Shown: piece after piece, positions 1-64,000 of the stretch
Layout of the letters: every line of letters begins with the position of its first letter
Numbering within the stretch: the first letter of the stretch is position 1
From: Microbacterium sp. Root53
GTDB taxonomy: Bacteria > Actinomycetota > Actinomycetes > Actinomycetales > Microbacteriaceae
Assembly (NCBI RefSeq): GCF_001426925.1
Contig: NZ_LMFR01000012.1
Coordinates: forward strand, 62,001-126,000
Reading direction: 5' to 3'
DNA: 64,000 nt
The notes under the pieces: generated by a model
What the model was told of the DNA's origin: nothing
Database searches by the model: none
Seen by the model: the letters and a program-made list of their open reading frames with translations, nothing else
Translations under genes and position numbers: made by a program

Positions 1-929
1 TGCCGGCGGAGGAGGTCGAGCGCATCCGTGGCCTGGCGATCCCGCCCGCGTGGCGCGACGTGTGGATCACGCCGTTCCCGAACGGCCATCTGCAGGCGGT
101 CGGGACGGATGCCGCCGGCCGGCGGCAGTACCTGTACCACCCGCAGTGGCGCACGCGCCGGGACGCGGCCAAGTTCGACCGCGTGCTCGACTTCGGCCGC
201 GCGCTCGCGAAGGCCCGCCCCCGCGTGCACGACGACCTGGCGCGCGACGGCATGCCGCCCGAGCGCGCGTGCGCGCTCGCGGTGCGGCTGCTCGACCTCG
301 GGTGCTTCCGGATCGGCAACGACGTGTACGCCGACGCCAACGGCAGCTTCGGGCTCACCACGCTGCGCCGCGACCATGTGACGCGCCGCGGGGACACGCT
401 CGTGTTCGCCTTCATGGGCAAGTCCGGCGTGGACCACCGCATCGAGATCGCCGACGAGCCCGTCACCCGCGCGGTCGAGACGCTGCGCCGGCGCCGCGAC
501 GACAGCGAGACGCTCCTGGCGTGCCGCAACGGCGCCTGGCGGTCGCTCACCTCGGCCATGGTCAACGAGTACGTGCGCGACATCACGGGCATGGACGCCA
601 CGGCCAAGGACTTCCGCACGTGGCACGCGACGGTGCTCGCGGCCGCCGAGATCGCGTCCGGCGCGGATGAGCTCGAGCGCTCGGGCCGCGGCGGCGTCAC
701 GCGCCGGCGCCGCGTCGTGTCGGACGCCATGCGGGAGGTCGCCGCGTTCCTCGGAAACACGCCCACGCTGGCGCGCACCTCGTACGTGGACCCGCGCGTC
801 GTCTCGGCGTTCGATGAGGGCCGCACGATCGCCGCCGCCGTGCGGCGCTCGCACCCGTCCGACGAGGCCAGGCAGGAGGCGCTCGAGCGGGCCACGCGCC
901 GGCTGATCCGGGAAACCGACGGCAGCTGA
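1..929 (+). CDS. DNA topoisomerase IB (3' part; gene starts before the window)
   Basis: Type IB topoisomerase of the small bacterial, poxvirus-like class, which relaxes supercoils through a 3'-phosphotyrosine intermediate. The frame is open from base 3 and reads PAEEVERIRGLAIPPAWRDV, so the start lies upstream of the window. Visible core motifs are RIGNDVYADANGSFGL (containing a catalytic-type Arg), FMGKSGVDH (the Lys hairpin), KDFRTWHATV (Arg and His), and RTSYVDPRV, whose Tyr at codon 783-785 is the expected nucleophile. The motifs come in the family's order and no catalytic residue seems missing. Only the N-terminal domain is cut off by the window edge. Monocistronic as far as can be seen. 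Confidence 0.93.
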   Translation, partial: PAEEVERIRGLAIPPAWRDVWITPFPNGHLQAVGTDAAGRRQYLYHPQWRTRRDAAKFDRVLDFGRALAKARPRVHDDLARDGMPPERACALAVRLLDLGCFRIGNDVYADANGSFGLTTLRRDHVTRRGDTLVFAFMGKSGVDHRIEIADEPVTRAVETLRRRRDDSETLLACRNGAWRSLTSAMVNEYVRDITGMDATAKDFRTWHATVLAAAEIASGADELERSGRGGVTRRRRVVSDAMREVAAFLGNTPTLARTSYVDPRVVSAFDEGRTIAAAVRRSHPSDEARQEALERATRRLIRETDGS

Positions 930-1027
930 TCGGACCGACCCGGCGCGCCTGGAACGTGCAAAACAGCACGCGCAATCGATCCGATAACGACTGAGCAGGA
1001 TGCGCAGGGATCGCGGCAGAATACTGC

Positions 1028-1033
1028 TACTGT
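1028..1033 (+). promoter_or_regulatory. -10 hexamer TACTGT of the Lrp gene
   Basis: TACTGT ends 8 bases before the ATG at 1042, and no Shine-Dalgarno sequence lies between, so a leaderless transcript is inferred. Confidence 0.5.
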
Positions 1034-1041
1034 CTCGCACT

Positions 1042-1515
1042 ATGGCCTCCCTCGATCACGTCGACCTCGAGCTGCTCGCCGCCCTCAGCGAGGACCCCCG
1101 CGCCACCGTGGTGGCGCTCGCGGAGCGACTGCGGCTGTCCCGCAACACGGTGCAGGCGCGGATGTCGCGCCTCGACAAGGCCGGCGTGTTCCGCTCCTTC
1201 GAACGCTCCATCTCGACGGCCGCCCTCGGCTTCCCGCTCGAGGCGTTCCTCGCCATCGGCGTGCGCCAGGTGGAGCTGCCGCGCATCACGAGCGAGCTCG
1301 CCTCGGTCCCCGAGGTGGTGCAGGTGCACGGGCTCTCGGGTCAGACCGACCTGCTCGCGCTGGTCGCGTGCCGGGACGCCCGCCACCTGTTCGATGTGGA
1401 CGCTCGCATCCTCGGCATCGAGGGCGTCGAGCGCACGGAGACGTCGCTGGTGATGAGCGAGGCGGTGCCCTACCGGGTGAGCGGCCTCATGCAGCTCGCG
1501 CGCCGCGAGCCGTAG
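1042..1515 (+). CDS. Lrp/AsnC family transcriptional regulator
   Basis: 157-residue regulator of the feast/famine (Lrp/AsnC) family. The N-terminal winged HTH (about 5-55) has the pattern LAALSEDPRATVVALAERL followed by SRNTVQARMSRL. The C-terminal half (about 65-145) is the RAM ligand-binding fold with the loop VHGLSGQTDLLALV. Proteins of this family form dimers and octamers and sense amino acids. The frame is open to an ATG at 1000, but 1042 fits the family length and follows a TACTGT -10 element. The gene stands alone and converges on the hydrolase gene with 6 bases between stops. The target is unknown. Confidence 0.88.
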   Translation: MASLDHVDLELLAALSEDPRATVVALAERLRLSRNTVQARMSRLDKAGVFRSFERSISTAALGFPLEAFLAIGVRQVELPRITSELASVPEVVQVHGLSGQTDLLALVACRDARHLFDVDARILGIEGVERTETSLVMSEAVPYRVSGLMQLARREP

Positions 1516-1521
1516 GCCCGC

Positions 1522-2415
1522 TCAGGCGAGGAAGTCGCGGATCGCGGCGGCGGCCTCGCCGGGCTTCTCGTAGTGGATGAGGTGTCCGACGCCCTGGATC
1601 TCGACGAGCCGGGCGTCCGGGAAGCGGGTGGCGAGCACGCGCTCGGCCTCGATGGGCGTGATGTCGTCGCGGTCGGCCGCGATCAGGAGCGTCGGCGCCG
1701 CGATGCGCGCGGCGTACTCGCTGACGTCGTGGGAGACGCTCGTCACGAACGCGTCGCGCAGCACGTCCCGATCCGCGAAGAGCGAGAAGTACCGGTCGTG
1801 CTGGTCGTGGATGAACGCCCGCAGCGCGCGGTCGCGCGTCTTCGCCATCGCGATCGACATGACGCGCACGATCAGGCGGTTGCGCAGCAGCCAGGTGCCG
1901 ATCGGGCGGGGCAGCCGGGAGCCGGCCCAGTAATACAGGATCGCCAGGCGGGTCAGGATGCCGCGCGGCCCCTCCAGCGCCGGCGCGCCGATCGGGTTGA
2001 TCAGCACCAGGCGAGGCGTCGCGAGGCCGCGCGCGACGGCCGCGGCGGCGACGATCGAGCCGAACGAGTGCCCCAGGACGATCGCGCCGGGCGCCACCGC
2101 GGCGGCGAACGCGCCGAGCCAGTCCGCGTACGCCTCGAGGTCGTGGCGGCGGCCCGGGATCGGCGGCGTCTCGCCGAAGCCGGGCAGGTCCGGCATCACG
2201 ACCCGGACGCCCTCGCGGATCGCGTCCTCGAGGGCGGCCACCACGGGCTCCAGGCCGTGGTGCTCGCCCCGGAAGCCGTGCACCGCCAGGATCGTCGTCG
2301 CGGCGTCGTCCGGGCCGTACACCCAGTAGGCGGTGCGGCCGCCGAGCACGTCGGCCTCGCGACGGACGACCGGGATCGCGGCGAGCTGGGTGGCGTAGGG
2401 CGAGGCGACGGGCAC
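1522..2415 (-). CDS. alpha/beta hydrolase
   Basis: 297-residue alpha/beta-hydrolase fold protein. Visible landmarks are the oxyanion-hole strand TILAVHGFRGEHHG (about 42-55), the nucleophile elbow GHSFGS (Ser near 119), an acid region LLIAADRDDITP, and the late GVGHLIHYEKP holding the catalytic His. No signal peptide, so probably cytosolic. The substrate cannot be read from sequence. The start is GTG. A TAGACT hexamer sits 6 bases upstream (2422-2427), which suggests leaderless expression. Convergent with the Lrp gene. Confidence 0.88.
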   Translation of the reverse strand: MPVASPYATQLAAIPVVRREADVLGGRTAYWVYGPDDAATTILAVHGFRGEHHGLEPVVAALEDAIREGVRVVMPDLPGFGETPPIPGRRHDLEAYADWLGAFAAAVAPGAIVLGHSFGSIVAAAAVARGLATPRLVLINPIGAPALEGPRGILTRLAILYYWAGSRLPRPIGTWLLRNRLIVRVMSIAMAKTRDRALRAFIHDQHDRYFSLFADRDVLRDAFVTSVSHDVSEYAARIAAPTLLIAADRDDITPIEAERVLATRFPDARLVEIQGVGHLIHYEKPGEAAAAIRDFLA

Positions 2416-2421
2416 GGATCG

Positions 2422-2427
2422 AGTCTA
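2422..2427 (-). promoter_or_regulatory. -10 hexamer TAGACT of the hydrolase gene
   Basis: On the minus strand TAGACT ends 6 bases before the GTG at 2415; no ribosome binding site between. Confidence 0.5.
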
Positions 2428-2485
2428 CGGACGCCGGCCTGCGCGCTTCCCGGGGTGCCTCCGCGGGAATGTCCGCGCCGCGTCC

Positions 2486-2491
2486 TACGGT
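2486..2491 (+). promoter_or_regulatory. -10 hexamer TACGGT of the exonuclease gene
   Basis: TACGGT ends 7 bases before the ATG at 2499. It supports that ATG rather than the upstream one at 2469. Confidence 0.5.
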
Positions 2492-2498
2492 GTGGCGT

Positions 2499-3434
2499 AT
2501 GACGAGGTCGTGGCCGGATCCGCCCCCGCTGTTCGAGCTGGACTGGCTCGACCACCCCGGAGAGACCCCCACCTGGACCCCGCGCGGCGAGGCCGCGACG
2601 CGCGACGCCGCGCCCGCCGACGCCGCGACCACCATGACGGTGACCGAGACGACCGTCACCGAGACGACCGTCGCCACGCCCGACGCCGTGGTGCGCGAGA
2701 CCTCCGTCGTCAGCGAGACCGTCGTGGTCGACCAGGGACCGCGGCGCTGGACCCGACGGATCGGCGTGTTCGACCTCGAGACGACCGGCATCGACGTGAC
2801 CGAGGACCGGATCGTGACCGCCTACGTCGGCCTGCTCGACGAGCGCGGCGCGGTCATCCACGACGAGCACTGGCTCGCGGACCCGGGCATCGAGATCCCC
2901 GAGGGCGCCACGGCCGTGCACGGCATCACGACCGAGCACGCCCGCGCCGAGGGCCGCCCCGCGGCGGAGGTCGTCGCCGAGGTGACGCACGCGCTGCGCA
3001 CCCTGCTGTCCGCGGGCATCCCCGTGGTCGCCTACAACGCGGCCTACGACTTCTCGCTGCTCAAGTACGAGGGCGAGCGGCACGGCATCGCGACGATCGA
3101 CTCCCCCGCGCCCGTGATCGACCCGCTCGTGATCGACAAGACGTGCGACCGATACCGCAAGGGCAAGCGCACGCTCGACGTCGTCGCGGCGCACTACTCG
3201 GTGCCGCTGGAGTCCGCGCACGAGGCGTCGGCCGACGCGATCGCGGCCGGGCGCGTAGCGCTCGCCATCGCCGAGCGCTTCGCGGAAACGCTGCCCGAGG
3301 ACGTGCAGGAGCTGCACACCCGCCAGATCGGCTGGGCGCGCGAGCAGGCCGAGAGCCTCACCGAGTACTTCATCCGCATCGGGCGCCTGGAGCCCACCGA
3401 GGTCCTCGACGGCAGCTGGCCCGTCCGCGCGTAG
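2499..3434 (+). CDS. 3'-5' exonuclease, DnaQ-like (DEDDh)
   Basis: 311-residue exonuclease of the DnaQ/RNase T fold. Exo I is FDLETTG (Asp and Glu near 92/94), Exo II is YNAAYDFSLL, and Exo III is HEASADA, making it a DEDDh enzyme that removes nucleotides from 3' ends with two metal ions. Ahead of the domain, residues about 46-78 form a Thr/Val/Glu-rich low-complexity stretch with a repeated TVTETT unit, encoded by tandemly similar DNA. This looks like a lineage-specific linker. The leaderless -10 chooses the ATG at 2499. The partner is unknown; it may be a proofreading subunit or a free exonuclease. Confidence 0.87.
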   Translation: MTRSWPDPPPLFELDWLDHPGETPTWTPRGEAATRDAAPADAATTMTVTETTVTETTVATPDAVVRETSVVSETVVVDQGPRRWTRRIGVFDLETTGIDVTEDRIVTAYVGLLDERGAVIHDEHWLADPGIEIPEGATAVHGITTEHARAEGRPAAEVVAEVTHALRTLLSAGIPVVAYNAAYDFSLLKYEGERHGIATIDSPAPVIDPLVIDKTCDRYRKGKRTLDVVAAHYSVPLESAHEASADAIAAGRVALAIAERFAETLPEDVQELHTRQIGWAREQAESLTEYFIRIGRLEPTEVLDGSWPVRA

Positions 3435-3746
3435 CCTGCCGCCGGTGCTGTCGCCCCGGTTCCGAAAACCGGACCGATGAGGCGGGTGGGGCGGATGAGA
3501 CCCCACCCGCACCGCAGGCACCGCCCATCCGGTGTTCGGAGCGCCGCACCCCGGCCGCTCACAGGCCCGATGTGACGCACGTCGCCCGGTGGGGCTCCTG
3601 AGCCTGCCTGCCGGCGGCCGAGCCTGTCTCCGGCGCCCCGTTCCGAAAACCGGACCGATGCGACGGATGCGGCGGATGAGACCCCACCCGCACCGCAGGC
3701 ACCGCCCGTCCGGTCTTCGGAGCGCGCGTCGGCACCCGGGAACGAC
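3435..3746. repeat. Intergenic region with two 80-bp dyad elements
   Basis: The gap between the exonuclease and rpmE2 holds two near-identical 80-base units, 3461-3540 and 3642-3721, spaced 181 bases apart. By eye 74 of 80 positions agree. Each unit is bounded by inverted arms: TCCGAAAACCGGA on the left and TCCGGTGTTCGGA or TCCGGTCTTCGGA on the right, with 12 of 13 positions pairing. In copy 1 a second inner stem, GCGGGTGGGG with CCCCACCCGC, is perfect. Copy 2 has lost most of that inner stem. No ORF is convincing here. It may be a REP- or MITE-like element, or a reinforced terminator. Confidence 0.8.
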
Positions 3747-3772
3747 GAAGGCCCCGCCGGAGCGGGGCCTTC
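3747..3772 (-). terminator. Rho-independent-like terminator after rpmE2
   Basis: GAAGGCCCCGC and GCGGGGCCTTC form an 11-bp perfect stem just downstream of the rpmE2 stop. The tract after it is not strongly T-rich, as is common in high-GC actinobacteria. Confidence 0.75.
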
Positions 3773-3788
3773 GAGCGCGGAACGCGGC

Positions 3789-4040
3789 TTACTTGGAGCC
3801 GAAGTTCTTGAAGCGCTGGTTGAACTTCTCGACGCGGCCGGCCGAGTCCATGATGCGCTGCTTGCCCGTGTAGAACGGGTGCGACGCCGACGAGATCTCG
3901 ACATCGATGACCGGGTACTCGACGCCGTCGAGGTCGATGGTCTTGTCGCTGGTCACGGTCGAACGGGTGAGGAAGGTCTCGCCCGAACCGAGGTCGCGGA
4001 ACACGACCGCCTTGTACTCGGGGTGGATGTCAGTCTTCAT
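3789..4040 (-). CDS. rpmE2: 50S ribosomal protein L31 type B
   Basis: 83-residue ribosomal protein L31 of the zinc-free (C-minus, type B) class. It has the typical start [20 protein letters not shown] and the segment [13 protein letters not shown], and contains no cysteine, whereas type A L31 carries a CxxC zinc site. In related bacteria the zinc-free paralogue replaces the zinc form under zinc shortage, but I see no clear Zur box here. The ATG at 4040 follows AAGGA, and a TAGAGT -10 lies at 4098-4103, leaving a leader of about 50 bases with a small hairpin. Followed by a strong terminator. Confidence 0.95.
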
Positions 4041-4075
4041 GGGGGTCCTTGCCAAGAGAGTTTGAAAAGTCTTCC

Positions 4076-4103
4076 GGTGCTTGGGCACCAGCGACCCACT
4101 CTA
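4076..4103 (-). promoter_or_regulatory. rpmE2 promoter and 5' leader hairpin
   Basis: TAGAGT at 4098-4103 is the likely -10. The leader then forms a GGTGC/GCACC hairpin at 4076-4089 before the ribosome binding site. Confidence 0.45.
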
Positions 4104-4132
4104 CCAGAAGAGCCGGCCGAGCGGGGACCGGA

Positions 4133-4915
4133 TCAGGCGCCGCGCGCCGCGTAGCGGCCGCCGTCCTGCGTCATGGCGATCGGCAGCCCGAACGTCTCGC
4201 TCAGGTTCTCGGAGGTCAGCGTCTCGGCGATCGGCCCGGCCGCGACGGCCTTGCCATCGCGCAGCAGCAGGACGTGCGTGAATCCGGCCGGGATCTCCTC
4301 GACGTGGTGCGTCACCATCACGAGGGCGGGCGTCACGGGGGACTGCGCGTACGCGCTCAGCAGGCCGATGAGGACCTCGCGCGAGCCGAGGTCGAGGCTC
4401 GCGGTGGGCTCGTCGAGCAGCAGCAGCTCGGGGTCGGTCATGATCGCGCGGGCGACCTGCACGCGCTTCTGCTCGCCCTCGCTCAGCGTGCCGAACGTGC
4501 GGTCGGCCAGGTGGTCGAGGTGCCACTCGCGCAGCACGCGCAGCGCGCGGCGCTCGTCGATGTTCTCGTACTCCTCGTTCCAGCGGCCGAGCACCGAGTA
4601 CGCCGCAGTCAGCACCGCGTTGATCACGGTCTCGTCGGCCGGGATGCGGCGCGCCAGCGCCTGCGAGGCGAAGCCGATGCGGGGGCGCAGCTCGAACACA
4701 TCGGTGCGCCCCAGGCGCTCGTCGAGGATCTCGACGGTGCCCGACGTGGGGTGGACCATCGTGTCCGCCATCTGGAGCAGCGTGGTCTTGCCGGCGCCGT
4801 TCGGGCCCAGGATCACCCACCGCTCGTCGTCGTTCACGGTCCACGTCAGTCCGTCCACGATGTTCCGGCCTTCTCGGCGGACCACGACGTCTTCGAAGGA
4901 GAGCACAGCGGGCAT
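4133..4915 (-). CDS. ABC transporter ATP-binding protein
   Basis: 260-residue stand-alone ABC ATPase. Walker A is GPNGAGKTT (about 38-46), the signature is LSEGEQKR, Walker B is LLLLDEPT, and the switch His is in MVTHH. The LSEGE signature and overall shape resemble the YlmA/molybdate-type cytosolic ATPases that occur as single genes. No permease is encoded beside it, so its partner and substrate are unknown. A TAGGCT -10 element ends 6 bases before the ATG, suggesting a leaderless mRNA. Confidence 0.9.
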   Translation of the reverse strand: MPAVLSFEDVVVRREGRNIVDGLTWTVNDDERWVILGPNGAGKTTLLQMADTMVHPTSGTVEILDERLGRTDVFELRPRIGFASQALARRIPADETVINAVLTAAYSVLGRWNEEYENIDERRALRVLREWHLDHLADRTFGTLSEGEQKRVQVARAIMTDPELLLLDEPTASLDLGSREVLIGLLSAYAQSPVTPALVMVTHHVEEIPAGFTHVLLLRDGKAVAAGPIAETLTSENLSETFGLPIAMTQDGGRYAARGA

Positions 4916-4921
4916 GCGGCC

Positions 4922-4927
4922 AGCCTA
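4922..4927 (-). promoter_or_regulatory. -10 hexamer TAGGCT of the ABC ATPase gene
   Basis: TAGGCT on the minus strand ends 6 bases before the ATG at 4915. Confidence 0.5.
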
Positions 4928-4996
4928 CCCACTCGCCCGCGGCCTCCCCGCCGGACGCGCGGGGCCGCGCGGCCGATGGGCGCCTCCGCGGCCCGG

Positions 4997-5002
4997 TACG
5001 CT
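4997..5002 (+). promoter_or_regulatory. -10 hexamer TACGCT of serB
   Basis: TACGCT ends 8 bases before the GTG at 5011. Leaderless pattern. Confidence 0.5.
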
Positions 5003-5010
5003 CGGAGATC

Positions 5011-5643
5011 GTGACCGCGCGCTTCCTGGTCGTGCTCGACGCCGACTCCACCCTCATCCGCAACGAGGTGATCGAGCTGATCGCCGACGAGGCCGGCCGC
5101 GGCGCCGAGGTCGCCGCGGCGACCGAGGCCGCCATGCGGGGCGAGGTGGACTTCGCCCAGAGCCTGCGCTCGCGCGTCCGCGAGCTCGCCGGCGTGCCCG
5201 TCGCCTCGTTCGCGCACGTGCGCGGCCGCGTCGAGCCCACGCCCGGCGTGACCGACCTGATCGACGCCGTGCACGCGCGCGGCGGCCTCGTGGGCGTCGT
5301 GTCGGGCGGCTTCCACGAGATCCTCGACGACGTGGCCCCCGCGCTCGGGGTGGACTTCTGGCGCGCCAATCGCCTCGTGGCGGCCGACGGCGCGCTCACG
5401 GGAGAGGTCGACGGCCCGATCGTCGACGCCGCTGCCAAGGCCGAGTGGATGCTCCGCTGGGCCGAGGAGCACGGCGTCCCCCGCGCCCGCACCATCGCGA
5501 TCGGCGACGGCGCCAACGACCTCCTCATGCTGAGCGCCGCGGGGCTGGGCCTCGCCTTCAACGCCAAGCCCGCCGTGCGCCTCTCGGCCCCGCTCGTGAT
5601 CGGGCCGGTCGACCTCGCGCAGGTCGTGCCGCTGCTCCCCTGA
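5011..5643 (+). CDS. serB: phosphoserine phosphatase (HAD superfamily)
   Basis: 210-residue HAD phosphatase, the last step of serine synthesis (phosphoserine to serine). HAD motif I is LDADSTLI with nucleophile Asp10 and acid Asp12, followed by the SerB-typical sequence NEVIELIADEAG. Motif II is VVSGGFHE, and motifs III-IV end in IGDGANDLLML. It lacks the N-terminal ACT domain of longer SerB proteins, so it is the short form. GTG start behind a leaderless -10. It is followed 70 bases later by a hydrolase gene with its own promoter. A related HAD phosphatase role cannot be excluded. Confidence 0.88.
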   Translation: MTARFLVVLDADSTLIRNEVIELIADEAGRGAEVAAATEAAMRGEVDFAQSLRSRVRELAGVPVASFAHVRGRVEPTPGVTDLIDAVHARGGLVGVVSGGFHEILDDVAPALGVDFWRANRLVAADGALTGEVDGPIVDAAAKAEWMLRWAEEHGVPRARTIAIGDGANDLLMLSAAGLGLAFNAKPAVRLSAPLVIGPVDLAQVVPLLP

Positions 5644-5700
5644 CCGCGATCGTCCCGGGGCGTCATCCGCGCCGCCTGGCCCGATGTCGGCGGCCCGGCG

Positions 5701-5706
5701 TAGCGT
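5701..5706 (+). promoter_or_regulatory. -10 hexamer TAGCGT
   Basis: TAGCGT ends 7 bases before the ATG at 5714 of the frameshifted hydrolase gene. Confidence 0.45.
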
Positions 5707-5713
5707 GCGGAGC

Positions 5714-6411
5714 ATGGCAGAGATCATCCTGATCCCCGGGCTCTGGCTCGACGCGTCCTCGTGGGACGACGTCGTGCCCGGGCTGGAGGGCGCCGGTCAC
5801 CGCGTTCACGCGCTGACCCTGCCGGGCGTCGGCGCCCCGGCATCCGAGTCCGCGGACCTCGGCATCGACGACTGGGTCGACGCCGTGGTCGAGCGCATCG
5901 ACTCGATCGAGGGACCCGTCGTGGTCGTGGGCCACTCGGGCGGCGGCAACGTCGCGTGGGGCGCCGCCGACCGGCGCCCGGACCGGATCGCCCGCGTGGT
6001 GCTCGTCGACACGATGCCCCGCCCGACGACGCCGGCATCTCGGAGTTCCCCGTGGTCGACGGGGTCGTGCCGTTCCCCGGCTGGGACTTCTTCGACGACG
6101 AGGACGTCGACGACCTCGACGCCGCCACGCGGGAGCGCACGGCCGGGCTCACGCGCTCCGTGCCGACGAAGGTGCCGACCGACGGCATCCGGCTCGCGGA
6201 CGACCGCCGCTTCGACGTCCCCGTCACGGTGCTCTCCGGCAAGCTCGACGAGCAGAGCCTGCGCGCGATGATGTCGGACTGGCCCGCGTGGGGCGCGACG
6301 CTCGATCGCATCCGGAGCTTCGAGGTGGTCACGCTCGGCACGGGCCACTGGCCGCAGTTCTCCAAGCCGGGCGCCCTCGCGGAGGCGATCGCCGCCGCTG
6401 TCCGCGAGTAG
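5714..6411 (+). pseudogene. alpha/beta hydrolase, interrupted by one frameshift
   Basis: An alpha/beta hydrolase is encoded in two frames. The first part runs from ATG 5714 to about 6020 and gives the N-terminal strand IILIPGLWLDASSWDDVV, the elbow GHSGGGN (nucleophile Ser) and VVLVDTMP. The second part continues in the next frame from about 6023 as PDDAGISEFPVVDG to a late GTGHWPQFSKP (catalytic His) and stops at 6411. Joining them restores a protein of about 232 residues. One base is missing in the C-rich stretch 6017-6025. Both halves keep good codon use and all catalytic parts, so a sequencing error or a very recent mutation are both possible. Confidence 0.8.
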
Positions 6412-6452
6412 GCCGTCGCGGGGCGCGGCCGCGCCGGTGCTTGGATGGTGGC

Positions 6453-7094
6453 ATGACCCTCGCTCTGGTGCTGGACCTCCTCGGCACCTTCTTCTTCGCG
6501 ATGTCCGGCTGTCTGCTGGCCGCGCGGAGCCGCTTCGACATCATCGGCTCGCTGTTCCTGGGCTCGCTCGCGGGGCTCGGCGGCGGGGTCATCCGGGATC
6601 TCGTCCTCGGGAACGTGCCCAACGCGTTCGCCAACCCCTGGTACCTCGCGCCGCCCCTGCTCGCGGCCCTCGTGGTCTACTTCCTGCACGCGTGGGTCGA
6701 GCGCCTGCATCGCCCGCTGCTGATCCTCGACGCGGGCGGGCTCGCGCTGTTCTGCGTCACCGGCACCGTGACGGCGCTGCACGCGGGGATGAACCCGGTC
6801 GCCTCGGCGCTGCTCGGCGTGACAACCGCCGTGGGAGGCGGGCTGCTGCGCGACGTCGTGGCGAACCGCGTGCCGCAGCTGTTCAACCGCGACGACCTGT
6901 ACGCCGTGCCCGCCATGATCGGCTCGGTCCTGGCGACCGTCCTGTGGCTCACCGGGCTGTACGGCATCGTGACCGCCGTCGCGGTGGCGCTGGTGGTGTT
7001 CGCCTTCCGTGTCGTGTCGCTGCACTTCGGCTGGCACATCCCCCACGCGGCGCCCGTCGCGCCGCCTTCCCGAGAGGACCCTCATGGCCGTTGA
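6453..7094 (+). CDS. TRIC-type cation channel family protein (UPF0126)
   Basis: 213-residue integral membrane protein of the UPF0126/YadS family, which is the prokaryotic TRIC channel fold. It has two repeated three-helix units, each with a Gly-rich kinked helix and an Arg-Asp pair: GGGVIRDLVLGNVP (about 44-57) and GGGLLRDVVANRVP (about 130-143). Homologues form trimeric, mostly potassium-conducting channels, and some were once called glycine transporters. TTGGAT at 6441-6446 could be a weak -10 for a leaderless start. The end overlaps the next gene by 11 bases. Confidence 0.88.
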   Translation: MTLALVLDLLGTFFFAMSGCLLAARSRFDIIGSLFLGSLAGLGGGVIRDLVLGNVPNAFANPWYLAPPLLAALVVYFLHAWVERLHRPLLILDAGGLALFCVTGTVTALHAGMNPVASALLGVTTAVGGGLLRDVVANRVPQLFNRDDLYAVPAMIGSVLATVLWLTGLYGIVTAVAVALVVFAFRVVSLHFGWHIPHAAPVAPPSREDPHGR

Positions 7095-7520
7095 CGTGCG
7101 CGTCGAGACCGTGATCGCCCGGCCCGTGGCGGAGGTCGCCGCGTACGCGGCGGACCCGTCGCACGCGCCGGAGTGGTACGCGAACATCCGCAGCGTCGAA
7201 TGGCGCACGGATCCGGTGCTCGTCGAGGGCGCCGAGATGGACTTCGTCGCGCGTTCCTGGGCCGCCGGCTCGCCTACACGTACCGCGTGGCCACCTACCG
7301 TCCCGAGCGACTGCTGGTGATGCGCACGGCCGAGGGGCCGTTCCCGATGGAGACCGCCTACACGTGGGAGCCGGCGCCCGGCGGGACGCGGATGACGCTG
7401 CGCAACACGGGCGAGCCCGCCGGCTTCGCGCGCATCGCCGCCCCCGTCATGGAGGCGGCGATGCGGCGCGCGACCCGGGCCGACCTGGCCCGGCTGAAGG
7501 GCATCCTCGAGGGTCAGTGA
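7084..7520 (+). pseudogene. SRPBCC family protein, interrupted by one frameshift
   Basis: A START/Bet v1-like SRPBCC protein split between two frames. The first (ATG 7084) gives MAVDVRVETVIARPVAEVAA and continues to EGAEMDFVAR at about 7253. The other frame then reads FLGRRLAYTYRVATYRPERL and runs to the stop at 7520. A missing base near 7252-7254 (the sequence would read VARFLGRR) explains the break, and the repaired protein would be about 145 residues. Such proteins bind small hydrophobic ligands. The gene is translationally coupled to the TRIC gene. This is the second one-base loss within 1.3 kb, which suggests a sequence-quality cause. Confidence 0.8.
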
Positions 7521-8224
7521 CCCATGCCGAGGCCGCCGTCGACCGGGATCACGGCGCCGGAGATGTAGGCGGAGTCGTCCGACGCGAGCCACGTCACGGC
7601 GGCGGCGACCTCGGCGGCGCTGCCGTACCGGCCCGCGGGGATGGCCTTGCGGTACTCGGCCTGCGTCTCCTCGGGCAGCTCCGCGGTCATGTCCGTCTCG
7701 ATGAAGCCCGGCGCCACGACGTTCGCGGTGATGCCGCGCGCGCCGAGTTCGCGCGTCAGCGAGCGGGCGAAGCCGACGAGGGCGCTCTTGGACGACGCGT
7801 AGTTGACCTGGCCGGCCGAGCCGTAGAGCCCGACGACGCTGGAGATCAGGATGACGCGGCCGAAGCGCGCCTTGAGCATGCCCTTCGAGGCGCGCTTGAC
7901 CACGCGGAACGCGCCGCCGAGGTTCGTCGCGATGACGCTGTCGAAGTCGTCCTCGCTCATCCGCATCAGCAGCGTGTCCTTGGTGATGCCGGCGTTGGCC
8001 ACCACGATCTCGACCGGACCGAGCTGCTGCTCGACCTCGGTGAACGCGGCGTCGATCGCCGCGGCGTCGGTGACGTCGGCGCGCACGGTGAGCGTCCCCT
8101 CGGGGCCCTCGCCGCTGCGGGCCGTGACCGCGACGCGGTACCCCTCCTGGACGAAGCGCTCGGCGATCGCGCGGCCGATGCCGCGGTTGCCGCCTGTGAC
8201 GAGGACGACGCGTTCACTGCTCAC
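7514..8224 (-). CDS. fabG: 3-oxoacyl-ACP reductase-like short-chain dehydrogenase
   Basis: 236-residue SDR enzyme. Cofactor motif TGGNRGIG (about 10-17), NAGI (77-80), catalytic Ser in LISSVVG (128-129), Tyr142 and Lys146 in NYASSKSAL. The segment from GRVILISS to GQVNYASSKSALVGFA and the C-terminal YISGAVIPVDGGLGMGH are typical of FabG, the NADPH-dependent beta-ketoacyl-ACP reductase of fatty acid synthesis. The GTG at 8224 is chosen because it puts VSSERVVLVTGG at the usual N-terminus, although the frame is open to 8302. No other fatty-acid gene is adjacent, so another SDR substrate is possible. Confidence 0.82.
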   Translation of the reverse strand: MSSERVVLVTGGNRGIGRAIAERFVQEGYRVAVTARSGEGPEGTLTVRADVTDAAAIDAAFTEVEQQLGPVEIVVANAGITKDTLLMRMSEDDFDSVIATNLGGAFRVVKRASKGMLKARFGRVILISSVVGLYGSAGQVNYASSKSALVGFARSLTRELGARGITANVVAPGFIETDMTAELPEETQAEYRKAIPAGRYGSAAEVAAAVTWLASDDSAYISGAVIPVDGGLGMGH

Positions 8225-8375
8225 GGTGGGTGACTCTCTCTGCTCGGGGTCCCCGACGGATCGGGTCCGGTCGGGCGGTCCGGCGCTGATCCGGGGCCGC
8301 ACGCCAGCCTATTGTGCGGCGGGTGGCGATGCCGAGGCGACCCGCTCGGGGGCCGCCCGATCGGGCGCGGAAGCG

Positions 8376-8381
8376 TAGGCT
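8376..8381 (+). promoter_or_regulatory. -10 hexamer TAGGCT of the DUF3099 gene
   Basis: TAGGCT ends only 3 bases before the ATG at 8385 and 9 bases before an in-frame GTG at 8391. If the transcript is leaderless, GTG 8391 is the better start. Confidence 0.4.
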
Positions 8382-8384
8382 GGA

Positions 8385-8837
8385 ATGATCGTGAAGACCC
8401 CCAGGAAAGACGCCTCCGCCGCCCAGTCGGCGACGTCGCTGCCGCTCGCTCCGGCCGACGACGCGGGCGACCGCGTGCGCAACTACCTGATCACGATGGG
8501 CATCCGCATCGTGTGCCTGTGCCTCGCGGCGTTCGTCACGCCGCACAGCTGGTACACGTTCGTCTTCGCCGCCGGCGCGATCTTCCTGCCGTACTTCGCG
8601 GTGGTCGGCGCGAACGCCGCCAGCGGCCGCCACGTCGCCGACGCCGTGCGCCTCGACGCCCCGGCGATCGACGCCGCGCGGCCCGCGGAGCCGGACGCCG
8701 ACGCCCCGGCGGCGCCCACCGTCATCACGATCGCCGAGTCCCCCGCGCCGCGCCCCGAGCCCGCTCCACCCGTCGGCGACGAGGCCCGCGACGGCGGAGC
8801 CGACGACACCGGGCCGGCGGACCCGGACCGCGCATGA
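8385..8837 (+). CDS. DUF3099 domain membrane protein
   Basis: 150-residue protein with the actinobacterial DUF3099 domain. Two membrane helices are predicted, about 38-52 (RIVCLCLAAFVTP) and 58-75 (TFVFAAGAIFLPYFAVVG), followed by a long Pro/Ala/Glu-rich cytoplasmic tail. Function is unknown. It is the first gene of a run of three coupled genes (4-base overlaps) that ends in SURF1, so a link to the respiratory membrane is possible but inferred only from position. The promoter position hints that the true start may be GTG 8391. Confidence 0.82.
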   Translation: MIVKTPRKDASAAQSATSLPLAPADDAGDRVRNYLITMGIRIVCLCLAAFVTPHSWYTFVFAAGAIFLPYFAVVGANAASGRHVADAVRLDAPAIDAARPAEPDADAPAAPTVITIAESPAPRPEPAPPVGDEARDGGADDTGPADPDRA

Positions 8838-9070
8838 TCGGCCTGGATCCCCAGATCCCCACGTGCTCGCGCGCCGGCTGCCCCGAGCCCGCCACGTGGA
8901 CGATCCGCTGGCGCAATCCGCGGATCCACACCGGGGACCGCCGCAAGACCTGGCTCGCGTGCGACGCCCACGTCGGCTACCTGCGCGACTTCCTGGCCGC
9001 GCGCGACTTCCCCCTCGAGGTGGCCGCGGGCGTGGTCCCGGACGGCGCGTCCGCGGAGGACCGCGCATGA
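8834..9070 (+). CDS. small conserved Cys/His protein, function unknown
   Basis: 78-residue protein, not recognised by function. It contains CSRAGCPEPATWTIRWRNP and later WLACDAHVGYLRDFL, so two Cys close together and a Cys-Asp-Ala-His pair could make one zinc site (C-x4-C ... C-x2-H). Similar short proteins are common in Microbacteriaceae and are sometimes mislabelled acetone carboxylase. The ATGA overlap with the DUF3099 gene and the overlap with SURF1 downstream indicate co-translation. Confidence 0.75.
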   Translation: MIGLDPQIPTCSRAGCPEPATWTIRWRNPRIHTGDRRKTWLACDAHVGYLRDFLAARDFPLEVAAGVVPDGASAEDRA

Positions 9071-9921
9071 GCAAGCCCGAGGTCATGCGGTCGACCGCCG
9101 CACGCTGGAGCGTGTACGCGCTGATCGCGGTCGCGTTCGCGGTCGCGTGCGGGTTCCTCTCCCACTGGCAGTTCGAGCGCAACGAGGCCCGCGCCGCGAT
9201 GCTCGAGCTGGTCGACGCCAACTACGACGCCGCGCCCGTCCCCGTGGAGCAGGTCCTGGACCGGGGATACGCGCCGTCCGACGAGTGGCACCCGGTCACG
9301 CTGACGGGCCGGTACCTGACCGAGGATCAGCTCCTCGTCCGCAACCGCGCACAGGGCGGCACGAGCGCGTTCGAGGTGCTGGTGCCGTTCCAGCTGGCCG
9401 ACGGCCGCATCGTGGCGATCGACCGCGGCTGGGTGCCGCCGGGCGAGGACGCCGTGCCGGATGCCGTCCCGGCGCCGCCCGCGGGCGACGTCACCGTGGT
9501 CGCGCGCGTCCGTCCGGGCGAGCCGCTCCCGTCCTCGGGCCGCAGCGCGCCGGAGGGCCAGCTGCCGACGATCCACCTGCCGGCGGTCGCCGATCTGACC
9601 GGCCCGGAGACGGAGACCGCCTTCTACGGACTGATGGTGTCGGAGGATCCGGCGCCCGCCGATCGCCCGGCCGAGCTCAAGCCGCCGACCGAGGATCCCG
9701 GCCCGCACCTGTCGTACGCGATCCAGTGGATCCTGTTCGCGATCATGGGCTTCGGGTTCATCGCGTACATGATCCGCACCGAGATCCGCGCGCGCCGCGA
9801 GGACGCCGAGGACGACGACGAGGACGAGCTGCGGCGCGCGACCCCGGCCCGCCGCGCGCGGACGCGCCGCCGCGATCGCGATGCGGACGAGGAGGACGCC
9901 CTCCTCGACGCCGGCCGCTGA
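9067..9921 (+). CDS. SURF1 family cytochrome oxidase biogenesis protein
   Basis: 284-residue SURF1-like protein that helps assemble heme-copper cytochrome c oxidase. It has the family layout: an N-terminal membrane helix (about 15-35) ending in GFLSHWQFERNEARAAM, an extracytoplasmic domain with WHPVTLTGRYLTEDQLLVRNR and AIDRGWVPPG, and a second helix near the C-terminus (about 218-236, YAIQWILFAIMGFGFIAYM). The tail is acidic then Arg-rich. It overlaps the upstream gene by 4 bases. Its role fits ctaA and ctaB (heme A synthesis) encoded further along this window. Confidence 0.9.
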   Translation: MSKPEVMRSTAARWSVYALIAVAFAVACGFLSHWQFERNEARAAMLELVDANYDAAPVPVEQVLDRGYAPSDEWHPVTLTGRYLTEDQLLVRNRAQGGTSAFEVLVPFQLADGRIVAIDRGWVPPGEDAVPDAVPAPPAGDVTVVARVRPGEPLPSSGRSAPEGQLPTIHLPAVADLTGPETETAFYGLMVSEDPAPADRPAELKPPTEDPGPHLSYAIQWILFAIMGFGFIAYMIRTEIRARREDAEDDDEDELRRATPARRARTRRRDRDADEEDALLDAGR

Positions 9922-9933
9922 GCGGCCGCGCCG

Positions 9934-11532
9934 CTACGCCAGCGTGATCAGGTCGAGGTAGGACTTGTTCCAGATGTCCTCGACGCCGTCCGGCAGCAGC
10001 AGGACGCGCTCGGGGTTGAGCGCCTCGACGGCGCCCTCGTCGTGCGAGACCAGCACGACCGCGCCCTCGTAATGCGCCAGCGCGCCGAGGATCTCCTCGC
10101 GCGAGGCGGGGTCGAGGTTGTTGGTCGGCTCGTCCAGCAGCAGCACGTTCGCGCTCGACACGACCAGCGTGGCGAGCGACAGGCGGGTCTTCTCGCCGCC
10201 CGACAGGACGCCCGCGGGCTTGTGGACGTCGTCGCCCGTGAACAGGAAGGATCCGAGCACCTTGCGCGCCTCGGTCTCGTTGAGGTTGGGCGCGGCCGAG
10301 ACCATGTTCTCGAGCACCGACCGGTTCACGTCGAGGTTCTCGTGCTCCTGCGCGTAGTAGCCGATCTTGAGGCCGTGGCCGGGCTCGATCTGTCCCGTGT
10401 CGCTCTTGTCGACGCCGGCGAGGATGCGCAGCAGGGTCGTCTTTCCCGCGCCGTTGAGGCCGAGCACGACGACCTTGGAGCCGCGGTCGATCGCGAGATC
10501 CACGCCCGCGAAGATCTCCAGGGCGCCGTACGACTTCGACAGCGACTTCGCCATGAGGGGCGTCTTGCCGCACGGGGCGGGCTTCGGGAACCGGAGCTTG
10601 GCGACGCGATCCTCCTGTCGGACCTCCTCGAGACCCGACAGCAGCTTCTCGGCACGCGCGACCATCTGGTGCGCGGCGGCGGCCTTGGAAGCCTTGGCGC
10701 CGAAGCGCGCGGCCTGCTGCTGCAGCGCCGAGGCCTTCTTCTCCGCGTTGACGCGCTCCTTCTTGCGGCGCTCCTCGTCCGCGACGCGCTGGCGCTGGTA
10801 GTGCTTCCAGCCCATGTTGTAGATGTCGATGACCTGGCGGTTGGCGTCGAGGTAGAAGACGCGGTTGACGGTCTCCTCCACGAGCTCCACGTCGTGGCTG
10901 ATGACGATCAGCCCGCCCTTGTAGGACTTCAGGAACTCGCGCAGCCACACGACGCTGTCGGCGTCGAGGTGGTTGGTCGGCTCGTCCAGGATCATCGAGT
11001 CGGCGTCCGAGAACAGGATGCGCGCGAGCTCGATGCGGCGCCGCTGACCGCCCGAGAGGGTCTTGAGCGGCTGGTCCAGGATGCGGTCGGGCAGCGACAG
11101 GTTGTGCGCGATCGAGGCGGCCTCGGCCTCCGCCGCGTAGCCGCCCAGGGACTCGAAGCGCTCCGTGAAGTGCGCGTAGCGCTTCATGGCCTTCGCGGCG
11201 ACCTTCTCGTCGTCCGAGGCCATCGCCACCGACGCCTCCTGCATGCCGAGCGCGAGCGATCCGAGCCCGCGGGCATCGAGGATGCGCGTGCGCGCGAGCT
11301 GCTCCGGGTCGCCGCTGCGCGGGTCCTGCGGCAGGTAGCCGAGCTCGCCCGAGCGGTCCACCCGGCCGTTGGCGGGGATCAGGTCGCCCGCGAGCACCTT
11401 CGTCAGCGTCGTCTTGCCGGCGCCGTTGCGGCCCACGAGGCCGACCTTGTCGCCCGGCCCGACGCGGAACGAGACGTCCGACATGAGCATGCGTGCGCCG
11501 ACGCGGATCTCGAGGTCGTGCACGGCGAGCAC
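9934..11532 (-). CDS. ABC-F family ATP-binding protein
   Basis: 532-residue soluble protein with two ABC domains and no membrane segment, an ABC-F translation factor type. Domain 1 has GRNGAGKTT (about 37-45), LSGGQRRR and MILDEPTNHLD. Domain 2 has GLNGAGKTT, LSGGEKTR and LLLDEPTNNLD. Between them is the charged coiled linker rich in Glu/Lys/Arg (YQRQRVADEERRKKERVNAEKK). ABC-F proteins act at the ribosomal E site, and some protect against antibiotics. This one looks like the housekeeping EttA/Uup-like kind, not a known resistance type. GTG 11532 is chosen since it begins at VLAVHDLEIRVG; a TATACT -10 at 11602-11607 gives a leader of about 60 bases. Confidence 0.9.
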   Translation of the reverse strand: MLAVHDLEIRVGARMLMSDVSFRVGPGDKVGLVGRNGAGKTTLTKVLAGDLIPANGRVDRSGELGYLPQDPRSGDPEQLARTRILDARGLGSLALGMQEASVAMASDDEKVAAKAMKRYAHFTERFESLGGYAAEAEAASIAHNLSLPDRILDQPLKTLSGGQRRRIELARILFSDADSMILDEPTNHLDADSVVWLREFLKSYKGGLIVISHDVELVEETVNRVFYLDANRQVIDIYNMGWKHYQRQRVADEERRKKERVNAEKKASALQQQAARFGAKASKAAAAHQMVARAEKLLSGLEEVRQEDRVAKLRFPKPAPCGKTPLMAKSLSKSYGALEIFAGVDLAIDRGSKVVVLGLNGAGKTTLLRILAGVDKSDTGQIEPGHGLKIGYYAQEHENLDVNRSVLENMVSAAPNLNETEARKVLGSFLFTGDDVHKPAGVLSGGEKTRLSLATLVVSSANVLLLDEPTNNLDPASREEILGALAHYEGAVVLVSHDEGAVEALNPERVLLLPDGVEDIWNKSYLDLITLA

Positions 11533-11601
11533 AGCGGACGTCCAATCGCAGGTGGGGATGTCTCCGGGAACGGAGCGAGGGCCCGGCTGGGCCAGCCTCC
11601 C

Positions 11602-11607
11602 AGTATA
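11602..11607 (-). promoter_or_regulatory. -10 hexamer TATACT of the ABC-F gene
   Basis: Minus-strand TATACT about 70 bases before the GTG at 11532. It leaves a real 5' leader, unlike most promoters in the window. Confidence 0.5.
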
Positions 11608-11626
11608 GGTTCGTGCCCCTGGGCGT

Positions 11627-11640
11627 CCGCCCGCGGGCGG
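11627..11640 (-). terminator. possible terminator after the biotin transporter operon
   Basis: CCGCCCGCGGGCGG is a 14-base perfect palindrome immediately after the CHY gene stop and before the ABC-F promoter. It has no loop, so the assignment is weak. Confidence 0.35.
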
Positions 11641-11642
11641 CG

Positions 11643-11990
11643 TCAGACCTGCGGGGTGTCGAAGTAGAGGTGGTGGTGCCGCCGGCACCCGGGGTTGAAC
11701 GCGCCGCCGCAGTGCGCGCACGCGCACGTCGCGACGTACTCGCGGATCGACGACGTGCGTCCGCAGCGGCCGCACAGCAGCGCCTGGGTCTCGCGCTCCC
11801 CCGCGCCCCACGGGCGGGCGGCATGATCGGCCGTCTCCTCGTGGCACGCGTGGCACGGGTACCAGCGGCCGCAGCACGGGAACAGGATGGCCAGCACGTC
11901 GAGCTCGGTCGCGTAGTGCGCGCAGCGGGTCTGCTCGTCGACCGGCAGGCCGTGGACGACGTGCCCGCCGACGCGGACGGGCGCCGTCAC
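11643..11990 (-). CDS. CHY zinc finger protein in the biotin transporter operon
   Basis: 115-residue CHY-type zinc finger protein. It has TRCAHYATELDVLAILFPCCGRWYPCHACH (split here only by length), then LLCGRCGRTSSI and CACAHCGGAFNPGCRRHHHLYF. The many CxxC and His pairs should bind about three zinc ions. Function in bacteria is unknown. The GTG start overlaps the bioN stop as GTGA, so it is co-translated with the biotin transporter. A GTG start was chosen because the upstream frame is only a shadow of bioN. Confidence 0.85.
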   Translation of the reverse strand: MTAPVRVGGHVVHGLPVDEQTRCAHYATELDVLAILFPCCGRWYPCHACHEETADHAARPWGAGERETQALLCGRCGRTSSIREYVATCACAHCGGAFNPGCRRHHHLYFDTPQV

Positions 11991-12580
11991 GCGATCCCCC
12001 GCGCGGACAGCGCGTCGGCCACGTCGTCCGCGTGCCGGAGCGACATCACCAGCAGCGGGACGACGGCGCGGAATCCCAGGCGCACGCCGCGGGCGCGCTG
12101 GGCCTCCCGGATGCGCCGCAGGAAGTCCGCGATGACCGGCACCAGCGCGATGGTCAGCGACAGCGTGAACGCGACGCGCCACGGGTCCACGCCGAACCGG
12201 CGCAGCGGCGCCAGGACGGTCTGCAGCGCCTCGAGCAGGTCCGACGTGCGGGTCGTGATCGTGAGGAGCGCCGCCAGCAGCACGACCGCGGCGATCCGCA
12301 CGGTGGTGATGTACGCCTCCAGCGGCCCGGAGAACACGAGCTGCATGACCGCGACGAAGGCCACGATCCAGCGGATCGCCCACACCTGCCGCAGCCACTC
12401 CAGCGGCCCGAAGCCCGCGAGCGCGAACAGCCCGAACACCGCGGCGAGCGTCACGGTGGCGGTGACGGCCGTGTGCGGCCACACCGACACGGCGACCGCG
12501 AGCACGGCGCCGAGCGCGAGCTTCGCCCCCGCGGGCATCCGGTGCAGAGGGCTGCTCCCCGGCCGGTACAGGGAGATCAC
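11987..12580 (-). CDS. bioN: biotin ECF transporter T component (BioN)
   Basis: 197-residue EcfT-type transmembrane coupling protein of an energy-coupling factor transporter. It has about five hydrophobic helices (for example KLALGAVLAVAVSVWP and VRIAAVVLLAALLTITT) and the two Ala-Arg-Gly coupling motifs that contact the ATPase, in REAQRARGVRLG and ADALSARGIA. The GTG start (VISLYRPGSSPLHRMPAG) overlaps the bioM stop as GTGA. Together with BioY and BioM it would form the tripartite biotin importer. Shorter than multi-vitamin EcfT proteins, as expected for BioN. Confidence 0.92.
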   Translation of the reverse strand: MISLYRPGSSPLHRMPAGAKLALGAVLAVAVSVWPHTAVTATVTLAAVFGLFALAGFGPLEWLRQVWAIRWIVAFVAVMQLVFSGPLEAYITTVRIAAVVLLAALLTITTRTSDLLEALQTVLAPLRRFGVDPWRVAFTLSLTIALVPVIADFLRRIREAQRARGVRLGFRAVVPLLVMSLRHADDVADALSARGIA

Positions 12581-13287
12581 GCGAACTCCAGGCGGTACCG
12601 GTCGACGATCGCGGCCGGATCGCCGACCTCCGCGAGGCGGCCGTCCGCGAACCGCACGACCACGTCGCACCGAGCCGCCAGGTCGAGGTCGTGCGTCACG
12701 ACGACCACCTGCGCGTCGATCCCGCCCTCCTCGGGCGGAGACACCAGCAGATCGGCCATCCGGCGCGCGTTGCCGAGGTCCAGCAGCGTGGTCGGCTCGT
12801 CCGCCACCACGAGCCGGGGCCCGCGGATGAGCACGGACACCAGGGCGAGCAGCTGCTTCTGGCCGCCCGACAGGCTGTACGCGGCGCGGTCGGCAAGCTC
12901 GGCGAGGCCGTGCCGCTCCAGCTGCGCCTGGACGCGCTCCGCGACCTCGGCCTTCCCCAGCCCCGCGCGCCGCAGCGACAGCGCCACGTCCTCGGCGACC
13001 GTGGGCATCAGGATCTGCGCATCCGGATTCGTGAAGACGAACCCCACGCGCTCCCGCAGCGCGCGCACGTCGCGCGCGGCATCGATCCCGTGCACCGTCA
13101 CGGTGCCGCGGCTGGGCGCGACGAGGCCGTCCAGCAGCCGCGCGAACGTGGACTTGCCCGAGCCGTTCGCGCCGATCACGCCGATGCGTCGCTGGTCCAG
13201 GCGCACCGACACGTCCTCGAGGATGCGGTGCCCGTCGAGCTCGACGGCCACATCCTCGAGGACGATCGCATCGGATGCGTCAGGCAT
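12577..13287 (-). CDS. bioM: biotin ECF transporter ATPase (BioM)
   Basis: 236-residue ABC ATPase powering the biotin ECF transporter. Walker A is GANGSGKST (about 39-47), the Q-loop is in GFVFTNPDAQI, the signature is LSGGQKQ, Walker B is LVVADEPTTLLDL, and the switch His is in VVTHDL. Only one ATPase is present, so it probably works as a homodimer. The ATG overlaps the bioY 3' end by 8 bases, and its own stop overlaps bioN. Confidence 0.92.
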   Translation of the reverse strand: MPDASDAIVLEDVAVELDGHRILEDVSVRLDQRRIGVIGANGSGKSTFARLLDGLVAPSRGTVTVHGIDAARDVRALRERVGFVFTNPDAQILMPTVAEDVALSLRRAGLGKAEVAERVQAQLERHGLAELADRAAYSLSGGQKQLLALVSVLIRGPRLVVADEPTTLLDLGNARRMADLLVSPPEEGGIDAQVVVVTHDLDLAARCDVVVRFADGRLAEVGDPAAIVDRYRLEFA

Positions 13288-13867
13288 GCTGTGCGGCGGG
13301 CTTCGCCGCGGCTCCCGACTCGAACGCGCGCGGGTACGCGCGGTGCAGCGCCAGGGCGAGCACGGTCGCGAGCACCACCTTGACGAGGTCGCCCGGGATG
13401 AAGATGAGGCTGCCGACGGCCGCCTCGTGCAGCGGCATGCCGAGGATCGCGGCCTGCACCGGGATGCCGAGGGCGTACACCACGCCGATGCCGCCGACGA
13501 GCGCGCCGAGCGCCGTGCGCCACCACGAGATGCGCGCGGCGGACGACTTCGCGATCAGGCCCGCGACGACGGCGCCGGGCAGCCAGCCGATCAGGTATCC
13601 GGCCGAGGGGCCGGCGAAGACGCCGAGACCGCCGCGTCCGCCCGAGAGCACGGGCAGCCCGACGGCGACGAGCACGAGCACGATCCCGACGGCGATCGCG
13701 GCGCGCTTCGGGCCGAGCACGACGCCCGCGAGCATCACGCCGAGCGTCTGCAGCGTGATCGGCACGGGGCCGACGGGGATGGCGCCGGCGATGCCCAGCA
13801 CGACGATGATCGCTGCGAAGACCGCGGCCCGGGCGAGATCGCGCCCTTCGAAACCCTTGACTGCCAT
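13280..13867 (-). CDS. bioY: biotin ECF transporter S component (BioY)
   Basis: 195-residue BioY substrate-binding membrane protein. It has about six helices, with the typical PVGPVPITLQTLGVMLAG loop after helix 1, then GGRGGLGVFAGPSAGYLIGW in the middle and FIPGDLVKVVLA near the end. BioY binds biotin with high affinity and couples to BioMN. The start is supported by AGAAGGAG, a strong ribosome binding site 5 bases before the ATG. First gene of the operon bioY-bioM-bioN-CHY, divergent from a TetR/BioQ-like gene with two operators in between. Confidence 0.95.
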   Translation of the reverse strand: MAVKGFEGRDLARAAVFAAIIVVLGIAGAIPVGPVPITLQTLGVMLAGVVLGPKRAAIAVGIVLVLVAVGLPVLSGGRGGLGVFAGPSAGYLIGWLPGAVVAGLIAKSSAARISWWRTALGALVGGIGVVYALGIPVQAAILGMPLHEAAVGSLIFIPGDLVKVVLATVLALALHRAYPRAFESGAAAKPAAQHA

Positions 13868-13933
13868 GGGGACTCCTTCTCTGCGGCACGCGGCCGCCGG
13901 GGGTGGGGACGAGCGGCCGGGGGCGCCGCTTCC

Positions 13934-13946
13934 TGAACAGTGTTCA
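13934..13946. promoter_or_regulatory. BioQ-type operator 1
   Basis: TGAACAGTGTTCA is a perfect TGAAC-N3-GTTCA palindrome. This resembles the site reported for the TetR-family biotin repressor BioQ in corynebacteria and mycobacteria. It overlaps the likely bioY promoter region on the minus strand. Confidence 0.75.
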
Positions 13947-13948
13947 CC

Positions 13949-13961
13949 TGAACGCCGTTCA
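13949..13961. promoter_or_regulatory. BioQ-type operator 2
   Basis: TGAACGCCGTTCA, the same TGAAC-N3-GTTCA palindrome. Its start is 15 bases from the start of operator 1. It abuts the TATAGT -10 of the regulator, suggesting autoregulation. Confidence 0.75.
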
Positions 13962-13962
13962 G

Positions 13963-13968
13963 TATAGT
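13963..13968 (+). promoter_or_regulatory. -10 hexamer TATAGT of the BioQ-like gene
   Basis: TATAGT ends 7 bases before the ATG at 13976, so the mRNA is probably leaderless. Operator 2 lies directly upstream, where a bound repressor would block polymerase. Confidence 0.6.
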
Positions 13969-13975
13969 GAGGATC

Positions 13976-14584
13976 ATGGATGCCCGTGACGCACGCCCCG
14001 ATCGGCACGGCTCCGACCGCAACAGCCGCGACGGCATCGTCGACGTCGCGCTGCAGCTCCTGGAGCAGACCGGCCTGCCCGACCTGTCCATGCGACGCCT
14101 CGCGGGCGCGCTGGGCGTGCAGCCGAGCGCGCTGTACTGGCACTTCGAGAACAAGCAGTCGCTGCTGGCCGCGGTCGCCGACCGCATCGTGGGGTCGGCG
14201 GCGCCGGTGCCCCACGCCGACGACCGCGACGCGGAGGCGACCGCGGTCGCCGGCGCCCTGCGCGACGCCCTCCTGGCGCACCGCGACGGCGCGGAGGTGG
14301 TGCTCAGCACGCAGGCGCTGGGCCTCGGGTCCGACGCGGCGCTCGACCGCCTGGCGCAGGCGCTGAGCGAGGCCGACGCGGCCGACGAGGAGGCCCGCAG
14401 CGCCGCGACGGTGCTGCTGCAGTTCATCCTCGGGCACGCGTCGCTCGTGCAGCAGCGCATCCAGGCGGCGCGGTTCGGCGCCTATCCGGCCGGCGAGGCG
14501 GAGGTCGCCGAGGCGACCGCAGCCGACTTCGCGCGCGGCATCCGCATGCTCCTCGCGGGCCTCGGGGCGCCGCTCCCCCGCTGA
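13976..14584 (+). CDS. bioQ: TetR family regulator, BioQ-like biotin repressor
   Basis: 202-residue TetR-family protein. The N-terminal HTH (about 15-62) reads GIVDVALQLLEQTGLPDLSMRRLAGALGV then SALYWHFENKQSLLAAVADR (shown in two parts). The remainder is a variable all-helical ligand domain. Its position divergent from bioYMN and the two TGAAC-N3-GTTCA operators between them support a BioQ-like role: repressing biotin uptake genes and itself. BioQ is thought to respond to biotin supply indirectly. Leaderless start at 13976. The name rests on context and operators, not on sequence identity that I could measure. Confidence 0.75.
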   Translation: MDARDARPDRHGSDRNSRDGIVDVALQLLEQTGLPDLSMRRLAGALGVQPSALYWHFENKQSLLAAVADRIVGSAAPVPHADDRDAEATAVAGALRDALLAHRDGAEVVLSTQALGLGSDAALDRLAQALSEADAADEEARSAATVLLQFILGHASLVQQRIQAARFGAYPAGEAEVAEATAADFARGIRMLLAGLGAPLPR

Positions 14585-14614
14585 CGCCGCCCGCGCGCCC
14601 GGGCCGCGACGACC

Positions 14615-14661
14615 GAGGGCCGCCGCCGCACCCGGATCCCGGGATGACGGTGACGGCCCTC
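14615..14661. terminator. bidirectional terminator candidate between convergent genes
   Basis: GAGGGCCG at 14615-14622 pairs with CGGCCCTC at 14654-14661 around a GC-rich loop. It lies between the ends of the BioQ-like gene and the siderophore-binding gene. Confidence 0.5.
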
Positions 14662-14673
14662 ACGACGGAGCGA

Positions 14674-15702
14674 CTACTCCGCGAGGCCCTCCTCGATGGC
14701 GGCGATGAAGTCGTCCATGCCCCACGTGAGCGACAGCGCGGTGGGCGGCGCGACCGAGGCGATCGCGGACTGGCCGATCACCTTCACGACCTCGCCCTCG
14801 GGCACCTGCGGCAGCAGCTGCCCCTGCTCCGACGCCAGGAACTCGTCGACCTCGGCCTCGGTGTCGCCGTAGATCAGCAGCACGTCGGCCTCGAGCTTGT
14901 CGAGCTGCTCGTAGCTGAGCGTGTAGTAGAACGTGGCCTCGCCCGTGTCGAGCTCGGTCACGGATTCGGCGCTCACGAAGCCCAGATCCTCGGCGAACTG
15001 CACGCGCGGGTCGGCGGGCAGGTACACGTAGAACGTCCCCGCGACGTTCCAGACCTCGGCGATCGAGAGGCCCTCGAACTCGGGGTGCGCCGCCGCCTGC
15101 TCGGCGATCGACGCGTCGATGTCGGCCAGCACCTGCTCGGCCTCGTCTGCCTGGCCGAGAGCCTCGCCGACGATGCTGATCACGTCGCGCCACGGCGTCG
15201 ACCACGCGACCTCGGGGTACGCGACGACGTCCACGCCGGCGTCCGTGAGCTGCGTGTACTCCTCCTCCGTGATCCCGGAGTACGGGGCGAGGACGACGTC
15301 GGGCGCGGCCGCGAGCATCTCCTCGATGGGGAGCTGCCCCTCGGCGCCCGAGGTCAGCAGCGCGGGCGTCTCGGCGCCGAGCGCGTCGAGCTCCTCGGCG
15401 ATCCACGGCAGGACGCCGTTCTCGTCGCCGCCGTACATCTCGGCCGGGATCGCCACGGGCACCTCGCCCAGGGCGAGCACCGCGTCGGCGGCGCCCCAGC
15501 CCCACGTCGCGATGCGCTCGGGGGCCTGCTCGATCACGCTCTCGCCGAACGCGTGCTCGATCGTGACGGGGAACGCGCCGTCGCCGCCGGCGGCGGGCGA
15601 CTCGGAGGGGGCGGCCGCGTCGCCGGCGCAGCCGGTGAGCGCGAGCGCCAGGCCGGCCGCGGACGCGACGGCGGCCAGCGCCTTCGTGCGGGTGAGCTTC
15701 AT
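14674..15702 (-). CDS. iron-siderophore ABC transporter substrate-binding lipoprotein
   Basis: 342-residue periplasmic-binding-type protein (FecB/FepB class). A lipoprotein signal peptide ends at LALALTGCAG (lipobox Cys near 26), followed by an Ser/Pro/Ala linker. The bilobed binding domain starts TIEHAFGESVIEQAPERIATWGW (quoted in part), with the interlobe helix and ESVTELDTGEATFYYTLSYE later. It captures ferric siderophore outside the membrane and hands it to the permeases encoded upstream. AAGGAAA is the ribosome binding site. Last gene of the operon, 49 bases after the ATPase gene. Confidence 0.9.
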   Translation of the reverse strand: MKLTRTKALAAVASAAGLALALTGCAGDAAAPSESPAAGGDGAFPVTIEHAFGESVIEQAPERIATWGWGAADAVLALGEVPVAIPAEMYGGDENGVLPWIAEELDALGAETPALLTSGAEGQLPIEEMLAAAPDVVLAPYSGITEEEYTQLTDAGVDVVAYPEVAWSTPWRDVISIVGEALGQADEAEQVLADIDASIAEQAAAHPEFEGLSIAEVWNVAGTFYVYLPADPRVQFAEDLGFVSAESVTELDTGEATFYYTLSYEQLDKLEADVLLIYGDTEAEVDEFLASEQGQLLPQVPEGEVVKVIGQSAIASVAPPTALSLTWGMDDFIAAIEEGLAE

Positions 15703-15751
15703 GGTTTCCTTTCGGGACGGGACAGGCCGGGGTCGGGGTCGGTGGGGACGG

Positions 15752-16591
15752 TCAGGCCCGGTCGGGCGCGGAGTGCGCGCCGCCAGGCACCGGGATGACG
15801 AGCGGGGTCGCCGTCAGCGGGTCGGGGATCACGAGCGCCTTCAGCCCGAACGCGTCGGCGACCGTCTCGGCGGTCAGGACGTCGGCGGGCGCGCCGTGGG
15901 CGACGATCCGGCCGTCCTTCATGACGACGAGGTCGTCGGCGTAGCGCGCCGCGAGCCCGAGCTCGTGCAGCACGACCACGATGGTCGTGCCGCGGTCGCG
16001 GTTGAGACGCACCAGCAGGTCGAGCACCTCGATCTGGTGTGCCAGGTCGAGGAACGTCGTCGGCTCGTCCAGCAGCAGGATGCGCGGGTCCTGGGCGAGG
16101 GCCATCGCGATCCAGACGCGCTGGCGCTGACCGCCGGAGAGCTCGCCGATCGACCGGTCCGCGAGCTCCGCGATCCCGGTCGCGGCCATCGCCTCGTCCA
16201 CCGCGGCCGCGTCCTGCGCGGTCCAGCGGCCCATGAGGCCGCGGTGCGGGTGGCGCCCGCGGCCCACCAGCTCGGCGACCGTCAGTCCCTCGGGCGCAAT
16301 CGGCTGCTGCGGCAGGATGCCGAGCTCGCGCGCGAGGCGGCGGCGCGGCACGGTGCGCACGTCCACGTCCTCCAGCAGGACGGCGCCGTCCAGCGGCGAC
16401 TGCAGCCGGGCGAGGTGCGCGAGCAGAGTGGACTTGCCCGACGCGTTCGCGCCGATGATGACCGTGATGCGCCCGGGCGCGATCCGCAGGTCCAGGTCCT
16501 CGATCACCCGGCGGCCGGGGTACCCGGCGGCCAGGCCCCGCGCCGAGAGCCGCGGCGCGTCGGTGCCGGCTGCGATACGGGGTTCGGTCAT
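15752..16591 (-). CDS. iron-siderophore ABC transporter ATP-binding protein
   Basis: 279-residue FecE/FepC-type ATPase. Walker A is GANASGKST (about 41-49), the signature is LSGGQRQR, Walker B is ILLLDEPTTFLDLAHQ, and the switch His is in VVLHEL. The DEPTTFLDLAHQ sequence is characteristic of siderophore and cobalamin importers. The ATG overlaps the stop of the preceding permease as ATGA. C-terminal residues after about 250 are a short Pro-rich extension. Confidence 0.93.
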   Translation of the reverse strand: MTEPRIAAGTDAPRLSARGLAAGYPGRRVIEDLDLRIAPGRITVIIGANASGKSTLLAHLARLQSPLDGAVLLEDVDVRTVPRRRLARELGILPQQPIAPEGLTVAELVGRGRHPHRGLMGRWTAQDAAAVDEAMAATGIAELADRSIGELSGGQRQRVWIAMALAQDPRILLLDEPTTFLDLAHQIEVLDLLVRLNRDRGTTIVVVLHELGLAARYADDLVVMKDGRIVAHGAPADVLTAETVADAFGLKALVIPDPLTATPLVIPVPGGAHSAPDRA

Positions 16592-17631
16592 GCGCGTCGT
16601 CCCTTCGACGAGGCCAGCAGCCAGAGGAGGTAGGGCGCGCCGACCGCGCCGGTGACGACGCCCACCGGGACCGAGTGCCCGGGGAACGCGTACTGCCCGA
16701 CCAGGTCGGCGATCAGCAGGACGGAGCCGCCCGTGAGCGCGGCCGCCGGCAGCGCGAGCGCCCCGCGCCCGACGAGCGAGCGCGCGATCGGGGCGGCGCC
16801 GAGGGCCACGAAGCTCACGGGGCCGATGAAGGCCGCGGTCGACGCCGCAAGCAGCACGGCCACCACGACCGTGGCCGTGCGGACGACCACCGGATGCGCT
16901 CCGAGGCCGCGCACGAGCGGATCGCCGAGCTCGGTGAGCTGCAGCGGCCGCGCCAGCAGCGCCGCCGCCGCGGCGCCGAGCGCCAGCACGGCGCCGATCA
17001 CGACCACCGGCTCCCACGTCGTCGCGCCGAGGCTCCCGGTGATCCACTTCAGGACGGTGCCCGCCTGGTCCTCCTGCGCGCGCTTGAGCAGGTAGCCGAC
17101 GATCGACGCGCTCAGGAACGCGAACCCCACGCCCGCGAGCACCAGGCGGTACCCGCCGTCCGCGAGCGTGCGCGCCGCGAGCAGCAGCACGACGGCGACC
17201 GCGGCGGCGCCCGCGAACGCGCTGGCCGCGATGGCGGCGCCGGTCCATCCGGCCACGAGCGTGGCGTAGACGGCCCCGACGCTCGCGCCGCCGCTGATCC
17301 CGAGGAGGTCGGGGCTCGCGAGCGGGTTGCGCAGCAGCGTCTGGAACAGGGCGCCCGCCAGGCCGAGCGCGGCGCCGGCGAGCAGCGCGAGCGCGGCACG
17401 CGGCATCCGCACCTGCCACACGATGTACCGCTCGATCTGCGTGCCGCCGCCGAACAGGGCCTGCAGCATGTCGCCGGGCGGCATCACGAAGTCGCCCAGC
17501 ACGAGCGCCAGGCACAGGGCCGCGAAGGCCAGCGCGGCCAGGGCCGCCGTGACGGTCGTCGCGCGACGCGCGGTCGTGCGGTGCACCGCCAGGAAGCCCG
17601 GAGCGCGCCCGGTCTGCGCGGGGGCGCTCAC
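16588..17631 (-). CDS. iron-siderophore ABC transporter permease (second subunit)
   Basis: 347-residue FecCD-family permease with about ten membrane helices. It has the family motifs RMPRAALALLAGAALGLAGALFQ (quoted in part), NPLASPDLLGISGGASVGAV and GPVSFVALGAAPIARSLVG; the last contacts the ATPase. GTG start, overlapping the stop of the other permease as GTGA. It should pair with the product of the gene at 17628-18623 to form the heterodimeric channel. Confidence 0.92.
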   Translation of the reverse strand: MSAPAQTGRAPGFLAVHRTTARRATTVTAALAALAFAALCLALVLGDFVMPPGDMLQALFGGGTQIERYIVWQVRMPRAALALLAGAALGLAGALFQTLLRNPLASPDLLGISGGASVGAVYATLVAGWTGAAIAASAFAGAAAVAVVLLLAARTLADGGYRLVLAGVGFAFLSASIVGYLLKRAQEDQAGTVLKWITGSLGATTWEPVVVIGAVLALGAAAAALLARPLQLTELGDPLVRGLGAHPVVVRTATVVVAVLLAASTAAFIGPVSFVALGAAPIARSLVGRGALALPAAALTGGSVLLIADLVGQYAFPGHSVPVGVVTGAVGAPYLLWLLASSKGRRA

Positions 17632-18623
17632 ACCGTCGCCTGCTTCCGCTGCAGCACCAGCGCGAGCAGCGCCGGCACGCCGATGAACGCGACGACGAGG
17701 CCGGCCTCGATCTCGGACAGGAGGCGCCCCGCGACATCGGCGAGGATGACGAGCGCGGCGCCGAGCGGCGCGCTCGCGGCGACGATCCAGCGGTAGTCGC
17801 TGCCGACGACGCCGCGCACGACGTGCGGCACGACCAGTCCGACGAACATGAGCGGCCCGGCGACCGCGGTCGCCGATCCGCACAGCAGCACGGTCGCGAC
17901 GAGCGCGATGGCGCGCGTCGAGCGGACGGAGTGACCGAGCCCGCGCGCGGTGTCGTCGCCGAGCGCCACGAGGTTGAGCCCGCTCGCGACGACGGCCGCC
18001 ATCGCGACGCCGAGCGCGATGGTCGGCAGCACGAGCGCGAGCGTGTCGAGCCCGCGTCCGGTGAGCGACCCCACCGACCAGAAGCGGAACGTGTTCAGCG
18101 CCGTGCTCGACGTGGAGAGGATGAACAGCATCACCGACGTGAGGCCCGCGGTCACGGCGGCGCCGGTCAGGGCGAGCTTGGCGGGACTCGCGCCGTCGGC
18201 GCCGGCCGAGCCGATCGCCCACGCCAGCGCGGCCGCGAGCGCCGCTCCGGCGAACGCGAACCAGACGTAGCCGGCCGGGTTCACGACCCCCAGCAGCGTG
18301 ATGGCGAGCAGCACCGCGACGGACGCGCCGGCGTTCACGCCCAGCAGACCGGGGTCGACCAGCGGGTTGCGGGTGATGCCCTGCATGAGCGCGCCGGCCA
18401 TGGCCAGCGCGAGCCCCGCGGCGAGGCCGATGAGGGTTCGCGGGAGTCGCTGGGTCACGACCACGACGTGGTCGTTGTCTCCGGGGTCGTAGGCCAGGAG
18501 GGCGTCGGCCACCGTCACGGGCGCGATCGCGCGCGTGCCGAAGGCGAGGCCCGCCAGCACAGCGAGGATCAGCAGCACCGCGGCGGCGAGCAGGAGCAGC
18601 CCCCGGCGGGAGCGGGCGATCAT
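17628..18623 (-). CDS. iron-siderophore ABC transporter permease (first subunit)
   Basis: 331-residue FecCD-family permease. It has an N-terminal helix LLLLAAAVLLILAVLAGLAF, then RLPRTLIGLAAGLALAMAGA, NPLVDPGLLGVNAGASVAVL, and the ATPase-contact loop GPLMFVGLVVPHVVRGVVG. The ATG overlaps the siderophore-interacting protein stop as ATGA. A close relative of the next permease in the operon, and both keep the conserved Gly-rich motifs. Confidence 0.92.
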   Translation of the reverse strand: MIARSRRGLLLLAAAVLLILAVLAGLAFGTRAIAPVTVADALLAYDPGDNDHVVVVTQRLPRTLIGLAAGLALAMAGALMQGITRNPLVDPGLLGVNAGASVAVLLAITLLGVVNPAGYVWFAFAGAALAAALAWAIGSAGADGASPAKLALTGAAVTAGLTSVMLFILSTSSTALNTFRFWSVGSLTGRGLDTLALVLPTIALGVAMAAVVASGLNLVALGDDTARGLGHSVRSTRAIALVATVLLCGSATAVAGPLMFVGLVVPHVVRGVVGSDYRWIVAASAPLGAALVILADVAGRLLSEIEAGLVVAFIGVPALLALVLQRKQATV

Positions 18624-19591
18624 CCGGTGCGCTCGGCGATGCCGCGACGCCAGTACCCCATGAAGGCGACCCGGCGCCGGTCGACGCCGTGGCCCGACAC
18701 GAGCAGCCGCCGCAGCTGCTTGATCGTGGCGGCCTCGCCCGCGATCCACGCGTAGAACTCGCCGTCGCACGCCGCGTCCTCCTCGGGGCTGTCCCAGAGG
18801 ATCTCGCGGTCGACGTCGACGTCGGCGAGCACCTGCGGGCGCGGCGCCGCCGCGCGCTCCAGGATGTCGCGGCTCTCGGCCGCCCATGCCGTGACGGCCT
18901 CGATGAGGCCCTCGCCGTGCTCGCGGTCCGGGCGTCCGCCATCCTGCTCGCGCACGATCCACCGCAGGTCGGCGTTCGCCGGCGGCCGGATGACGGCGGT
19001 GTCGGCGAGGCTCGGCACCTCGAGGAACACGTCCGCCGCGCGATCCGCGGGCAGGCTCTCCAGGATGCTGCCGACCGCCGGAACGGCCGTCTCGTCGCCC
19101 ACGATGAGCAGGCGGGACGAGTTCGCGGGCTTGAAGTCGATGCCCACGCGCGAGAGGGGGCTGCGCTGGTCGGGGCCGACGACGACCAGCTGGTCGCCGA
19201 CCCGCGCGGCCTCGGCCCACGAGCCGGCGGGGCCCGCGTCGTGGTGCACCACGAAGTCGACGGTGAGACGCCGGGCGTCCGGGTCGATCCTGCGCACGGT
19301 GTACGTGCGGAACGGATTGCGCTCGTGCTCCGCGAGGCCGCGCCAGCGGTCGTACCAGTCGCGGTGCGCCTGCGGGTCGTCCTCATGCTGTCCCACGTCG
19401 CACATCGAGCCGTCCGCGAACGGGAACAGCACCTTGATGCGCTGGTCCAGACCAGCGGTGCCGAAGTGCGCGAGGTCGTCGCCGCCGAACTCGATCCGCG
19501 CGAAGTGCGGGCTGAGGCGTTCCACGCGCGTCACCGTCGCCCGGTGCGGGCGATAGGCGGGCCGGACGTCGGTCGAGGCGAGAGTGGTCAC
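18620..19591 (-). CDS. siderophore-interacting protein (ferric-siderophore reductase)
   Basis: 323-residue SIP/ViuB-family flavoprotein that reduces ferric siderophore in the cytosol to release iron. N-terminal FAD-binding barrel with ERNPFRTYTVRRID (the RxYT flavin motif) and DFVVHHDAGPAGSWAEAARVGD (quoted in part), then the NAD(P)H-binding half with LLIVGDETAVPAVGSILE and GEFYAWIAGEAATIKQLRRL. First gene of a five-gene iron operon. GTG 19591 follows a TACGCT -10 by 8 bases, and a DtxR-type iron box overlaps the -35 region. Confidence 0.93.
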   Translation of the reverse strand: MTTLASTDVRPAYRPHRATVTRVERLSPHFARIEFGGDDLAHFGTAGLDQRIKVLFPFADGSMCDVGQHEDDPQAHRDWYDRWRGLAEHERNPFRTYTVRRIDPDARRLTVDFVVHHDAGPAGSWAEAARVGDQLVVVGPDQRSPLSRVGIDFKPANSSRLLIVGDETAVPAVGSILESLPADRAADVFLEVPSLADTAVIRPPANADLRWIVREQDGGRPDREHGEGLIEAVTAWAAESRDILERAAAPRPQVLADVDVDREILWDSPEEDAACDGEFYAWIAGEAATIKQLRRLLVSGHGVDRRRVAFMGYWRRGIAERTG

Positions 19592-19599
19592 GGTCGCCC

Positions 19600-19605
19600 A
19601 GCGTA
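19600..19605 (-). promoter_or_regulatory. -10 hexamer TACGCT of the siderophore operon
   Basis: Minus-strand TACGCT ends 8 bases before the GTG at 19591; leaderless pattern. The iron box lies just upstream. Confidence 0.5.
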
Positions 19606-19611
19606 CTTCAC

Positions 19612-19630
19612 TTAGGTAAGCCTTAGCTAC
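19612..19630. promoter_or_regulatory. DtxR/IdeR-type iron box
   Basis: TTAGGTAAGCCTTAGCTAC matches one half of the actinobacterial iron box (TTAGGTTAGGCTAACCTAA) well and the other half partly. It sits in the -35 region of the siderophore operon and overlaps the stop codon of the MFS gene. Iron-bound DtxR/IdeR would repress here. Confidence 0.7.
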
Positions 19631-21045
19631 TTGAGCTCGTGCGCGTGCCCCATCCGCAGGCCCGGGGCGAGGGCGAGGACGGCCAGCAGGGACGCGATCG
19701 CGAACACGACCGGGAAGCCGGCGCCGGTGCCGTGCAGGGCCGTGAACGCCAGTCCCATCACCGCGATGGTCGCGGACGCGCCGACCGAGTCGCTGATCTG
19801 CAGGGCGGACGAGTTGAACCCCTGGTCGGCGTTCGTCGAGTACGCGAGGGTCAGCACCGTCAGGCGCGGGTACATCAGCCCCATGCCGAACCCCGCGCAC
19901 GACCAGAGCAGGATGGGCACGACCGGCGGGAGCGACAGGACGACCGTGATCGCGCAGGCGGCGGTCGCGATCAGCAGCAGCGCCACGCCGATCACGGCGA
20001 TCCGGGTGTTCCCGATCCGGTCGCCGTGGCGGCCCGACACGTGCGAGCTGAGCGCCCACGCGATCGCCGCGGCGGTCAGCCCGAGGCCCGCCCACGCCGG
20101 CGAGAAGCCGAACCGGTCGATCAGCAGGTACGGCACGTAGACCTCGGCGCCGAACAGCGACCCGGCGATCAGGCCGCGCATCAGGATGACGCTCGGCAGC
20201 CCGCGTCCGATCCGCAGCGTGCGGCGCGGCAGCAGCGGCAGGATGGCCACGCCGATCACGGCCAGAGCGGCCGCGGCGGTCGCCCATCCCGCGGCGGGCG
20301 CGACGGATTCCGCGAGCTCCCCTGTGAGCCCCAGGGCGAGCGCCGCGGCAGCGACGACGACCGCGAACAGCAGCCGTCGCCCCACGCCGGGATCGTGCTC
20401 TCCCTCGCCGCCGTGGAGCCCGCGCAGGCGCGGCGCGATCATCGCGATCGCGACGACCGTGAGCGCCGCGAGGCCGGCGAACACCCAGCGCCAGTGCAGG
20501 TGCTCGGTGACGAGACCGGCGAGGAACGGGCCGACCAGCGACGGCACCACCCACGCGGCCGAGAACGCCGCCATGACCCGCCCGTGGAGCGCGGGCGCAT
20601 ACACGCGCGCGACCACCACGTACAGCGCCACGACCTGCGCCCCCGAGCCGAGCCCGGTGATGAGCCGCCCGAGCACCAGCAGCTCCATGGTCGGCGCGAC
20701 GGCGTCGATCGCGAGGCCCGCGGTGAACAGCGCGACCGCCGTGTACAGCGGGAGGACGGGGCCCGACCGGTCCGACCAGGCCCCGGCGGCGACCATGCCG
20801 ATCACGCCCGTCGCGAGCGTTCCGGAGAACGCGAGCGCGTAGAGCGCGTCGCCGTCGAGCGAGGCGCTCACGACGGGCATCACGGTCGTGAGGGCGAGCG
20901 AGGTCAGGGCGGCCAGGAAGATCAGGGACGTCGCGCCCACCGTGACCCACGCGACGGAGGGCTCCCACAGCGAGCGGGCGCGGGCGTCCTCGGGATGCGC
21001 GGCGACGGGGATGGGCCCGGTGAGCGTGCGGGGGTCGCCGCTCAT
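19627..21045 (-). CDS. MFS transporter
   Basis: 472-residue major facilitator protein with 12 or more membrane helices. An N-terminal tail of about 30 residues leads into the first helix (WVTVGATSLIFLAALTSLAL). The A-motif region reads AGAWSDRSGPVLPLY between helices 2 and 3. In the second half DRFGFSPAWAGLGLTAAA and SGRHGDRIGN follow the usual pattern. The substrate is unknown. It lies between the MalY-type gene, which it overlaps as ATGA, and the siderophore operon. The iron box overlaps its stop codon but points away from it, so iron control of this gene is not implied. Confidence 0.87.
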   Translation of the reverse strand: MSGDPRTLTGPIPVAAHPEDARARSLWEPSVAWVTVGATSLIFLAALTSLALTTVMPVVSASLDGDALYALAFSGTLATGVIGMVAAGAWSDRSGPVLPLYTAVALFTAGLAIDAVAPTMELLVLGRLITGLGSGAQVVALYVVVARVYAPALHGRVMAAFSAAWVVPSLVGPFLAGLVTEHLHWRWVFAGLAALTVVAIAMIAPRLRGLHGGEGEHDPGVGRRLLFAVVVAAAALALGLTGELAESVAPAAGWATAAAALAVIGVAILPLLPRRTLRIGRGLPSVILMRGLIAGSLFGAEVYVPYLLIDRFGFSPAWAGLGLTAAAIAWALSSHVSGRHGDRIGNTRIAVIGVALLLIATAACAITVVLSLPPVVPILLWSCAGFGMGLMYPRLTVLTLAYSTNADQGFNSSALQISDSVGASATIAVMGLAFTALHGTGAGFPVVFAIASLLAVLALAPGLRMGHAHELK

Positions 21046-22196
21046 GCGCGCAGCCGGCCGATGCGCTCGACGGCGTCGGCGAGGATCTCGGGGCTCGTGC
21101 CGAAGTTGATCCGCGCGTGGCCCCGTCCCTCGTCGCCGAACGTCGTGCCGGGATTGAGCGCCACGCGGGCCTCGCGCAGGATGCGGGCGGAAGGCTCGTC
21201 GCCCCAGCCCAGGCCTGCGAAGTCGACCCACGCGAGGAAGCCCGCGTCGCCGGGCGCGTACCGCGCCTCCGGCACGTGGTCCGCCAGCAGGTCGACCAGC
21301 AGCGCGCGGTTCAGATCGAGGCGCGCGAGGAGCGCGTCGAGCCACGGCTCGCCGCTCTCGTACGCCGCGCGGCCCGCGATCGCGCCGAAGATCGACGTGC
21401 GCCATTCGACCTCGTCGGGCAGCGCCCGCACGATGCGGGCGGGCTCGGCCGACGCCGTCACGATCTGCGCGCACTTCAGGCCCGCGAGGTTGAAGGCCTT
21501 GCTCGCGCTGGCGAGCGCGAAGCCGACCTCCGCCGCCGCGGGCGCGGCGTCGAGGAACGGCGTGAAGGTCGCGCCGGGCCGCGTCAGCGGCCAGTGGATC
21601 TCGTCGCTGACGATCCACGCGCCGCGGCGCTCGGCGATGCGCGCCAGCTCGGCGAGGGTCTCGCGCGAGTGGACGGTGCCGGTGGGATTGTGCGGGTTGC
21701 ACAGCAGCATCGCCTTGGCGCCCGCGGCGAACGCGGCGTCGATCGCCTCGAGGTCGAGCTCCCAGCCCTCCCCCGCGCGCACGAGCGGCACCCGCACCGC
21801 CTCGGTGCGCGACTCCTCGTGCACGGCGAAGAACGGCGGGTAGACGGGCGGGGTCACGACCACGGCGTCGCCCGGCTCGGTGACCGCCCGGAGCAGCTCC
21901 GCCGCCCCCATCATGACGTCGCACGTGGTGCGGACCCGGCCGGGGTCGACGTCCCACCCGAGGCGGCGCGCGGCGAATCCGGCGAACGCCTCGGCGATCC
22001 CGTTGCCGTGCGCGGAGTATCCGGTGTCGCCGCGCTCCACCGCGGCGTGCAGCGCCTCGGCGACGGCGGGCGCGAGGGGGAAGTCCATCTCGGCGACGAA
22101 CAGCGGCAGGACGTCCTCGGGGTACAGTGCCCATTTGGCGCTCGTCCGGGTCCGCAGCTGCTCGATCGGAAGGGCGTCCAAGGGGGTGGTGCTCAC
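21042..22196 (-). CDS. MalY/PatB family PLP-dependent aminotransferase / cystathionine beta-lyase
   Basis: 384-residue fold-type I PLP enzyme of the MalY/PatB group. The segment WALYPEDVLPLFVAEMDFPL is diagnostic for this group. The PLP Lys is in SASKAFNLAGLKCA, the substrate-loop pattern CNPHNPTGTVHS is conserved, and the Asp/Tyr pair is in WIVSDEIHWPL. MalY enzymes cleave C-S bonds of cystathionine or related thioethers. GTG 22196 is preferred over the in-frame ATG at 22259 because TAGGCT lies 7 bases before it. Forms a two-gene unit with the MFS transporter. Confidence 0.88.
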   Translation of the reverse strand: MSTTPLDALPIEQLRTRTSAKWALYPEDVLPLFVAEMDFPLAPAVAEALHAAVERGDTGYSAHGNGIAEAFAGFAARRLGWDVDPGRVRTTCDVMMGAAELLRAVTEPGDAVVVTPPVYPPFFAVHEESRTEAVRVPLVRAGEGWELDLEAIDAAFAAGAKAMLLCNPHNPTGTVHSRETLAELARIAERRGAWIVSDEIHWPLTRPGATFTPFLDAAPAAAEVGFALASASKAFNLAGLKCAQIVTASAEPARIVRALPDEVEWRTSIFGAIAGRAAYESGEPWLDALLARLDLNRALLVDLLADHVPEARYAPGDAGFLAWVDFAGLGWGDEPSARILREARVALNPGTTFGDEGRGHARINFGTSPEILADAVERIGRLRA

Positions 22197-22203
22197 CCGA
22201 TCG

Positions 22204-22209
22204 AGCCTA
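22204..22209 (-). promoter_or_regulatory. -10 hexamer TAGGCT of the MalY-type gene
   Basis: Minus-strand TAGGCT ends 7 bases before the GTG at 22196. Confidence 0.5.
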
Positions 22210-22282
22210 ACCCCGCAGACGCGGAACGGGCCCGGAGCCGAAGCCCCGGACCCGTTCATCGGGCCTCGCCACCGACCGTCGT

Positions 22283-22367
22283 GCGAGCGAAGCGAGCGTG
22301 CCGCGAAGCGGCCGAACCGCAGCGCGAAGCGCTGCCGAACGGAGCGTCAGCGACGTTCCTCGCTCGC
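22283..22367. repeat. cloverleaf-like cluster of GAA-loop hairpins
   Basis: In the 215-base gap between the MalY-type gene and sufT, GCGAGCGA (22283-22290) pairs with TCGCTCGC (22360-22367). Inside lie CCGC-GAA-GCGG (22301-22311), CAGCGC-GAA-GCGCTG (22320-22334) and CGTC-AGC-GACG (22345-22355). All stems are perfect. It lacks tRNA T-loop and anticodon-arm features. It may act as a terminator for sufT, be a REP-like repeat, or be a structured RNA. Confidence 0.6.
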
Positions 22368-22411
22368 AAGGGTGCCGCTTTGCTGCCCCGCAGCGCGCGA
22401 TCGCTTCTGAA

Positions 22412-22741
22412 CTAGATCGCGAATCCCAGGGCGCGCATCATGTCGCGGCCGTCGTCCGTGATCCGCTCGGGACCCCACGGCGGCATCCAGACCCAGTTGA
22501 TCCGGAACCGCTCGACCACGTCGTCCAGCGCCTGCGCGGTCTGCTCCTCGAGCACGTCCGTCAGCGGGCAGCCGGCGCTGGTCAGCGTCATGTGGATCAC
22601 GAGCGCGTCGTTCTCCTCGTCCCAGGCGAGATCGTAGATGAGGCCGAGGTCCACGACGTTGACCCCGAGCTCGGGGTCCATGACGTCCTTGAGGGCCTCG
22701 GTGACCTCGTCGTACTTCTCCGGGGTGAGGGTCGCGGTCAT
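22412..22741 (-). CDS. sufT: SufT-like metal-sulfur cluster assembly factor (MIP18/DUF59)
   Basis: 109-residue DUF59/MIP18 protein. The motif DVMDPELGVNVVDLGLIYDL is near the N-terminus, and TSAGCPLTDVLEEQ carries the family's conserved Cys. The end reads WVWMPPWGPERITDDGRDMMRALGF. It assists maturation of Fe-S proteins and is the usual last gene of actinobacterial suf operons. Besides operon read-through, a TAGGCT element 6 bases before its ATG, overlapping the sufC stop codon, may give a separate leaderless transcript. Confidence 0.92.
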   Translation of the reverse strand: MTATLTPEKYDEVTEALKDVMDPELGVNVVDLGLIYDLAWDEENDALVIHMTLTSAGCPLTDVLEEQTAQALDDVVERFRINWVWMPPWGPERITDDGRDMMRALGFAI

Positions 22742-22747
22742 GTCTCC

Positions 22748-22753
22748 AGCCTA
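22748..22753 (-). promoter_or_regulatory. internal -10 hexamer TAGGCT before sufT
   Basis: TAGGCT at 22748-22753 covers the sufC stop codon and ends 6 bases before the sufT ATG. A possible internal promoter of the operon. Confidence 0.4.
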
Positions 22754-23521
22754 CGCTTCGATGGGCTCGCCGGGCGCGAAGTAGCCCTCGTAGCCCTCGC
22801 TCTCGAGGCGCTCGGCCAGCTCGGGGCCGCCCTCCTCGACGATCTCGCCCTTGACCATGACGTGCACGAAGTCGGGCTTGATGTAGCGCAGGATGCGCGT
22901 GTAGTGCGTGATGAGCAGGACACCGAGGCCGGTGTTCTCCTTGGCGCGGTTGACGCCCTCCGAGACCACCTTGAGCGCGTCGACGTCCAGACCCGAGTCG
23001 GTCTCGTCCAGGATCGCCAGCTGCGGCTTGAGCAGCTCGAGCTGGAGGATCTCGTGGCGCTTCTTCTCGCCGCCCGAGAAGCCCTCGTTGACGTTGCGCT
23101 GCGCGAACTTGTCATCCATGCGCAGGTTCTTCATGCCCTGCTTGACGTCCTTCGTCCACGTGCGCAGCGACGGCGCCTCGCCGTCGATCGCGGTCTTGGC
23201 GGTGCGCAGGAAGTTCGTCACGGTGACGCCCGGGATCTCGACCGGGTACTGCATCGCGAGGAACAGGCCGGCGCGGGCGCGCTCGTCGACGCTCATCTCG
23301 AGGACGTCCTCGCCGTCGAGCGTGATGGTGCCGCCCGTCACGGTGTACTTGGGGTGGCCCGCGATGGTCGACGCGAGCGTCGACTTGCCCGAGCCGTTGG
23401 GGCCCATGATCGCGTGCGTCTCGCCGGAGCGGACGGTGAGGTTCACGCCGTTCAGGATGGGCGTCGTGCCTTCTTCGGTCTCCACCGTGACGTGGAGGTC
23501 GCGGATCTCGAGGACAGCCAT
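22751..23521 (-). CDS. sufC: Fe-S cluster assembly ATPase SufC
   Basis: 256-residue soluble ABC ATPase that powers the SufBCD scaffold. Walker A is GPNGSGKST (about 40-48), the signature is FSGGEKKR, Walker B is AILDETDSGLDVDALK, and the switch His is in LITHYTR. FSGGEKKRHEILQL and ETDSGLD are diagnostic of SufC. Two bases separate it from the ferredoxin gene stop upstream. Confidence 0.96.
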   Translation of the reverse strand: MAVLEIRDLHVTVETEEGTTPILNGVNLTVRSGETHAIMGPNGSGKSTLASTIAGHPKYTVTGGTITLDGEDVLEMSVDERARAGLFLAMQYPVEIPGVTVTNFLRTAKTAIDGEAPSLRTWTKDVKQGMKNLRMDDKFAQRNVNEGFSGGEKKRHEILQLELLKPQLAILDETDSGLDVDALKVVSEGVNRAKENTGLGVLLITHYTRILRYIKPDFVHVMVKGEIVEEGGPELAERLESEGYEGYFAPGEPIEA

Positions 23522-23523
23522 GG

Positions 23524-23850
23524 TCAGATTTCCTTCTTCAGCGTGGGGTCGATGAGCACGTCGTCTCCGTCGATCTCGACGACGAAGACCGGGACGGGCT
23601 CGTAAGCGGGGAGGTTGAGGGGCTTGCCGGTGCGCAGCGAGAACGCCGAGCCGTGGGCCCAGCACTCGAGCGTGTCGCCCTCGACGAAGCCCTCCGACAG
23701 GGAGATGTCGCCGTGCGTGCAGGTGTCGCCGATCGCGTGCACCTCGCCGGCCGAGTCGAGCACGACCGCGATCGCGACGCCGTCGACCTCGACCTTCAGC
23801 GGGGTGTCCTGCTCGAGCTCGCTCAGCGCGCACACGCGCGTGGCGCTCAC
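23524..23850 (-). CDS. Rieske-type ferredoxin in the suf operon
   Basis: 108-residue Rieske [2Fe-2S] protein (non-heme iron oxygenase ferredoxin subunit type). The two cluster motifs are CTHGDISLSEG (C-x-H) and CWAHGSAF (C-x2-H). GTG start overlapping the sufD stop as GTGA. This gene sits between sufD and sufC in many actinobacterial SUF loci and probably supplies electrons or carries a cluster during assembly, but its exact role is not established. Confidence 0.92.
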   Translation of the reverse strand: MSATRVCALSELEQDTPLKVEVDGVAIAVVLDSAGEVHAIGDTCTHGDISLSEGFVEGDTLECWAHGSAFSLRTGKPLNLPAYEPVPVFVVEIDGDDVLIDPTLKKEI

Positions 23851-25061
23851 GCGGCGGCTCCGTCCGGAGTCGCCGCCAGCTCCTTCTCGATGAGCGCCGT
23901 CAGCTCCTCCTCCAGGGAGGGGATGCCGATCTTCTGGACGGTCTCGGCGAGGAAGCCCAGGACCACCAGGCGACGCGCCTCCTCCTCGGAGATGCCGCGC
24001 GCCTGCAGGTAGAAGAGCTGCTCGTCGTCGAACCGGCCGGTGGCCGATGCGTGGCCGGCGCCCTTGATGTCGCCCGTCTGGATCTCGAGGTTCGGGATCG
24101 AGTCGGCGCGCGCGCCGTTGGTCAGCACCAGGTTGCGGTTGGCCTCGTAGGAGTCGGTGCCGGTCGCGTCCGGGCCGATCAGCACGTCGCCGATCCACAC
24201 GGTGCGGGCGCTCTCGCCCTGGAGCGCGCCCTTGTAGAGCACGTCGCCCGTGGTCTCGACGCCCTTGTGGTGCAGGTACACCTGGCTCTCGAGGTGCTGG
24301 CCGGCGTCGCTGTAGGCAAGGCCGTACATCTCGCCGTTGGAGCCGGCGCCCGCGAGCTCCAGGTTCGGGTTCACGCGCACGACGCCGCCGCCGAAGCTGA
24401 CGACGATGTGGCGCACCGAGGCGTCGCGGTCGACGCGCGCCTGGTGGGAGGCCGCGTGGATCGCGTCGTCGTCCCACTGCTGCACGGTCACGACCGTGAC
24501 GTTCGAGCCGTCGCGCGCGATGATCTCGACGTTCTGCGCGTACTGCGCGGAGCCGGCGTGCCGCAGCACGACGGTCGCCTTGCTGTGCTCGAGCGCCTCG
24601 ATGACGATGTGGCCGTCCGCGCGGCGGTCGGCGCCGAGGCCCGTGAACTGCACCACGATCGGCTCTGCCACCTCCTCCTCGCGCGGAATGCGCACGTGGA
24701 GGGCCTCGGTCGCGCCCTGCCAGGCGAGCGCCGCCGGCAGGTCCTCGGGGATGAAGAACTCCCCGCGCGGCGCCTGGCCGGCCGCGAGCGGCGCGCCGAC
24801 GTACTGCGCGCCCGACACGACCTCGGCGGTCACGCCGTCGTTCGCGGCGGCCGCCTCGAACAGGGGCTTGAGGCGCGCCACCGGCGCGTGCTTCCAGTTG
24901 ACCTCGCGGCCGGTGGGCACGCCGAAGTCCGCGGGCTCGTACGAGCGGAGGCGCTCCGAGCGGGTCTGCACCGGCACGGTCACCCCGGCGACCTGCGCCG
25001 CGGGGTCCACGTGGGCGTGCTCGTCCTGCGCCGCAACCGGCGCCGTCGTCGACGTCGTCAT
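23847..25061 (-). CDS. sufD: Fe-S cluster assembly protein SufD
   Basis: 404-residue SufD scaffold subunit. Long beta-helix core with VVSFGGGVVRVNPNLELAGA, the HHKGVETTGDVLYKGALQGE region, and GAGHASATGRFDDEQLFYLQ near the C-terminus. These are shared with SufB and are typical of SufD. It forms the SufBC2D complex with its operon partners. The ATG lies directly after the sufB stop. Confidence 0.95.
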   Translation of the reverse strand: MTTSTTAPVAAQDEHAHVDPAAQVAGVTVPVQTRSERLRSYEPADFGVPTGREVNWKHAPVARLKPLFEAAAANDGVTAEVVSGAQYVGAPLAAGQAPRGEFFIPEDLPAALAWQGATEALHVRIPREEEVAEPIVVQFTGLGADRRADGHIVIEALEHSKATVVLRHAGSAQYAQNVEIIARDGSNVTVVTVQQWDDDAIHAASHQARVDRDASVRHIVVSFGGGVVRVNPNLELAGAGSNGEMYGLAYSDAGQHLESQVYLHHKGVETTGDVLYKGALQGESARTVWIGDVLIGPDATGTDSYEANRNLVLTNGARADSIPNLEIQTGDIKGAGHASATGRFDDEQLFYLQARGISEEEARRLVVLGFLAETVQKIGIPSLEEELTALIEKELAATPDGAAA

Positions 25062-26480
25062 CTAGCCGACCGATCCTTCCATGCCCATCTCGATGAGCTT
25101 GTTCAGCTCGAGGGCGTACTCCATGGGCAGCTCGCGCGCGATCGGCTCGATGAAGCCGCGCACGATCATCGCCATCGCCTCGTCCTCGGGGAGGCCGCGG
25201 CTCATCAGGTAGAACAGCTGCTCCTCGCTGACCTTCGAGACCGTGGCCTCGTGGCCGAGCTGCACGTCGTCCACGCGGATGTCGATCGCGGGGTACGTGT
25301 CGGAGCGCGAGATCGTGTCGACCAGCAGCGCGTCGCAGCGGACCGTGTTGGCCGAGTGGTGCGCGTTCGCGTCCACCCGCACCTCGCCGCGGTAGCCGGC
25401 GCGGCCGCCGCCGCGGGCGATCGACTTCGAGACGATCGACGACTGCGTGTACGGCGCCATGTGGATCATCTTCGCGCCGGCGTCCTGGTGCTGGCCGGGG
25501 CCGGCGAACGCGACCGAGAGCGTCTCGCCCTTGGCGTGCTCGCCCATCAGGAAGATCGACGGGTACTTCATCGTGACCTTCGAGCCGATGTTGCCGTCGA
25601 TCCACTCCATCGTCGCGCCCTCGTGCGCCACGGCGCGCTTGGTGACGAGGTTGTAGACGTTGTTCGACCAGTTCTGGATCGTCGTGTAGCGCACGCGCGC
25701 GTTCTTCTTCACGATGATCTCGACCACGGCCGAGTGCAGCGAGTCGCTCTTGTAGATGGGCGCGGTGCAGCCCTCGATGTAGTGGACGTAGGAGTCCTCG
25801 TCCGCGATGATCAGGGTCCGCTCGAACTGGCCCATGTTCTCGGTGTTGATGCGGAAGTACGCCTGCAGCGGGATCTCGACGTGCACGCCCTTGGGCACGT
25901 ACACGAACGAGCCGCCCGACCACACGGCCGTGTTCAGCGCGGCGAACTTGTTGTCGCCGGCGGGGATGACCGTGCCGAAGTACTCCTCGAAGAACTCGGG
26001 GTGCTCGCGCAGCGCGGTGTCGGTGTCCATGAAGATGACGCCCTGAGCCTCCAGGTCCTCGCGGATCTGGTGGTAGACGACCTCGGACTCGTACTGCGCC
26101 GCCACACCGGCGACGAGGCGCTGGCGCTCCGCCTCCGGGATGCCGAGCTTCTCGTACGTGTTGCGGATGTCCTCGGGGAGGTCCTCCCACGACTGGGCCT
26201 GCTTCTCCGTGGAGCGCACGAAGTACTTGATGTTGTCGAAGTCGATCTCGCTGAGGTCGGCGCCCCACGTCGGCATCGGCTTCTTCTCGAACAGGCTCAG
26301 GCCCTTCAGACGGGTCTTGAGCATCCATTCGGGCTCGCTCTTGAGCGCGGAGATGTCGCGCACGACGGCCTCCGTGAGGCCGCGCTTGGCGCTCGCGCCG
26401 GCGGCGTCGGGATCGTGCCAGCCGAACTCGTACACCCCCAGACCTTCGAGCTCGGGGCGGTCGATCAGCACATCGGACAT
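25062..26480 (-). CDS. sufB: Fe-S cluster assembly protein SufB
   Basis: 472-residue SufB scaffold, the main site of Fe-S cluster formation. Diagnostic stretches include [40 protein letters not shown] (with a conserved Cys), and [20 protein letters not shown]. First gene of sufB-sufD-ferredoxin-sufC-sufT. GAGGAGA is the ribosome binding site. The likely promoter is TAGAAT at 26653-26658, giving a leader of about 165 bases. No sufR repressor gene and no sufS or sufU are beside it. Confidence 0.96.
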
Positions 26481-26598
26481 GACGTCACACTCTCCTCTTA
26501 GGCCGCAGACGGTGTCAGCCGCTCCAGCGGCGCGAGCCGATCGGATCCGCGCGAGCCGCCGTGGTGGGCCTTCATACGAGACGCGAAGGTGTCGCGCC

Positions 26599-26658
26599 TA
26601 GACTGTGGGCGGTGCGGCGAGACTCTCGCGCGCATCCGCGTCACCACCTTCGATTCTA
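26599..26658. promoter_or_regulatory. divergent ctaA and suf promoters
   Basis: Plus-strand TAGACT (26599-26604) is a candidate -10 for ctaA. Minus-strand TAGAAT (26653-26658) is a candidate -10 for sufB. The two transcription units would overlap at their 5' ends within the 246-base gap. Confidence 0.45.
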
Positions 26659-26726
26659 CAGGTTCCGCCCCTCGCCGGGCCGCGCCGGCCCCGCTTCACG
26701 GGGTACCGCCAGGAGGCCTTCCCGCC

Positions 26727-27662
26727 ATGTCCGCCGCCACCGCAGCCCCCGTCACCGGCCCCGTCCCGGCCTCCCCGCGCACCGCCGCCGTGGCGGATCG
26801 CCTGCTGCGCGTGCTGGCGTGGCTGTCGTTCCTGGCGGAGACGACCATCATCGGCACGGGCGGTGCGGTGCGGCTGACCGGCTCGGGACTCGGCTGCTCG
26901 GAGTGGCCCCTCTGCACGCCCGACTCGCTCGTCCCGACGGAGGAGCTGGGCATCCACGGCTTCATCGAGTTCGGCAACCGCACCATGACGGGCGTCGTGG
27001 GCCTGCTCGCGCTGGCCGTCCTGATCGTCACGCTGCGCCGCGCACGCGCTCGCCGCGACCTCGCGGTGCTGGCCTGGATCGTGCTGGGCGGCGTCGCCGC
27101 GCAGGCCGTGGTGGGCGGCGTCACCGTGTGGACCGGGCTGAACCCGTTCATCGTCGGCTTCCACTACGTCGCGTCTCTCCTGCTGGTGTGCGTGACCGCC
27201 GCGTACCTGGTGCGGATGCACGAGGCCCCTGGGCCCCGCGAGCGCGCGGTGCCCGCGTGGTTCGCGATCCTGACGCATGTGACGTCGCTCGCGCTCGCGG
27301 CCACGATCCTCTTCGGCGTCCTGACCACGGCGAACGGCCCGCACTCCGGCGACGCGAACGTGATCCGCACGGGCTTCGACGCCACGGTGCTCGCGCACGT
27401 GCACTCGTGGCCGGGGTACATCCTGCTCGCGCTGGTCGTCGCGCTCGTGATCGCGGCCGCCGCGCTGCGCCTTCGCCCGCTCCCCTGGCTCGCGGCGCTG
27501 CTGGCGGTCATCGCCGTGCAGGTCGTCGTCGGGATCGTCCAGGCGCGCACGGACCTCCCCGCGCTGCTGGTGGGCGTCCACATGGTGCTGGCCGCCCTGT
27601 CCGCGGCGGCGTTCACCGTGGTCGTGCTGCGCCTGAAGCGGCCGGTGTCCGCCCCGGCGTGA
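26727..27662 (+). CDS. ctaA: heme A synthase (COX15/CtaA family)
   Basis: 311-residue membrane enzyme that oxidises the C8 methyl of heme O to the formyl of heme A. About eight helices. GGAVRLTGSGLGCSEWPLCT (with Cys pair) and GIHGFIEFGNRTMTG (His and Glu) mark the first half. In the second half GFHYVASLLLV and HVHSWPGYILL, then GVHMVLAALSA, supply further His ligands. AGGAGG at 26711-26716 selects the ATG at 26727 rather than the upstream ATG at 26589. Fits with ctaB and SURF1 in the same window. Confidence 0.94.
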   Translation: MSAATAAPVTGPVPASPRTAAVADRLLRVLAWLSFLAETTIIGTGGAVRLTGSGLGCSEWPLCTPDSLVPTEELGIHGFIEFGNRTMTGVVGLLALAVLIVTLRRARARRDLAVLAWIVLGGVAAQAVVGGVTVWTGLNPFIVGFHYVASLLLVCVTAAYLVRMHEAPGPRERAVPAWFAILTHVTSLALAATILFGVLTTANGPHSGDANVIRTGFDATVLAHVHSWPGYILLALVVALVIAAAALRLRPLPWLAALLAVIAVQVVVGIVQARTDLPALLVGVHMVLAALSAAAFTVVVLRLKRPVSAPA

Positions 27663-27663
27663 G

Positions 27664-28865
27664 CACTCGGTCGGCGTTCATCCGTCGGCCACCTTCTCGT
27701 CTAAGGCGGAGGCCGACGCCGAGCTGGCCCGCGTGCGCGCCGCCGGCTTCGCCGGTCGCACCTGGTACGCGGGCTGGGACGGCAGCTCGGACGCCGCCGG
27801 TCACTGGCGCATCAACGTCCTCACGATCGATCCGCGGACGTTCCGCGGCGAGATCGGCGGCACGTACGGCCCGACGCTCGAGACGCGCGAGCGCACCACC
27901 TGGCTCGCGGCGCATGAGAACGCGACGGCGGCGGTCAACGCCGGCTTCTTCGTGTTCGACCCGGCCGCCGGAGCCGAGGGCGACCCCGCCGGCGCCGGCG
28001 TGTACGACGGCGAGCTCGTGTCGGAGACGATCGGCTCGCGGCCGGTGCTCGTCCTGGACGCGCACGCGGAGCGCACCGACATCACCCGCCCCGTCTGGGA
28101 GGGCAGCGTGCGGCTGCCGTCGGGCACGGCGACGCTCGACGGCCCCGACCGGGTCCCCGGCCTGATCCGCAACTGCGGCGGCCTCGGCGACGCGGCCACG
28201 GACCTGCCCCTGCACGACGTCACGTGCGTGGACGGGGGCGAGCTGGTCGCGTTCGACGCCGAGTTCGGCGCCCGCACGCCCGCGGGCCCGGGCGCGAGGT
28301 GGTCCTCGACGCCGCCGATCGCGTGGTCCGGATCGCCGAGACCCGCGGCACGGCGCTGCGCGAGGGAGAGCGATCGCTCCAGGCCACGGGCGACCGCGTG
28401 CGCGAGCTCGACGGCCTGCGCGTCGGCGCGGCCGTGCCCGTGACGCTGAAGCTGACGTCGGAGCGCGGCGCCGATCTCACCCAGCCGGGCATGTCCGTGA
28501 TCAACGGCGGGCCGCTGCTGCTCGCCGACGGCGAGCACCGCATCACGCAGGCCGCCGACGGGATGGTCCACCCCCGCAACCCCTCGTTCCAGTACGGCTG
28601 GGTGCTGCAGCGCAACCCGCGCACGTTCGCGGGCGTGGATGCGGCGGGCCGCACCGTGCTCGTGACGGTGGACGGCCGCCAGGTCGGCGAGCTCGGCCTC
28701 TCCATCGCGGAGACGGCCGACGTGGCGAAGGCCCTGGGCCTGGTCGACGCGATCAACCTCGACGGCGGCGGCTCCACGGCCATGGTGATCGAGGACGTGC
28801 TGGTCTCGCACCCGTCGGACGCCGCGGGCGAGCGCCCGGTGGGCGACGCGATCTACATCCGCTGA
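27664..28865 (+). pseudogene. phosphodiester glycosidase family protein, 5'-truncated and frameshifted
   Basis: The remnant starts right after the ctaA stop with no start codon in frame. Its first readable part (ATFSSKAEADAELARVRAAG) looks like a SPOR-like segment found inside longer relatives, so a signal peptide and N-terminal region are missing. The NAGPA/phosphodiester glycosidase domain follows: AAVNAGFFVFDP, later MSVINGGPLLLADGEH and AINLDGGGSTAMVI. The frame changes near 28290-28300, where GPG must be followed by REVVLDAADRVV in the next frame, implying one lost base. Truncation plus frameshift points to real decay. A strong terminator follows. Confidence 0.8.
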
Positions 28866-28871
28866 TTCCGA

Positions 28872-28906
28872 CGGAGGGCCCGGGCGCTCGGCGCCCGGGC
28901 CCTCCG
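28872..28906. terminator. strong terminator hairpin
   Basis: CGGAGGGCCCGGGCGC and its perfect complement form a 16-bp stem with a TCG loop between the glycosidase remnant and the PEBP gene (convergent). It can serve both strands. Confidence 0.85.
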
Positions 28907-28922
28907 CGTTCCCGTCAAGGGG

Positions 28923-29435
28923 TCAGTCGCTGGTCGCGGTCGGGACGAGGATCCCGCGCGCGAGCGAGTGGAAGTGACGGTTGAACCCGAGGATCGCGGG
29001 GGTCGCATTCTCGGGCAGGTCCAGGTGCTCGACGTCCAGGGCGTCCACGACGAAGAAGTAGCGGTGCACCCCCGTGCCCGGCGGCGGGCCCGCGCCGATG
29101 TAGCCGCGGACGCCCTTCTCGTTCGGCAGGACGATGCCCGCGGGGGTCTCGCCCGTCGGGAACGACGAGACGTCCGCCGGGATGTCGTACACGGCCCAGT
29201 GCCAGAAGCCGGAGCCGGTCGGGGCGTCGGGGTCGAAGCACGAGAGGGCGAACGACTTCGTGCCCTCCGGGGCACCCGACCAGCTCAGCTGCGGCGAGGT
29301 GTCGGAGCCGCCGCCGGCCGCTCCCCACTGCGCCTTCGGAAGCGGCTGGCCGTCGGCGATGTCGGTGCTGGTCAGCGTCAGCGGGGCGAAGTCGCGCAGG
29401 GTGGCCAGCTCGGCATACGGGTCGTAAGAGAACAT
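28923..29435 (-). CDS. YbhB/YbcL family (PEBP-like) protein
   Basis: 170-residue phosphatidylethanolamine-binding-protein fold. Typical motifs are SPQLSWSGAPEGTKSFALSC, CFDPDAPTGSGFWHWAVYDIP (quoted from overlapping parts), GVRGYIGAGPPPGTGVHRY and FFVVDALD. The DPDAP and GxHRY loops shape the anion-binding pocket. Bacterial members are of unknown physiological role. AAGGAGG before the ATG at 29435 fixes the start; the frame is open further upstream without a better signal. Confidence 0.92.
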   Translation of the reverse strand: MFSYDPYAELATLRDFAPLTLTSTDIADGQPLPKAQWGAAGGGSDTSPQLSWSGAPEGTKSFALSCFDPDAPTGSGFWHWAVYDIPADVSSFPTGETPAGIVLPNEKGVRGYIGAGPPPGTGVHRYFFVVDALDVEHLDLPENATPAILGFNRHFHSLARGILVPTATSD

Positions 29436-29562
29436 GGGGCCTCCTTCCGCCGCCAGGCTAACGCGGCGCCCGGCGTCGGCGCACCCGGCCGCCGCGGGGC
29501 GCACAGGGGATCCATAGCGGGCGCATGGACGGCGCCTGGGGCGGGCCCGTTCGACTGGACCG

Positions 29563-29978
29563 ATGAACACGAACGCATCCGACCAGATCCGCACGTCCGC
29601 CCCGACCGCCTCCGCGCGGCTGCGCCGCAGCGTCCCGTTCTGGATCCTCCTCGCCGGGTCGGCCGGCGCGCTCGCCGGCGGCCTCGCGCTGACCTGCCGC
29701 GCATCGACACCATGGCCGCCAAGCTGACCGACATGACCGCGACCGGCATCGAGGTCTACGTGGGCCAGGCCTGGATCACCCTGGGCGCCGCGCTCGCCGG
29801 CGCGGGCGCGATCGGGCTCGCCCTCGCCCTGGCGCTCGCGGGCGCCGCCGCGCTGGTGCCTGCGCCCGCCCGCACGGACGACGCCGCGGAGGAGTGGACC
29901 GACGAGGCGCCGGACCAGGACGCCGCGCCCGAGGGCGCGGGGGCGGACGAGCCGGCGTACGCGGGCGCCCGCGCCTGA
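29563..29978 (+). pseudogene. two-helix membrane protein, interrupted by one frameshift
   Basis: ATG 29563 reads MNTNASDQIRTSAPTASARL and a first membrane helix (PFWILLAGSAGALAGGLAL), then runs into a stop. In the next frame RIDTMAAKLTDMTATGIEVY and a second helix (WITLGAALAGAGAIGLALAL) continue to an acidic tail and a stop at 29978. One base is missing near 29694-29702. Repaired, it is a protein of about 138 residues of the kind labelled dinucleotide-utilizing enzyme in Microbacterium genomes, a name without visible enzymatic motifs. Because both helices and the tail are intact, a sequencing error is plausible. Confidence 0.7.
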
Positions 29979-29981
29979 CCG

Positions 29982-31436
29982 CTACGCGGCGCCGGCGGAG
30001 CCGATCCCCCGGCGCCGCGCCAGGTCGGCGATCGCGGTGACGAGGGCGACCGCGAGGAACCCCGCGACCGCCAGCATGCCGGCCGCGTACGCGTCGTGGT
30101 ACACGACGATCGCGGCCGCGTGGCCTTTCTCGCGGTACACGGTCGCGTAGAACAGCGAGAGGGCGACGGCCGTGCCGATCGCGGTCCCGACCCGCTGACC
30201 CAGCTGGCCGACCGAACCCGCGACGCCCGCCTGCGACCGCGGCACCTCCTCGTACATCAGCGCCTGGTTCGGCGCGATGACGAACCCGGCACCCAGCCCG
30301 CCGATCACCATGACCGCCGCCATGATCCAGCCGACGTGCGCGGCCGGCGCGAGGAGCGCGGTGACGATCAGCGCCGCGACCGCGAGCAGCATCACCGCGA
30401 GCCCGAGCGCCACGAGACGCCGGCCGTGCCGGGCCACGAGTCGCCCGCCGGCCCACGAGGTGACCGCGCTCGAGAGCGCGAAGCCGACCGTCACGGCCGC
30501 GGCCGAGAGCGCAGTCATCCGGACCCCGGTCTGCAGGAAGAGCGTCGTGACGAGGAACATCGCCGGCATGCCGCTGAAGTACGCGGCCCCCACGATGGCG
30601 CCGTTGCGGAAGGCCGGGGCGCGGAACAGGTTCGCGGGCAGGAGGGGCGTGCGCCCGCGCGCGGCGTATCGCCGCTCCCACAGGATCAGCAGCCCCAGCA
30701 GCGCGGCGAAGGCCGCGAGCGCCCACCACCGCTCGGACGGGTCCTGCGGCGACCCCGTCGTCAGCAGGAACGGCAGCATGAGCGCCACCACCACCCCGCC
30801 GAACAGCACGATGCCGACGGGGTCCAGGTCGAGGCGCCGCGCCCCGCCGTCCGACCGCGGCAGCAGCCGCAGCGCGAAGACGATCGCCGCGAGGCAGAGC
30901 GGCACGTTCATCCAGAAGATGCCGCGCCAGCCGTCCTGCTCGCCGCCCGCCGCGATGAACAGGCCGCCGACGAGCGGCCCGAACGCGGTCGCCAGCCCGA
31001 TCGTCGCCCCGAACATCCCGAACGCGCGGCCCTGCGCCGCACCGCGGAAGAGCTGCTGGATGAGCCCCATCACCTGCGGCATGTGGATGCCGGCCGCGAC
31101 GCCCTGCAGCAGGCGCCCCGCGAGAAGAACCTCGACGTTCGGCGCGAGTCCGCACAGCGCGCTCGCGACCGTGAACAGCGACAGGCCGGCGACGAGCAGG
31201 GCGCGTCGCGAGCGCTGGTCGCCGAGCCGGCCCATGGGCACCATCAGCAGCGCGAGCGCGAGCACATAGCCGGACACGACCAGCTGCAGCTCGGTCGGGC
31301 CGGCCTCGAGCCCCTGCTCGATCGACGGCAGCGCGACGTTGACCTTCGTCAGATCGAGGATCGTGATGCTCGCGACGCCGGCGCACACCCAGAACGCGGG
31401 CCAGGGGCGCGCGTCCGCGTGCTCGGGACCGCTCAC
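29982..31436 (-). CDS. MFS transporter, DHA2 (14-helix) drug exporter type
   Basis: 484-residue major facilitator of the EmrB/QacA type, with about 14 helices. Helix 1 has SITILDLTKVNVALPSIEQG (the DHA2 pattern LDxTxVNVALP), the A-motif is MGRLGDQRSRRALL, and motif C is in GATIGLATAFGPLVGGLF. Such pumps export cationic dyes, drugs or metabolites with proton exchange. The GTG start lies one base after the ctaB stop, so it is probably co-transcribed with ctaB. A functional link to heme synthesis is not evident. No regulator is adjacent. Confidence 0.9.
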   Translation of the reverse strand: MSGPEHADARPWPAFWVCAGVASITILDLTKVNVALPSIEQGLEAGPTELQLVVSGYVLALALLMVPMGRLGDQRSRRALLVAGLSLFTVASALCGLAPNVEVLLAGRLLQGVAAGIHMPQVMGLIQQLFRGAAQGRAFGMFGATIGLATAFGPLVGGLFIAAGGEQDGWRGIFWMNVPLCLAAIVFALRLLPRSDGGARRLDLDPVGIVLFGGVVVALMLPFLLTTGSPQDPSERWWALAAFAALLGLLILWERRYAARGRTPLLPANLFRAPAFRNGAIVGAAYFSGMPAMFLVTTLFLQTGVRMTALSAAAVTVGFALSSAVTSWAGGRLVARHGRRLVALGLAVMLLAVAALIVTALLAPAAHVGWIMAAVMVIGGLGAGFVIAPNQALMYEEVPRSQAGVAGSVGQLGQRVGTAIGTAVALSLFYATVYREKGHAAAIVVYHDAYAAGMLAVAGFLAVALVTAIADLARRRGIGSAGAA

Positions 31437-31437
31437 G

Positions 31438-32358
31438 TCAGAACGGCAGCAGCGGGTCGATCGCGACGGCGACGAAGACGAGCGTCAGGTAGGTGATCGA
31501 GGCGTGGAAGACGCGCATGGGTCCCGCGACCTCGCCGCGGACCGTGCGGGTGTAGAGGCGGTGCGACTCGTACAGGAACCAGCCGCCGAACACGAGGGCC
31601 GACACCGTGTACACCAGCCCCATGCCCGCGACCGGGATCAGCAGCAGCGAGCAGACGACCGTGGCCCACGCGTACAGGATGATCTGCAGCCCGACCTGCG
31701 CGCCCGAGCGCGTGGCGCCGAGCATCGGCACGTCGACGTTCTCGTACTGGTCGCTGTACTTCATCGACAGCGGCCAGTAGTGCGGCGGGGTCCACAGGAA
31801 CACCAGGGCGAACAGGATGAAGGGCGCCCAGTCGAGCGAGTTCGCGACCGCGGCCCATCCGATCAGCACCGGGAAGCAGCCCGCGATGCCGCCCCACACG
31901 ATGTTCTGCTCGGTGCGGCGCTTGAGGATCATCGTGTAGATCACGACGTAGAAGAAGATCGCGAAGGCCGACAGGAACGCCGTGAGCGGGTTCGTGGTGA
32001 GCAGGAACCACGCGGTCGACACGATCGCGAGCGTCCACGCGAACACCAGCGCACTGCGCGGCGAGATCTCGCCCGTCACGATGGGCCGGTTCTCGGTGCG
32101 CTGCATGTGCGCGTCGATGTCGCGATCGAGGTACATGTTGAACGCCGCGGCGGCGCCGGCGCTCAGCGAGCCGCCGATCACGGTCGCCAGCACGAGCCAC
32201 AGGTTCGGCAGCCCGTCCGCGGCGAGGAACATGACCGGCACGGTCGAGACCAGCAGCAGCTCCAGCACGCGCGGCTTGGTCAGCGCCACGTAGGCGCGGA
32301 TCCGGCGCCCCAGGCCGCTCCTCGTCGTGCGGTCGGCGCCGACGGTCGTCGTGGCCAT
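31438..32358 (-). CDS. ctaB: protoheme IX farnesyltransferase (heme O synthase)
   Basis: 306-residue UbiA-family prenyltransferase that adds farnesyl to heme B, giving heme O. The first Asp-rich motif is [19 protein letters not shown], and the segment [20 protein letters not shown] is diagnostic of CtaB/CyoE. About nine helices. GGAGAGG before the ATG at 32358 fixes the start, since the open frame extends to 32511. Divergent from tkt, the usual arrangement in actinobacteria. Works with CtaA to supply heme A. Confidence 0.94.
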
Positions 32359-32557
32359 ACCTCTCCTCCCCGCGCCGTGCTTCCGTGCCCGTGCGCGCAG
32401 AGGCACAGGCCCCCTCAGTCTAGGGCATCCGTACCCCGCGACCCGGCCGCCGCCGCGCTTCCCCGACGCGTCCTCACGACCGCGGATCGCCGCCCGTGAG
32501 CGGAGCGACACGTGCGCGTCACGGCCCCGTCTCAGAGCAGGCGATCGACTGTGTCAC

Positions 32558-32603
32558 GCTCCGTCACGGAGCACGTTCCCGGCTCCTGGCCCGGCGCTAT
32601 GCT
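32558..32603 (+). promoter_or_regulatory. pentose phosphate operon promoter and palindrome
   Basis: The 349-base gap 32359-32707 holds no gene. TATGCT at 32598-32603 is the likely -10, leaving a leader of about 100 bases before tkt. About 26 bases upstream of it is GCTCCGT-C-ACGGAGC (32558-32572), a perfect 15-base palindrome close to the -35 position and a candidate operator. Confidence 0.5.
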
Positions 32604-32707
32604 GGGGTCACACGCGCGCCCAGCGCCGGTTGCTTCACCCCGTGCACAGCCCACGGTCCTGCCGAGCGGCCCGCTCGGGCGCACCCCCCACCACGAAAGG
32701 GCATCCG

Positions 32708-34804
32708 GTGACGGAACTGCGTTGGGATGAGATCGACAGGCGCGCCGTGGACACGGCCCGCGCACTTGCTGCGGACGCCGTGGAGAAGGTCGGCAACGGC
32801 CACCCGGGCACGGCGATGAGCCTCGCCCCCGCCGCCTACCTGCTGTACCAGCGCGTGATGCGCCACGACCCCGCGGACACGCGCTGGGTGGGTCGCGACC
32901 GCTTCATCCTCTCGGCCGGCCACTCGTCGCTGACCCAGTACGTGCAGCTGTACCTCGGCGGCTTCGGCCTCGAGCTCGACGACCTCAAGTCGCTGCGCAC
33001 GTGGGGCTCGAAGACGCCGGGCCACCCGGAGTACGGGCACACCGACGGCGTCGAGATCACGACCGGCCCGCTGGGCCAGGGCCTCGCGTCGGCGGTCGGC
33101 TTCGCGTACGCCGCCCGCTACGAGCGCGGTCTGTTCGACCCCGAGGCGCCGGCGGGCGAGAGCCCGTTCGACCACTTCGTGTACGTGATCGCCGGCGACG
33201 GCGACCTCCAGGAGGGCGTGACGGCGGAGGCCGGCTCGCTCGCGGGCCACCAGCAGCTCGGCAACCTGATCGCGATCTACGACTCGAACCAGATCTCGAT
33301 CGAGGACGACACCGACATCGCCTTCACCGAGGACGTCGCCAAGCGGTACGACGCCTACGGCTGGCACGTGCAGACGGTCGACTGGAAGAAGACCGGCGAG
33401 TACGTCGAGGACGTCGCCGCGCTCCACGCCGCGATCGAGGCCGCCAAGGCGGAGACGACCAAGCCGTCGCTCATCATCCTCAAGACGATCATCGGCTGGC
33501 CCTCGCCCGGCAAGCAGAACACCGGCAAGATCCACGGCTCGGCTCTGGGCGCCGACGAGCTCGCCGCCACCAAGAAGGTGCTGGGCTTCGACCCCGAGCA
33601 GCACTTCGTCGTCGCGGACGACGTCATCGCCCACACGCGCTCGCTCGCCGAGCGCGCCGCCGAGCAGCGCGCCGCGTGGCAGGAGTCGTTCGACGCCTGG
33701 GCCGCCGCGAACCCCGAGCGCAAGGCGCTGTTCGACCGCCTGCACGCGGGCGAGCTGCCCGAGGGCGTCGCGGACGCGCTGCCCGTGTTCGAGGCGGGCA
33801 AGGACGTCTCGACGCGCGCCGCGTCGGGCCAGGTCATCAACGCGCTCGCGGGCGTGCTCCCCGAGCTGTGGGGCGGATCGGCGGACCTCGCCGAGTCGAA
33901 CCTCACGACGATCAAGGGCGCCAAGTCGTTCGTGCCCGCCGAGCGGTCGACGCACGAGTGGAGCGGCGACCCCTACGGCCGCGTGCTGCACTTCGGCATC
34001 CGCGAGCACGCCATGGGCGCGATCGTCAACGGCATCGTGCTGCACGGCCCGACCCGCGCGTTCGGCGGCACGTTCCTGATCTTCAGCGACTACATGCGCC
34101 CGGCCGTCCGCCTGGCCGCGCTGATGAACATCCCCAGCATCTTCGTCTGGACGCACGACTCGGTGGCGCTGGGCGAGGACGGCCCGACCCACCAGCCGAT
34201 CGAGCAGCTCGCGACGCTCCGCGCGATCCCGAACTTCACGGTCGTGCGCCCCGCGGACGCGAACGAGACCGGCGTGGTGTGGCTCGAGATGCTGCGCCGC
34301 CGCGGCGGCCCCGCCGGCATCGCGCTGACGCGTCAGAACATCGCGGTGTTCGAGCGCGGCGAGGGCGAGGCCTCGGGCGACGTGTTCGCGTCGGCCCAGG
34401 GCGCCGCCAAGGGCGCGTATGTGCTGGCCGAGGCCCCGAACGGCACCCCGGACGTGATCCTGATCGCCACCGGCTCCGAGGTGCAGCTGGCCGTCAAGGC
34501 CCGCGAGACCCTGACCGCCGACGGCGTGAACGCCCGCGTCGTGTCGGCCCCGTCGCTCGAGTGGTTCGCCGAGCAGGACGAGGCGTACCGCGAGAGCGTG
34601 CTGCCCTCGTCGGTCAAGGCGCGCGTGTCGGTCGAGGCCGGCTCCGCGCTCACGTGGCGCGGCATCGTCGGCGACGCCGGCCGCTCGGTCGCGATCGACC
34701 ACTTCGGCGCCTCCGCCGACTACAAGACCCTGTTCGAGAAGTTCGGCATCACCGCCGAGGCCGTCGTCGAGGCGGCGCGCGAGACCCTCAAGGAGAACGC
34801 ATGA
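32708..34804 (+). CDS. tkt: transketolase
   Basis: 698-residue thiamine diphosphate enzyme of the non-oxidative pentose phosphate pathway. [18 protein letters not shown] and [13 protein letters not shown] at the N-terminus, the ThDP motif [19 protein letters not shown] through the YDSNQIS end, [14 protein letters not shown] in the middle domain, and TGSEVQLAV in the C-terminal domain. GTG start behind AAAGGG. First gene of tkt-tal-pgi-zwf-opcA-pgl, with every junction overlapping by 4 bases. Confidence 0.97.
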
Positions 34805-35922
34805 CCTCCCCCACCGCCGCGCTCGCCGCTCAGGGCGTCAGCATCTGGCTCGACGATCTGTCGCGCCAGCGCATCACCTCCGGCAACCTGGCCGAGCTGA
34901 TCGCCGAGAAGAACGTCACGGGCGTCACGACGAACCCGACGATCTTCCAGGGCGCGATCAGCGCGCACATCGGCTACGAGGAGGCCGTCGCGGCCCAGGC
35001 CGCCGCCGGCGCGACCGCCGACGAGGCGATCTTCGCGCTCACCACCACCGACGTGCGCGACGCGTGCGACATCTTCCGCCCCGTCTACGACGCCACGAAC
35101 GGCGTCGACGGCCGCGTTTCGATCGAGGTCTCCCCCGACCTCGCGCACGACACCGAGGCCACAATCGCCCAGGCCAAGGAGCTGCACGCCGCGGTCGGCC
35201 GCGAGAACGTGCTGATCAAGATCCCCGCCACCAAGGCCGGCCTGCCGGCGATCACCGAGGTGATCGGCGCGGGCATCAGCGTCAACGTCACGCTCATCTT
35301 CAGCCTCGAGCGCTACGACGCGGTCATCGACGCGTACCTCGCGGGCCTCGAGAAGGCGCGCGAGGCGGGCATCGACCTCTCGGGCATCCACTCGGTCGCG
35401 TCGTTCTTCGTCTCGCGCGTGGACACCGAGGTCGACAAGCGCCTCGCGGCGATCGGGACCGACGAGGCCAAGGCGCTCGCGGCCCAGGCCGGCCTCGCCA
35501 ACGCGCGCCTCGCGTACGAGCTGTACGAGAAGCGCTTCGCCGAGGACCGCGCCAAGGAGCTCCTCGCCGCCGGCGCCAACGTGCAGCGTCCGCTGTGGGC
35601 GTCCACCGGCGTCAAGGACCCCGCGCTGCCCGACACGCTGTACGTCACGGGCCTCGTCGCGCCCGGCACGGTCAACACGATGCCCGAGAAGACGCTCGAG
35701 GCGACGTTCGACCACGCCGAGGTCACGGGCGACACCGTCACGGGCGCGTACGCCGAGGCGCACGAGCTGTTCGAGAAGCTGGCGGCCGTGGGCGTCGACT
35801 TCGCCGACGTGACGCAGGTGCTCGAGGACGAGGGTGTCGCCAAGTTCATCGCCTCGTGGCACGACCTGCAGGCGACCGTCGCCGGCGCGCTGAAGGCCGC
35901 GGCGAAGGGGTCGGACGCGTGA
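34801..35922 (+). CDS. tal: transaldolase
   Basis: 373-residue long-form (actinobacterial) transaldolase, transferring a three-carbon unit between sugar phosphates. The Schiff-base Lys is in [12 protein letters not shown]. The N-terminal [12 protein letters not shown] and [15 protein letters not shown] and the [12 protein letters not shown] stretch are typical. ATGA overlap with tkt and GTGA overlap with pgi indicate coupled translation. Confidence 0.97.
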
Positions 35923-37532
35923 CGTTCTCCATCCGCGTCTCGGGCGCCGCCGAGGCGGCCGTCGCCGCGCACCTGCCGACGCTCATCGGCGACTACGTGG
36001 CGTCGAGAATCACCAACCTCGACCCCACCCTGTGGGGCCCGGAAGCCGAGGACGAGGCGTCCAAGCGCCTCGGGTGGGTGCAGGCCGTCTCGGTCTCCCG
36101 CCCGCTCGTCCCCGAGATCGTCGCGTTGCGCGAGGAGCTCGCCGCCAAGGGAGTGGACCGCTTCGTGCTCGCGGGCATGGGCGGCTCGTCGCTCGCGCCC
36201 GAGGTCATCACCCAGACGGCGGGCGTCGAACTCACCATCCTGGACTCGACCGCCCCGGGCCAGGTGCTCGCGGCCCTGGACGGCGGCCTCGAGCGCACCG
36301 CGCTCGTGGTGTCGTCGAAGTCGGGCTCGACCGTCGAGACCGACTCGCAGCGCCGCGTCTTCGAGGCGGCGTTCCGCGACCTGGGCATCGACCCCGCGGA
36401 GCGGATCATCGTGGTCACCGACCCGGGATCGCCGCTGGACGAGTCGGCGCGCGCCGCGGGCTACCGCGTGTTCAACGCCGACCCCACGGTCGGCGGCCGC
36501 TACTCGGCGCTGACGGCCTTCGGCCTGGTGCCGTCGGGTCTCGCCGGCGCGGACATCGCCGAGCTGCTGGACGAGGCCGAGGCCTCGCTCCTCGAGGTCG
36601 CGATCGACGCCCCGGAGAACCCCGCCCTGGTGCTCGGTGCCGCGATCGCCGGCACCCTGACGCCGGACGGGTCCGCACGCCGCGACAAGCTGGGCCTGAT
36701 CACGGACGGCACCCACATCGTGGGCCTGCCCGACTGGATCGAGCAGCTCATCGCCGAGTCCACCGGCAAGGAGGGCACGGGCATCCTGCCCGTCGTGCTG
36801 CTGCCGGTCTCGCCCGAGCTCGAGAGCAAGCCCGCCGACCTGCAGATCGTCCGCCTGGTCGACGACGCCGACGAGGTCGAGCACCGTCACCCGGGCGAGA
36901 TCCTCGTGAGCGGCACGCTGGGCGCACAGCTCGTGGTGTGGGAGTACGCGACCGCGATCGCCGGACGCATGCTGGGCATCAACCCGTTCGACCAGCCCGA
37001 CGTGGAGTCGGCCAAGGTCGCGGCGCGAGGTCTGCTGGACGCACGTCCCGAGCCGGTCGCCCCGGCCTTCGTGGAGGCCGGCGTCGAGGTGCGCGTGAGC
37101 GACCCGGCGCTGGCCGAGAGCGGCACCATCCAGGGCGTCCTCGACGCGCTGTGGGCGACGCTCCCCGCCGACGGCTACGTCTCCATCCAGGCGTACGTGA
37201 ACCGCCTCGAGGTGCCGCAGCTGCAGGGCCTGCGCGAGATGGTCGCGGCCGATTCCGGCCGCCCCACCACGTTCGGCTGGGGCCCGCGCTTCCTGCACTC
37301 GACCGGTCAGTACCACAAGGGCGGTCCGGCGCAGGGCGTGTTCCTGCAGATCACCGAGCGCACCGAGACCGACGTCGAGATCCCGGGCCGTCCGTTCACG
37401 TTCGGCCAGCTGATCGAGGCGCAGGCCGCGGGCGACGCCACGGTGCTCGCCGAGCACGGCCGTCCGGTCGTCACGCTGACGCTCGCCGACCCGCAGGCCG
37501 ACGTGCTCGCGCTGTTCGAGGCGGCCCAGTGA
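35919..37532 (+). CDS. pgi: glucose-6-phosphate isomerase
   Basis: 537-residue SIS-domain isomerase linking glycolysis and the pentose phosphate pathway. [13 protein letters not shown] binds the phosphate, [11 protein letters not shown] and [11 protein letters not shown] lie in the first SIS domain, and [11 protein letters not shown] with [19 protein letters not shown] mark the second half. This is the divergent form found within actinobacterial pentose phosphate operons, not the classical enterobacterial Pgi. GTG start overlapping tal. Confidence 0.94.
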
Positions 37533-39076
37533 CGGTCGAGGTCTCCCGTGGCGTGAACCCGCTGCGCGATCCGGGCGACCGTCGCCTCAACCGCATCGCC
37601 GGGCCCAGCGCGCTCGTGATCTTCGGCGTGACGGGCGACCTGTCGCGCAAGAAGCTCATGCCGGCCGTGTACGACCTGGCCAACCGCGGCCTGCTGCCCC
37701 CGGGCTTCGCGCTCGTCGGGTTCGCGCGCCGCGACTGGGAGGACCAGGACTTCGCGCAGGTCGTCCAGGATGCCGTCAAGCAGTACGCGCGCACCGAATA
37801 CCGCGAGGAGACCTGGCAGCAGCTCGCGGCGGGCATCCGGTTCGTCCAGGGCGAGTTCGACGACCCCGAGGCGTTCCGGCGCCTGCGGGAGACGGTCGAC
37901 CGCCTGGACGTCGAGCGCGGCACGATGGGGAACCACGCGTTCTACCTGTCGATCCCGCCGAAGGCGTTCCCCGTCGTCGCGCAGCAGCTGCTCGACTCGG
38001 GCCTCGTCGACGACAAGCCGGACGACGACCGCTGGCGCCGCGTCGTGATCGAGAAGCCGTTCGGGCACGACCTGGCGTCGGCCCGGGAGCTGAACGACGC
38101 GCTCGAGGCCGCGTTCCCCGCCGACTCGATCTTCCGGATCGATCACTACCTCGGCAAGGAGACGGTCCAGAACATCCTGGCCATGCGCTTCGCCAACGAG
38201 CTGTACGAGCCGATCTGGAATCGCAGCCACATCGACCACGTGCAGATCACGATGGCCGAGGACATCGGCGTGGGCGGCCGTGCCGGCTACTACGACGGCG
38301 TCGGCGCGGCGCGCGACGTGATCCAGAACCACCTGCTGCAGCTGCTCGCGCTCACCGCGATGGAGGAGCCCATCAGCCTCTCCGCCGAGCACCTGCGCGC
38401 CGAGAAGGAGAAGGTGCTGGCCGCCGTGCGGCTGCCCGAGGACCTCTCCACGGCGACCGCGCGCGGGCAGTACGCGGGCGGATGGCAGGGCGGCGAGAAG
38501 GTCGTCGGCTTCCTCGAGGAGGAGGGCATGAGCCCCGACTCCACGACGGAGACCTACGCGGCCATCAAGCTCGAGATCGCCACGCGCCGCTGGGCGGGCG
38601 TGCCGTTCTACGTGCGCACGGGCAAGCGCCTGGGCCGCCGCGTGACCGAGATCGCGGTCGTGTTCAAGCGCGCGCCCGAGCACCTGTTCTCGCGCAGCCA
38701 GACGTCCGAGCTGGGTCAGAACGCGCTCGTCATCCGCGTGCAGCCCGACGAGGGCGTCACGATCCGCTTCGGCTCCAAGGTGCCCGGCAACGGCACCCAG
38801 GTGCGCGACGTCACGATGGACTTCGGCTACGGCCACGCGTTCACCGAGGCGAGCCCCGAGGCCTACGAGCGCCTCATCCTGGACGTCCTGCTGGGCGACC
38901 CGCCGCTGTTCCCGCGGCACGAGGAGGTCGAGCTGTCCTGGCGCATCCTCGACCCCGTCGAGGAGTACTGGGCGTCGCAGGGCGGCCCGCTCGAGCAGTA
39001 CGACTCCGGCTCGTGGGGCCCGCCCTCGGCGGACGCCCTGCTGGCCCGCGACGGACGCGTCTGGAGGCGCCCATGA
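37529..39076 (+). CDS. zwf: glucose-6-phosphate dehydrogenase
   Basis: 515-residue enzyme for the first, NADP-reducing step of the oxidative pentose phosphate pathway. The nucleotide site is FGVTGDLSRKKLMPAVYDL. The active-site peptide RIDHYLGKETVQN contains the catalytic His and Lys. IEKPFGHDL and YVRTGKRLGRRVTEI complete the signature. GTG start overlapping pgi as GTGA. The next gene, opcA, encodes its assembly factor. Confidence 0.97.
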   Translation: MTVEVSRGVNPLRDPGDRRLNRIAGPSALVIFGVTGDLSRKKLMPAVYDLANRGLLPPGFALVGFARRDWEDQDFAQVVQDAVKQYARTEYREETWQQLAAGIRFVQGEFDDPEAFRRLRETVDRLDVERGTMGNHAFYLSIPPKAFPVVAQQLLDSGLVDDKPDDDRWRRVVIEKPFGHDLASARELNDALEAAFPADSIFRIDHYLGKETVQNILAMRFANELYEPIWNRSHIDHVQITMAEDIGVGGRAGYYDGVGAARDVIQNHLLQLLALTAMEEPISLSAEHLRAEKEKVLAAVRLPEDLSTATARGQYAGGWQGGEKVVGFLEEEGMSPDSTTETYAAIKLEIATRRWAGVPFYVRTGKRLGRRVTEIAVVFKRAPEHLFSRSQTSELGQNALVIRVQPDEGVTIRFGSKVPGNGTQVRDVTMDFGYGHAFTEASPEAYERLILDVLLGDPPLFPRHEEVELSWRILDPVEEYWASQGGPLEQYDSGSWGPPSADALLARDGRVWRRP

Positions 39077-40011
39077 TCATCGACCTGCCCGACACCACGG
39101 TCAGCAAGGTCGCCCGACAGCTGGTCAGCACGCGCGAGGAGGGCGGCGCCGTCGCGCTCGGCCGCGTGCTCACCCTGGTCATCAAGTCGCACCGCGGCTT
39201 CGGCGAGGAGGCGATCGAGGCCGCGAACGACGCGTCGCGCGAGCACCCCATGCGCGTGATCGTGCTCGTGACCGACCCCGAGGGCGAGGCGCGCCTGGAC
39301 GCGCAGATCCGCGTGGGCGGCGACGCCGGCGCGAGCGAGGTCATCGTGCTGCAGGCGTACGGCGACGCGGCGAGCAACGAGCAGACGCTCCTCACGGGCC
39401 TGCTCCTGCCCGACGCGCCGGTCGTCGCGTGGTGGCCCGACGAGCCGCCGGCGAGCCCGGGGACGTCGGCCCTCGGCCGCATCGCCCAGCGACGCATCAC
39501 CGACACGTCGACCGCGCCGTACTCGTCCGACCGCCTCAGCCGCCTGGAGAGCTCCTACACGCCGGGCGACACGGATCTCGCGTGGACCCGCCTGACGCGC
39601 TGGCGCGAGCAGCTCGCGGCCGTGCTGGACCAGCCGCCGTACGAGCCGGTCACGGCCGTCTCGGTGCGCGGCGCGTCCACGTCGCCGTCGACCGCGCTGC
39701 TCGCGGCCTGGCTCGGCCTGGCGCTCGACCTCCCGGTCGACTGGCAGTACGAGGACCCGGACGTCTGGGACCACGGCATCCACTCCGTGCGCCTGTCGCG
39801 CCCGAGCGGAGACATCGTGCTCGAACGCCAGACCGAGTCGACGGCGATGCTCACGCAGCCCGGTCAGCCGGACCACGAGCTGCACCTCCCCCGCCGCTCG
39901 CTGCGCGAGTGCATCGCGGAGGAGCTGCGCCGCCTCGACCCGGACGAGCTGTACGGCCGCGTGATCAGCGAGGGCTGGGCGCGCCTGGCCGAGCCGCGGG
40001 GGTCCGCATGA
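39073..40011 (+). CDS. opcA: glucose-6-phosphate dehydrogenase assembly protein OpcA
   Basis: 312-residue OpcA protein, needed for assembly or redox activation of glucose-6-phosphate dehydrogenase in actinobacteria. The N-terminal MIIDLPDTTVSKVARQLVST, the central LTGLLLPDAPVVAWWPDEPP, and TDTSTAPYSSDRLSRLESSY are family signatures. ATGA overlaps on both sides (zwf and pgl), so it is made in step with its client enzyme. Confidence 0.95.
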   Translation: MIIDLPDTTVSKVARQLVSTREEGGAVALGRVLTLVIKSHRGFGEEAIEAANDASREHPMRVIVLVTDPEGEARLDAQIRVGGDAGASEVIVLQAYGDAASNEQTLLTGLLLPDAPVVAWWPDEPPASPGTSALGRIAQRRITDTSTAPYSSDRLSRLESSYTPGDTDLAWTRLTRWREQLAAVLDQPPYEPVTAVSVRGASTSPSTALLAAWLGLALDLPVDWQYEDPDVWDHGIHSVRLSRPSGDIVLERQTESTAMLTQPGQPDHELHLPRRSLRECIAEELRRLDPDELYGRVISEGWARLAEPRGSA

Positions 40012-40775
40012 CCGAGCGCCGCGTGGTCGTGCTGCCCGACAAGGCGCAGCTCGCCGAGGGCGTCGCGAACCGCTTCGTGGGCAAGCTCGCGCAGCTCACG
40101 CAGGAAGGCCGCACGGTCCACGTGTCGCTCACGGGCGGCTCGATGGGCTCCGCTGTGCTCGCCGCCACGGCGGAGCACGGCTGGGCGTCGAACATCGACT
40201 GGTCCCTCGTGCACTTCTGGTGGAGCGACGAGCGGTTCGTGCCGCGCGGCGACGCCGAGCGCAATGCGGGCCAGGCCCGCGCCGCGCTCCTGGACCGCAT
40301 CGCCGTGCCGGCGGAGAACATCCACGAGCCCGCGTCGACCGACGACGGAGTCTCGCTGGACGAGGCCGCCGAGGCGTACGCCGCCGAGCTGGCGCGGTTC
40401 GGCACGGACGAGCGCCCCTGGCCGGAGTTCGACGTGTGCTTCCTCGGGGTCGGACCCGACGGGCACATCGCGTCCCTGTTCCCCGACCGCGGCGAGGTGC
40501 ACGTGGCCGACCGGGCCGTCCTGCCCGTGCGCGAGTCCCCCAAGCCGCCGCCGGAGCGGATCACGTTCACGCGTCCCGTGATCAACTCGTCGGTGCGGAT
40601 CTGGATGGTCGTCGCCGGCGCCGACAAGGCGTCCGCGCTGGGCCTGATGCTCGCGGGCGCCGGATACGCGAGCGTGCCGGCCGCGGGTGCGGAAGGCACG
40701 GCGCGCACGGTCGTGTTCGTCGACCAGGACGCGGCCGCGAACGTGCCCGAGGAGCTGATCGACCCGGACTACTGA
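40008..40775 (+). CDS. pgl: 6-phosphogluconolactonase
   Basis: 255-residue lactonase that hydrolyses 6-phosphogluconolactone made by Zwf. VHVSLTGGSMGSAVL lies at the phosphate site, VHFWWSDERFVPRGDAERN and LGVGPDGHIASLFPD hold the active-site residues, including the GxGPDGHxASLFP motif. Last gene of the pentose phosphate operon, followed by a strong terminator. Confidence 0.96.
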   Translation: MTERRVVVLPDKAQLAEGVANRFVGKLAQLTQEGRTVHVSLTGGSMGSAVLAATAEHGWASNIDWSLVHFWWSDERFVPRGDAERNAGQARAALLDRIAVPAENIHEPASTDDGVSLDEAAEAYAAELARFGTDERPWPEFDVCFLGVGPDGHIASLFPDRGEVHVADRAVLPVRESPKPPPERITFTRPVINSSVRIWMVVAGADKASALGLMLAGAGYASVPAAGAEGTARTVVFVDQDAAANVPEELIDPDY

Positions 40776-40784
40776 TCCGGAAGA

Positions 40785-40820
40785 CGAGAAAGCCCCCGCC
40801 TCACGGCGGGGGCTTTCTCG
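40785..40820. terminator. bidirectional terminator between pgl and rbpA
   Basis: CGAGAAAGCCCCCGCC and its perfect complement make a 16-bp stem with a TCAC loop. The A/T end of the stem gives short T runs on both strands. Confidence 0.9.
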
Positions 40821-40826
40821 TGCGTC

Positions 40827-41180
40827 TCACTGGCCGCGCTTCTCGCGGAGCTTCTGCAGCGCCTCGTCGAGCAGCTGCTCGGCCTCGTCGTCCGTCCGGC
40901 GCTCCTTCACGTAGGCGAGGTGCGTCTTGTACGGCTCGTTCTTCGCGACCTCCGGCGGGTTCTCCTTGTCGCGGCCCGCCGGCAGACCCGAGTGCGGGTG
41001 GTCGACGATGTCGGGGATCTCCTCCTCGGGCAGGCCGGCGGCGTAGTGGCGCACCGTCTCGTTGCCCAGGGCGTCCCAGTAGCTCACCGAGATCCGGTCG
41101 GCGTGGTGCCCGTGGTCCTGCTCGCCCATGGGGCCCGAGCCGACGCGGGTGCCGCGGATCGCGTTGCCTCCGACCGCCAC
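40827..41180 (-). CDS. rbpA: RNA polymerase-binding protein RbpA
   Basis: 117-residue actinobacterial RNA polymerase factor that contacts sigma and stabilises the open complex. MGEQDHGHHADRISVSYWD and DALGNETVRHYAAGLPEEEI match the core and basic-linker regions, and the sigma-interaction part follows with WERRT-like VKERRT near residue 95. In this protein no zinc-binding Cys are visible. Placed one base after secG on the same strand. Confidence 0.93.
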   Translation of the reverse strand: MAVGGNAIRGTRVGSGPMGEQDHGHHADRISVSYWDALGNETVRHYAAGLPEEEIPDIVDHPHSGLPAGRDKENPPEVAKNEPYKTHLAYVKERRTDDEAEQLLDEALQKLREKRGQ

Positions 41181-41181
41181 G

Positions 41182-41430
41182 TCAGATCACCTGGAACTTC
41201 GTGACGAGGCCGAGGCCGACGATCGAGAAGAACCACACCAGCGCGAGGACGACCGTGATGATGTTCAGGTTGCGCTCAGCGAGGCCGGAGGATCCCATCG
41301 CCTGTGACATGCCGCCGCCGAACATGTCGGACAGTCCGCCGCCGCGCCCCTTGTGGAGCAGGATCAGCAGCGTCAGCAGCAGGCTCGTGAGGCCGAGCAG
41401 CACCTGCAGGATGAATTCGATGATCTGCAC
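41182..41430 (-). CDS. secG: preprotein translocase subunit SecG
   Basis: 82-residue SecG with two membrane helices (about 4-24 and 55-75) and between them the Gly-rich loop HKGRGGGLSDMFGGGMSQAM, which is diagnostic. Accessory subunit of the SecYEG export channel. TATACT at 41480-41485 is the likely -10, and GAAAGGG precedes the ATG by 9 bases. Confidence 0.95.
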   Translation of the reverse strand: MQIIEFILQVLLGLTSLLLTLLILLHKGRGGGLSDMFGGGMSQAMGSSGLAERNLNIITVVLALVWFFSIVGLGLVTKFQVI

Positions 41431-41479
41431 GGAACAGGCCCTTTCGTGGGTGCGGAACTCGTTACCCGCACGAAGGTTC

Positions 41480-41485
41480 AGTATA
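41480..41485 (-). promoter_or_regulatory. -10 hexamer TATACT of secG-rbpA
   Basis: Minus-strand TATACT about 50 bases before the secG ATG. Its -35 region would lie within the terminator of the pgk-tpiA unit. Confidence 0.5.
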
Positions 41486-41489
41486 CGGG

Positions 41490-41529
41490 CCGCTCGGCGG
41501 CACCCCGGGAGCGGGGCACCGCCGAGCGG
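41490..41529 (-). terminator. terminator after tpiA
   Basis: CCGCTCGGCGG and CCGCCGAGCGG form an 11-bp outer stem, with an inner CCCC/GGGG stem separated by a small symmetric bulge. Confidence 0.75.
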
Positions 41530-41537
41530 GCTGGGCG

Positions 41538-42319
41538 TCAGACGCCGACGTGCTTCTGGAAGCGGACGATCGCGGCGAACTCGTCGACGATGAGGCTCGC
41601 GCCGCCCACCAGGGCGCCGTCCACGTCGGGCTGGCGCATGAAGCTCGCGATGTTCGCGGCCTTGACCGAGCCGCCGTACAGGATGCGCGTGCGCGCGGCC
41701 GCGTCCTCGCCGAGCTTGGCCTTGACGACCTCGCGCAGCTTGGCGCAGACCTCCTGGGCCTGCTCGGGGGTCGCGGCCTGGCCCGAGCCGATGGCCCAGA
41801 CCGGCTCGTACGCCACCACGATGTCGGCCTTCGCCGGAACGCCCTCGAGGGCGATCTCGAGCTGACCCACCGGCACGGCGCTCGCGCCGTGCTTCTCGAG
41901 GTCCTCGGCGGTCTCGCCGACGCAGATCACCGGGACGAGCTCATGACGGAGCGCGGCCTGCACCTTGGCGGCCACGACCTCGTCGGTCTCCTGGTGGTAG
42001 TCGCGGCGCTCCGAGTGGCCGATGATGACCGACCCGACGTCGAGGCGCTTGAGGAACGCTCCCGAGATCTCGCCCGTGTACGCGCCCGAGTCGTGCGTCG
42101 ACAGGTCCTGCGCGCCGAGGCCGAACGGGATCTTGTCGGCGTCGATCAGCGTCTGCACGCTGCGCAGGTCGGTGTACGGCGGGAAGACCGTGACGTCGAC
42201 CGCCTCGAACTCGTGCTTGGCGTCCTTCAGCGCCCAGTGCAGCTTCTGCACGAAGGCGACCGCCTGCAGGTGGTCGAGGTTCATCTTCCAGTTGCCCGCG
42301 ATCAGCGGGGTGCGGGTGC

Positions 42320-42329
<10 letters not shown>
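41538..42329 (-). CDS. tpiA: triose-phosphate isomerase
   Basis: 263-residue TIM-barrel enzyme interconverting the triose phosphates. [14 protein letters not shown] (Asn and Lys of the active site), [17 protein letters not shown] (catalytic His), [19 protein letters not shown] (catalytic Glu and loop 6) and GALVGGASL (phosphate site). ATG 42329 has GGAGG 7 bases upstream. An alternative GTG at 42323 would overlap the pgk stop as GTGA. Co-transcribed with pgk. Confidence 0.96.
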
Positions 42330-43534
<1,205 letters not shown>

Positions 43535-43541
43535 CGGTCCG

Positions 43542-43547
43542 ACTCTA
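43542..43547 (-). promoter_or_regulatory. -10 hexamer TAGAGT of pgk
   Basis: Minus-strand TAGAGT ends 7 bases before the pgk ATG at 43534; leaderless pattern. Confidence 0.5.
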
Positions 43548-43569
43548 CCGCGCCCGCGGGGACGACGAA

Positions 43570-43593
43570 GGCCCGCCGGATCACCGACGGGCC
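43570..43593 (-). terminator. terminator after gap
   Basis: GGCCCGCCGG and CCGACGGGCC form a 10-bp stem with one wobble pair and an ATCA loop, 19 bases after the gap stop. Confidence 0.7.
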
Positions 43594-43612
43594 CTCGTGC
43601 GACGGGTGTGGG

Positions 43613-44716
<1,104 letters not shown>

Positions 44717-45343
44717 TCAGCCGGCGACGAGCAGGCCGGCGGTCTTCTCGCGGGCGGCGTCGAAGCGGGCGGACACATCCTGCCAGTTGGCGATGTTCCA
44801 GAACGCCTTGACGTACTCCGCCTTCACGTTGAGGTAGTCGAGGTAGAACGCGTGCTCCCACATGTCGAGCATGAGGAGCGGCGTGAGGCCCAGCGGCACG
44901 TTGGCCTGCTGGTCGAACAGCTGGAAGATCGAGAGGCGCCGGCCGATGGCGTCCCACGCGAGGACCGACCAGCCCGAGCCCTGGATGCCGTTCGCGACGG
45001 CCGCGAAGTGGGCCTGGAACGCGGCGAACGAGCCGAACTGGTCGGCGATCGCGGCGGCCAGCTCGCCCTCGGGCTCCCCGCCGCCGTTGGGCGACAGGTT
45101 GTTCCAGAAGATCGTGTGGTTGGTGTGTCCGCCGAGGTGGAAGGCGAGGTCCTTCTCGAGCTTGTTCACGTTGGCGAAGTCACCGCTCTCGCGGGCGGCG
45201 GCGAGCTGCTCGAGAGCCGTGTTGGCGCCGGCGACGTAGGCCGCGTGGTGCTTGTCGTGGTGCAGCTCCATGATCTTGCCGCTGATGTGAGGCTCGAGGG
45301 CCGCGTAGTCGTAAGGCAGGTCGGGGAGGGTGTAGACAGCCAT
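44717..45343 (-). CDS. sodA: superoxide dismutase, Fe/Mn type
   Basis: 208-residue superoxide dismutase. Metal ligands by family position are His28 ([12 protein letters not shown]), His76 ([13 protein letters not shown]), Asp160 and His164 ([15 protein letters not shown]). Whether Mn or Fe is used cannot be decided from the ligands. No signal peptide, so cytosolic. ATG 45343 is the usual start ([16 protein letters not shown]). TAGGAT near 45426-45431 on the minus strand is the probable -10. Followed by its own terminator. Confidence 0.95.
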
Positions 45344-45482
45344 GCGATGATCCCATCCGCGCCGCGGCAACGGCGCTATCGGTGTACCTCCACGTCGCTC
45401 GCGCGACGGGACCGGACGATCCTCATCCTAGTGACGCTCGGAGAGGTCGGCTCGCCCGCGTCCTCGATATGACGTCCGGGGC

Positions 45483-46454
45483 TCAGCTGCCGGCGGGCAC
45501 CGCGGACTCGGTGCCGGGGATGCCATCCTGCTCGGCGCGCTTGTCGGCCATCGCGAGCAGGCGGCGGATACGACCCGCCACGGCGTCCTTCGTGAGCGGC
45601 GGCTCGGCGTGGTGCCCGAGCTCGTCGAGGCTCGCGTCGCGGTGCGCGAGGCGCAGCTCGCCGGCCTGCTTCAGGTGCGGCGGCACCTCGTCGCCGAGGA
45701 TCTCGAGCGCGCGCTCCACGCGGGCGCAGGCCGCGACGGCGGCCTGGGCCGAGCGGCGCAGGTTGGCGTCGTCGAAGTTCACGAGGCGGTTGACGCCGGC
45801 GCGCACCTCGCGGCGCTGGCGGAGCTGGTCCCATTCGGCCGCGGTCTGGCCGGCGCCCATGGCGATCAGCATGCCGCGGATGCCCTCGGCCTCGCGCACC
45901 ACGACGCGCGGCACGCCGCGGACCTCGCGCGCCTTGGCGCCGATGCCGATGCGGTGGGCGGCGCCGACGAGCGCCATGCCGGCCTCGCCGGTCGGGCAGG
46001 CGATCTCGAGCGACGCCGAGCGGCCGGGCTCCGACAGGCTGCCCGACGCGAGGAACGCGCCGCGCCACACGGCGGCGAGGTCGTCGCGGGAGCCGGTCGT
46101 GAGGCGGTTCGGGAGGCCGCGGACCGGGCGGCGGCGGACGTCGAGCAGGCCGGTCTGACGCGCGAGGGTCTCGCCCCCGTCGACGACGCGGACCGCGAAG
46201 AACTCGCCCTCGCGGCTGCCCGACCCCTGGACGCGGGCCAGCTCCGGGCGGACGCCGTAGATCTCGGCGATGTCGCGGGCCGTGCGGCGCGCGAGATCGG
46301 GGGTGTCCACCTCGGCCTCGACCGCCACGCGGCCGGCGATCGAGTGCAGTCCGCCCGCGAAGCGCAGCAGGGCGGTGAGCTCCGCCACTCGCACCGTCGG
46401 ACGCGGATCGCGCACCGCGACCAGCTCGGCCTTGACATCGGCGGTCAGTGACAC
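45483..46454 (-). CDS. whiA: DNA-binding protein WhiA
   Basis: 323-residue WhiA, a regulator with a degenerate LAGLIDADG homing-endonuclease fold at the N-terminus ([18 protein letters not shown] is a signature) and a C-terminal helix-turn-helix. In actinobacteria it controls cell division and, in spore formers, sporulation. GTG 46454 ([11 protein letters not shown]) matches the usual N-terminus, and GGGGAG lies just upstream; GTG 46466 is the alternative. TAGGCT at 46505-46510 is a likely -10. It follows rapZ and uvrC, as in most actinobacteria. Confidence 0.94.
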
Positions 46455-46580
46455 CGTTCTCCCCACTTCTCGGACTGCGACGCCATCCCCTGGCGCGATG
46501 GATCAGCCTACCTGGCGGGACCCGCCCGCGCCCCGGGGCTGTCTCTCAGCCGGACGCGCTACCGGTGGATCCGCGCGGCC

Positions 46581-47477
46581 CTACTCACGCCCCAGATCCC
46601 GGTGGCGCACGCGCACGGCGACGCCCGGGACGTCCTTGAGGCGGTCCGCGAGCGCGACCGCCATCGCGACCGAGCGGTGCTTTCCGCCGGTGCAGCCGAC
46701 GGCGACGGTCGAGTGGCGCTTGTTCTCGCGCTGGTAGCCGGCCAGCACCGGCCGCAGCGCGACGGCGTAGGCGTCGAGGAACTCGGAGGCGCCCTCCTGC
46801 TCGAGGACGTAGCGGGAGACCTCGGCGTCCTCGCCGGTCTGGCCGCGCAGCTCGTCGATCCAGAACGGGTTCGGCAGGAACCGCATGTCGGCGACGAGGT
46901 CGGCGTCGGGCGGCACGCCGTACTTGAACCCGAAGCTCTGGACGGTCACCACGTGGGCCGGGGCCTCGGCGTCGGCGAACAGGTCGCTCACCCGGTTGGC
47001 GAGCTGGTGCACGTTGAAGGTCGACGTGTCGATGATCACGTCGGCGCTCTCCCGCAGCGGCGCCAGGAGCCCGCGCTCGCGACGGATGCCGTCGACGATC
47101 GTCCCGTTGCCCTGCAGCGGATGCGGGCGCCGGACGGCCTCGAACCGGCGCACCAGCACGTCGTCCGCCGCATCCAGGAACACCACGCGCAGGTTGCTGC
47201 TGTCGCGGATCGCCTGCGCCTCGGCCGGGAGCTCGGCGAAGAGGTCGCGCCCGCGCACGTCCACGACCGCGGCGACCCGGGGCAGCCGCCCGCCGAGCCG
47301 GCCCGCGAGGTCGAGAAGCGGCCGCAGCATCTGCGGCGGGAGGTTGTCGACGACGTACCAGTCGAGATCCTCGAGCGCGTTCGCCACGGTCGAGCGGCCG
47401 GCTCCGGACATGCCGGTGACGATCAGCACCTCTCCCGTGCCGGCGGGGTCCTCGCGCGCCTCGGCGTCGTCGATCAT
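46581..47477 (-). CDS. rapZ: RNase adapter / nucleotide-binding protein RapZ
   Basis: 298-residue RapZ/YvcJ family protein. P-loop GMSGAGRST (about 22-30), DNLPPQML, and near the C-terminus the conserved [13 protein letters not shown]. In enterobacteria RapZ senses glucosamine-6-phosphate and guides RNase E; in actinobacteria the role is less clear. A TAGGCT -10 ends 7 bases before the ATG, so it can be transcribed separately from uvrC. The yvcK gene that often lies between rapZ and whiA is absent here. Confidence 0.94.
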
Positions 47478-47484
47478 CTCGTCA

Positions 47485-47490
47485 AGCCTA
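47485..47490 (-). promoter_or_regulatory. -10 hexamer TAGGCT of rapZ
   Basis: Minus-strand TAGGCT ends 7 bases before the rapZ ATG and overlaps the uvrC stop codon (47488-47490). Confidence 0.45.
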
Positions 47491-49443
47491 TGCGCTCGGC
47501 GCCTCGGCCGGAATCTCGCCGGGGTCCGCGGCCTCGGCCTCAGGGATGTCGGCCGGCTCCCCCTGCAGGTGCCGGTGGATCGTCTGGGCCAGCTTGGGGC
47601 CGATGCCCGGCAGCTCCTCGATCTGCGCCACCGTGGCGCCGCGCAGCGCCGCGACGGACCCGAAGTGGCGCAGGAGCGCCTTGATGCGCGCCTCGCCGAG
47701 CCCCGGCACCTCGCTCAGGACGCTGCGGATGTCGCGCTTGCGACGCCGCCGCTGGTGCGAGATCGCGAACCGGTGCGCCTCGTCGCGCAGGCGCTGGACG
47801 AGGTAGAGCGCCTCGCTCGTGCGCGGCAGGATGACCGGGAAGTCGTCGCCGGGCAGCCAGATCTCCTCGAGGCGCTTGGCGATGCCGCACAGCGCGATCT
47901 CCTCGTGCCCGGCCTCGCGCAGCGCGCGCGCCGCGGCCTCCACCTGGGGACGGCCGCCGTCGACGATCAGCAGCTGCGGCGGGTACGCGAAGCGCCGGCG
48001 CCGGCGGGCCTGCGACTCCTCCCCTGCCTCGGCCTCGGCGGTCTCGTCGGGCTCCGGCCGGTCGAGGTGCGCGAGCCGCCGCGTCAGCACCTGGTGGATC
48101 GAGTCCGTGTCGTCGGTCGTGTGCGCGATCGAGAACGAGCGGTACTGGTCCTTGCGGGGCAGCCCGTCCTCGAACACCACCATGGAGCCCACGACGTTCG
48201 TGCCCTGCAGATGCGAGATGTCGAAGCACTCGATGCGCAGAGGCGCCTCGGACATCCCCAGCGCCTCCTGCAGGTCGGCGAGCGCCTGAGTGCGGGCGGC
48301 GTAGTCGCTCGTGCGCCGGGTCTTGTGCCGCAGTAGCGCCTGCTGCGCGTTGAGCGTGGCGTTGCGCAGCAGCTCGGCGCGCGGGCCGCGCTGGGCCACG
48401 GCGATCTCGACCGCCCTGCCGCGGCGGCTGCGCAGCCACTCCTCGAGCTCGTGCGCGTCGGGCGGGAGCACGGGCACGAGCACGCGCCGCGGGATGTCGG
48501 CGGGCGCCGCGTCGCCGTAGGCGCGCTGCAGGATCTGATCGACCAGATCGCCGCCCGAGATGTCGAGCTCCTTGTCGATCGTGGTCGAGGTCACGCCTCG
48601 CACGCGGCCGCCCCGGATGACGAACCGGTGGACCGCCGCGGAGAGCTCGTCCTCCGCGATGCCGAAGAGGTCGGCGTCGGCGTGCTCCGGAAGCACGAGC
48701 GCGCTCTTGTTGAGCACGGCCTCGATCGACGCGAGCTTGTCGCGCAGCACGGCCGCCTGCTCGTAGTCCATGGCCGCGGCCGCGGCCTTCATCCGCGCCG
48801 TGAGGTCGCGCGTGAAGCGCTCGTCGCCGCCGTTCATGAAGGCGATGAAGTCGTCGACGATCGCCCGATGCTCCTCGATCGTGACGCGATGCGAGCACGG
48901 CCCGCCGCACTTGCCGATCTGACCCGGGAAGCACGGCCTGCCGGTCTGCATCGCGCGCTTGTAGGACGAGTCGCTGCAGGTGCGGATCGGGAACACCTTG
49001 ATCATCAGGTCGATCGTGTCGTGCACGGCCCAGACCTTGGGATACGGGCCGAAGTACTTCGCGCCGGGGATGCGGCGGTTGCGCGTGACCATGACGCGGG
49101 GCGCCTCGTCGCCGAGCGTGATGGCCATGAACGGGTACGACTTGTCGTCCCGGTACCGCACGTTGTACGGCGGATCGAACTCCTTGATCCACTGGTACTC
49201 GAGCTGCAGCGAGTCGACGTCGGTCGGCACGACCGTCCACTCGACGGACGAGGCCGTGGTGACCATGCGTCGCGTGCGCTCGTGCAGCGTGTGCAGCGGC
49301 GCGAAGTAGTTCGACAGCCGCTGGCGCAGGTTCTTGGCCTTGCCGACGTACAGCACCCGCCCCTGCGCGTCACGGAACCGGTAGACCCCCGGGTTGGTGG
49401 GGATCTCCCCCGGCTTCGGCTTGTAGGGAAGCTGCCCCGACAT
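47488..49443 (-). CDS. uvrC: excinuclease ABC subunit C
   Basis: 651-residue UvrC, which makes both incisions in nucleotide excision repair. GIY-YIG domain at 17-90 ([20 protein letters not shown]), a Cys-rich stretch [11 protein letters not shown], the UVR UvrB-binding motif near 210-240 ([20 protein letters not shown]), the RNase H-like C-terminal nuclease ([20 protein letters not shown] with catalytic Asp), and helix-hairpin-helix motifs at the end ([18 protein letters not shown]). ATG lies two bases after the uvrA stop, so both are one transcript. Confidence 0.97.
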
Positions 49444-49445
49444 GC

Positions 49446-52334
<2,889 letters not shown>

Positions 52335-52340
52335 CGTTCC

Positions 52341-52346
52341 AGTCTA
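52341..52346 (-). promoter_or_regulatory. -10 hexamer TAGACT of uvrA
   Basis: Minus-strand TAGACT ends 6 bases before the GTG at 52334. No LexA-type box is obvious to me around it. Confidence 0.5.
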
Positions 52347-52401
52347 GGTGGGGCCTCCGACACGGGATCCGAGAGCCCCGCGCCCACAGGCGAACCCCAG
52401 G

Positions 52402-52857
52402 CTAGGCGACCGGCTCGAAGCGCCCGGTGAAGGGCTTGATCGCGTCGCGGATCTCGGACACCTGGTCGATCGACATGCCGAGGCGGGCGAGCACCTTGCC
52501 GGGCACCAGGAGGGCTTGCTCGCGGAGGGCCTGTCCCTTGTCCGTCAGCTCGATGTCGAGGCGGCGCTCGTCGTCCGCGCGGCGCGAGCGGTGGATGAGC
52601 CCCTGCGCCTCGAGGCGCTTGACGAGCGGCGAGGCCGTCGCCGGGTCCATCGCGAGCTCGTCGGCCAGCTCGCTGAGCGTGCGCGGCGACTTCTCCCACA
52701 GCGCGAGAATCACGAGATACTGCGGGTGCGTGAGCCCCATGGGCTCGAGGACCGGGCGATAGATCGACACGACGTTGCGCGCCGCCGTCACCATCGCGAA
52801 GCAGAGCTGGCGCTCCAGCTTGAGCAGGTCGTCGGCGGCGATGTCCATAGTTGCCAT
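52402..52857 (-). CDS. MarR family regulator, OhrR-like
   Basis: 151-residue winged-helix MarR protein. The N-terminal pattern LERQLCFAMVTAARNVVSIY places a Cys (Cys19) where OhrR peroxide sensors carry their reactive Cys. GLTHPQYLVILALWE and LADELAMDPATASPLVKRLE are the DNA-binding part, and RRADDERRLDIELTDKG the wing. OhrR proteins repress the organic-hydroperoxide reductase gene ohr, but no ohr is in this window. GAGGGGG serves as ribosome binding site before ATG 52857. Divergent from a small zinc-ribbon gene. Confidence 0.85.
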   Translation of the reverse strand: MATMDIAADDLLKLERQLCFAMVTAARNVVSIYRPVLEPMGLTHPQYLVILALWEKSPRTLSELADELAMDPATASPLVKRLEAQGLIHRSRRADDERRLDIELTDKGQALREQALLVPGKVLARLGMSIDQVSEIRDAIKPFTGRFEPVA

Positions 52858-52952
52858 GGTCCCCCTCAACCTTTCGTGTGCCCCGGATCATCCCGCCCGG
52901 CTCGGGGCGAGTCGAGTTCCCCGCACCGCGGCCCGGAGCGATTCAGTCTTAG

Positions 52953-52958
52953 TACACT
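52953..52958 (+). promoter_or_regulatory. -10 hexamer TACACT of the zinc-ribbon gene
   Basis: TACACT ends 7 bases before the ATG at 52966; leaderless pattern. Confidence 0.5.
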
Positions 52959-52965
52959 CACCGTT

Positions 52966-53175
52966 ATGACAGAGAAGACCACATGGCGCAAGAGGGTGCG
53001 CGATGCCGGCGGTCTGTATCAGTGGGCGAACGCCACGCTCATCCGGCTGGCGGGTCCGCCCCAGCTCAGCCCGAACGTCCCGCGCGACCGCGGCGGGGAT
53101 CCGTGCGCTCACTGCGGTCGCCCCCGGCGGGACCATCGCCCGGAGGGCGAGACGCTGCTCTGCCCGGAGGGCTGA
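52966..53175 (+). CDS. small zinc-ribbon-like protein, function unknown
   Basis: 69-residue basic protein that I do not recognise. The first half (WRKRVRDAGGLYQWANATLI) may form an amphipathic helix. The second half has CAHCGRPRRDHR and a last Cys in LLCPEG, enough for one zinc site (C-x2-C, His, Cys). It was annotated because of its clear leaderless -10, good codon use and room between ohrR and uvrB. It converges on uvrB with 6 bases between stops. Its divergence from the OhrR-like gene makes it a candidate target of that regulator. Confidence 0.65.
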   Translation: MTEKTTWRKRVRDAGGLYQWANATLIRLAGPPQLSPNVPRDRGGDPCAHCGRPRRDHRPEGETLLCPEG

Positions 53176-53181
53176 CGCCGG

Positions 53182-55263
53182 TCAGGCGTGGCCGGCCTTC
53201 TCCATCTGGCGAAGCTCCCGCTTGAGGTCCTGCACCTCGTCGCGCAGGCGGGCCGCGAGCTCGAACTTGAGCTCCTCGGCCGCCGACAGCATCTGCTGGG
53301 TCAGGTCGGCGATCGCCTCCTCGAGCTGCTGCGCCCCCTCGGCCGCGATCCCCTCGCGCTTCTTGATCGGCGTCGGGGTCTTGCCCTTGCCGCTCTTCAG
53401 GCGTGACGCGTCGCGCTTCGACAGCAGCGCGTCGGTGTCGGCGCCCTCGCGCGCCAGCTGATCCGTGATGTCCGCGATGCGCTTGCGCAGCGGCTGCGGG
53501 TCGATCCCGTTCTCGCGGTTGTACGCGATCTGGATCTCGCGGCGCCGTTCGGTCTCCTCGATCGCGTTGCGCATCGAGTCCGTCATGGTGTCGGCGTACA
53601 TGTGCACCTGACCGGACACGTTGCGCGCGGCGCGGCCGATCGTCTGGATCAGCGACGTGCCCGAGCGCAGGAAGCCCTCCTTGTCGGCGTCCAGGATGGC
53701 CACGAGCGAGACCTCGGGAAGGTCGAGGCCCTCTCGCAGCAGGTTGATTCCGACGAGCACGTCGTACACGCCCTGCCGCAGCTCGGTGAGCAGCTCGACG
53801 CGGCGCAGGGTGTCGACGTCCGAGTGCAGGTAGCGCACCCGCACGCCGTGCTCGCCGAGGAAGTCCGTGAGCTCCTCGGCCATCTTCTTGGTCAGCGTCG
53901 TGACGAGCACGCGCTCGTCGCGGTCCACGCGGATCCGGATCTGCTCGAGCAGGTCGTCGATCTGCCCCTTGGACGGCTTCACGACGATCTCGGGGTCGAC
54001 GAGGCCGGTCGGACGGATGATCTGCTCCACGACGCCGTCGGCGACGCCCATCTCGTACTTGCCCGGCGTGGCGGACAGGTACACGGTCTGGCCGATCCGG
54101 TTCTTGAACTCGTCCCAGCGCAGCGGCCGGTTGTCCATCGCACTGGGCAGGCGGAAGCCGTGCTCGACCAGCGTCCGCTTGCGCGACGCGTCGCCCTCGT
54201 ACATCGCCCCGATCTGCGGCACGGTGACGTGCGACTCGTCGATCACCAGGAGGAAGTCGTCGGGGAAGAAGTCCAGCAGCGTGTGCGGCGGCTCCCCCGG
54301 GCCGCGTCCGTCGAGGTGACGCGAGTAGTTCTCGATGCCCGAGCAGAAGCCGAGCTGCTGCAGCATCTCGAGGTCGAAGGTCGTGCGCATCCGCAGACGC
54401 TGGGCCTCGAGAAGCTTCCCCTGCGACTCGAGCTCCTTGAGGCGCTCCTCGAGCTCGTGCTCGATGGTCTTGATGGCGCGCTGGATCGTATCCGTGCCCG
54501 CCGCGTAGTGGGTGGCCGGGAAGATCGCGACGGCGTCGAGCCTCTCGATAACGTCACCCGTGAGCGGGTGGAGCTTGTAGAGCGCCTCGATCTCGTCGCC
54601 GAACAGCTCGATCCGGATCGCGTGCTCCTCGTAGACGGGGATGATCTCGATCGTGTCGCCGCGCACGCGGAAGTTGCCGCGGGAGAAGTCGACGTCGTTG
54701 CGGTTGTACTGCATCGCGATGAACTGCCGGATGAGCGCGTCCCGGTCGTACCGCTCCCCCACCTGCAGCGCGACCAGGGCGCGCAGGTACTCCTCGGGCG
54801 AGCCGAGGCCGTAGATGCACGACACGGTGCTGACCACCACGACGTCGCGGCGGCTCAGCAGCGAGTTCGTCGTCGAGTGGCGCAGGCGCTCGACCTCGGC
54901 GTTGATCGACGAGTCCTTCTCGATGAAGGTGTCCGTCTGCGGCACGTAGGCCTCGGGCTGGTAGTAGTCGTAGTACGACACGAAGTACTCGACCGCGTTG
55001 TTCGGCAGCAGGTCGCGGAACTCGTTCGCCAGCTGCGCCGCGAGCGTCTTGTTGTGCGCCATCACGAGCGTCGGGCGCTGCACCTGCTCGATCAGCCAGG
55101 CGGTGGTCGCGGACTTGCCCGTTCCGGTCGCGCCGAGCAGGACCACGTCGGTCTCGCCCGCGTTGATGCGGGCCGCGAGCTCGGCGATCGCCTTCGGCTG
55201 GTCGCCGGACGGCACGTACTCGCTGACCACCTCGAACGGGCGCACGCTTCGGGTCGTCTGCAT
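53182..55263 (-). CDS. uvrB: excinuclease ABC subunit B
   Basis: 693-residue UvrB, the DNA-loading helicase-like subunit of nucleotide excision repair. Walker [12 protein letters not shown] (about 47), the beta-hairpin with [12 protein letters not shown], helicase motifs [11 protein letters not shown] and [19 protein letters not shown], and the C-terminal UVR motif that binds UvrC ([20 protein letters not shown]). ATG 55263 is preferred over 55293 since TAGGCT lies 7 bases before it. In related genomes uvrB commonly follows coaE; here about 7 kb of other genes lies between. Confidence 0.98.
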
Positions 55264-55270
55264 GGATTCC

Positions 55271-55276
55271 AGCCTA
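55271..55276 (-). promoter_or_regulatory. -10 hexamer TAGGCT of uvrB
   Basis: Minus-strand TAGGCT ends 7 bases before the uvrB ATG. It lies in the 63-base gap after the biotin carboxylase gene. Confidence 0.5.
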
Positions 55277-55326
55277 GGAGGGGCCACGGACACGCGGCCC
55301 GCGGCGACGGCGCTCGCGGCGGACGC

Positions 55327-57078
55327 TCAGCCGTCGATCGCGCCGAGGGCCTCCCCAACGAGCACGCCGTCGCCCGCCTGCGCCGCGTGACGCAGCGTGC
55401 CCGCGCGGTGGGCGGGCACCCGGGTCTCCATCTTCATCGCGTCGATGACCGCGACGTCCTCCCCAGCGGCGACCGAGGCGCCGTCGTCGGCGAGCCATCG
55501 CACCAGCGTGCCGGGCACGGGTGCGACCAGCTCCGCCGGGTCCGCCTCCTCCCCCTCGACCGAGTCCCCGACCCCCGCCGACGCCGACGGCGCGCCGAGG
55601 CCGCCGAGCAGCGCCGCGGGCAGGCCGAGCACGACGCGCCGTCCGTCCAGCTCGATCGGGAAGCGAAGCAGCTCGTCCGCCGCGACCGGCTCCGGGCGCG
55701 CCTGCGCGTCGAGCCGCGGCATCAGCTCGGACTCGATCCACTGCGTGTGCACGGCGAACCCGGCGGTCGTGAACGCCGGGTCGTCGATCAGCTCCCGCGC
55801 GAACGGCGCGACGGTGGCGACGCCCTCGACGCCGAGCTCGCGCAGGGCCCGCCGGGCGCGCACGATCGCCGCGTCCCGATCCGCCGCATGCACGATCAGC
55901 TTCGCGATCAGGGAGTCGAATGCGGGCTGGACTGCATCGCCGGCCTCGAGACCGCCGTCCCAGCGCACGCCCGGGCCGCCGGGCACCCTCAGCGCCGACA
56001 CCCGGCCGGGACTGGGCAGGAACCCGCGGCCGGGGTCCTCCGCGTTGATCCGGAACTCGATCGCATGGCCGACGGGCTCCGGGGTGGAGCGGAACGTCAT
56101 CCCCTCACCGGCCGCGATGCGCAGCTGCTCCCGCACCAGGTCCACGCCGGTCACGGCCTCCGTGACCGGGTGCTCGACCTGGAGGCGCGTGTTGACCTCG
56201 AGGAACGAGATGACGCCGTCCGCGCCCATCAGGAACTCGACCGTGCCCGCCCCGCGGTACGACACCGCGGCGCAGATGTCGCGTGCGGCGTCGTGGATGC
56301 GGCGCCTCTGCTCCTCGGTCAGCCCGGGCGCCGGCGCCTCCTCGACGAGCTTCTGGTTGCGACGCTGCAGCGAGCAGTCCCGGTCGCCGACCACGACGAC
56401 CCCGCCCTCGCCGTCGCCGAGCACCTGCGCCTCGATGTGGCGCGGACGCTCCAGGAACCGCTCGACGAAGCACTCCCCGCGGCCGAAGGCGGCCACCGCC
56501 TCGCGCGACGCGGAGGCGAACGCCTCGGCGACATCCTCCATCCGGCGGGCGACCTTGAGGCCGCGGCCGCCGCCGCCGAACGCCGCCTTGATGGCGATCG
56601 GCAGGCCGTGCTCGGTCGCGAACGCGACGGCCTCCTCCGCCGACGCGAGCGGCCGGTCGGTGCCCGCCACCAGCGGCGCCCCGACGCTCTGGGCGATCCG
56701 GCGGGCCGTGATCTTGTCCCCGAGGCTCTCGATGCTCTCGGGCGTGGGGCCGATCCAGATGAGACCCGCCTCCTCGACGGCGCGCGCGAACGCGGCGCTC
56801 TCCGAGAGGAAGCCATACCCCGGGTGCACCGCGTCGGCGCCGGCGGCCCGCGCGGCGGCGATCAGCCGGTCGATCGAGAGATAGCTGTCGGCCGGCGTGG
56901 TGCCGCCCAGTCCCTGCGCCTCGTCGGCCAGACGCACGTGCAGCGCGTCGGCGTCCTGATCCGCGTACACCGCGACGGATGTCATCCCCGCCTCGGCGAG
57001 TGCCCGGATGACCCGCACGGCGATCTCGCCCCGGTTGGCGATCAGCACCTTCTGCACATCAGGCTCCTGTCTGGTCAT
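55327..57078 (-). CDS. biotin carboxylase fused to biotin carboxyl carrier domain
   Basis: 583-residue acyl-CoA/urea-carboxylase-type subunit. The biotin carboxylase domain (about 8-450) has KVLIANRGEIAVRVIRA, GYGFLSESAAFA, the ATP Gly loop FGGGGRGLKV, and VEFLMGADGVISFLEVNTRLQVEHP (quoted in part). The C-terminal BCCP domain (about 510-583) carries the biotinyl Lys in IDAMKMETRV. It would carboxylate biotin with ATP and bicarbonate. No acyl-CoA carboxyltransferase is nearby. The upstream overlapping gene is a PxpB/PxpC fusion related to the urea-carboxylase carboxyltransferase domains, so the two together look like a split urea-carboxylase-like enzyme. Confidence 0.88.
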   Translation of the reverse strand: MTRQEPDVQKVLIANRGEIAVRVIRALAEAGMTSVAVYADQDADALHVRLADEAQGLGGTTPADSYLSIDRLIAAARAAGADAVHPGYGFLSESAAFARAVEEAGLIWIGPTPESIESLGDKITARRIAQSVGAPLVAGTDRPLASAEEAVAFATEHGLPIAIKAAFGGGGRGLKVARRMEDVAEAFASASREAVAAFGRGECFVERFLERPRHIEAQVLGDGEGGVVVVGDRDCSLQRRNQKLVEEAPAPGLTEEQRRRIHDAARDICAAVSYRGAGTVEFLMGADGVISFLEVNTRLQVEHPVTEAVTGVDLVREQLRIAAGEGMTFRSTPEPVGHAIEFRINAEDPGRGFLPSPGRVSALRVPGGPGVRWDGGLEAGDAVQPAFDSLIAKLIVHAADRDAAIVRARRALRELGVEGVATVAPFARELIDDPAFTTAGFAVHTQWIESELMPRLDAQARPEPVAADELLRFPIELDGRRVVLGLPAALLGGLGAPSASAGVGDSVEGEEADPAELVAPVPGTLVRWLADDGASVAAGEDVAVIDAMKMETRVPAHRAGTLRHAAQAGDGVLVGEALGAIDG

Positions 57079-58660
57079 GTGCGCCGCGCTGAGGTGCGAC
57101 GGCTCGGAAGCGGATGCGGACGCCGGGCGGCAGCTGGCCGGCCAGGTCCAGGTCGGCGTCGATCACGGCGCCGATGATCGGGTAGCCGCCCGTCAGCGGA
57201 TGGTCCGGCAGGAACAGCACGGGCTGCCCGTCCGGCGGGACCTGGATCGCGCCGGTCACGGCTCCCTCGCTGGGAAGCTCGCCGGGGACCGCGCGCTCCA
57301 GCGGCACGGTGCCCGCGAGCCGGATGCCGACGCGGTCCGACCGCGGCGTGACCGTCCACTCCTGCTCGAGGAGCGTGCGCACGCCGGCGGCCGTGAACCA
57401 GTCATCGCGTGGCCCGAGCACGACGCGGAGGTCGACGACCTCGCCGGCGACGGGAAGGGGGTCGCGCGGAGCCGGCACCGGCTGCACGGCGGCGGAACCC
57501 GCGCGGGGGCCGTGGAGCGGGATGACCATGCCCGCGGCGAGCGGGGCGCCGCCGAGCTCCATGGGCCCCACACCGGCGAGCGTGTCGCTGGACAGGCTGC
57601 CCAGGGCCGGCGAGAGGTCGATGCCCCCTCGCACCGCGATCACCGCGCGCAGCCCATCCCGTGCGTGGCCGAGGCGCAGCTCGTCCCCACTCTCGACGGA
57701 CGCCGGCGCCCCGTGCGGCACGGGCAGCTCGACCCCGTCCGTCCTGGCGATCACGGCATCCGCGCGGGCCCCTGTCACGGCGACGACCCCCGGGCCGCGG
57801 AAGCGGAGCACGGCGCCGCCTCCGGCCAGCTCGAAGGCGGCCGCGCCGGGACGATTGCCGACGGCGACGTTCGCGTCGCGAAGGGCCCTGCGGTCGGCGA
57901 CCCCGGACGCCGAGACCCCGAGCGCAGCGTGCCCGGGACGCCCGAGATCCTGGATCACCAGCTGCAGGCCCGGGCGCACCACCTCGACGGCGAAGGGGCC
58001 GTGGTGCGGCGCGGGTGGCGCCGGAGGCGGGAGCTCGACGCGCTCCCGTGACGCACGCTCGAACCGCACCACGGCGCCGGGCTCGAGCAGGGCCGGAGGC
58101 TCCCGACGCAGGTCCCACATGACGGCGTCCGTGCGTCCGATGAGCTGCCAGCCGCCGGGGCTCTCTCGCGGATACACACCGGAGAAGTGCCCCGCGAGCC
58201 CCACGGACCCGGCCGGGATGCGCGTGCGCGGGGACGAGCGGCGCGGAACGTCGAAGATCGGATCGTCGCCCACCAGGTACCCGAACCCGGGCGCGTACCC
58301 GGTGAACGCGACGCGCCAGGTCGCCCCGAGATGCCGCGCCACGACCTCGTCGGCCGGGATCCCCAGATGGCGCGCCACCTCGTCGAGGTCCTCGCCGTCG
58401 TACCGGACGGGCAGCGTCACGGTGCCGGCCGCGACCGCCGCGGCCCGCGTGGCGCTCAGGGCCGCGATCCGCGTGCGCAGCTCGGTGCCGGTGATCGCGA
58501 GCGGGTCGAAGCGCACGAGCACCGTGCGCGCCGCCGGCACGAGCTCGTGCACACCGGGCAGCCCGGCGGCGAGGAGCGCAGCATGCAGGCTCATGGAGCC
58601 CTCGAGGTCATCCTCCTCGACCAGCAGCGCCCGGTCCGAGGCGGAGAGGACCCGCCTCAC
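57059..58660 (-). CDS. PxpB-PxpC fusion (5-oxoprolinase / urea amidolyase carboxyltransferase family)
   Basis: 533-residue fusion of two domains. The first (about 1-210, AHS1/KipI/PxpB) has [19 protein letters not shown] and [20 protein letters not shown]. The second (about 228-533, AHS2/KipA/PxpC) has [35 protein letters not shown]-like text and [20 protein letters not shown]. In most bacteria these are separate subunits that with PxpA cleave 5-oxoproline to glutamate using ATP. The same two domains end urea carboxylase. GTG start overlaps the DUF1445 gene as GTGA, and its end overlaps the biotin carboxylase gene by 20 bases. Confidence 0.88.
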
Positions 58661-59445
58661 GCGAGGTACTCCGAGTCCGGCACGTCCGTCACGAACATGT
58701 GCCCGGGCGCGTGCGTCAGCGCGAACGGAGGACGCGACGCCATGATCGCCGCCTGCGGCGTCACGCCGCACGCCCAGAACACGGGGACCTCTCCGTCGCG
58801 CATCTCGGGCGCGTCGCCGAAGTCCGGTCGTCCGAGATCCGTCACTCCGAGCGCCGCCGGGTCGCCCACGTGCACGGGCGCCCCGTGCACCGCGGGATAC
58901 CGGCCCGAGATCCTCACCGCGTCGGCCACCCGGTCCGCCGCCACCGGTCGCATGGAGACGACCATCTCGCCCCGCAGCCGCCCGGCCGGAAGGCACTGCC
59001 GGGAGGTGCGGTACATCGGCACGTTCCGTCCGAGCTCGCGGTGACGGATCGGGATGCCGGCGTCGGTCAGGCCCGCTTCGAACGTGAAGCTGCAGCCGAT
59101 CAGGAAGGACACCAGATCCGGGTGCTCCGCCCAGGCGGCGGACGCATCGCTCGTCTCCTCTGCGAGCTCCCCGTCGCGCCACACCCGGTAGGCGGGGAGG
59201 TCCGTCCGCAGGTCCGATCCCGGCGCGAGCGTCGACTCGACGGCGCCGGCGTCGAGCACCTCCAGGACGGGACAGGGCTTGGGGTTCCGCTGGGCGAACA
59301 GGAGCACGTCGTACGCCCAGTCCGCCGGCACGGCGATGAGGTTGGCCTGGACGAGACCGTGCGCGACGCCGCTCGTGGGGGCGACGAGACCGCCGCGGTA
59401 GGCCGCGCGGGCGGCGCGCGCCTCGTCGACGACCGCACGCGTCAT
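58657..59445 (-). CDS. putative hydro-lyase, DUF1445 / D-glutamate cyclase-like (YcsI family)
   Basis: 262-residue member of the DUF1445 family. The segments [41 protein letters not shown] and [20 protein letters not shown] with [11 protein letters not shown] are diagnostic; conserved Cys occur in IGCSF and WACGV. A mammalian relative converts D-glutamate to 5-oxo-D-proline, and B. subtilis ycsI sits in the ycsFGI-kipIA cluster, so a role in making or using 5-oxoproline is reasonable. Overlaps both neighbours by 4 bases. Confidence 0.9.
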
Positions 59446-60212
59446 CGCGCTCCCTCCGCGAACGGCGCGATCCGGATGCCCCCGCTCTCGAGCAGCGCCC
59501 GCGTAGCAGCCGCCATCGCGATGGCGCCCGCGCTGTCGCCGTGCACGCAGATCGAATCCGCGCGCACCCGCACGTCGGTGCCGTCGATCGCTCGGATCAC
59601 CCCCTCGCGTGCAAGGCGCAGCATGCGCGTCGAGACCTCGTCGGGGTCGTGCAGCACGGAGCCTGCCTCGCTGCGCGAGACCAGGTCCCCGGAGGGCGTG
59701 TAGGCGCGGTCCGCGAACGCCTCCGCAGCGGTCGCGAGCCCGGCCCGCTCGGCGACGTCGAGGACGACACCGCCTGCCAGTCCGAGCAGCACGAGCGACG
59801 GGTCCACGGCCCGGACCGCGGCGACGACGTCGCGCGCCTGCCGCTCGTCGCGCGCGATCGTGTTGTAGAGCGCGCCGTGCGGCTTGACGTAGCGGACGCG
59901 CCCGCCGACCCCGGCCGCCAGGCCGAGCAGCGCGCCGAGCTGGTACTCGACGTGGGCCTGAAGCGTCGCGGAGTCGACGTCCATGGCGTTGCGGCCGAAG
60001 CCCTCGTAGTCGCGGTAGCCGGGGTGGGCGCCGATCGTGACGCCGTGCGCGACGGCGGCTGCGAGCGTGTCGCGGATCCCCTCCGGGCTGCCGGCGTGGA
60101 ACCCGCAGGCCACGTTCGCGCTCGTCACGATGCCGAGCATGGCCCCGTCGTCGGCCACGATCCGGTCGGGCGTGTTCTCACCGAGGTCGGAGTTGAGGTC
60201 GATCGACGTCAC
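59442..60212 (-). CDS. pxpA: 5-oxoprolinase subunit PxpA (LamB/YcsF family)
   Basis: 256-residue LamB/YcsF protein. The N-terminal [42 protein letters not shown] and [15 protein letters not shown] motifs hold the conserved Asp, His and Asn residues of the family, and [11 protein letters not shown] ends the set. With PxpB and PxpC it forms the ATP-dependent prokaryotic 5-oxoprolinase. GTG start 3 bases after the transporter stop. Confidence 0.92.
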
Positions 60213-60215
60213 GGG

Positions 60216-61472
60216 TCAGCCGCCGATGCCGATGAACGCGAAGATCGGGCCGATCGAGACGGCTCCCATGTACCAGGTCAGCAGGGTGGCGAGCGTGCCC
60301 ACGACGAGCAGCCAGACCGGGTAGCGGTAGCCGCCCAGGATGTCCCGCTGCCGGAACCAGCCGATGTACATGAAGATCGTCATGCCGATGGGGAGGATGA
60401 GCCCGTTGAAGCCGCCCACGAACACCAGGATGGCGGCGGGAGCCGCGCCGATGGCCAGGTAGAAGCCGAGCGAGACCACGATGAAGGCGACGGTCGTGAT
60501 CTGCAGCGGCCATCCCGATCCGAGCTTCTTCGAGAAGGTCGAGATGAACGTCGCGGACGTGTACGCGGCCCCGATGACCGAGGTGATCGCCGCGGCCCAG
60601 AAGATCGCGCCGAAGATGCGGATGCCGGCGTCGCCGAGGACCGCGCCGAACGCCTGGCCGGCAGGGTTCGCCGCCTGGCTCGACAGGTCGAGGGTCACGC
60701 CGGAGGCGACGACGCCGAGGATCGCGAGGAAGAGCACATAGCGCATGACGCCCGTGACGAGGATTCCGCTGATCGACGCGCGATGCACGGACGCCACGTG
60801 CTCGGGGCCGGTCTTGCCGGACTCCAGGTAGCGGTGCGCTCCCGCGTAGGTGATGTACCCGCCGACCGTTCCGCCGACGATGGTCGTGATGGTGGCGAAG
60901 TTCAGCTCGTCCGGGACGAACGTCTGGCGCAGCGCGTCGCCGACGGGCGGCTGGGACACGATCGCGACGATGAGGGTCAGGACGATCATGACGATGCCGA
61001 GCACCATGACGACGGCGTCGACCACGCGCCCCGCGCGCTTGTAGAGGAAGATGCCGATCGCGAGGAGCGCCGAGAGCAGCCCTCCGATCTTGGCGTCGAT
61101 GCCGAGCAGCGCGTTCAGGCCGAGGCCCGCGCCCGCGATGTTGCCGATGTTGAAGGCGAGGCCGCCGATCACGATGAGGGTCGCGAGCACATGCCCCGAG
61201 AACGGGATCGCCGAGTTCGCGAGATCGCCGGCGCGCTTTCCCGAGACCGTGATCATCCGCCACACGTTCATCTGCAGCGCGAAGTCGATCAGCACCGAGG
61301 CGAGGATCGCGAACGCGAACGCGGCGCCGAGCTGGGCGGTGAACGTGGCGGTCTGGGTGATGAAGCCGGGTCCGATGGCCGAGGTGGCCATCAGGAAGAT
61401 CGCGCCGAGGATCGGTCCGCGACGCGAGCGGGCGAACGTCTTCGCCCGCTCGGCGGTGGTGGTCTCGCTCAT
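60216..61472 (-). CDS. NRAMP-fold transporter of the 5-oxoproline cluster (YcsG-like)
   Basis: 418-residue membrane protein with about 11 helices of the NRAMP (APC) fold: GAIFLMATSAIGPGFITQTA in helix 1, LAFNIGNIAGAGLGLNALLG in helix 3, YITYAGAHRYLESGKTG in helix 6. Canonical NRAMP metal transporters have DPGN in helix 1 and a Met before a His in helix 6. Here helix 1 reads GPGF and no Met is at the helix 6 site, so metal transport is unlikely. Its place ahead of pxpA suggests import of 5-oxoproline or a related acid. First gene of the operon, with AGAGGAG as ribosome binding site. Confidence 0.85.
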   Translation of the reverse strand: MSETTTAERAKTFARSRRGPILGAIFLMATSAIGPGFITQTATFTAQLGAAFAFAILASVLIDFALQMNVWRMITVSGKRAGDLANSAIPFSGHVLATLIVIGGLAFNIGNIAGAGLGLNALLGIDAKIGGLLSALLAIGIFLYKRAGRVVDAVVMVLGIVMIVLTLIVAIVSQPPVGDALRQTFVPDELNFATITTIVGGTVGGYITYAGAHRYLESGKTGPEHVASVHRASISGILVTGVMRYVLFLAILGVVASGVTLDLSSQAANPAGQAFGAVLGDAGIRIFGAIFWAAAITSVIGAAYTSATFISTFSKKLGSGWPLQITTVAFIVVSLGFYLAIGAAPAAILVFVGGFNGLILPIGMTIFMYIGWFRQRDILGGYRYPVWLLVVGTLATLLTWYMGAVSIGPIFAFIGIGG

Positions 61473-61537
61473 GTCGTGCTCCTCTGGGGAAAGGGCCTGC
61501 GGGATGTGGGAAGCGGTCGCGGTGGGGCGCGCGACCT

Positions 61538-61574
61538 GATGTCGAACAACATCCCACGGATTGTTGAACAATCC
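61538..61574. promoter_or_regulatory. GntR operator region
   Basis: GGATTGTTGAACAATCC at 61558-61574 is a perfect 17-base palindrome. GATGTCGAACAACATC at 61538-61553 is an imperfect relative sharing GAACAA and ATC. Both lie between the divergent NRAMP-like operon and the GntR gene, which is the expected place for its binding sites. Confidence 0.7.
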
Positions 61575-61622
61575 AAGTCGTTTTTGTTTCAATCCTGTTG
61601 CGGCGCGCTCGCGGGCCCGCCG

Positions 61623-61628
61623 TAGGAT
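61623..61628 (+). promoter_or_regulatory. -10 hexamer TAGGAT of the GntR gene
   Basis: TAGGAT ends 6 bases before the ATG at 61635; leaderless pattern. Confidence 0.5.
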
Positions 61629-61634
61629 TCCTGC

Positions 61635-62276
61635 ATGCCCGCCCACGACGAGACGCTCGCCGACGTGCTGCGGCAGCGGATCATCGCCGGTGATTTCGCG
61701 CCCGGCACGCGGTTGTCGGAGACCTCGCTCTCCGAGTTCTTCGGCGTCTCGCGCAACACGCTGCGCGAGGCGTTCCGCGTCCTGGTCGAGCAGGGCCTGA
61801 TCGAGCACATCCCCCATCGGGGCGCGTCCGTCGCGTCGCCCACGGTCGCCGACGTGATCGACATCTATCGCGCGCGTCGCACCATAGAACCCGCCGTGCT
61901 CGCCGCGGGGTCCCCGCTGCACCCTGCCGTGGACGCGATGCGCGACGCGGTCGAGGCGAGCGAGGCGGCCCTGTCCGCGAAGGACTGGCGGGCGGTCGGC
62001 ACCTCCAACATGGCGTTCCACGCGGCCATCGTGGCGCTGGCGGACAGCCCGCGCCTCGGACGTCTGTTCCGCGACATCGCCGCGGAGCTCCGCCTGGCGT
62101 TCCTCGAGATCGACAGCCCCGAGGCGCTGCACGCCCCCTACGTGCCCCGGAACCGGGCCGTGCTCGAGGCATTCCTGACCGAAGGCGGACCGGCCGCATC
62201 CGACGAGCTGCACGCGTACCTCGTCCATTCCGAGCAGACCGTGCTCGGGGCGTTCACGCGGCTCGGACGCCGCTAA
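61635..62276 (+). CDS. GntR family regulator with FCD domain
   Basis: 213-residue regulator of the FadR subfamily. Winged HTH at about 5-70 (TRLSETSLSEFFGVSRNTLR, EQGLIEHIPHRGASVASP) and an all-helical FCD ligand domain at about 75-205, with Asp/His metal-ligand candidates in DIYRARRTIEP, NMAFHAAIVALADSPRL and HSEQTVLGAF. FCD regulators sense small carboxylic acids, which fits control of the divergent 5-oxoproline operon. It replaces the IclR-type KipR of the Bacillus locus. Its stop overlaps the coaE stop by 4 bases (convergent). Confidence 0.9.
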   Translation: MPAHDETLADVLRQRIIAGDFAPGTRLSETSLSEFFGVSRNTLREAFRVLVEQGLIEHIPHRGASVASPTVADVIDIYRARRTIEPAVLAAGSPLHPAVDAMRDAVEASEAALSAKDWRAVGTSNMAFHAAIVALADSPRLGRLFRDIAAELRLAFLEIDSPEALHAPYVPRNRAVLEAFLTEGGPAASDELHAYLVHSEQTVLGAFTRLGRR

Positions 62277-62875
62277 CCCTCCGCCCGGAGCCGCTCCCAC
62301 AGCGCGTCGGTCTGCACGAGCGTGTCGTCGAGGGATCCGGACGTGTCGATCACGACATCCGCGAGCTTCAGGCGCTCCTCGTCGGGCACCTGGTTGGCGA
62401 TGCGCGCACGCGCCTCGTCCTCGCTCATGCCTCGGTGCTCCACCATGCGCGCGACGCGGACGTCGGCCGGCGCGTGGGCGACGACCACGGTGTCCCACTC
62501 CCCCGTGCCGCGCGCCTCCGCGAGCAGCGGCACGTCGTAGACCACGACGGCGCGAGGGTCCGCGTCGAACGCCGCGCGGAACCGCCGCTGCGACTCCGCC
62601 TTCACCGCGGGGTGGACGATGCCGTTGAGCGCCGCCAGCCGGTCGCGGTCGCCGAAGACGAGCGCACCGAGCGCGGCGCGGTCGAGCGCGCCGTCGGCGG
62701 TCAGCACACCGTCGCCGAACTCGGCCGCGATGGCCGCGAGCACCGGCGTCCCCGGCTGCTGCAGATCCCGCACGAGCGCGTCGGCGTCGATCACCACGGC
62801 GCCGTGCTCGGCGAGGCGGCGGGCGATCGTGGACTTGCCGGACGCGATTCCGCCGGTGAGCGCGACGAGGGGCAT
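62273..62875 (-). CDS. coaE: dephospho-CoA kinase
   Basis: 200-residue P-loop kinase for the last step of coenzyme A synthesis. Walker A GGIASGKSTIARRL (about 8-21), VVIDADALVRDLQQPG, YDVPLLAEARG, and RMVEHRGMSEDEARARIANQ are characteristic. Some actinobacterial CoaE proteins carry a C-terminal extra domain; this is the short single-domain form. The gene is usually close upstream of uvrB in this group. Here the 5-oxoproline cluster lies between them. Confidence 0.95.
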   Translation of the reverse strand: MPLVALTGGIASGKSTIARRLAEHGAVVIDADALVRDLQQPGTPVLAAIAAEFGDGVLTADGALDRAALGALVFGDRDRLAALNGIVHPAVKAESQRRFRAAFDADPRAVVVYDVPLLAEARGTGEWDTVVVAHAPADVRVARMVEHRGMSEDEARARIANQVPDEERLKLADVVIDTSGSLDDTLVQTDALWERLRAEG

Positions 62876-62926
62876 GCCAGCAGTCTGGCACGCCCCTTGC
62901 GCGCTGATCTGCGGTCGCCGCCCGGA

Positions 62927-63358
62927 TCAGACCGTCCCGGCGGGCGGCCAGACGCCGATGATGATCGCCATGACCACGACCGTGACGAGCTCGTGCGCGA
63001 TGTTCATGAGCGTCAGCTGGCCCGGCCGGCCCTCGAACGCGTCGTGCGTGATGAAGCGCGCGGCGGTGAGGCCCGCCCACAGCAGCACGGCGGTGACGAG
63101 CGCGGCCATGAGGTAGCTGCCCTGGTAGAAGTGCCAGGCGATGGTGATCGCCCCGGCGAGCACCCAGGCGGTGATGAAGCTGACGACCACGGTCACGACG
63201 ATGGGCACGGTCGCGTCCTTGCCGGTGCCCTCCATCGACACCCCGGCCAGCTGCGACCACCGGGTGCCGAAGACCTTCGGCGCGTACCAGACCGAGCCGA
63301 CGACCATGCTCGAGAGGGTGGCCAGGACGACGGCCCAGTAGTTGATCTCAGGAATCAT
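62927..63358 (-). CDS. DUF1761 family membrane protein
   Basis: 143-residue membrane protein of the DUF1761 family with four predicted helices (starting INYWAVVLATLSSMVVGSVW, then VPIVVTVVVSFITAWVLAGA, MAALVTAVLLWAGLTAARF, and VTVVVMAIIIGVWPP). The WYAPKVFGTRWSQL segment after helix 1 is the family hallmark. Function unknown. ATG 63358 is preferred, since TACAGT ends 6 bases upstream (63365-63370) and the longer frame to 63472 is unconvincing. Divergent from the VOC gene. Confidence 0.9.
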   Translation of the reverse strand: MIPEINYWAVVLATLSSMVVGSVWYAPKVFGTRWSQLAGVSMEGTGKDATVPIVVTVVVSFITAWVLAGAITIAWHFYQGSYLMAALVTAVLLWAGLTAARFITHDAFEGRPGQLTLMNIAHELVTVVVMAIIIGVWPPAGTV

Positions 63359-63364
63359 GCCGCG

Positions 63365-63370
63365 ACTGTA
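63365..63370 (-). promoter_or_regulatory. -10 hexamer TACAGT of the DUF1761 gene
   Basis: Minus-strand TACAGT ends 6 bases before the ATG at 63358. Confidence 0.5.
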
Positions 63371-63448
63371 CCGCGCGCCCGCCTCGCCGCGCGGGAGGCC
63401 GATCGAACGATCGCACTGCGGCCCCTTGCCGGTGTCGGCGGCCGGGCA

Positions 63449-63454
63449 TACCGT
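63449..63454 (+). promoter_or_regulatory. -10 hexamer TACCGT of the VOC gene
   Basis: TACCGT about 38 bases before the ATG at 63493, so this gene has a leader, with a GAAAGGG ribosome binding site. Confidence 0.45.
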
Positions 63455-63492
63455 GAGCGCGTCGGAGGCCACCCCACGACGAAAGGGCAGTC

Positions 63493-63849
63493 ATGGCACA
63501 CGGAGACGTCACGCACCTCGAGATCCCGGTCTCGGACCTGGAGAAGGGCAAGGCCTTCTACGCCGACCTGTTCGGCTGGCAGATCGAGGCTCCGCCGGGC
63601 TTCGAGGAGTACCCCATGTGGCAGAACCCCAACGGCGTCAGCGGTGGCGCGCTCACGCCGCGCGAGGAGGGCTTCACGCAGCCGCGCTCGATCGTCGAGG
63701 TCGACTCGATCGACGACACGCTCGCGAAGGCCGTCGCCGGCGGCGGCGAGATCGTCAAGGAGCGGACGCCGATCACCGAGACCAGCTGGTGGGCGCTGTT
63801 CCGCGACCCCGACGGCAACGTGGTCGGGCTGTTCGAGGGATCGATGTGA
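63493..63849 (+). CDS. VOC family protein (glyoxalase-like)
   Basis: 118-residue single-domain vicinal-oxygen-chelate protein. The two beta-alpha-beta-beta-beta repeats are visible: VTHLEIPVSDLEKGKAFYAD with FGWQIEAPPG, then RSIVEVDSIDDTLAKAVAGG and FRDPDGNVVGLFEGS. Possible metal ligands are His8 and the Glu near the end. Members include glyoxalases, dioxygenases and resistance proteins; the specific function cannot be read. GAAAGGG lies before the ATG, and a hairpin terminator follows. Confidence 0.9.
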   Translation: MAHGDVTHLEIPVSDLEKGKAFYADLFGWQIEAPPGFEEYPMWQNPNGVSGGALTPREEGFTQPRSIVEVDSIDDTLAKAVAGGGEIVKERTPITETSWWALFRDPDGNVVGLFEGSM

Positions 63850-63866
63850 TCACGTGACGACATGAC

Positions 63867-63894
63867 GGGGCCGCACGGACATCCGTGCGGCCCC
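63867..63894. terminator. terminator after the VOC gene
   Basis: GGGGCCGCACGG and its perfect complement form a 12-bp stem with an ACAT loop between two convergent genes. Confidence 0.85.
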
Positions 63895-63910
63895 GGATCG
63901 GGTCGGTCGG

Positions 63911-64000
63911 TCAGCGCGACAGCAGCTGGCGCTTCGAGCTGATCACGCCGGTGTCGAACCCGGCCAGGTGCAGGCCGCCGTGGAAGCGGGCGTGCTCGAT
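63911..64000 (-). CDS. unidentified protein, C-terminal end only
   Basis: Only the last 29 codons of a minus-strand gene are in the window, ending FHGGLHLAGFDTGVISSKRQ then LLSR and a stop at 63911-63913. The frame is open to the window edge, the codon use fits, and a terminator lies just downstream. I cannot assign a family from this fragment. Confidence 0.55.
   Translation of the reverse strand: MEHARFHGGLHLAGFDTGVISSKRQLLSR

Follow-up and report, generated by a model that had tools for sequence, protein, structure and literature searches.

A 5-oxoproline operon of Microbacterium sp. Root53 with an AccA3-like biotin carboxylase subunit: a candidate biotin-dependent 5-oxoprolinase

Results

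A pxp operon that carries a biotin carboxylase subunit

The operon at positions 55327-62276 of the window (the whole 64-kb stretch of DNA analysed here) appears to serve the uptake and degradation of 5-oxoproline. We lean, by a little better than even chances, towards a biotin-dependent 5-oxoprolinase, in which a biotin carboxylase (BC) subunit charges biotin, a PxpB-PxpC fusion (PxpBC) carboxylates the lactam, and PxpA opens the ring. This suggests that some bacteria with a BC in the operon open the ring by attaching CO2 before hydrolysis, rather than phosphate.

All of the cluster genes named in an earlier note on this DNA were located in the sequence (Table 1). The gene content it described, the divergent GntR-FCD regulator, and the 583-residue length of the BC-BCCP protein were borne out, with every Pfam domain call in the cluster over its gathering score. 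The tight spacing it described was confirmed as well. With starts refined to an ATG at 61472 for the NRAMP gene and a GTG at 58660 for PxpBC, 3 nt separate the NRAMP gene from pxpA, the PxpA and DUF1445 genes overlap by 4 nt, as do the DUF1445 and PxpBC genes, and the PxpBC and BC genes overlap by 20 nt. PxpA, PxpB, and PxpC domains (PF03746, PF02682, and PF02626) thus co-occur in the cluster. BC, BCCP, and AHS-type carboxyltransferase (CT) domains are also all present, split over two chains, and PxpBC is the sole carboxyltransferase of the operon. Pfam now calls DUF1445 D-glutamate cyclase.

Table 1. Features of the pxp cluster and a possible source of its cofactor, in window coordinates.
Feature	Position	Strand	Remarks
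GntR-FCD regulator, PxpR-like	61635..62276	+	213 aa; Pfam GntR and FCD; divergent from operon
Predicted PxpR-type operator, 17-bp inverted repeat GGATTGTTGAACAATCC	61558..61574	.	15/17 bases identical to the tested C. glutamicum site
NRAMP-fold transporter, PxpT/YcsG-like	60216..61472	-	418 aa; PF01566; start read from sequence
PxpA (LamB/YcsF)	59442..60212	-	256 aa; PF03746; NCBIfam PRK05406.1-3 above cut-off
D-glutamate cyclase (DUF1445/YcsI-like)	58657..59445	-	262 aa; PF07286; PRK05463 above cut-off
PxpB-PxpC fusion (AHS1-AHS2)	57059..58660	-	533 aa; PF02682 and PF02626; TIGR00724 above cut-off
BC-BCCP subunit, AccA3-like	55327..57078	-	583 aa; Biotin_carb_N, CPSase_L_D2, Biotin_carb_C, Biotin_lipoyl
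BioY biotin transporter domain (possible cofactor source)	13340..13771	-	PF02632, single BioY match; contig C12:75340-75771

The predicted operator lies between gntR and the transporter gene and is a perfect inverted repeat about its central base. It is the sole match in the 64 kb at up to two mismatches, and 100 shuffles gave none. Across the surveyed loci, the operator core (allowing one mismatch at most and a distance of up to 450 nt from the start of a cluster gene) was found at 45 of 81 loci with a BC vs 10 of 109 other loci. Because an operator of PxpR, the 5-oxoproline sensor of C. glutamicum, is present, the lactam substrate is most likely 5-oxoproline, and the PxpT/PxpA context of the cluster gives a further link to this compound.

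The B. subtilis operon, whose gene order we take to be ycsF-ycsG-ycsI-kipI-kipA, resembles the window cluster in providing PxpA, a transporter, a DUF1445 protein, and the PxpB and PxpC functions. However, its PxpB and PxpC are separate proteins rather than a fusion, and we know of no BC-BCCP in it. Recombinant B. subtilis PxpA, B, and C were reportedly active once mixed (as Niehaus is said to have found in 2017). The pxpR-pxpTABC locus of C. glutamicum, with which that organism grows on 5-oxoproline (PMC13274462), shares with the window a divergent GntR regulator, the operator core, an NRAMP-fold transporter, PxpA, PxpB, and PxpC, but that paper uses neither the word carboxylase nor the name DUF1445. 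The same paper recounts the role of YcsG and PxpABC in B. subtilis and, in its introduction, the phosphorylation model of PxpABC.

The BC-BCCP subunit is a specialised relative of AccA3

Judged from its sequence, the BC-BCCP protein is related to the AccA3 subunit of actinobacteria but specialised. The motifs GGGGRG, RHIEAQ, EVNTRLQVEH, and DAMKM, which we take to be those of the BC ATP-grasp and the biotinyl lysine, are intact, and the predicted biotinyl residue is Lys549, within an intact VIDAMKMETR motif. In the PDB, its best relatives over the full length are 5mlk (‘Acetyl-CoA carboxylase’) and AccA3. In the phylogenetic tree of BCs, the window BC joins other pxp-linked BCs (99/98) in a lineage within a single clade of AccA3 and pxp-linked proteins; the careful version of this tree held 44 of the 106 rows and left out L228, the one of 20 BCs taken as AccA3 that was placed outside the AccA3 clade. 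A clade uniting the window BC with the AccA3 proteins of its own family was rejected (AU p 0.0029, for a group picked after the first tree). On this tree and AU test, a plain AccA3 duplicate was rejected as the identity of the window BC. The adjacent BC at another locus, L033, was dropped as a dedicated pxp BC because it sits among the AccA3 proteins in the tree.

The earlier note had also remarked on biotin import, and this holds as far as BioY is concerned (one match); both of the two BioB-model matches are under the cut-off.

Biotin carboxylase genes accompany pxp genes in two phyla

That a BC does not stand beside pxp genes at random was upheld by a neighborhood survey. A BC was near 81 of 155 evaluable loci encoding PxpA and PxpC, vs none of 18 lone PxpA loci. 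Within the window-type PxpBC clade, a BC accompanied all 27 Pseudomonadota rows, which were picked by PxpA similarity and from plasmids (an extra locus, L095, ends before PxpC), vs 31 of 98 actinobacterial rows. Among the 57 window-type loci with a BC, the BC gene was on the PxpBC strand in every case and overlapped the PxpBC gene in 30, with start codons chosen approximately. On these co-occurrence, strand, and overlap counts, chance adjacency was rejected.

Our neutral sample was a phylum-wide draw of 49 PxpA+PxpC loci, with BCs counted within 6 kb; phyla beyond it were sampled by similarity and via plasmid records only. A BC was found at 15 of these 49 loci and not within 6 kb at the other 34, nine of which had a cut flank. 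The 15 comprised one dedicated BC of the window type (L032), the AccA3 of L033, seven class II clusters, five of the L. plantarum type, and one unclassed. Pxp-linked BCs of the window type occur in two phyla, and the gene order of the window is seen in the annotation of Shinella sp. HZN7 and of one K. pneumoniae plasmid, and was found by HMM in P. chlororaphis (L070), Aureimonas (L083), Shinella lacus (L086), a Rhizobiales isolate (L098), and P. rhizoryzae (L104). No BC adjoins the nearest PxpBC in three genomes of the same genus (L147, L149, and L150).

The AHS fusion has a carboxyltransferase fold and an arginine at the general-base position

According to its AF2 model (pLDDT 93.5), the AHS fusion folds like the CT domain of urea carboxylase, and its nearest folds are other PxpBC-type proteins. 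The model matched M. smegmatis AHS2 (Z 39.3), urea amidolyase (Z 34.6), and urea carboxylase (Z 25.4), the last being outranked by the BC-less proteins TTHA0988 (Z 38.5) and E. coli YbgK (Z 35.6). PxpBC was below the NCBIfam equivalog cut-offs for PxpB (TIGR00370, 121.3 vs 145.55 bits) and PxpC (NF045499, 175 vs 500 bits), and passed the broader TIGR00724 (238.2 vs 230.2 bits). The cut-off of the urea carboxylase equivalog TIGR02712 (1303.85 bits) was reached by neither BC (535.1) nor PxpBC (181).

Urea carboxylase, a natural single-chain fusion of BC, BCCP, and AHS parts, was present in four of the loci. The urea carboxylase/urea amidolyase system (KlUC, TIGR02712) is like the window in having BC, BCCP, and an AHS2-AHS1 carboxyltransferase whose fold matches the PxpBC model, but it is one polypeptide, in the order BC-PxpC-PxpB-BCCP, it has the catalytic Lys1605, and its partner is allophanate hydrolase instead of PxpA. 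In the residue comparison, Arg140 of the window PxpBC corresponds to this general base, which is K1605 in the urea amidolyase of K. lactis; a window PxpB with the urea-carboxylase catalytic lysine was thereby rejected. The position is arginine in 58/58 window-type rows with a BC and likewise in 71/71 rows without one, and the lysine is kept in 5/5 urea carboxylases that include the region and in 15/15 class II rows. When PxpBC columns were scanned for a marker of BC presence, no position separated the two sets cleanly: at the most divergent, PxpC 169 and 287, the overlap is still 13 and 16%, and rows without a BC within the window-type clade are mixed there. The claim that the window enzyme differs in chemistry from BC-less PxpABC is therefore unsupported, because arginine replaces the lysine in BC-less PxpB too and no position cleanly sets the two apart.

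PDB entry 9yx5, a long-chain acyl-CoA carboxylase complex of M. smegmatis with bound MSMEG_0435-MSMEG_0436, contains AccA3. As would be the case in the proposed window enzyme, AHS1/AHS2 homologues are here in complex with a BC-BCCP subunit related to that of the window. The entry differs in that two acyl-CoA carboxylase beta chains are also present; no PxpA chain was found in it, and the AHS1/AHS2 contact could be regulatory or fortuitous. The idea of a complex between BC/BCCP and the AHS fusion finds a precedent in this solved homologue and support in the modelled CT fold.

A second class of pxp-like clusters

Class II clusters have the order A-BCCP-BC-B-C on host contig C4, in Agrobacterium sp. 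T29, and in Diaphorobacter, and another order in Halomarina. They are like the window cluster in combining PxpA and PxpB/PxpC with BC and BCCP, but BCCP and BC are separate proteins, the BC is of another lineage, the catalytic lysine is present, and their PxpBC, unlike the window type, is sister to urea carboxylase. The BCCP biotin motifs are EIMKQF, EVMKSF, and similar. In Agrobacterium sp. T29 the cluster adjoins genes for GABA transaminase and succinate-semialdehyde dehydrogenase, neighbors that would fit 2-pyrrolidone as substrate.

Discussion

In the mechanism we propose, PxpR would leave its operator upon binding 5-oxoproline, by analogy with the C. glutamicum site. Going by their homologues, the NRAMP-fold protein would import 5-oxoproline, and D-glutamate cyclase might feed in D-glutamate. 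The BC domain, whose motifs are intact, would charge the biotin of Lys549 with a carboxyl group at the expense of ATP and bicarbonate, and the PxpBC fusion, with its modelled CT fold, would hand that group on to the lactam, so that the ring amide would become hydrolysable. After ring opening by PxpA, glutamate would shed its carbamate as CO2. Overall, ATP would drive the formation of glutamate from 5-oxoproline while bicarbonate, the activator, is recycled, which is the logic of a split urea carboxylase.

In favor of this mechanism are the recurring gene order, the BC counts at pxp loci, the overlapping genes, the grouping of the window BC with pxp-linked BCs, the single-chain fusion of such parts in urea carboxylase, the 9yx5 complex, the fold matches, and the links to 5-oxoproline. 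Against it are the BC-less nearest PxpBC of the genus, the rarity of a dedicated BC in the neutral draw, the arginine at the general-base position, the closer folds of BC-less proteins, the scores below the equivalog cut-offs, and the C. glutamicum and B. subtilis systems, for which no BC is reported or known.

If biotin is used, the BC-less actinobacterial relatives may also be biotin-dependent, through AccA3 in trans. A wider proposal, which we put forward tentatively and think has perhaps one chance in three, is that a large share of bacterial PxpABC enzymes, including those of clusters without a BC, are lactam carboxylase-hydrolases dependent on biotin, whose PxpBC, a carboxyltransferase, borrows the shared AccA3 in Actinomycetota and needs an AccA3-like BC-BCCP of its own in hosts without AccA3. 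This would account for the disparity between the Pseudomonadota and actinobacterial rows, for the close relationship of the pxp BC to AccA3, and for the AHS1/AHS2 pair on the M. smegmatis AccA3 complex. If it is true, this branch of PxpABC would not work by the phosphorylation mechanism that is generally accepted.

Alternatively, PxpABC could phosphorylate 5-oxoproline, as in the model introduced in PMC13274462, with BC-BCCP giving the same PxpBC scaffold a second biotin-dependent activity, such as adding a carboxyl group to some other amide or to a product of the pathway. The arginine in place of the carboxylase lysine would fit this, as would the close relatives without a BC and the want of a clean residue difference between the two sets. 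Yet a BC is kept in every Pseudomonadota row, its gene overlaps that of PxpBC in 30 of 57 loci, and the operator indicates 5-oxoproline as the signal, and we judge such a division of labor rather unlikely. That the lactam opened is something other than 5-oxoproline strikes us as improbable: the 2-pyrrolidone-like surroundings of the related class II cluster in Agrobacterium sp. T29 would agree with it, and the host has a class II cluster of its own on contig C4, but the window cluster, with its PxpT-like transporter, D-glutamate cyclase, and PxpR operator, is of the other class.

We give still less credence to a spare AccA3 copy that landed by the pxp genes and serves acyl-CoA carboxylases. 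The closest PDB relatives of BC-BCCP, the one clade that it shares with AccA3, and the AccA3 grouping of the L033 neighbor all point that way. Against this stand the grouping of the window BC with other pxp-linked BCs and the rejected own-family AccA3 clade, the linkage to pxp genes in two phyla, often by a 5-oxoproline-type operator, and the want of any carboxyltransferase in the operon besides PxpBC.

Every cell is expected to form 5-oxoproline as a product of damage, and the ATP use of PxpABC in opening its ring has been assumed to be phosphorylation. A conserved BC-BCCP by a 5-oxoproline-type operator offers a concrete alternative, activation by N-carboxylation. If this is true, the ‘allophanate hydrolase subunits’ would gain a carboxyltransferase role, there would be a reason for the mycobacterial acyl-CoA carboxylase to bind so unusual a partner, and a wider family of biotin-dependent lactamases would be indicated.

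Our literature search found no paper on 9yx5 and none that names a BC as a partner of PxpABC, though the link may be in print elsewhere. In the relevant passages of PMC7642360, accC and pxpA are named apart, and those of PMC12427679 report an extra BCCP-BC pair and pxpB/pxpC separately, as features specific to Lp. pentosus. A passage of PMC10308929 describes one rhodopsin cluster in which biotin-dependent carboxyltransferase/carboxylase genes occur together with a PxpA-like gene, and for which urea degradation was guessed.

A biotin carboxylase in the pxp operon

The gene set that the earlier note had described, from the transporter to the divergent regulator, was right, and it also proved more general than could be seen from the window. 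All junctions within the operon overlap (by 20 nt between the PxpB-PxpC fusion, PxpBC, and the biotin carboxylase, BC), save for a single 3-nt gap. DUF1445 is a D-glutamate cyclase by its Pfam name, and the fusion and the BC-biotin carrier (BC-BCCP) protein have 533 and 583 residues, respectively. The sequence of the latter contains intact BC motifs and an intact biotin motif, DAMKM. BioY has one match in the host genome (Microbacterium sp. Root53), located in the window, and BioB has no match there over the model cut-off.

Features of the pxp region in the window
Feature	Position	Strand or location	Basis
Five-gene operon: NRAMP-fold transporter, PxpA, DUF1445, PxpB-PxpC fusion, BC-BCCP	61472 to 55327	minus	
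GntR-FCD regulator	61635-62276	divergent from the operon	
Candidate PxpR-type operator GGATTGTTGAACAATCC	61558-61574	intergenic region	likeness to the C. glutamicum operator

BC genes recur beside pxpA and pxpC

We drew 246 genomes evenly across the phylum and found PxpA in 57, at 61 places: 55 fetched stretches (one being a second host cluster, on contig C4), the window, and five left out (four incomplete matches, in G184, G200 and G227, and a G163 place at the end of its contig). In genomes other than the host's, 49 of 54 loci had PxpA and PxpC; BC lay within 6 kb (BC+) at 15 of these and was absent from 34, nine of them with a cut flank. The 15 comprise one window-type locus (L032, PxpBC with a BC-BCCP like AccA3, the shared actinobacterial subunit), one AccA3-adjacent locus (L033), seven of class II (order PxpA-BCCP-BC-PxpB-PxpC), five of L. 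plantarum type and one unclassed. At L033 (contig C161), the AccA3-type gene is divergent from pxpABC and about 1.6 kb away.

We then pooled these loci with the best 80 by PxpA similarity among the named matches listed, 40 hand-picked from the order, 13 plasmid loci, E. coli MG1655 and the host's two clusters (190 overall). PxpA and PxpC co-occurred at 168, of which 155 were evaluable. This survey, of a kind proposed in the earlier note, spoke for an association: BC was present at 81 of the 155, versus none of the 18 lone PxpA loci (Fisher p 5e-6, kinship and locus choice ignored). By annotation, Shinella sp. HZN7 and one Klebsiella pneumoniae plasmid share the window gene order, and BC and BCCP occur in other orders in Lactiplantibacillus plantarum, Bradyrhizobium, Rhizobium, Agrobacterium, Diaphorobacter and the archaeon Halomarina; BC was not found at the named loci of E. 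coli K-12, Nocardiopsis, Nocardioides and Streptomyces.

Some observations concern plasmids. PxpA relatives occur in 98 Klebsiella records of a plasmid collection; the one read (L197) carries an entire window-type operon adjoining an IS1 transposase gene, along with another BC-BCCP-like gene that has a DUF1989 gene nearby. Three other plasmids (L198, L199, L204) have a solitary PxpA, PxpB, PxpC and BC all being absent from its surroundings; one of these genes (Thermus) adjoins a type I-E CRISPR operon.

Phylogeny of PxpBC and BC

In a FastTree phylogeny of PxpC and PxpB (171 rows), the window PxpBC fell into a 67-row clade (support 98) of 57 BC+, nine BC- and one unsure row; its closest rows were three same-genus genomes with no adjacent BC (L147, L149, L150). 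All 27 Pseudomonadota rows of this clade were BC+ (L095, which ends before PxpC, is uncounted), against 31 of 98 evaluable actinobacterial rows, including L033, in a wider 130-row clade (Fisher p 1e-11, kinship ignored). A second PxpBC class, which includes the host C4 cluster, had urea carboxylase as its sister group (support 100). E. coli PxpBC clustered with two BC+ loci (support 99) on rhizobial plasmids (L200, L205), its closest relatives in the set, whose operons also contain BC and BCCP; this kinship raises the question of whether E. coli uses AccB/AccC.

In a BC tree built with more care from 44 of the 106 rows, the window BC grouped with pxp-linked BCs (99/98). BCs termed AccA3, meaning the best full-length BC-BCCP matches of actinobacterial genomes, formed with L033 their own clade within the 34-row group (100/100) that also holds the window BC; one further such BC, L228, had been placed elsewhere in the first tree. 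A clade joining the window BC to same-family AccA3 was rejected (AU p 0.0029, the group having been picked after the first tree). The BCs of other pxp types fell outside the 34-row group, and BC must therefore have been recruited at least twice; the deeper branching is weak.

Pairwise BC and PxpC distances were correlated (Spearman 0.81, 57 loci). Because PxpA and PxpC distances are as well (0.74), much of this correlation is explained by common descent. The window PxpA, PxpB and PxpC are nearest to same-genus proteins without adjacent BC, and its BC, D-glutamate cyclase and transporter to BC+ loci elsewhere; since nearest kin thus differ between its genes, a mosaic origin of the operon is possible, as is gene loss in the same-genus relatives.

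A homologous complex, and how BC-less PxpBC might work

The AF2 model of the fusion (pLDDT 93.5) matched M. smegmatis MSMEG_0435 (Z 39.3), TTHA0988 (38.5), E. coli YbgK (35.6), urea amidolyase (34.6) and urea carboxylase (25.4). PDB entry 9yx5, which we used at the level of sequences and title, is the M. smegmatis long chain acyl-CoA carboxylase complex with MSMEG_0435-MSMEG_0436 bound; its chains are AccA3, two propionyl-CoA carboxylase beta chains (D4 and D5 if the chain naming of 9t97 is followed) and this AHS pair. Identity of the pair to the window PxpC and PxpB is 43-48%. Of full-length relatives in the PDB, 5mlk ("Acetyl-CoA carboxylase") and AccA3 are the closest to the window BC-BCCP. 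Thus, a contact homologous to that proposed between PxpBC and BC-BCCP exists, in M. smegmatis with the shared AccA3 as the BC subunit.

The earlier note's split urea-carboxylase-like enzyme is therefore plausible, backed by this solved assembly, but its proposal of a chemistry unlike that of standard PxpABC found no support in the residue comparisons. K1605 of K. lactis urea amidolyase is the likely general base, according to the available text of PMC5770610. The equivalent Lys is present in all five urea carboxylases and all 15 class II rows, whereas Arg takes its place in all 58 window-type BC+ rows (including L033), and equally in all 71 BC- rows, all six L. plantarum-type rows and all three E. 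coli-like rows. No PxpBC alignment column cleanly splits BC+ from BC-. Each of the 20 relatives searched carries one or more full-length BC-BCCPs 56-61% identical to the window protein; for 16 of them the top match is at 56-59%, and the six of these included in the tree group among AccA3. The residue, column and BC-BCCP results alike fit a reading in which BC-less actinobacterial PxpBC can borrow AccA3, the operon-borne BC being a dedicated version. Alternatively, PxpBC may work without biotin, BC adding some other function.

Probable regulation by 5-oxoproline

In C. glutamicum, PxpT, PxpABC and the 5-oxoproline-sensing repressor PxpR have been shown to make up one system, with an operator, agattgttcaacaatct, tested by mutation (PMC13274462, available text). 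The window has a candidate of the same kind, the sole operator match in 64 kb (0 in 100 shuffles). When up to one mismatch to the 13-base core was allowed, a site lay no further than 450 nt from a cluster gene start at 45 of 81 BC+ loci versus 10 of 109 others (some of which have cut ends or lack PxpC); 36 of the 81, class II ones among them, had none. From this enrichment, window-type BC operons of Pseudomonadota and Actinomycetota alike look like members of a 5-oxoproline regulon. In three Arthrobacter loci (L093, L109, L130), the operator precedes two operons, PxpABC-BC and transporter-D-glutamate cyclase; the regulon is therefore split yet kept together.

Related clusters

We found no treatment of BC as a partner of PxpABC in the literature searched; in the available text of PMC12427679 and PMC10308929, the genes are reported near each other or within one species, without being joined. 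The latter describes Pelagibacterales rhodopsin clusters in which a PxpA-like gene accompanies genes for biotin-dependent carboxyltransferase and carboxylase, with urea degradation as the guessed role; from that description, these are possibly another BC+ pxp type. The second host cluster (C4:4663-8892) has the class II order, its PxpB has the urea-carboxylase Lys-Tyr motif, and close downstream, on the opposite strand, is a protein matching Amidase (PF01425). On a plasmid of Agrobacterium sp. T29 (L206, 6992-14266), GABA transaminase and succinate-semialdehyde dehydrogenase come after a class II cluster, which could give a biotin-dependent route for 2-pyrrolidone.
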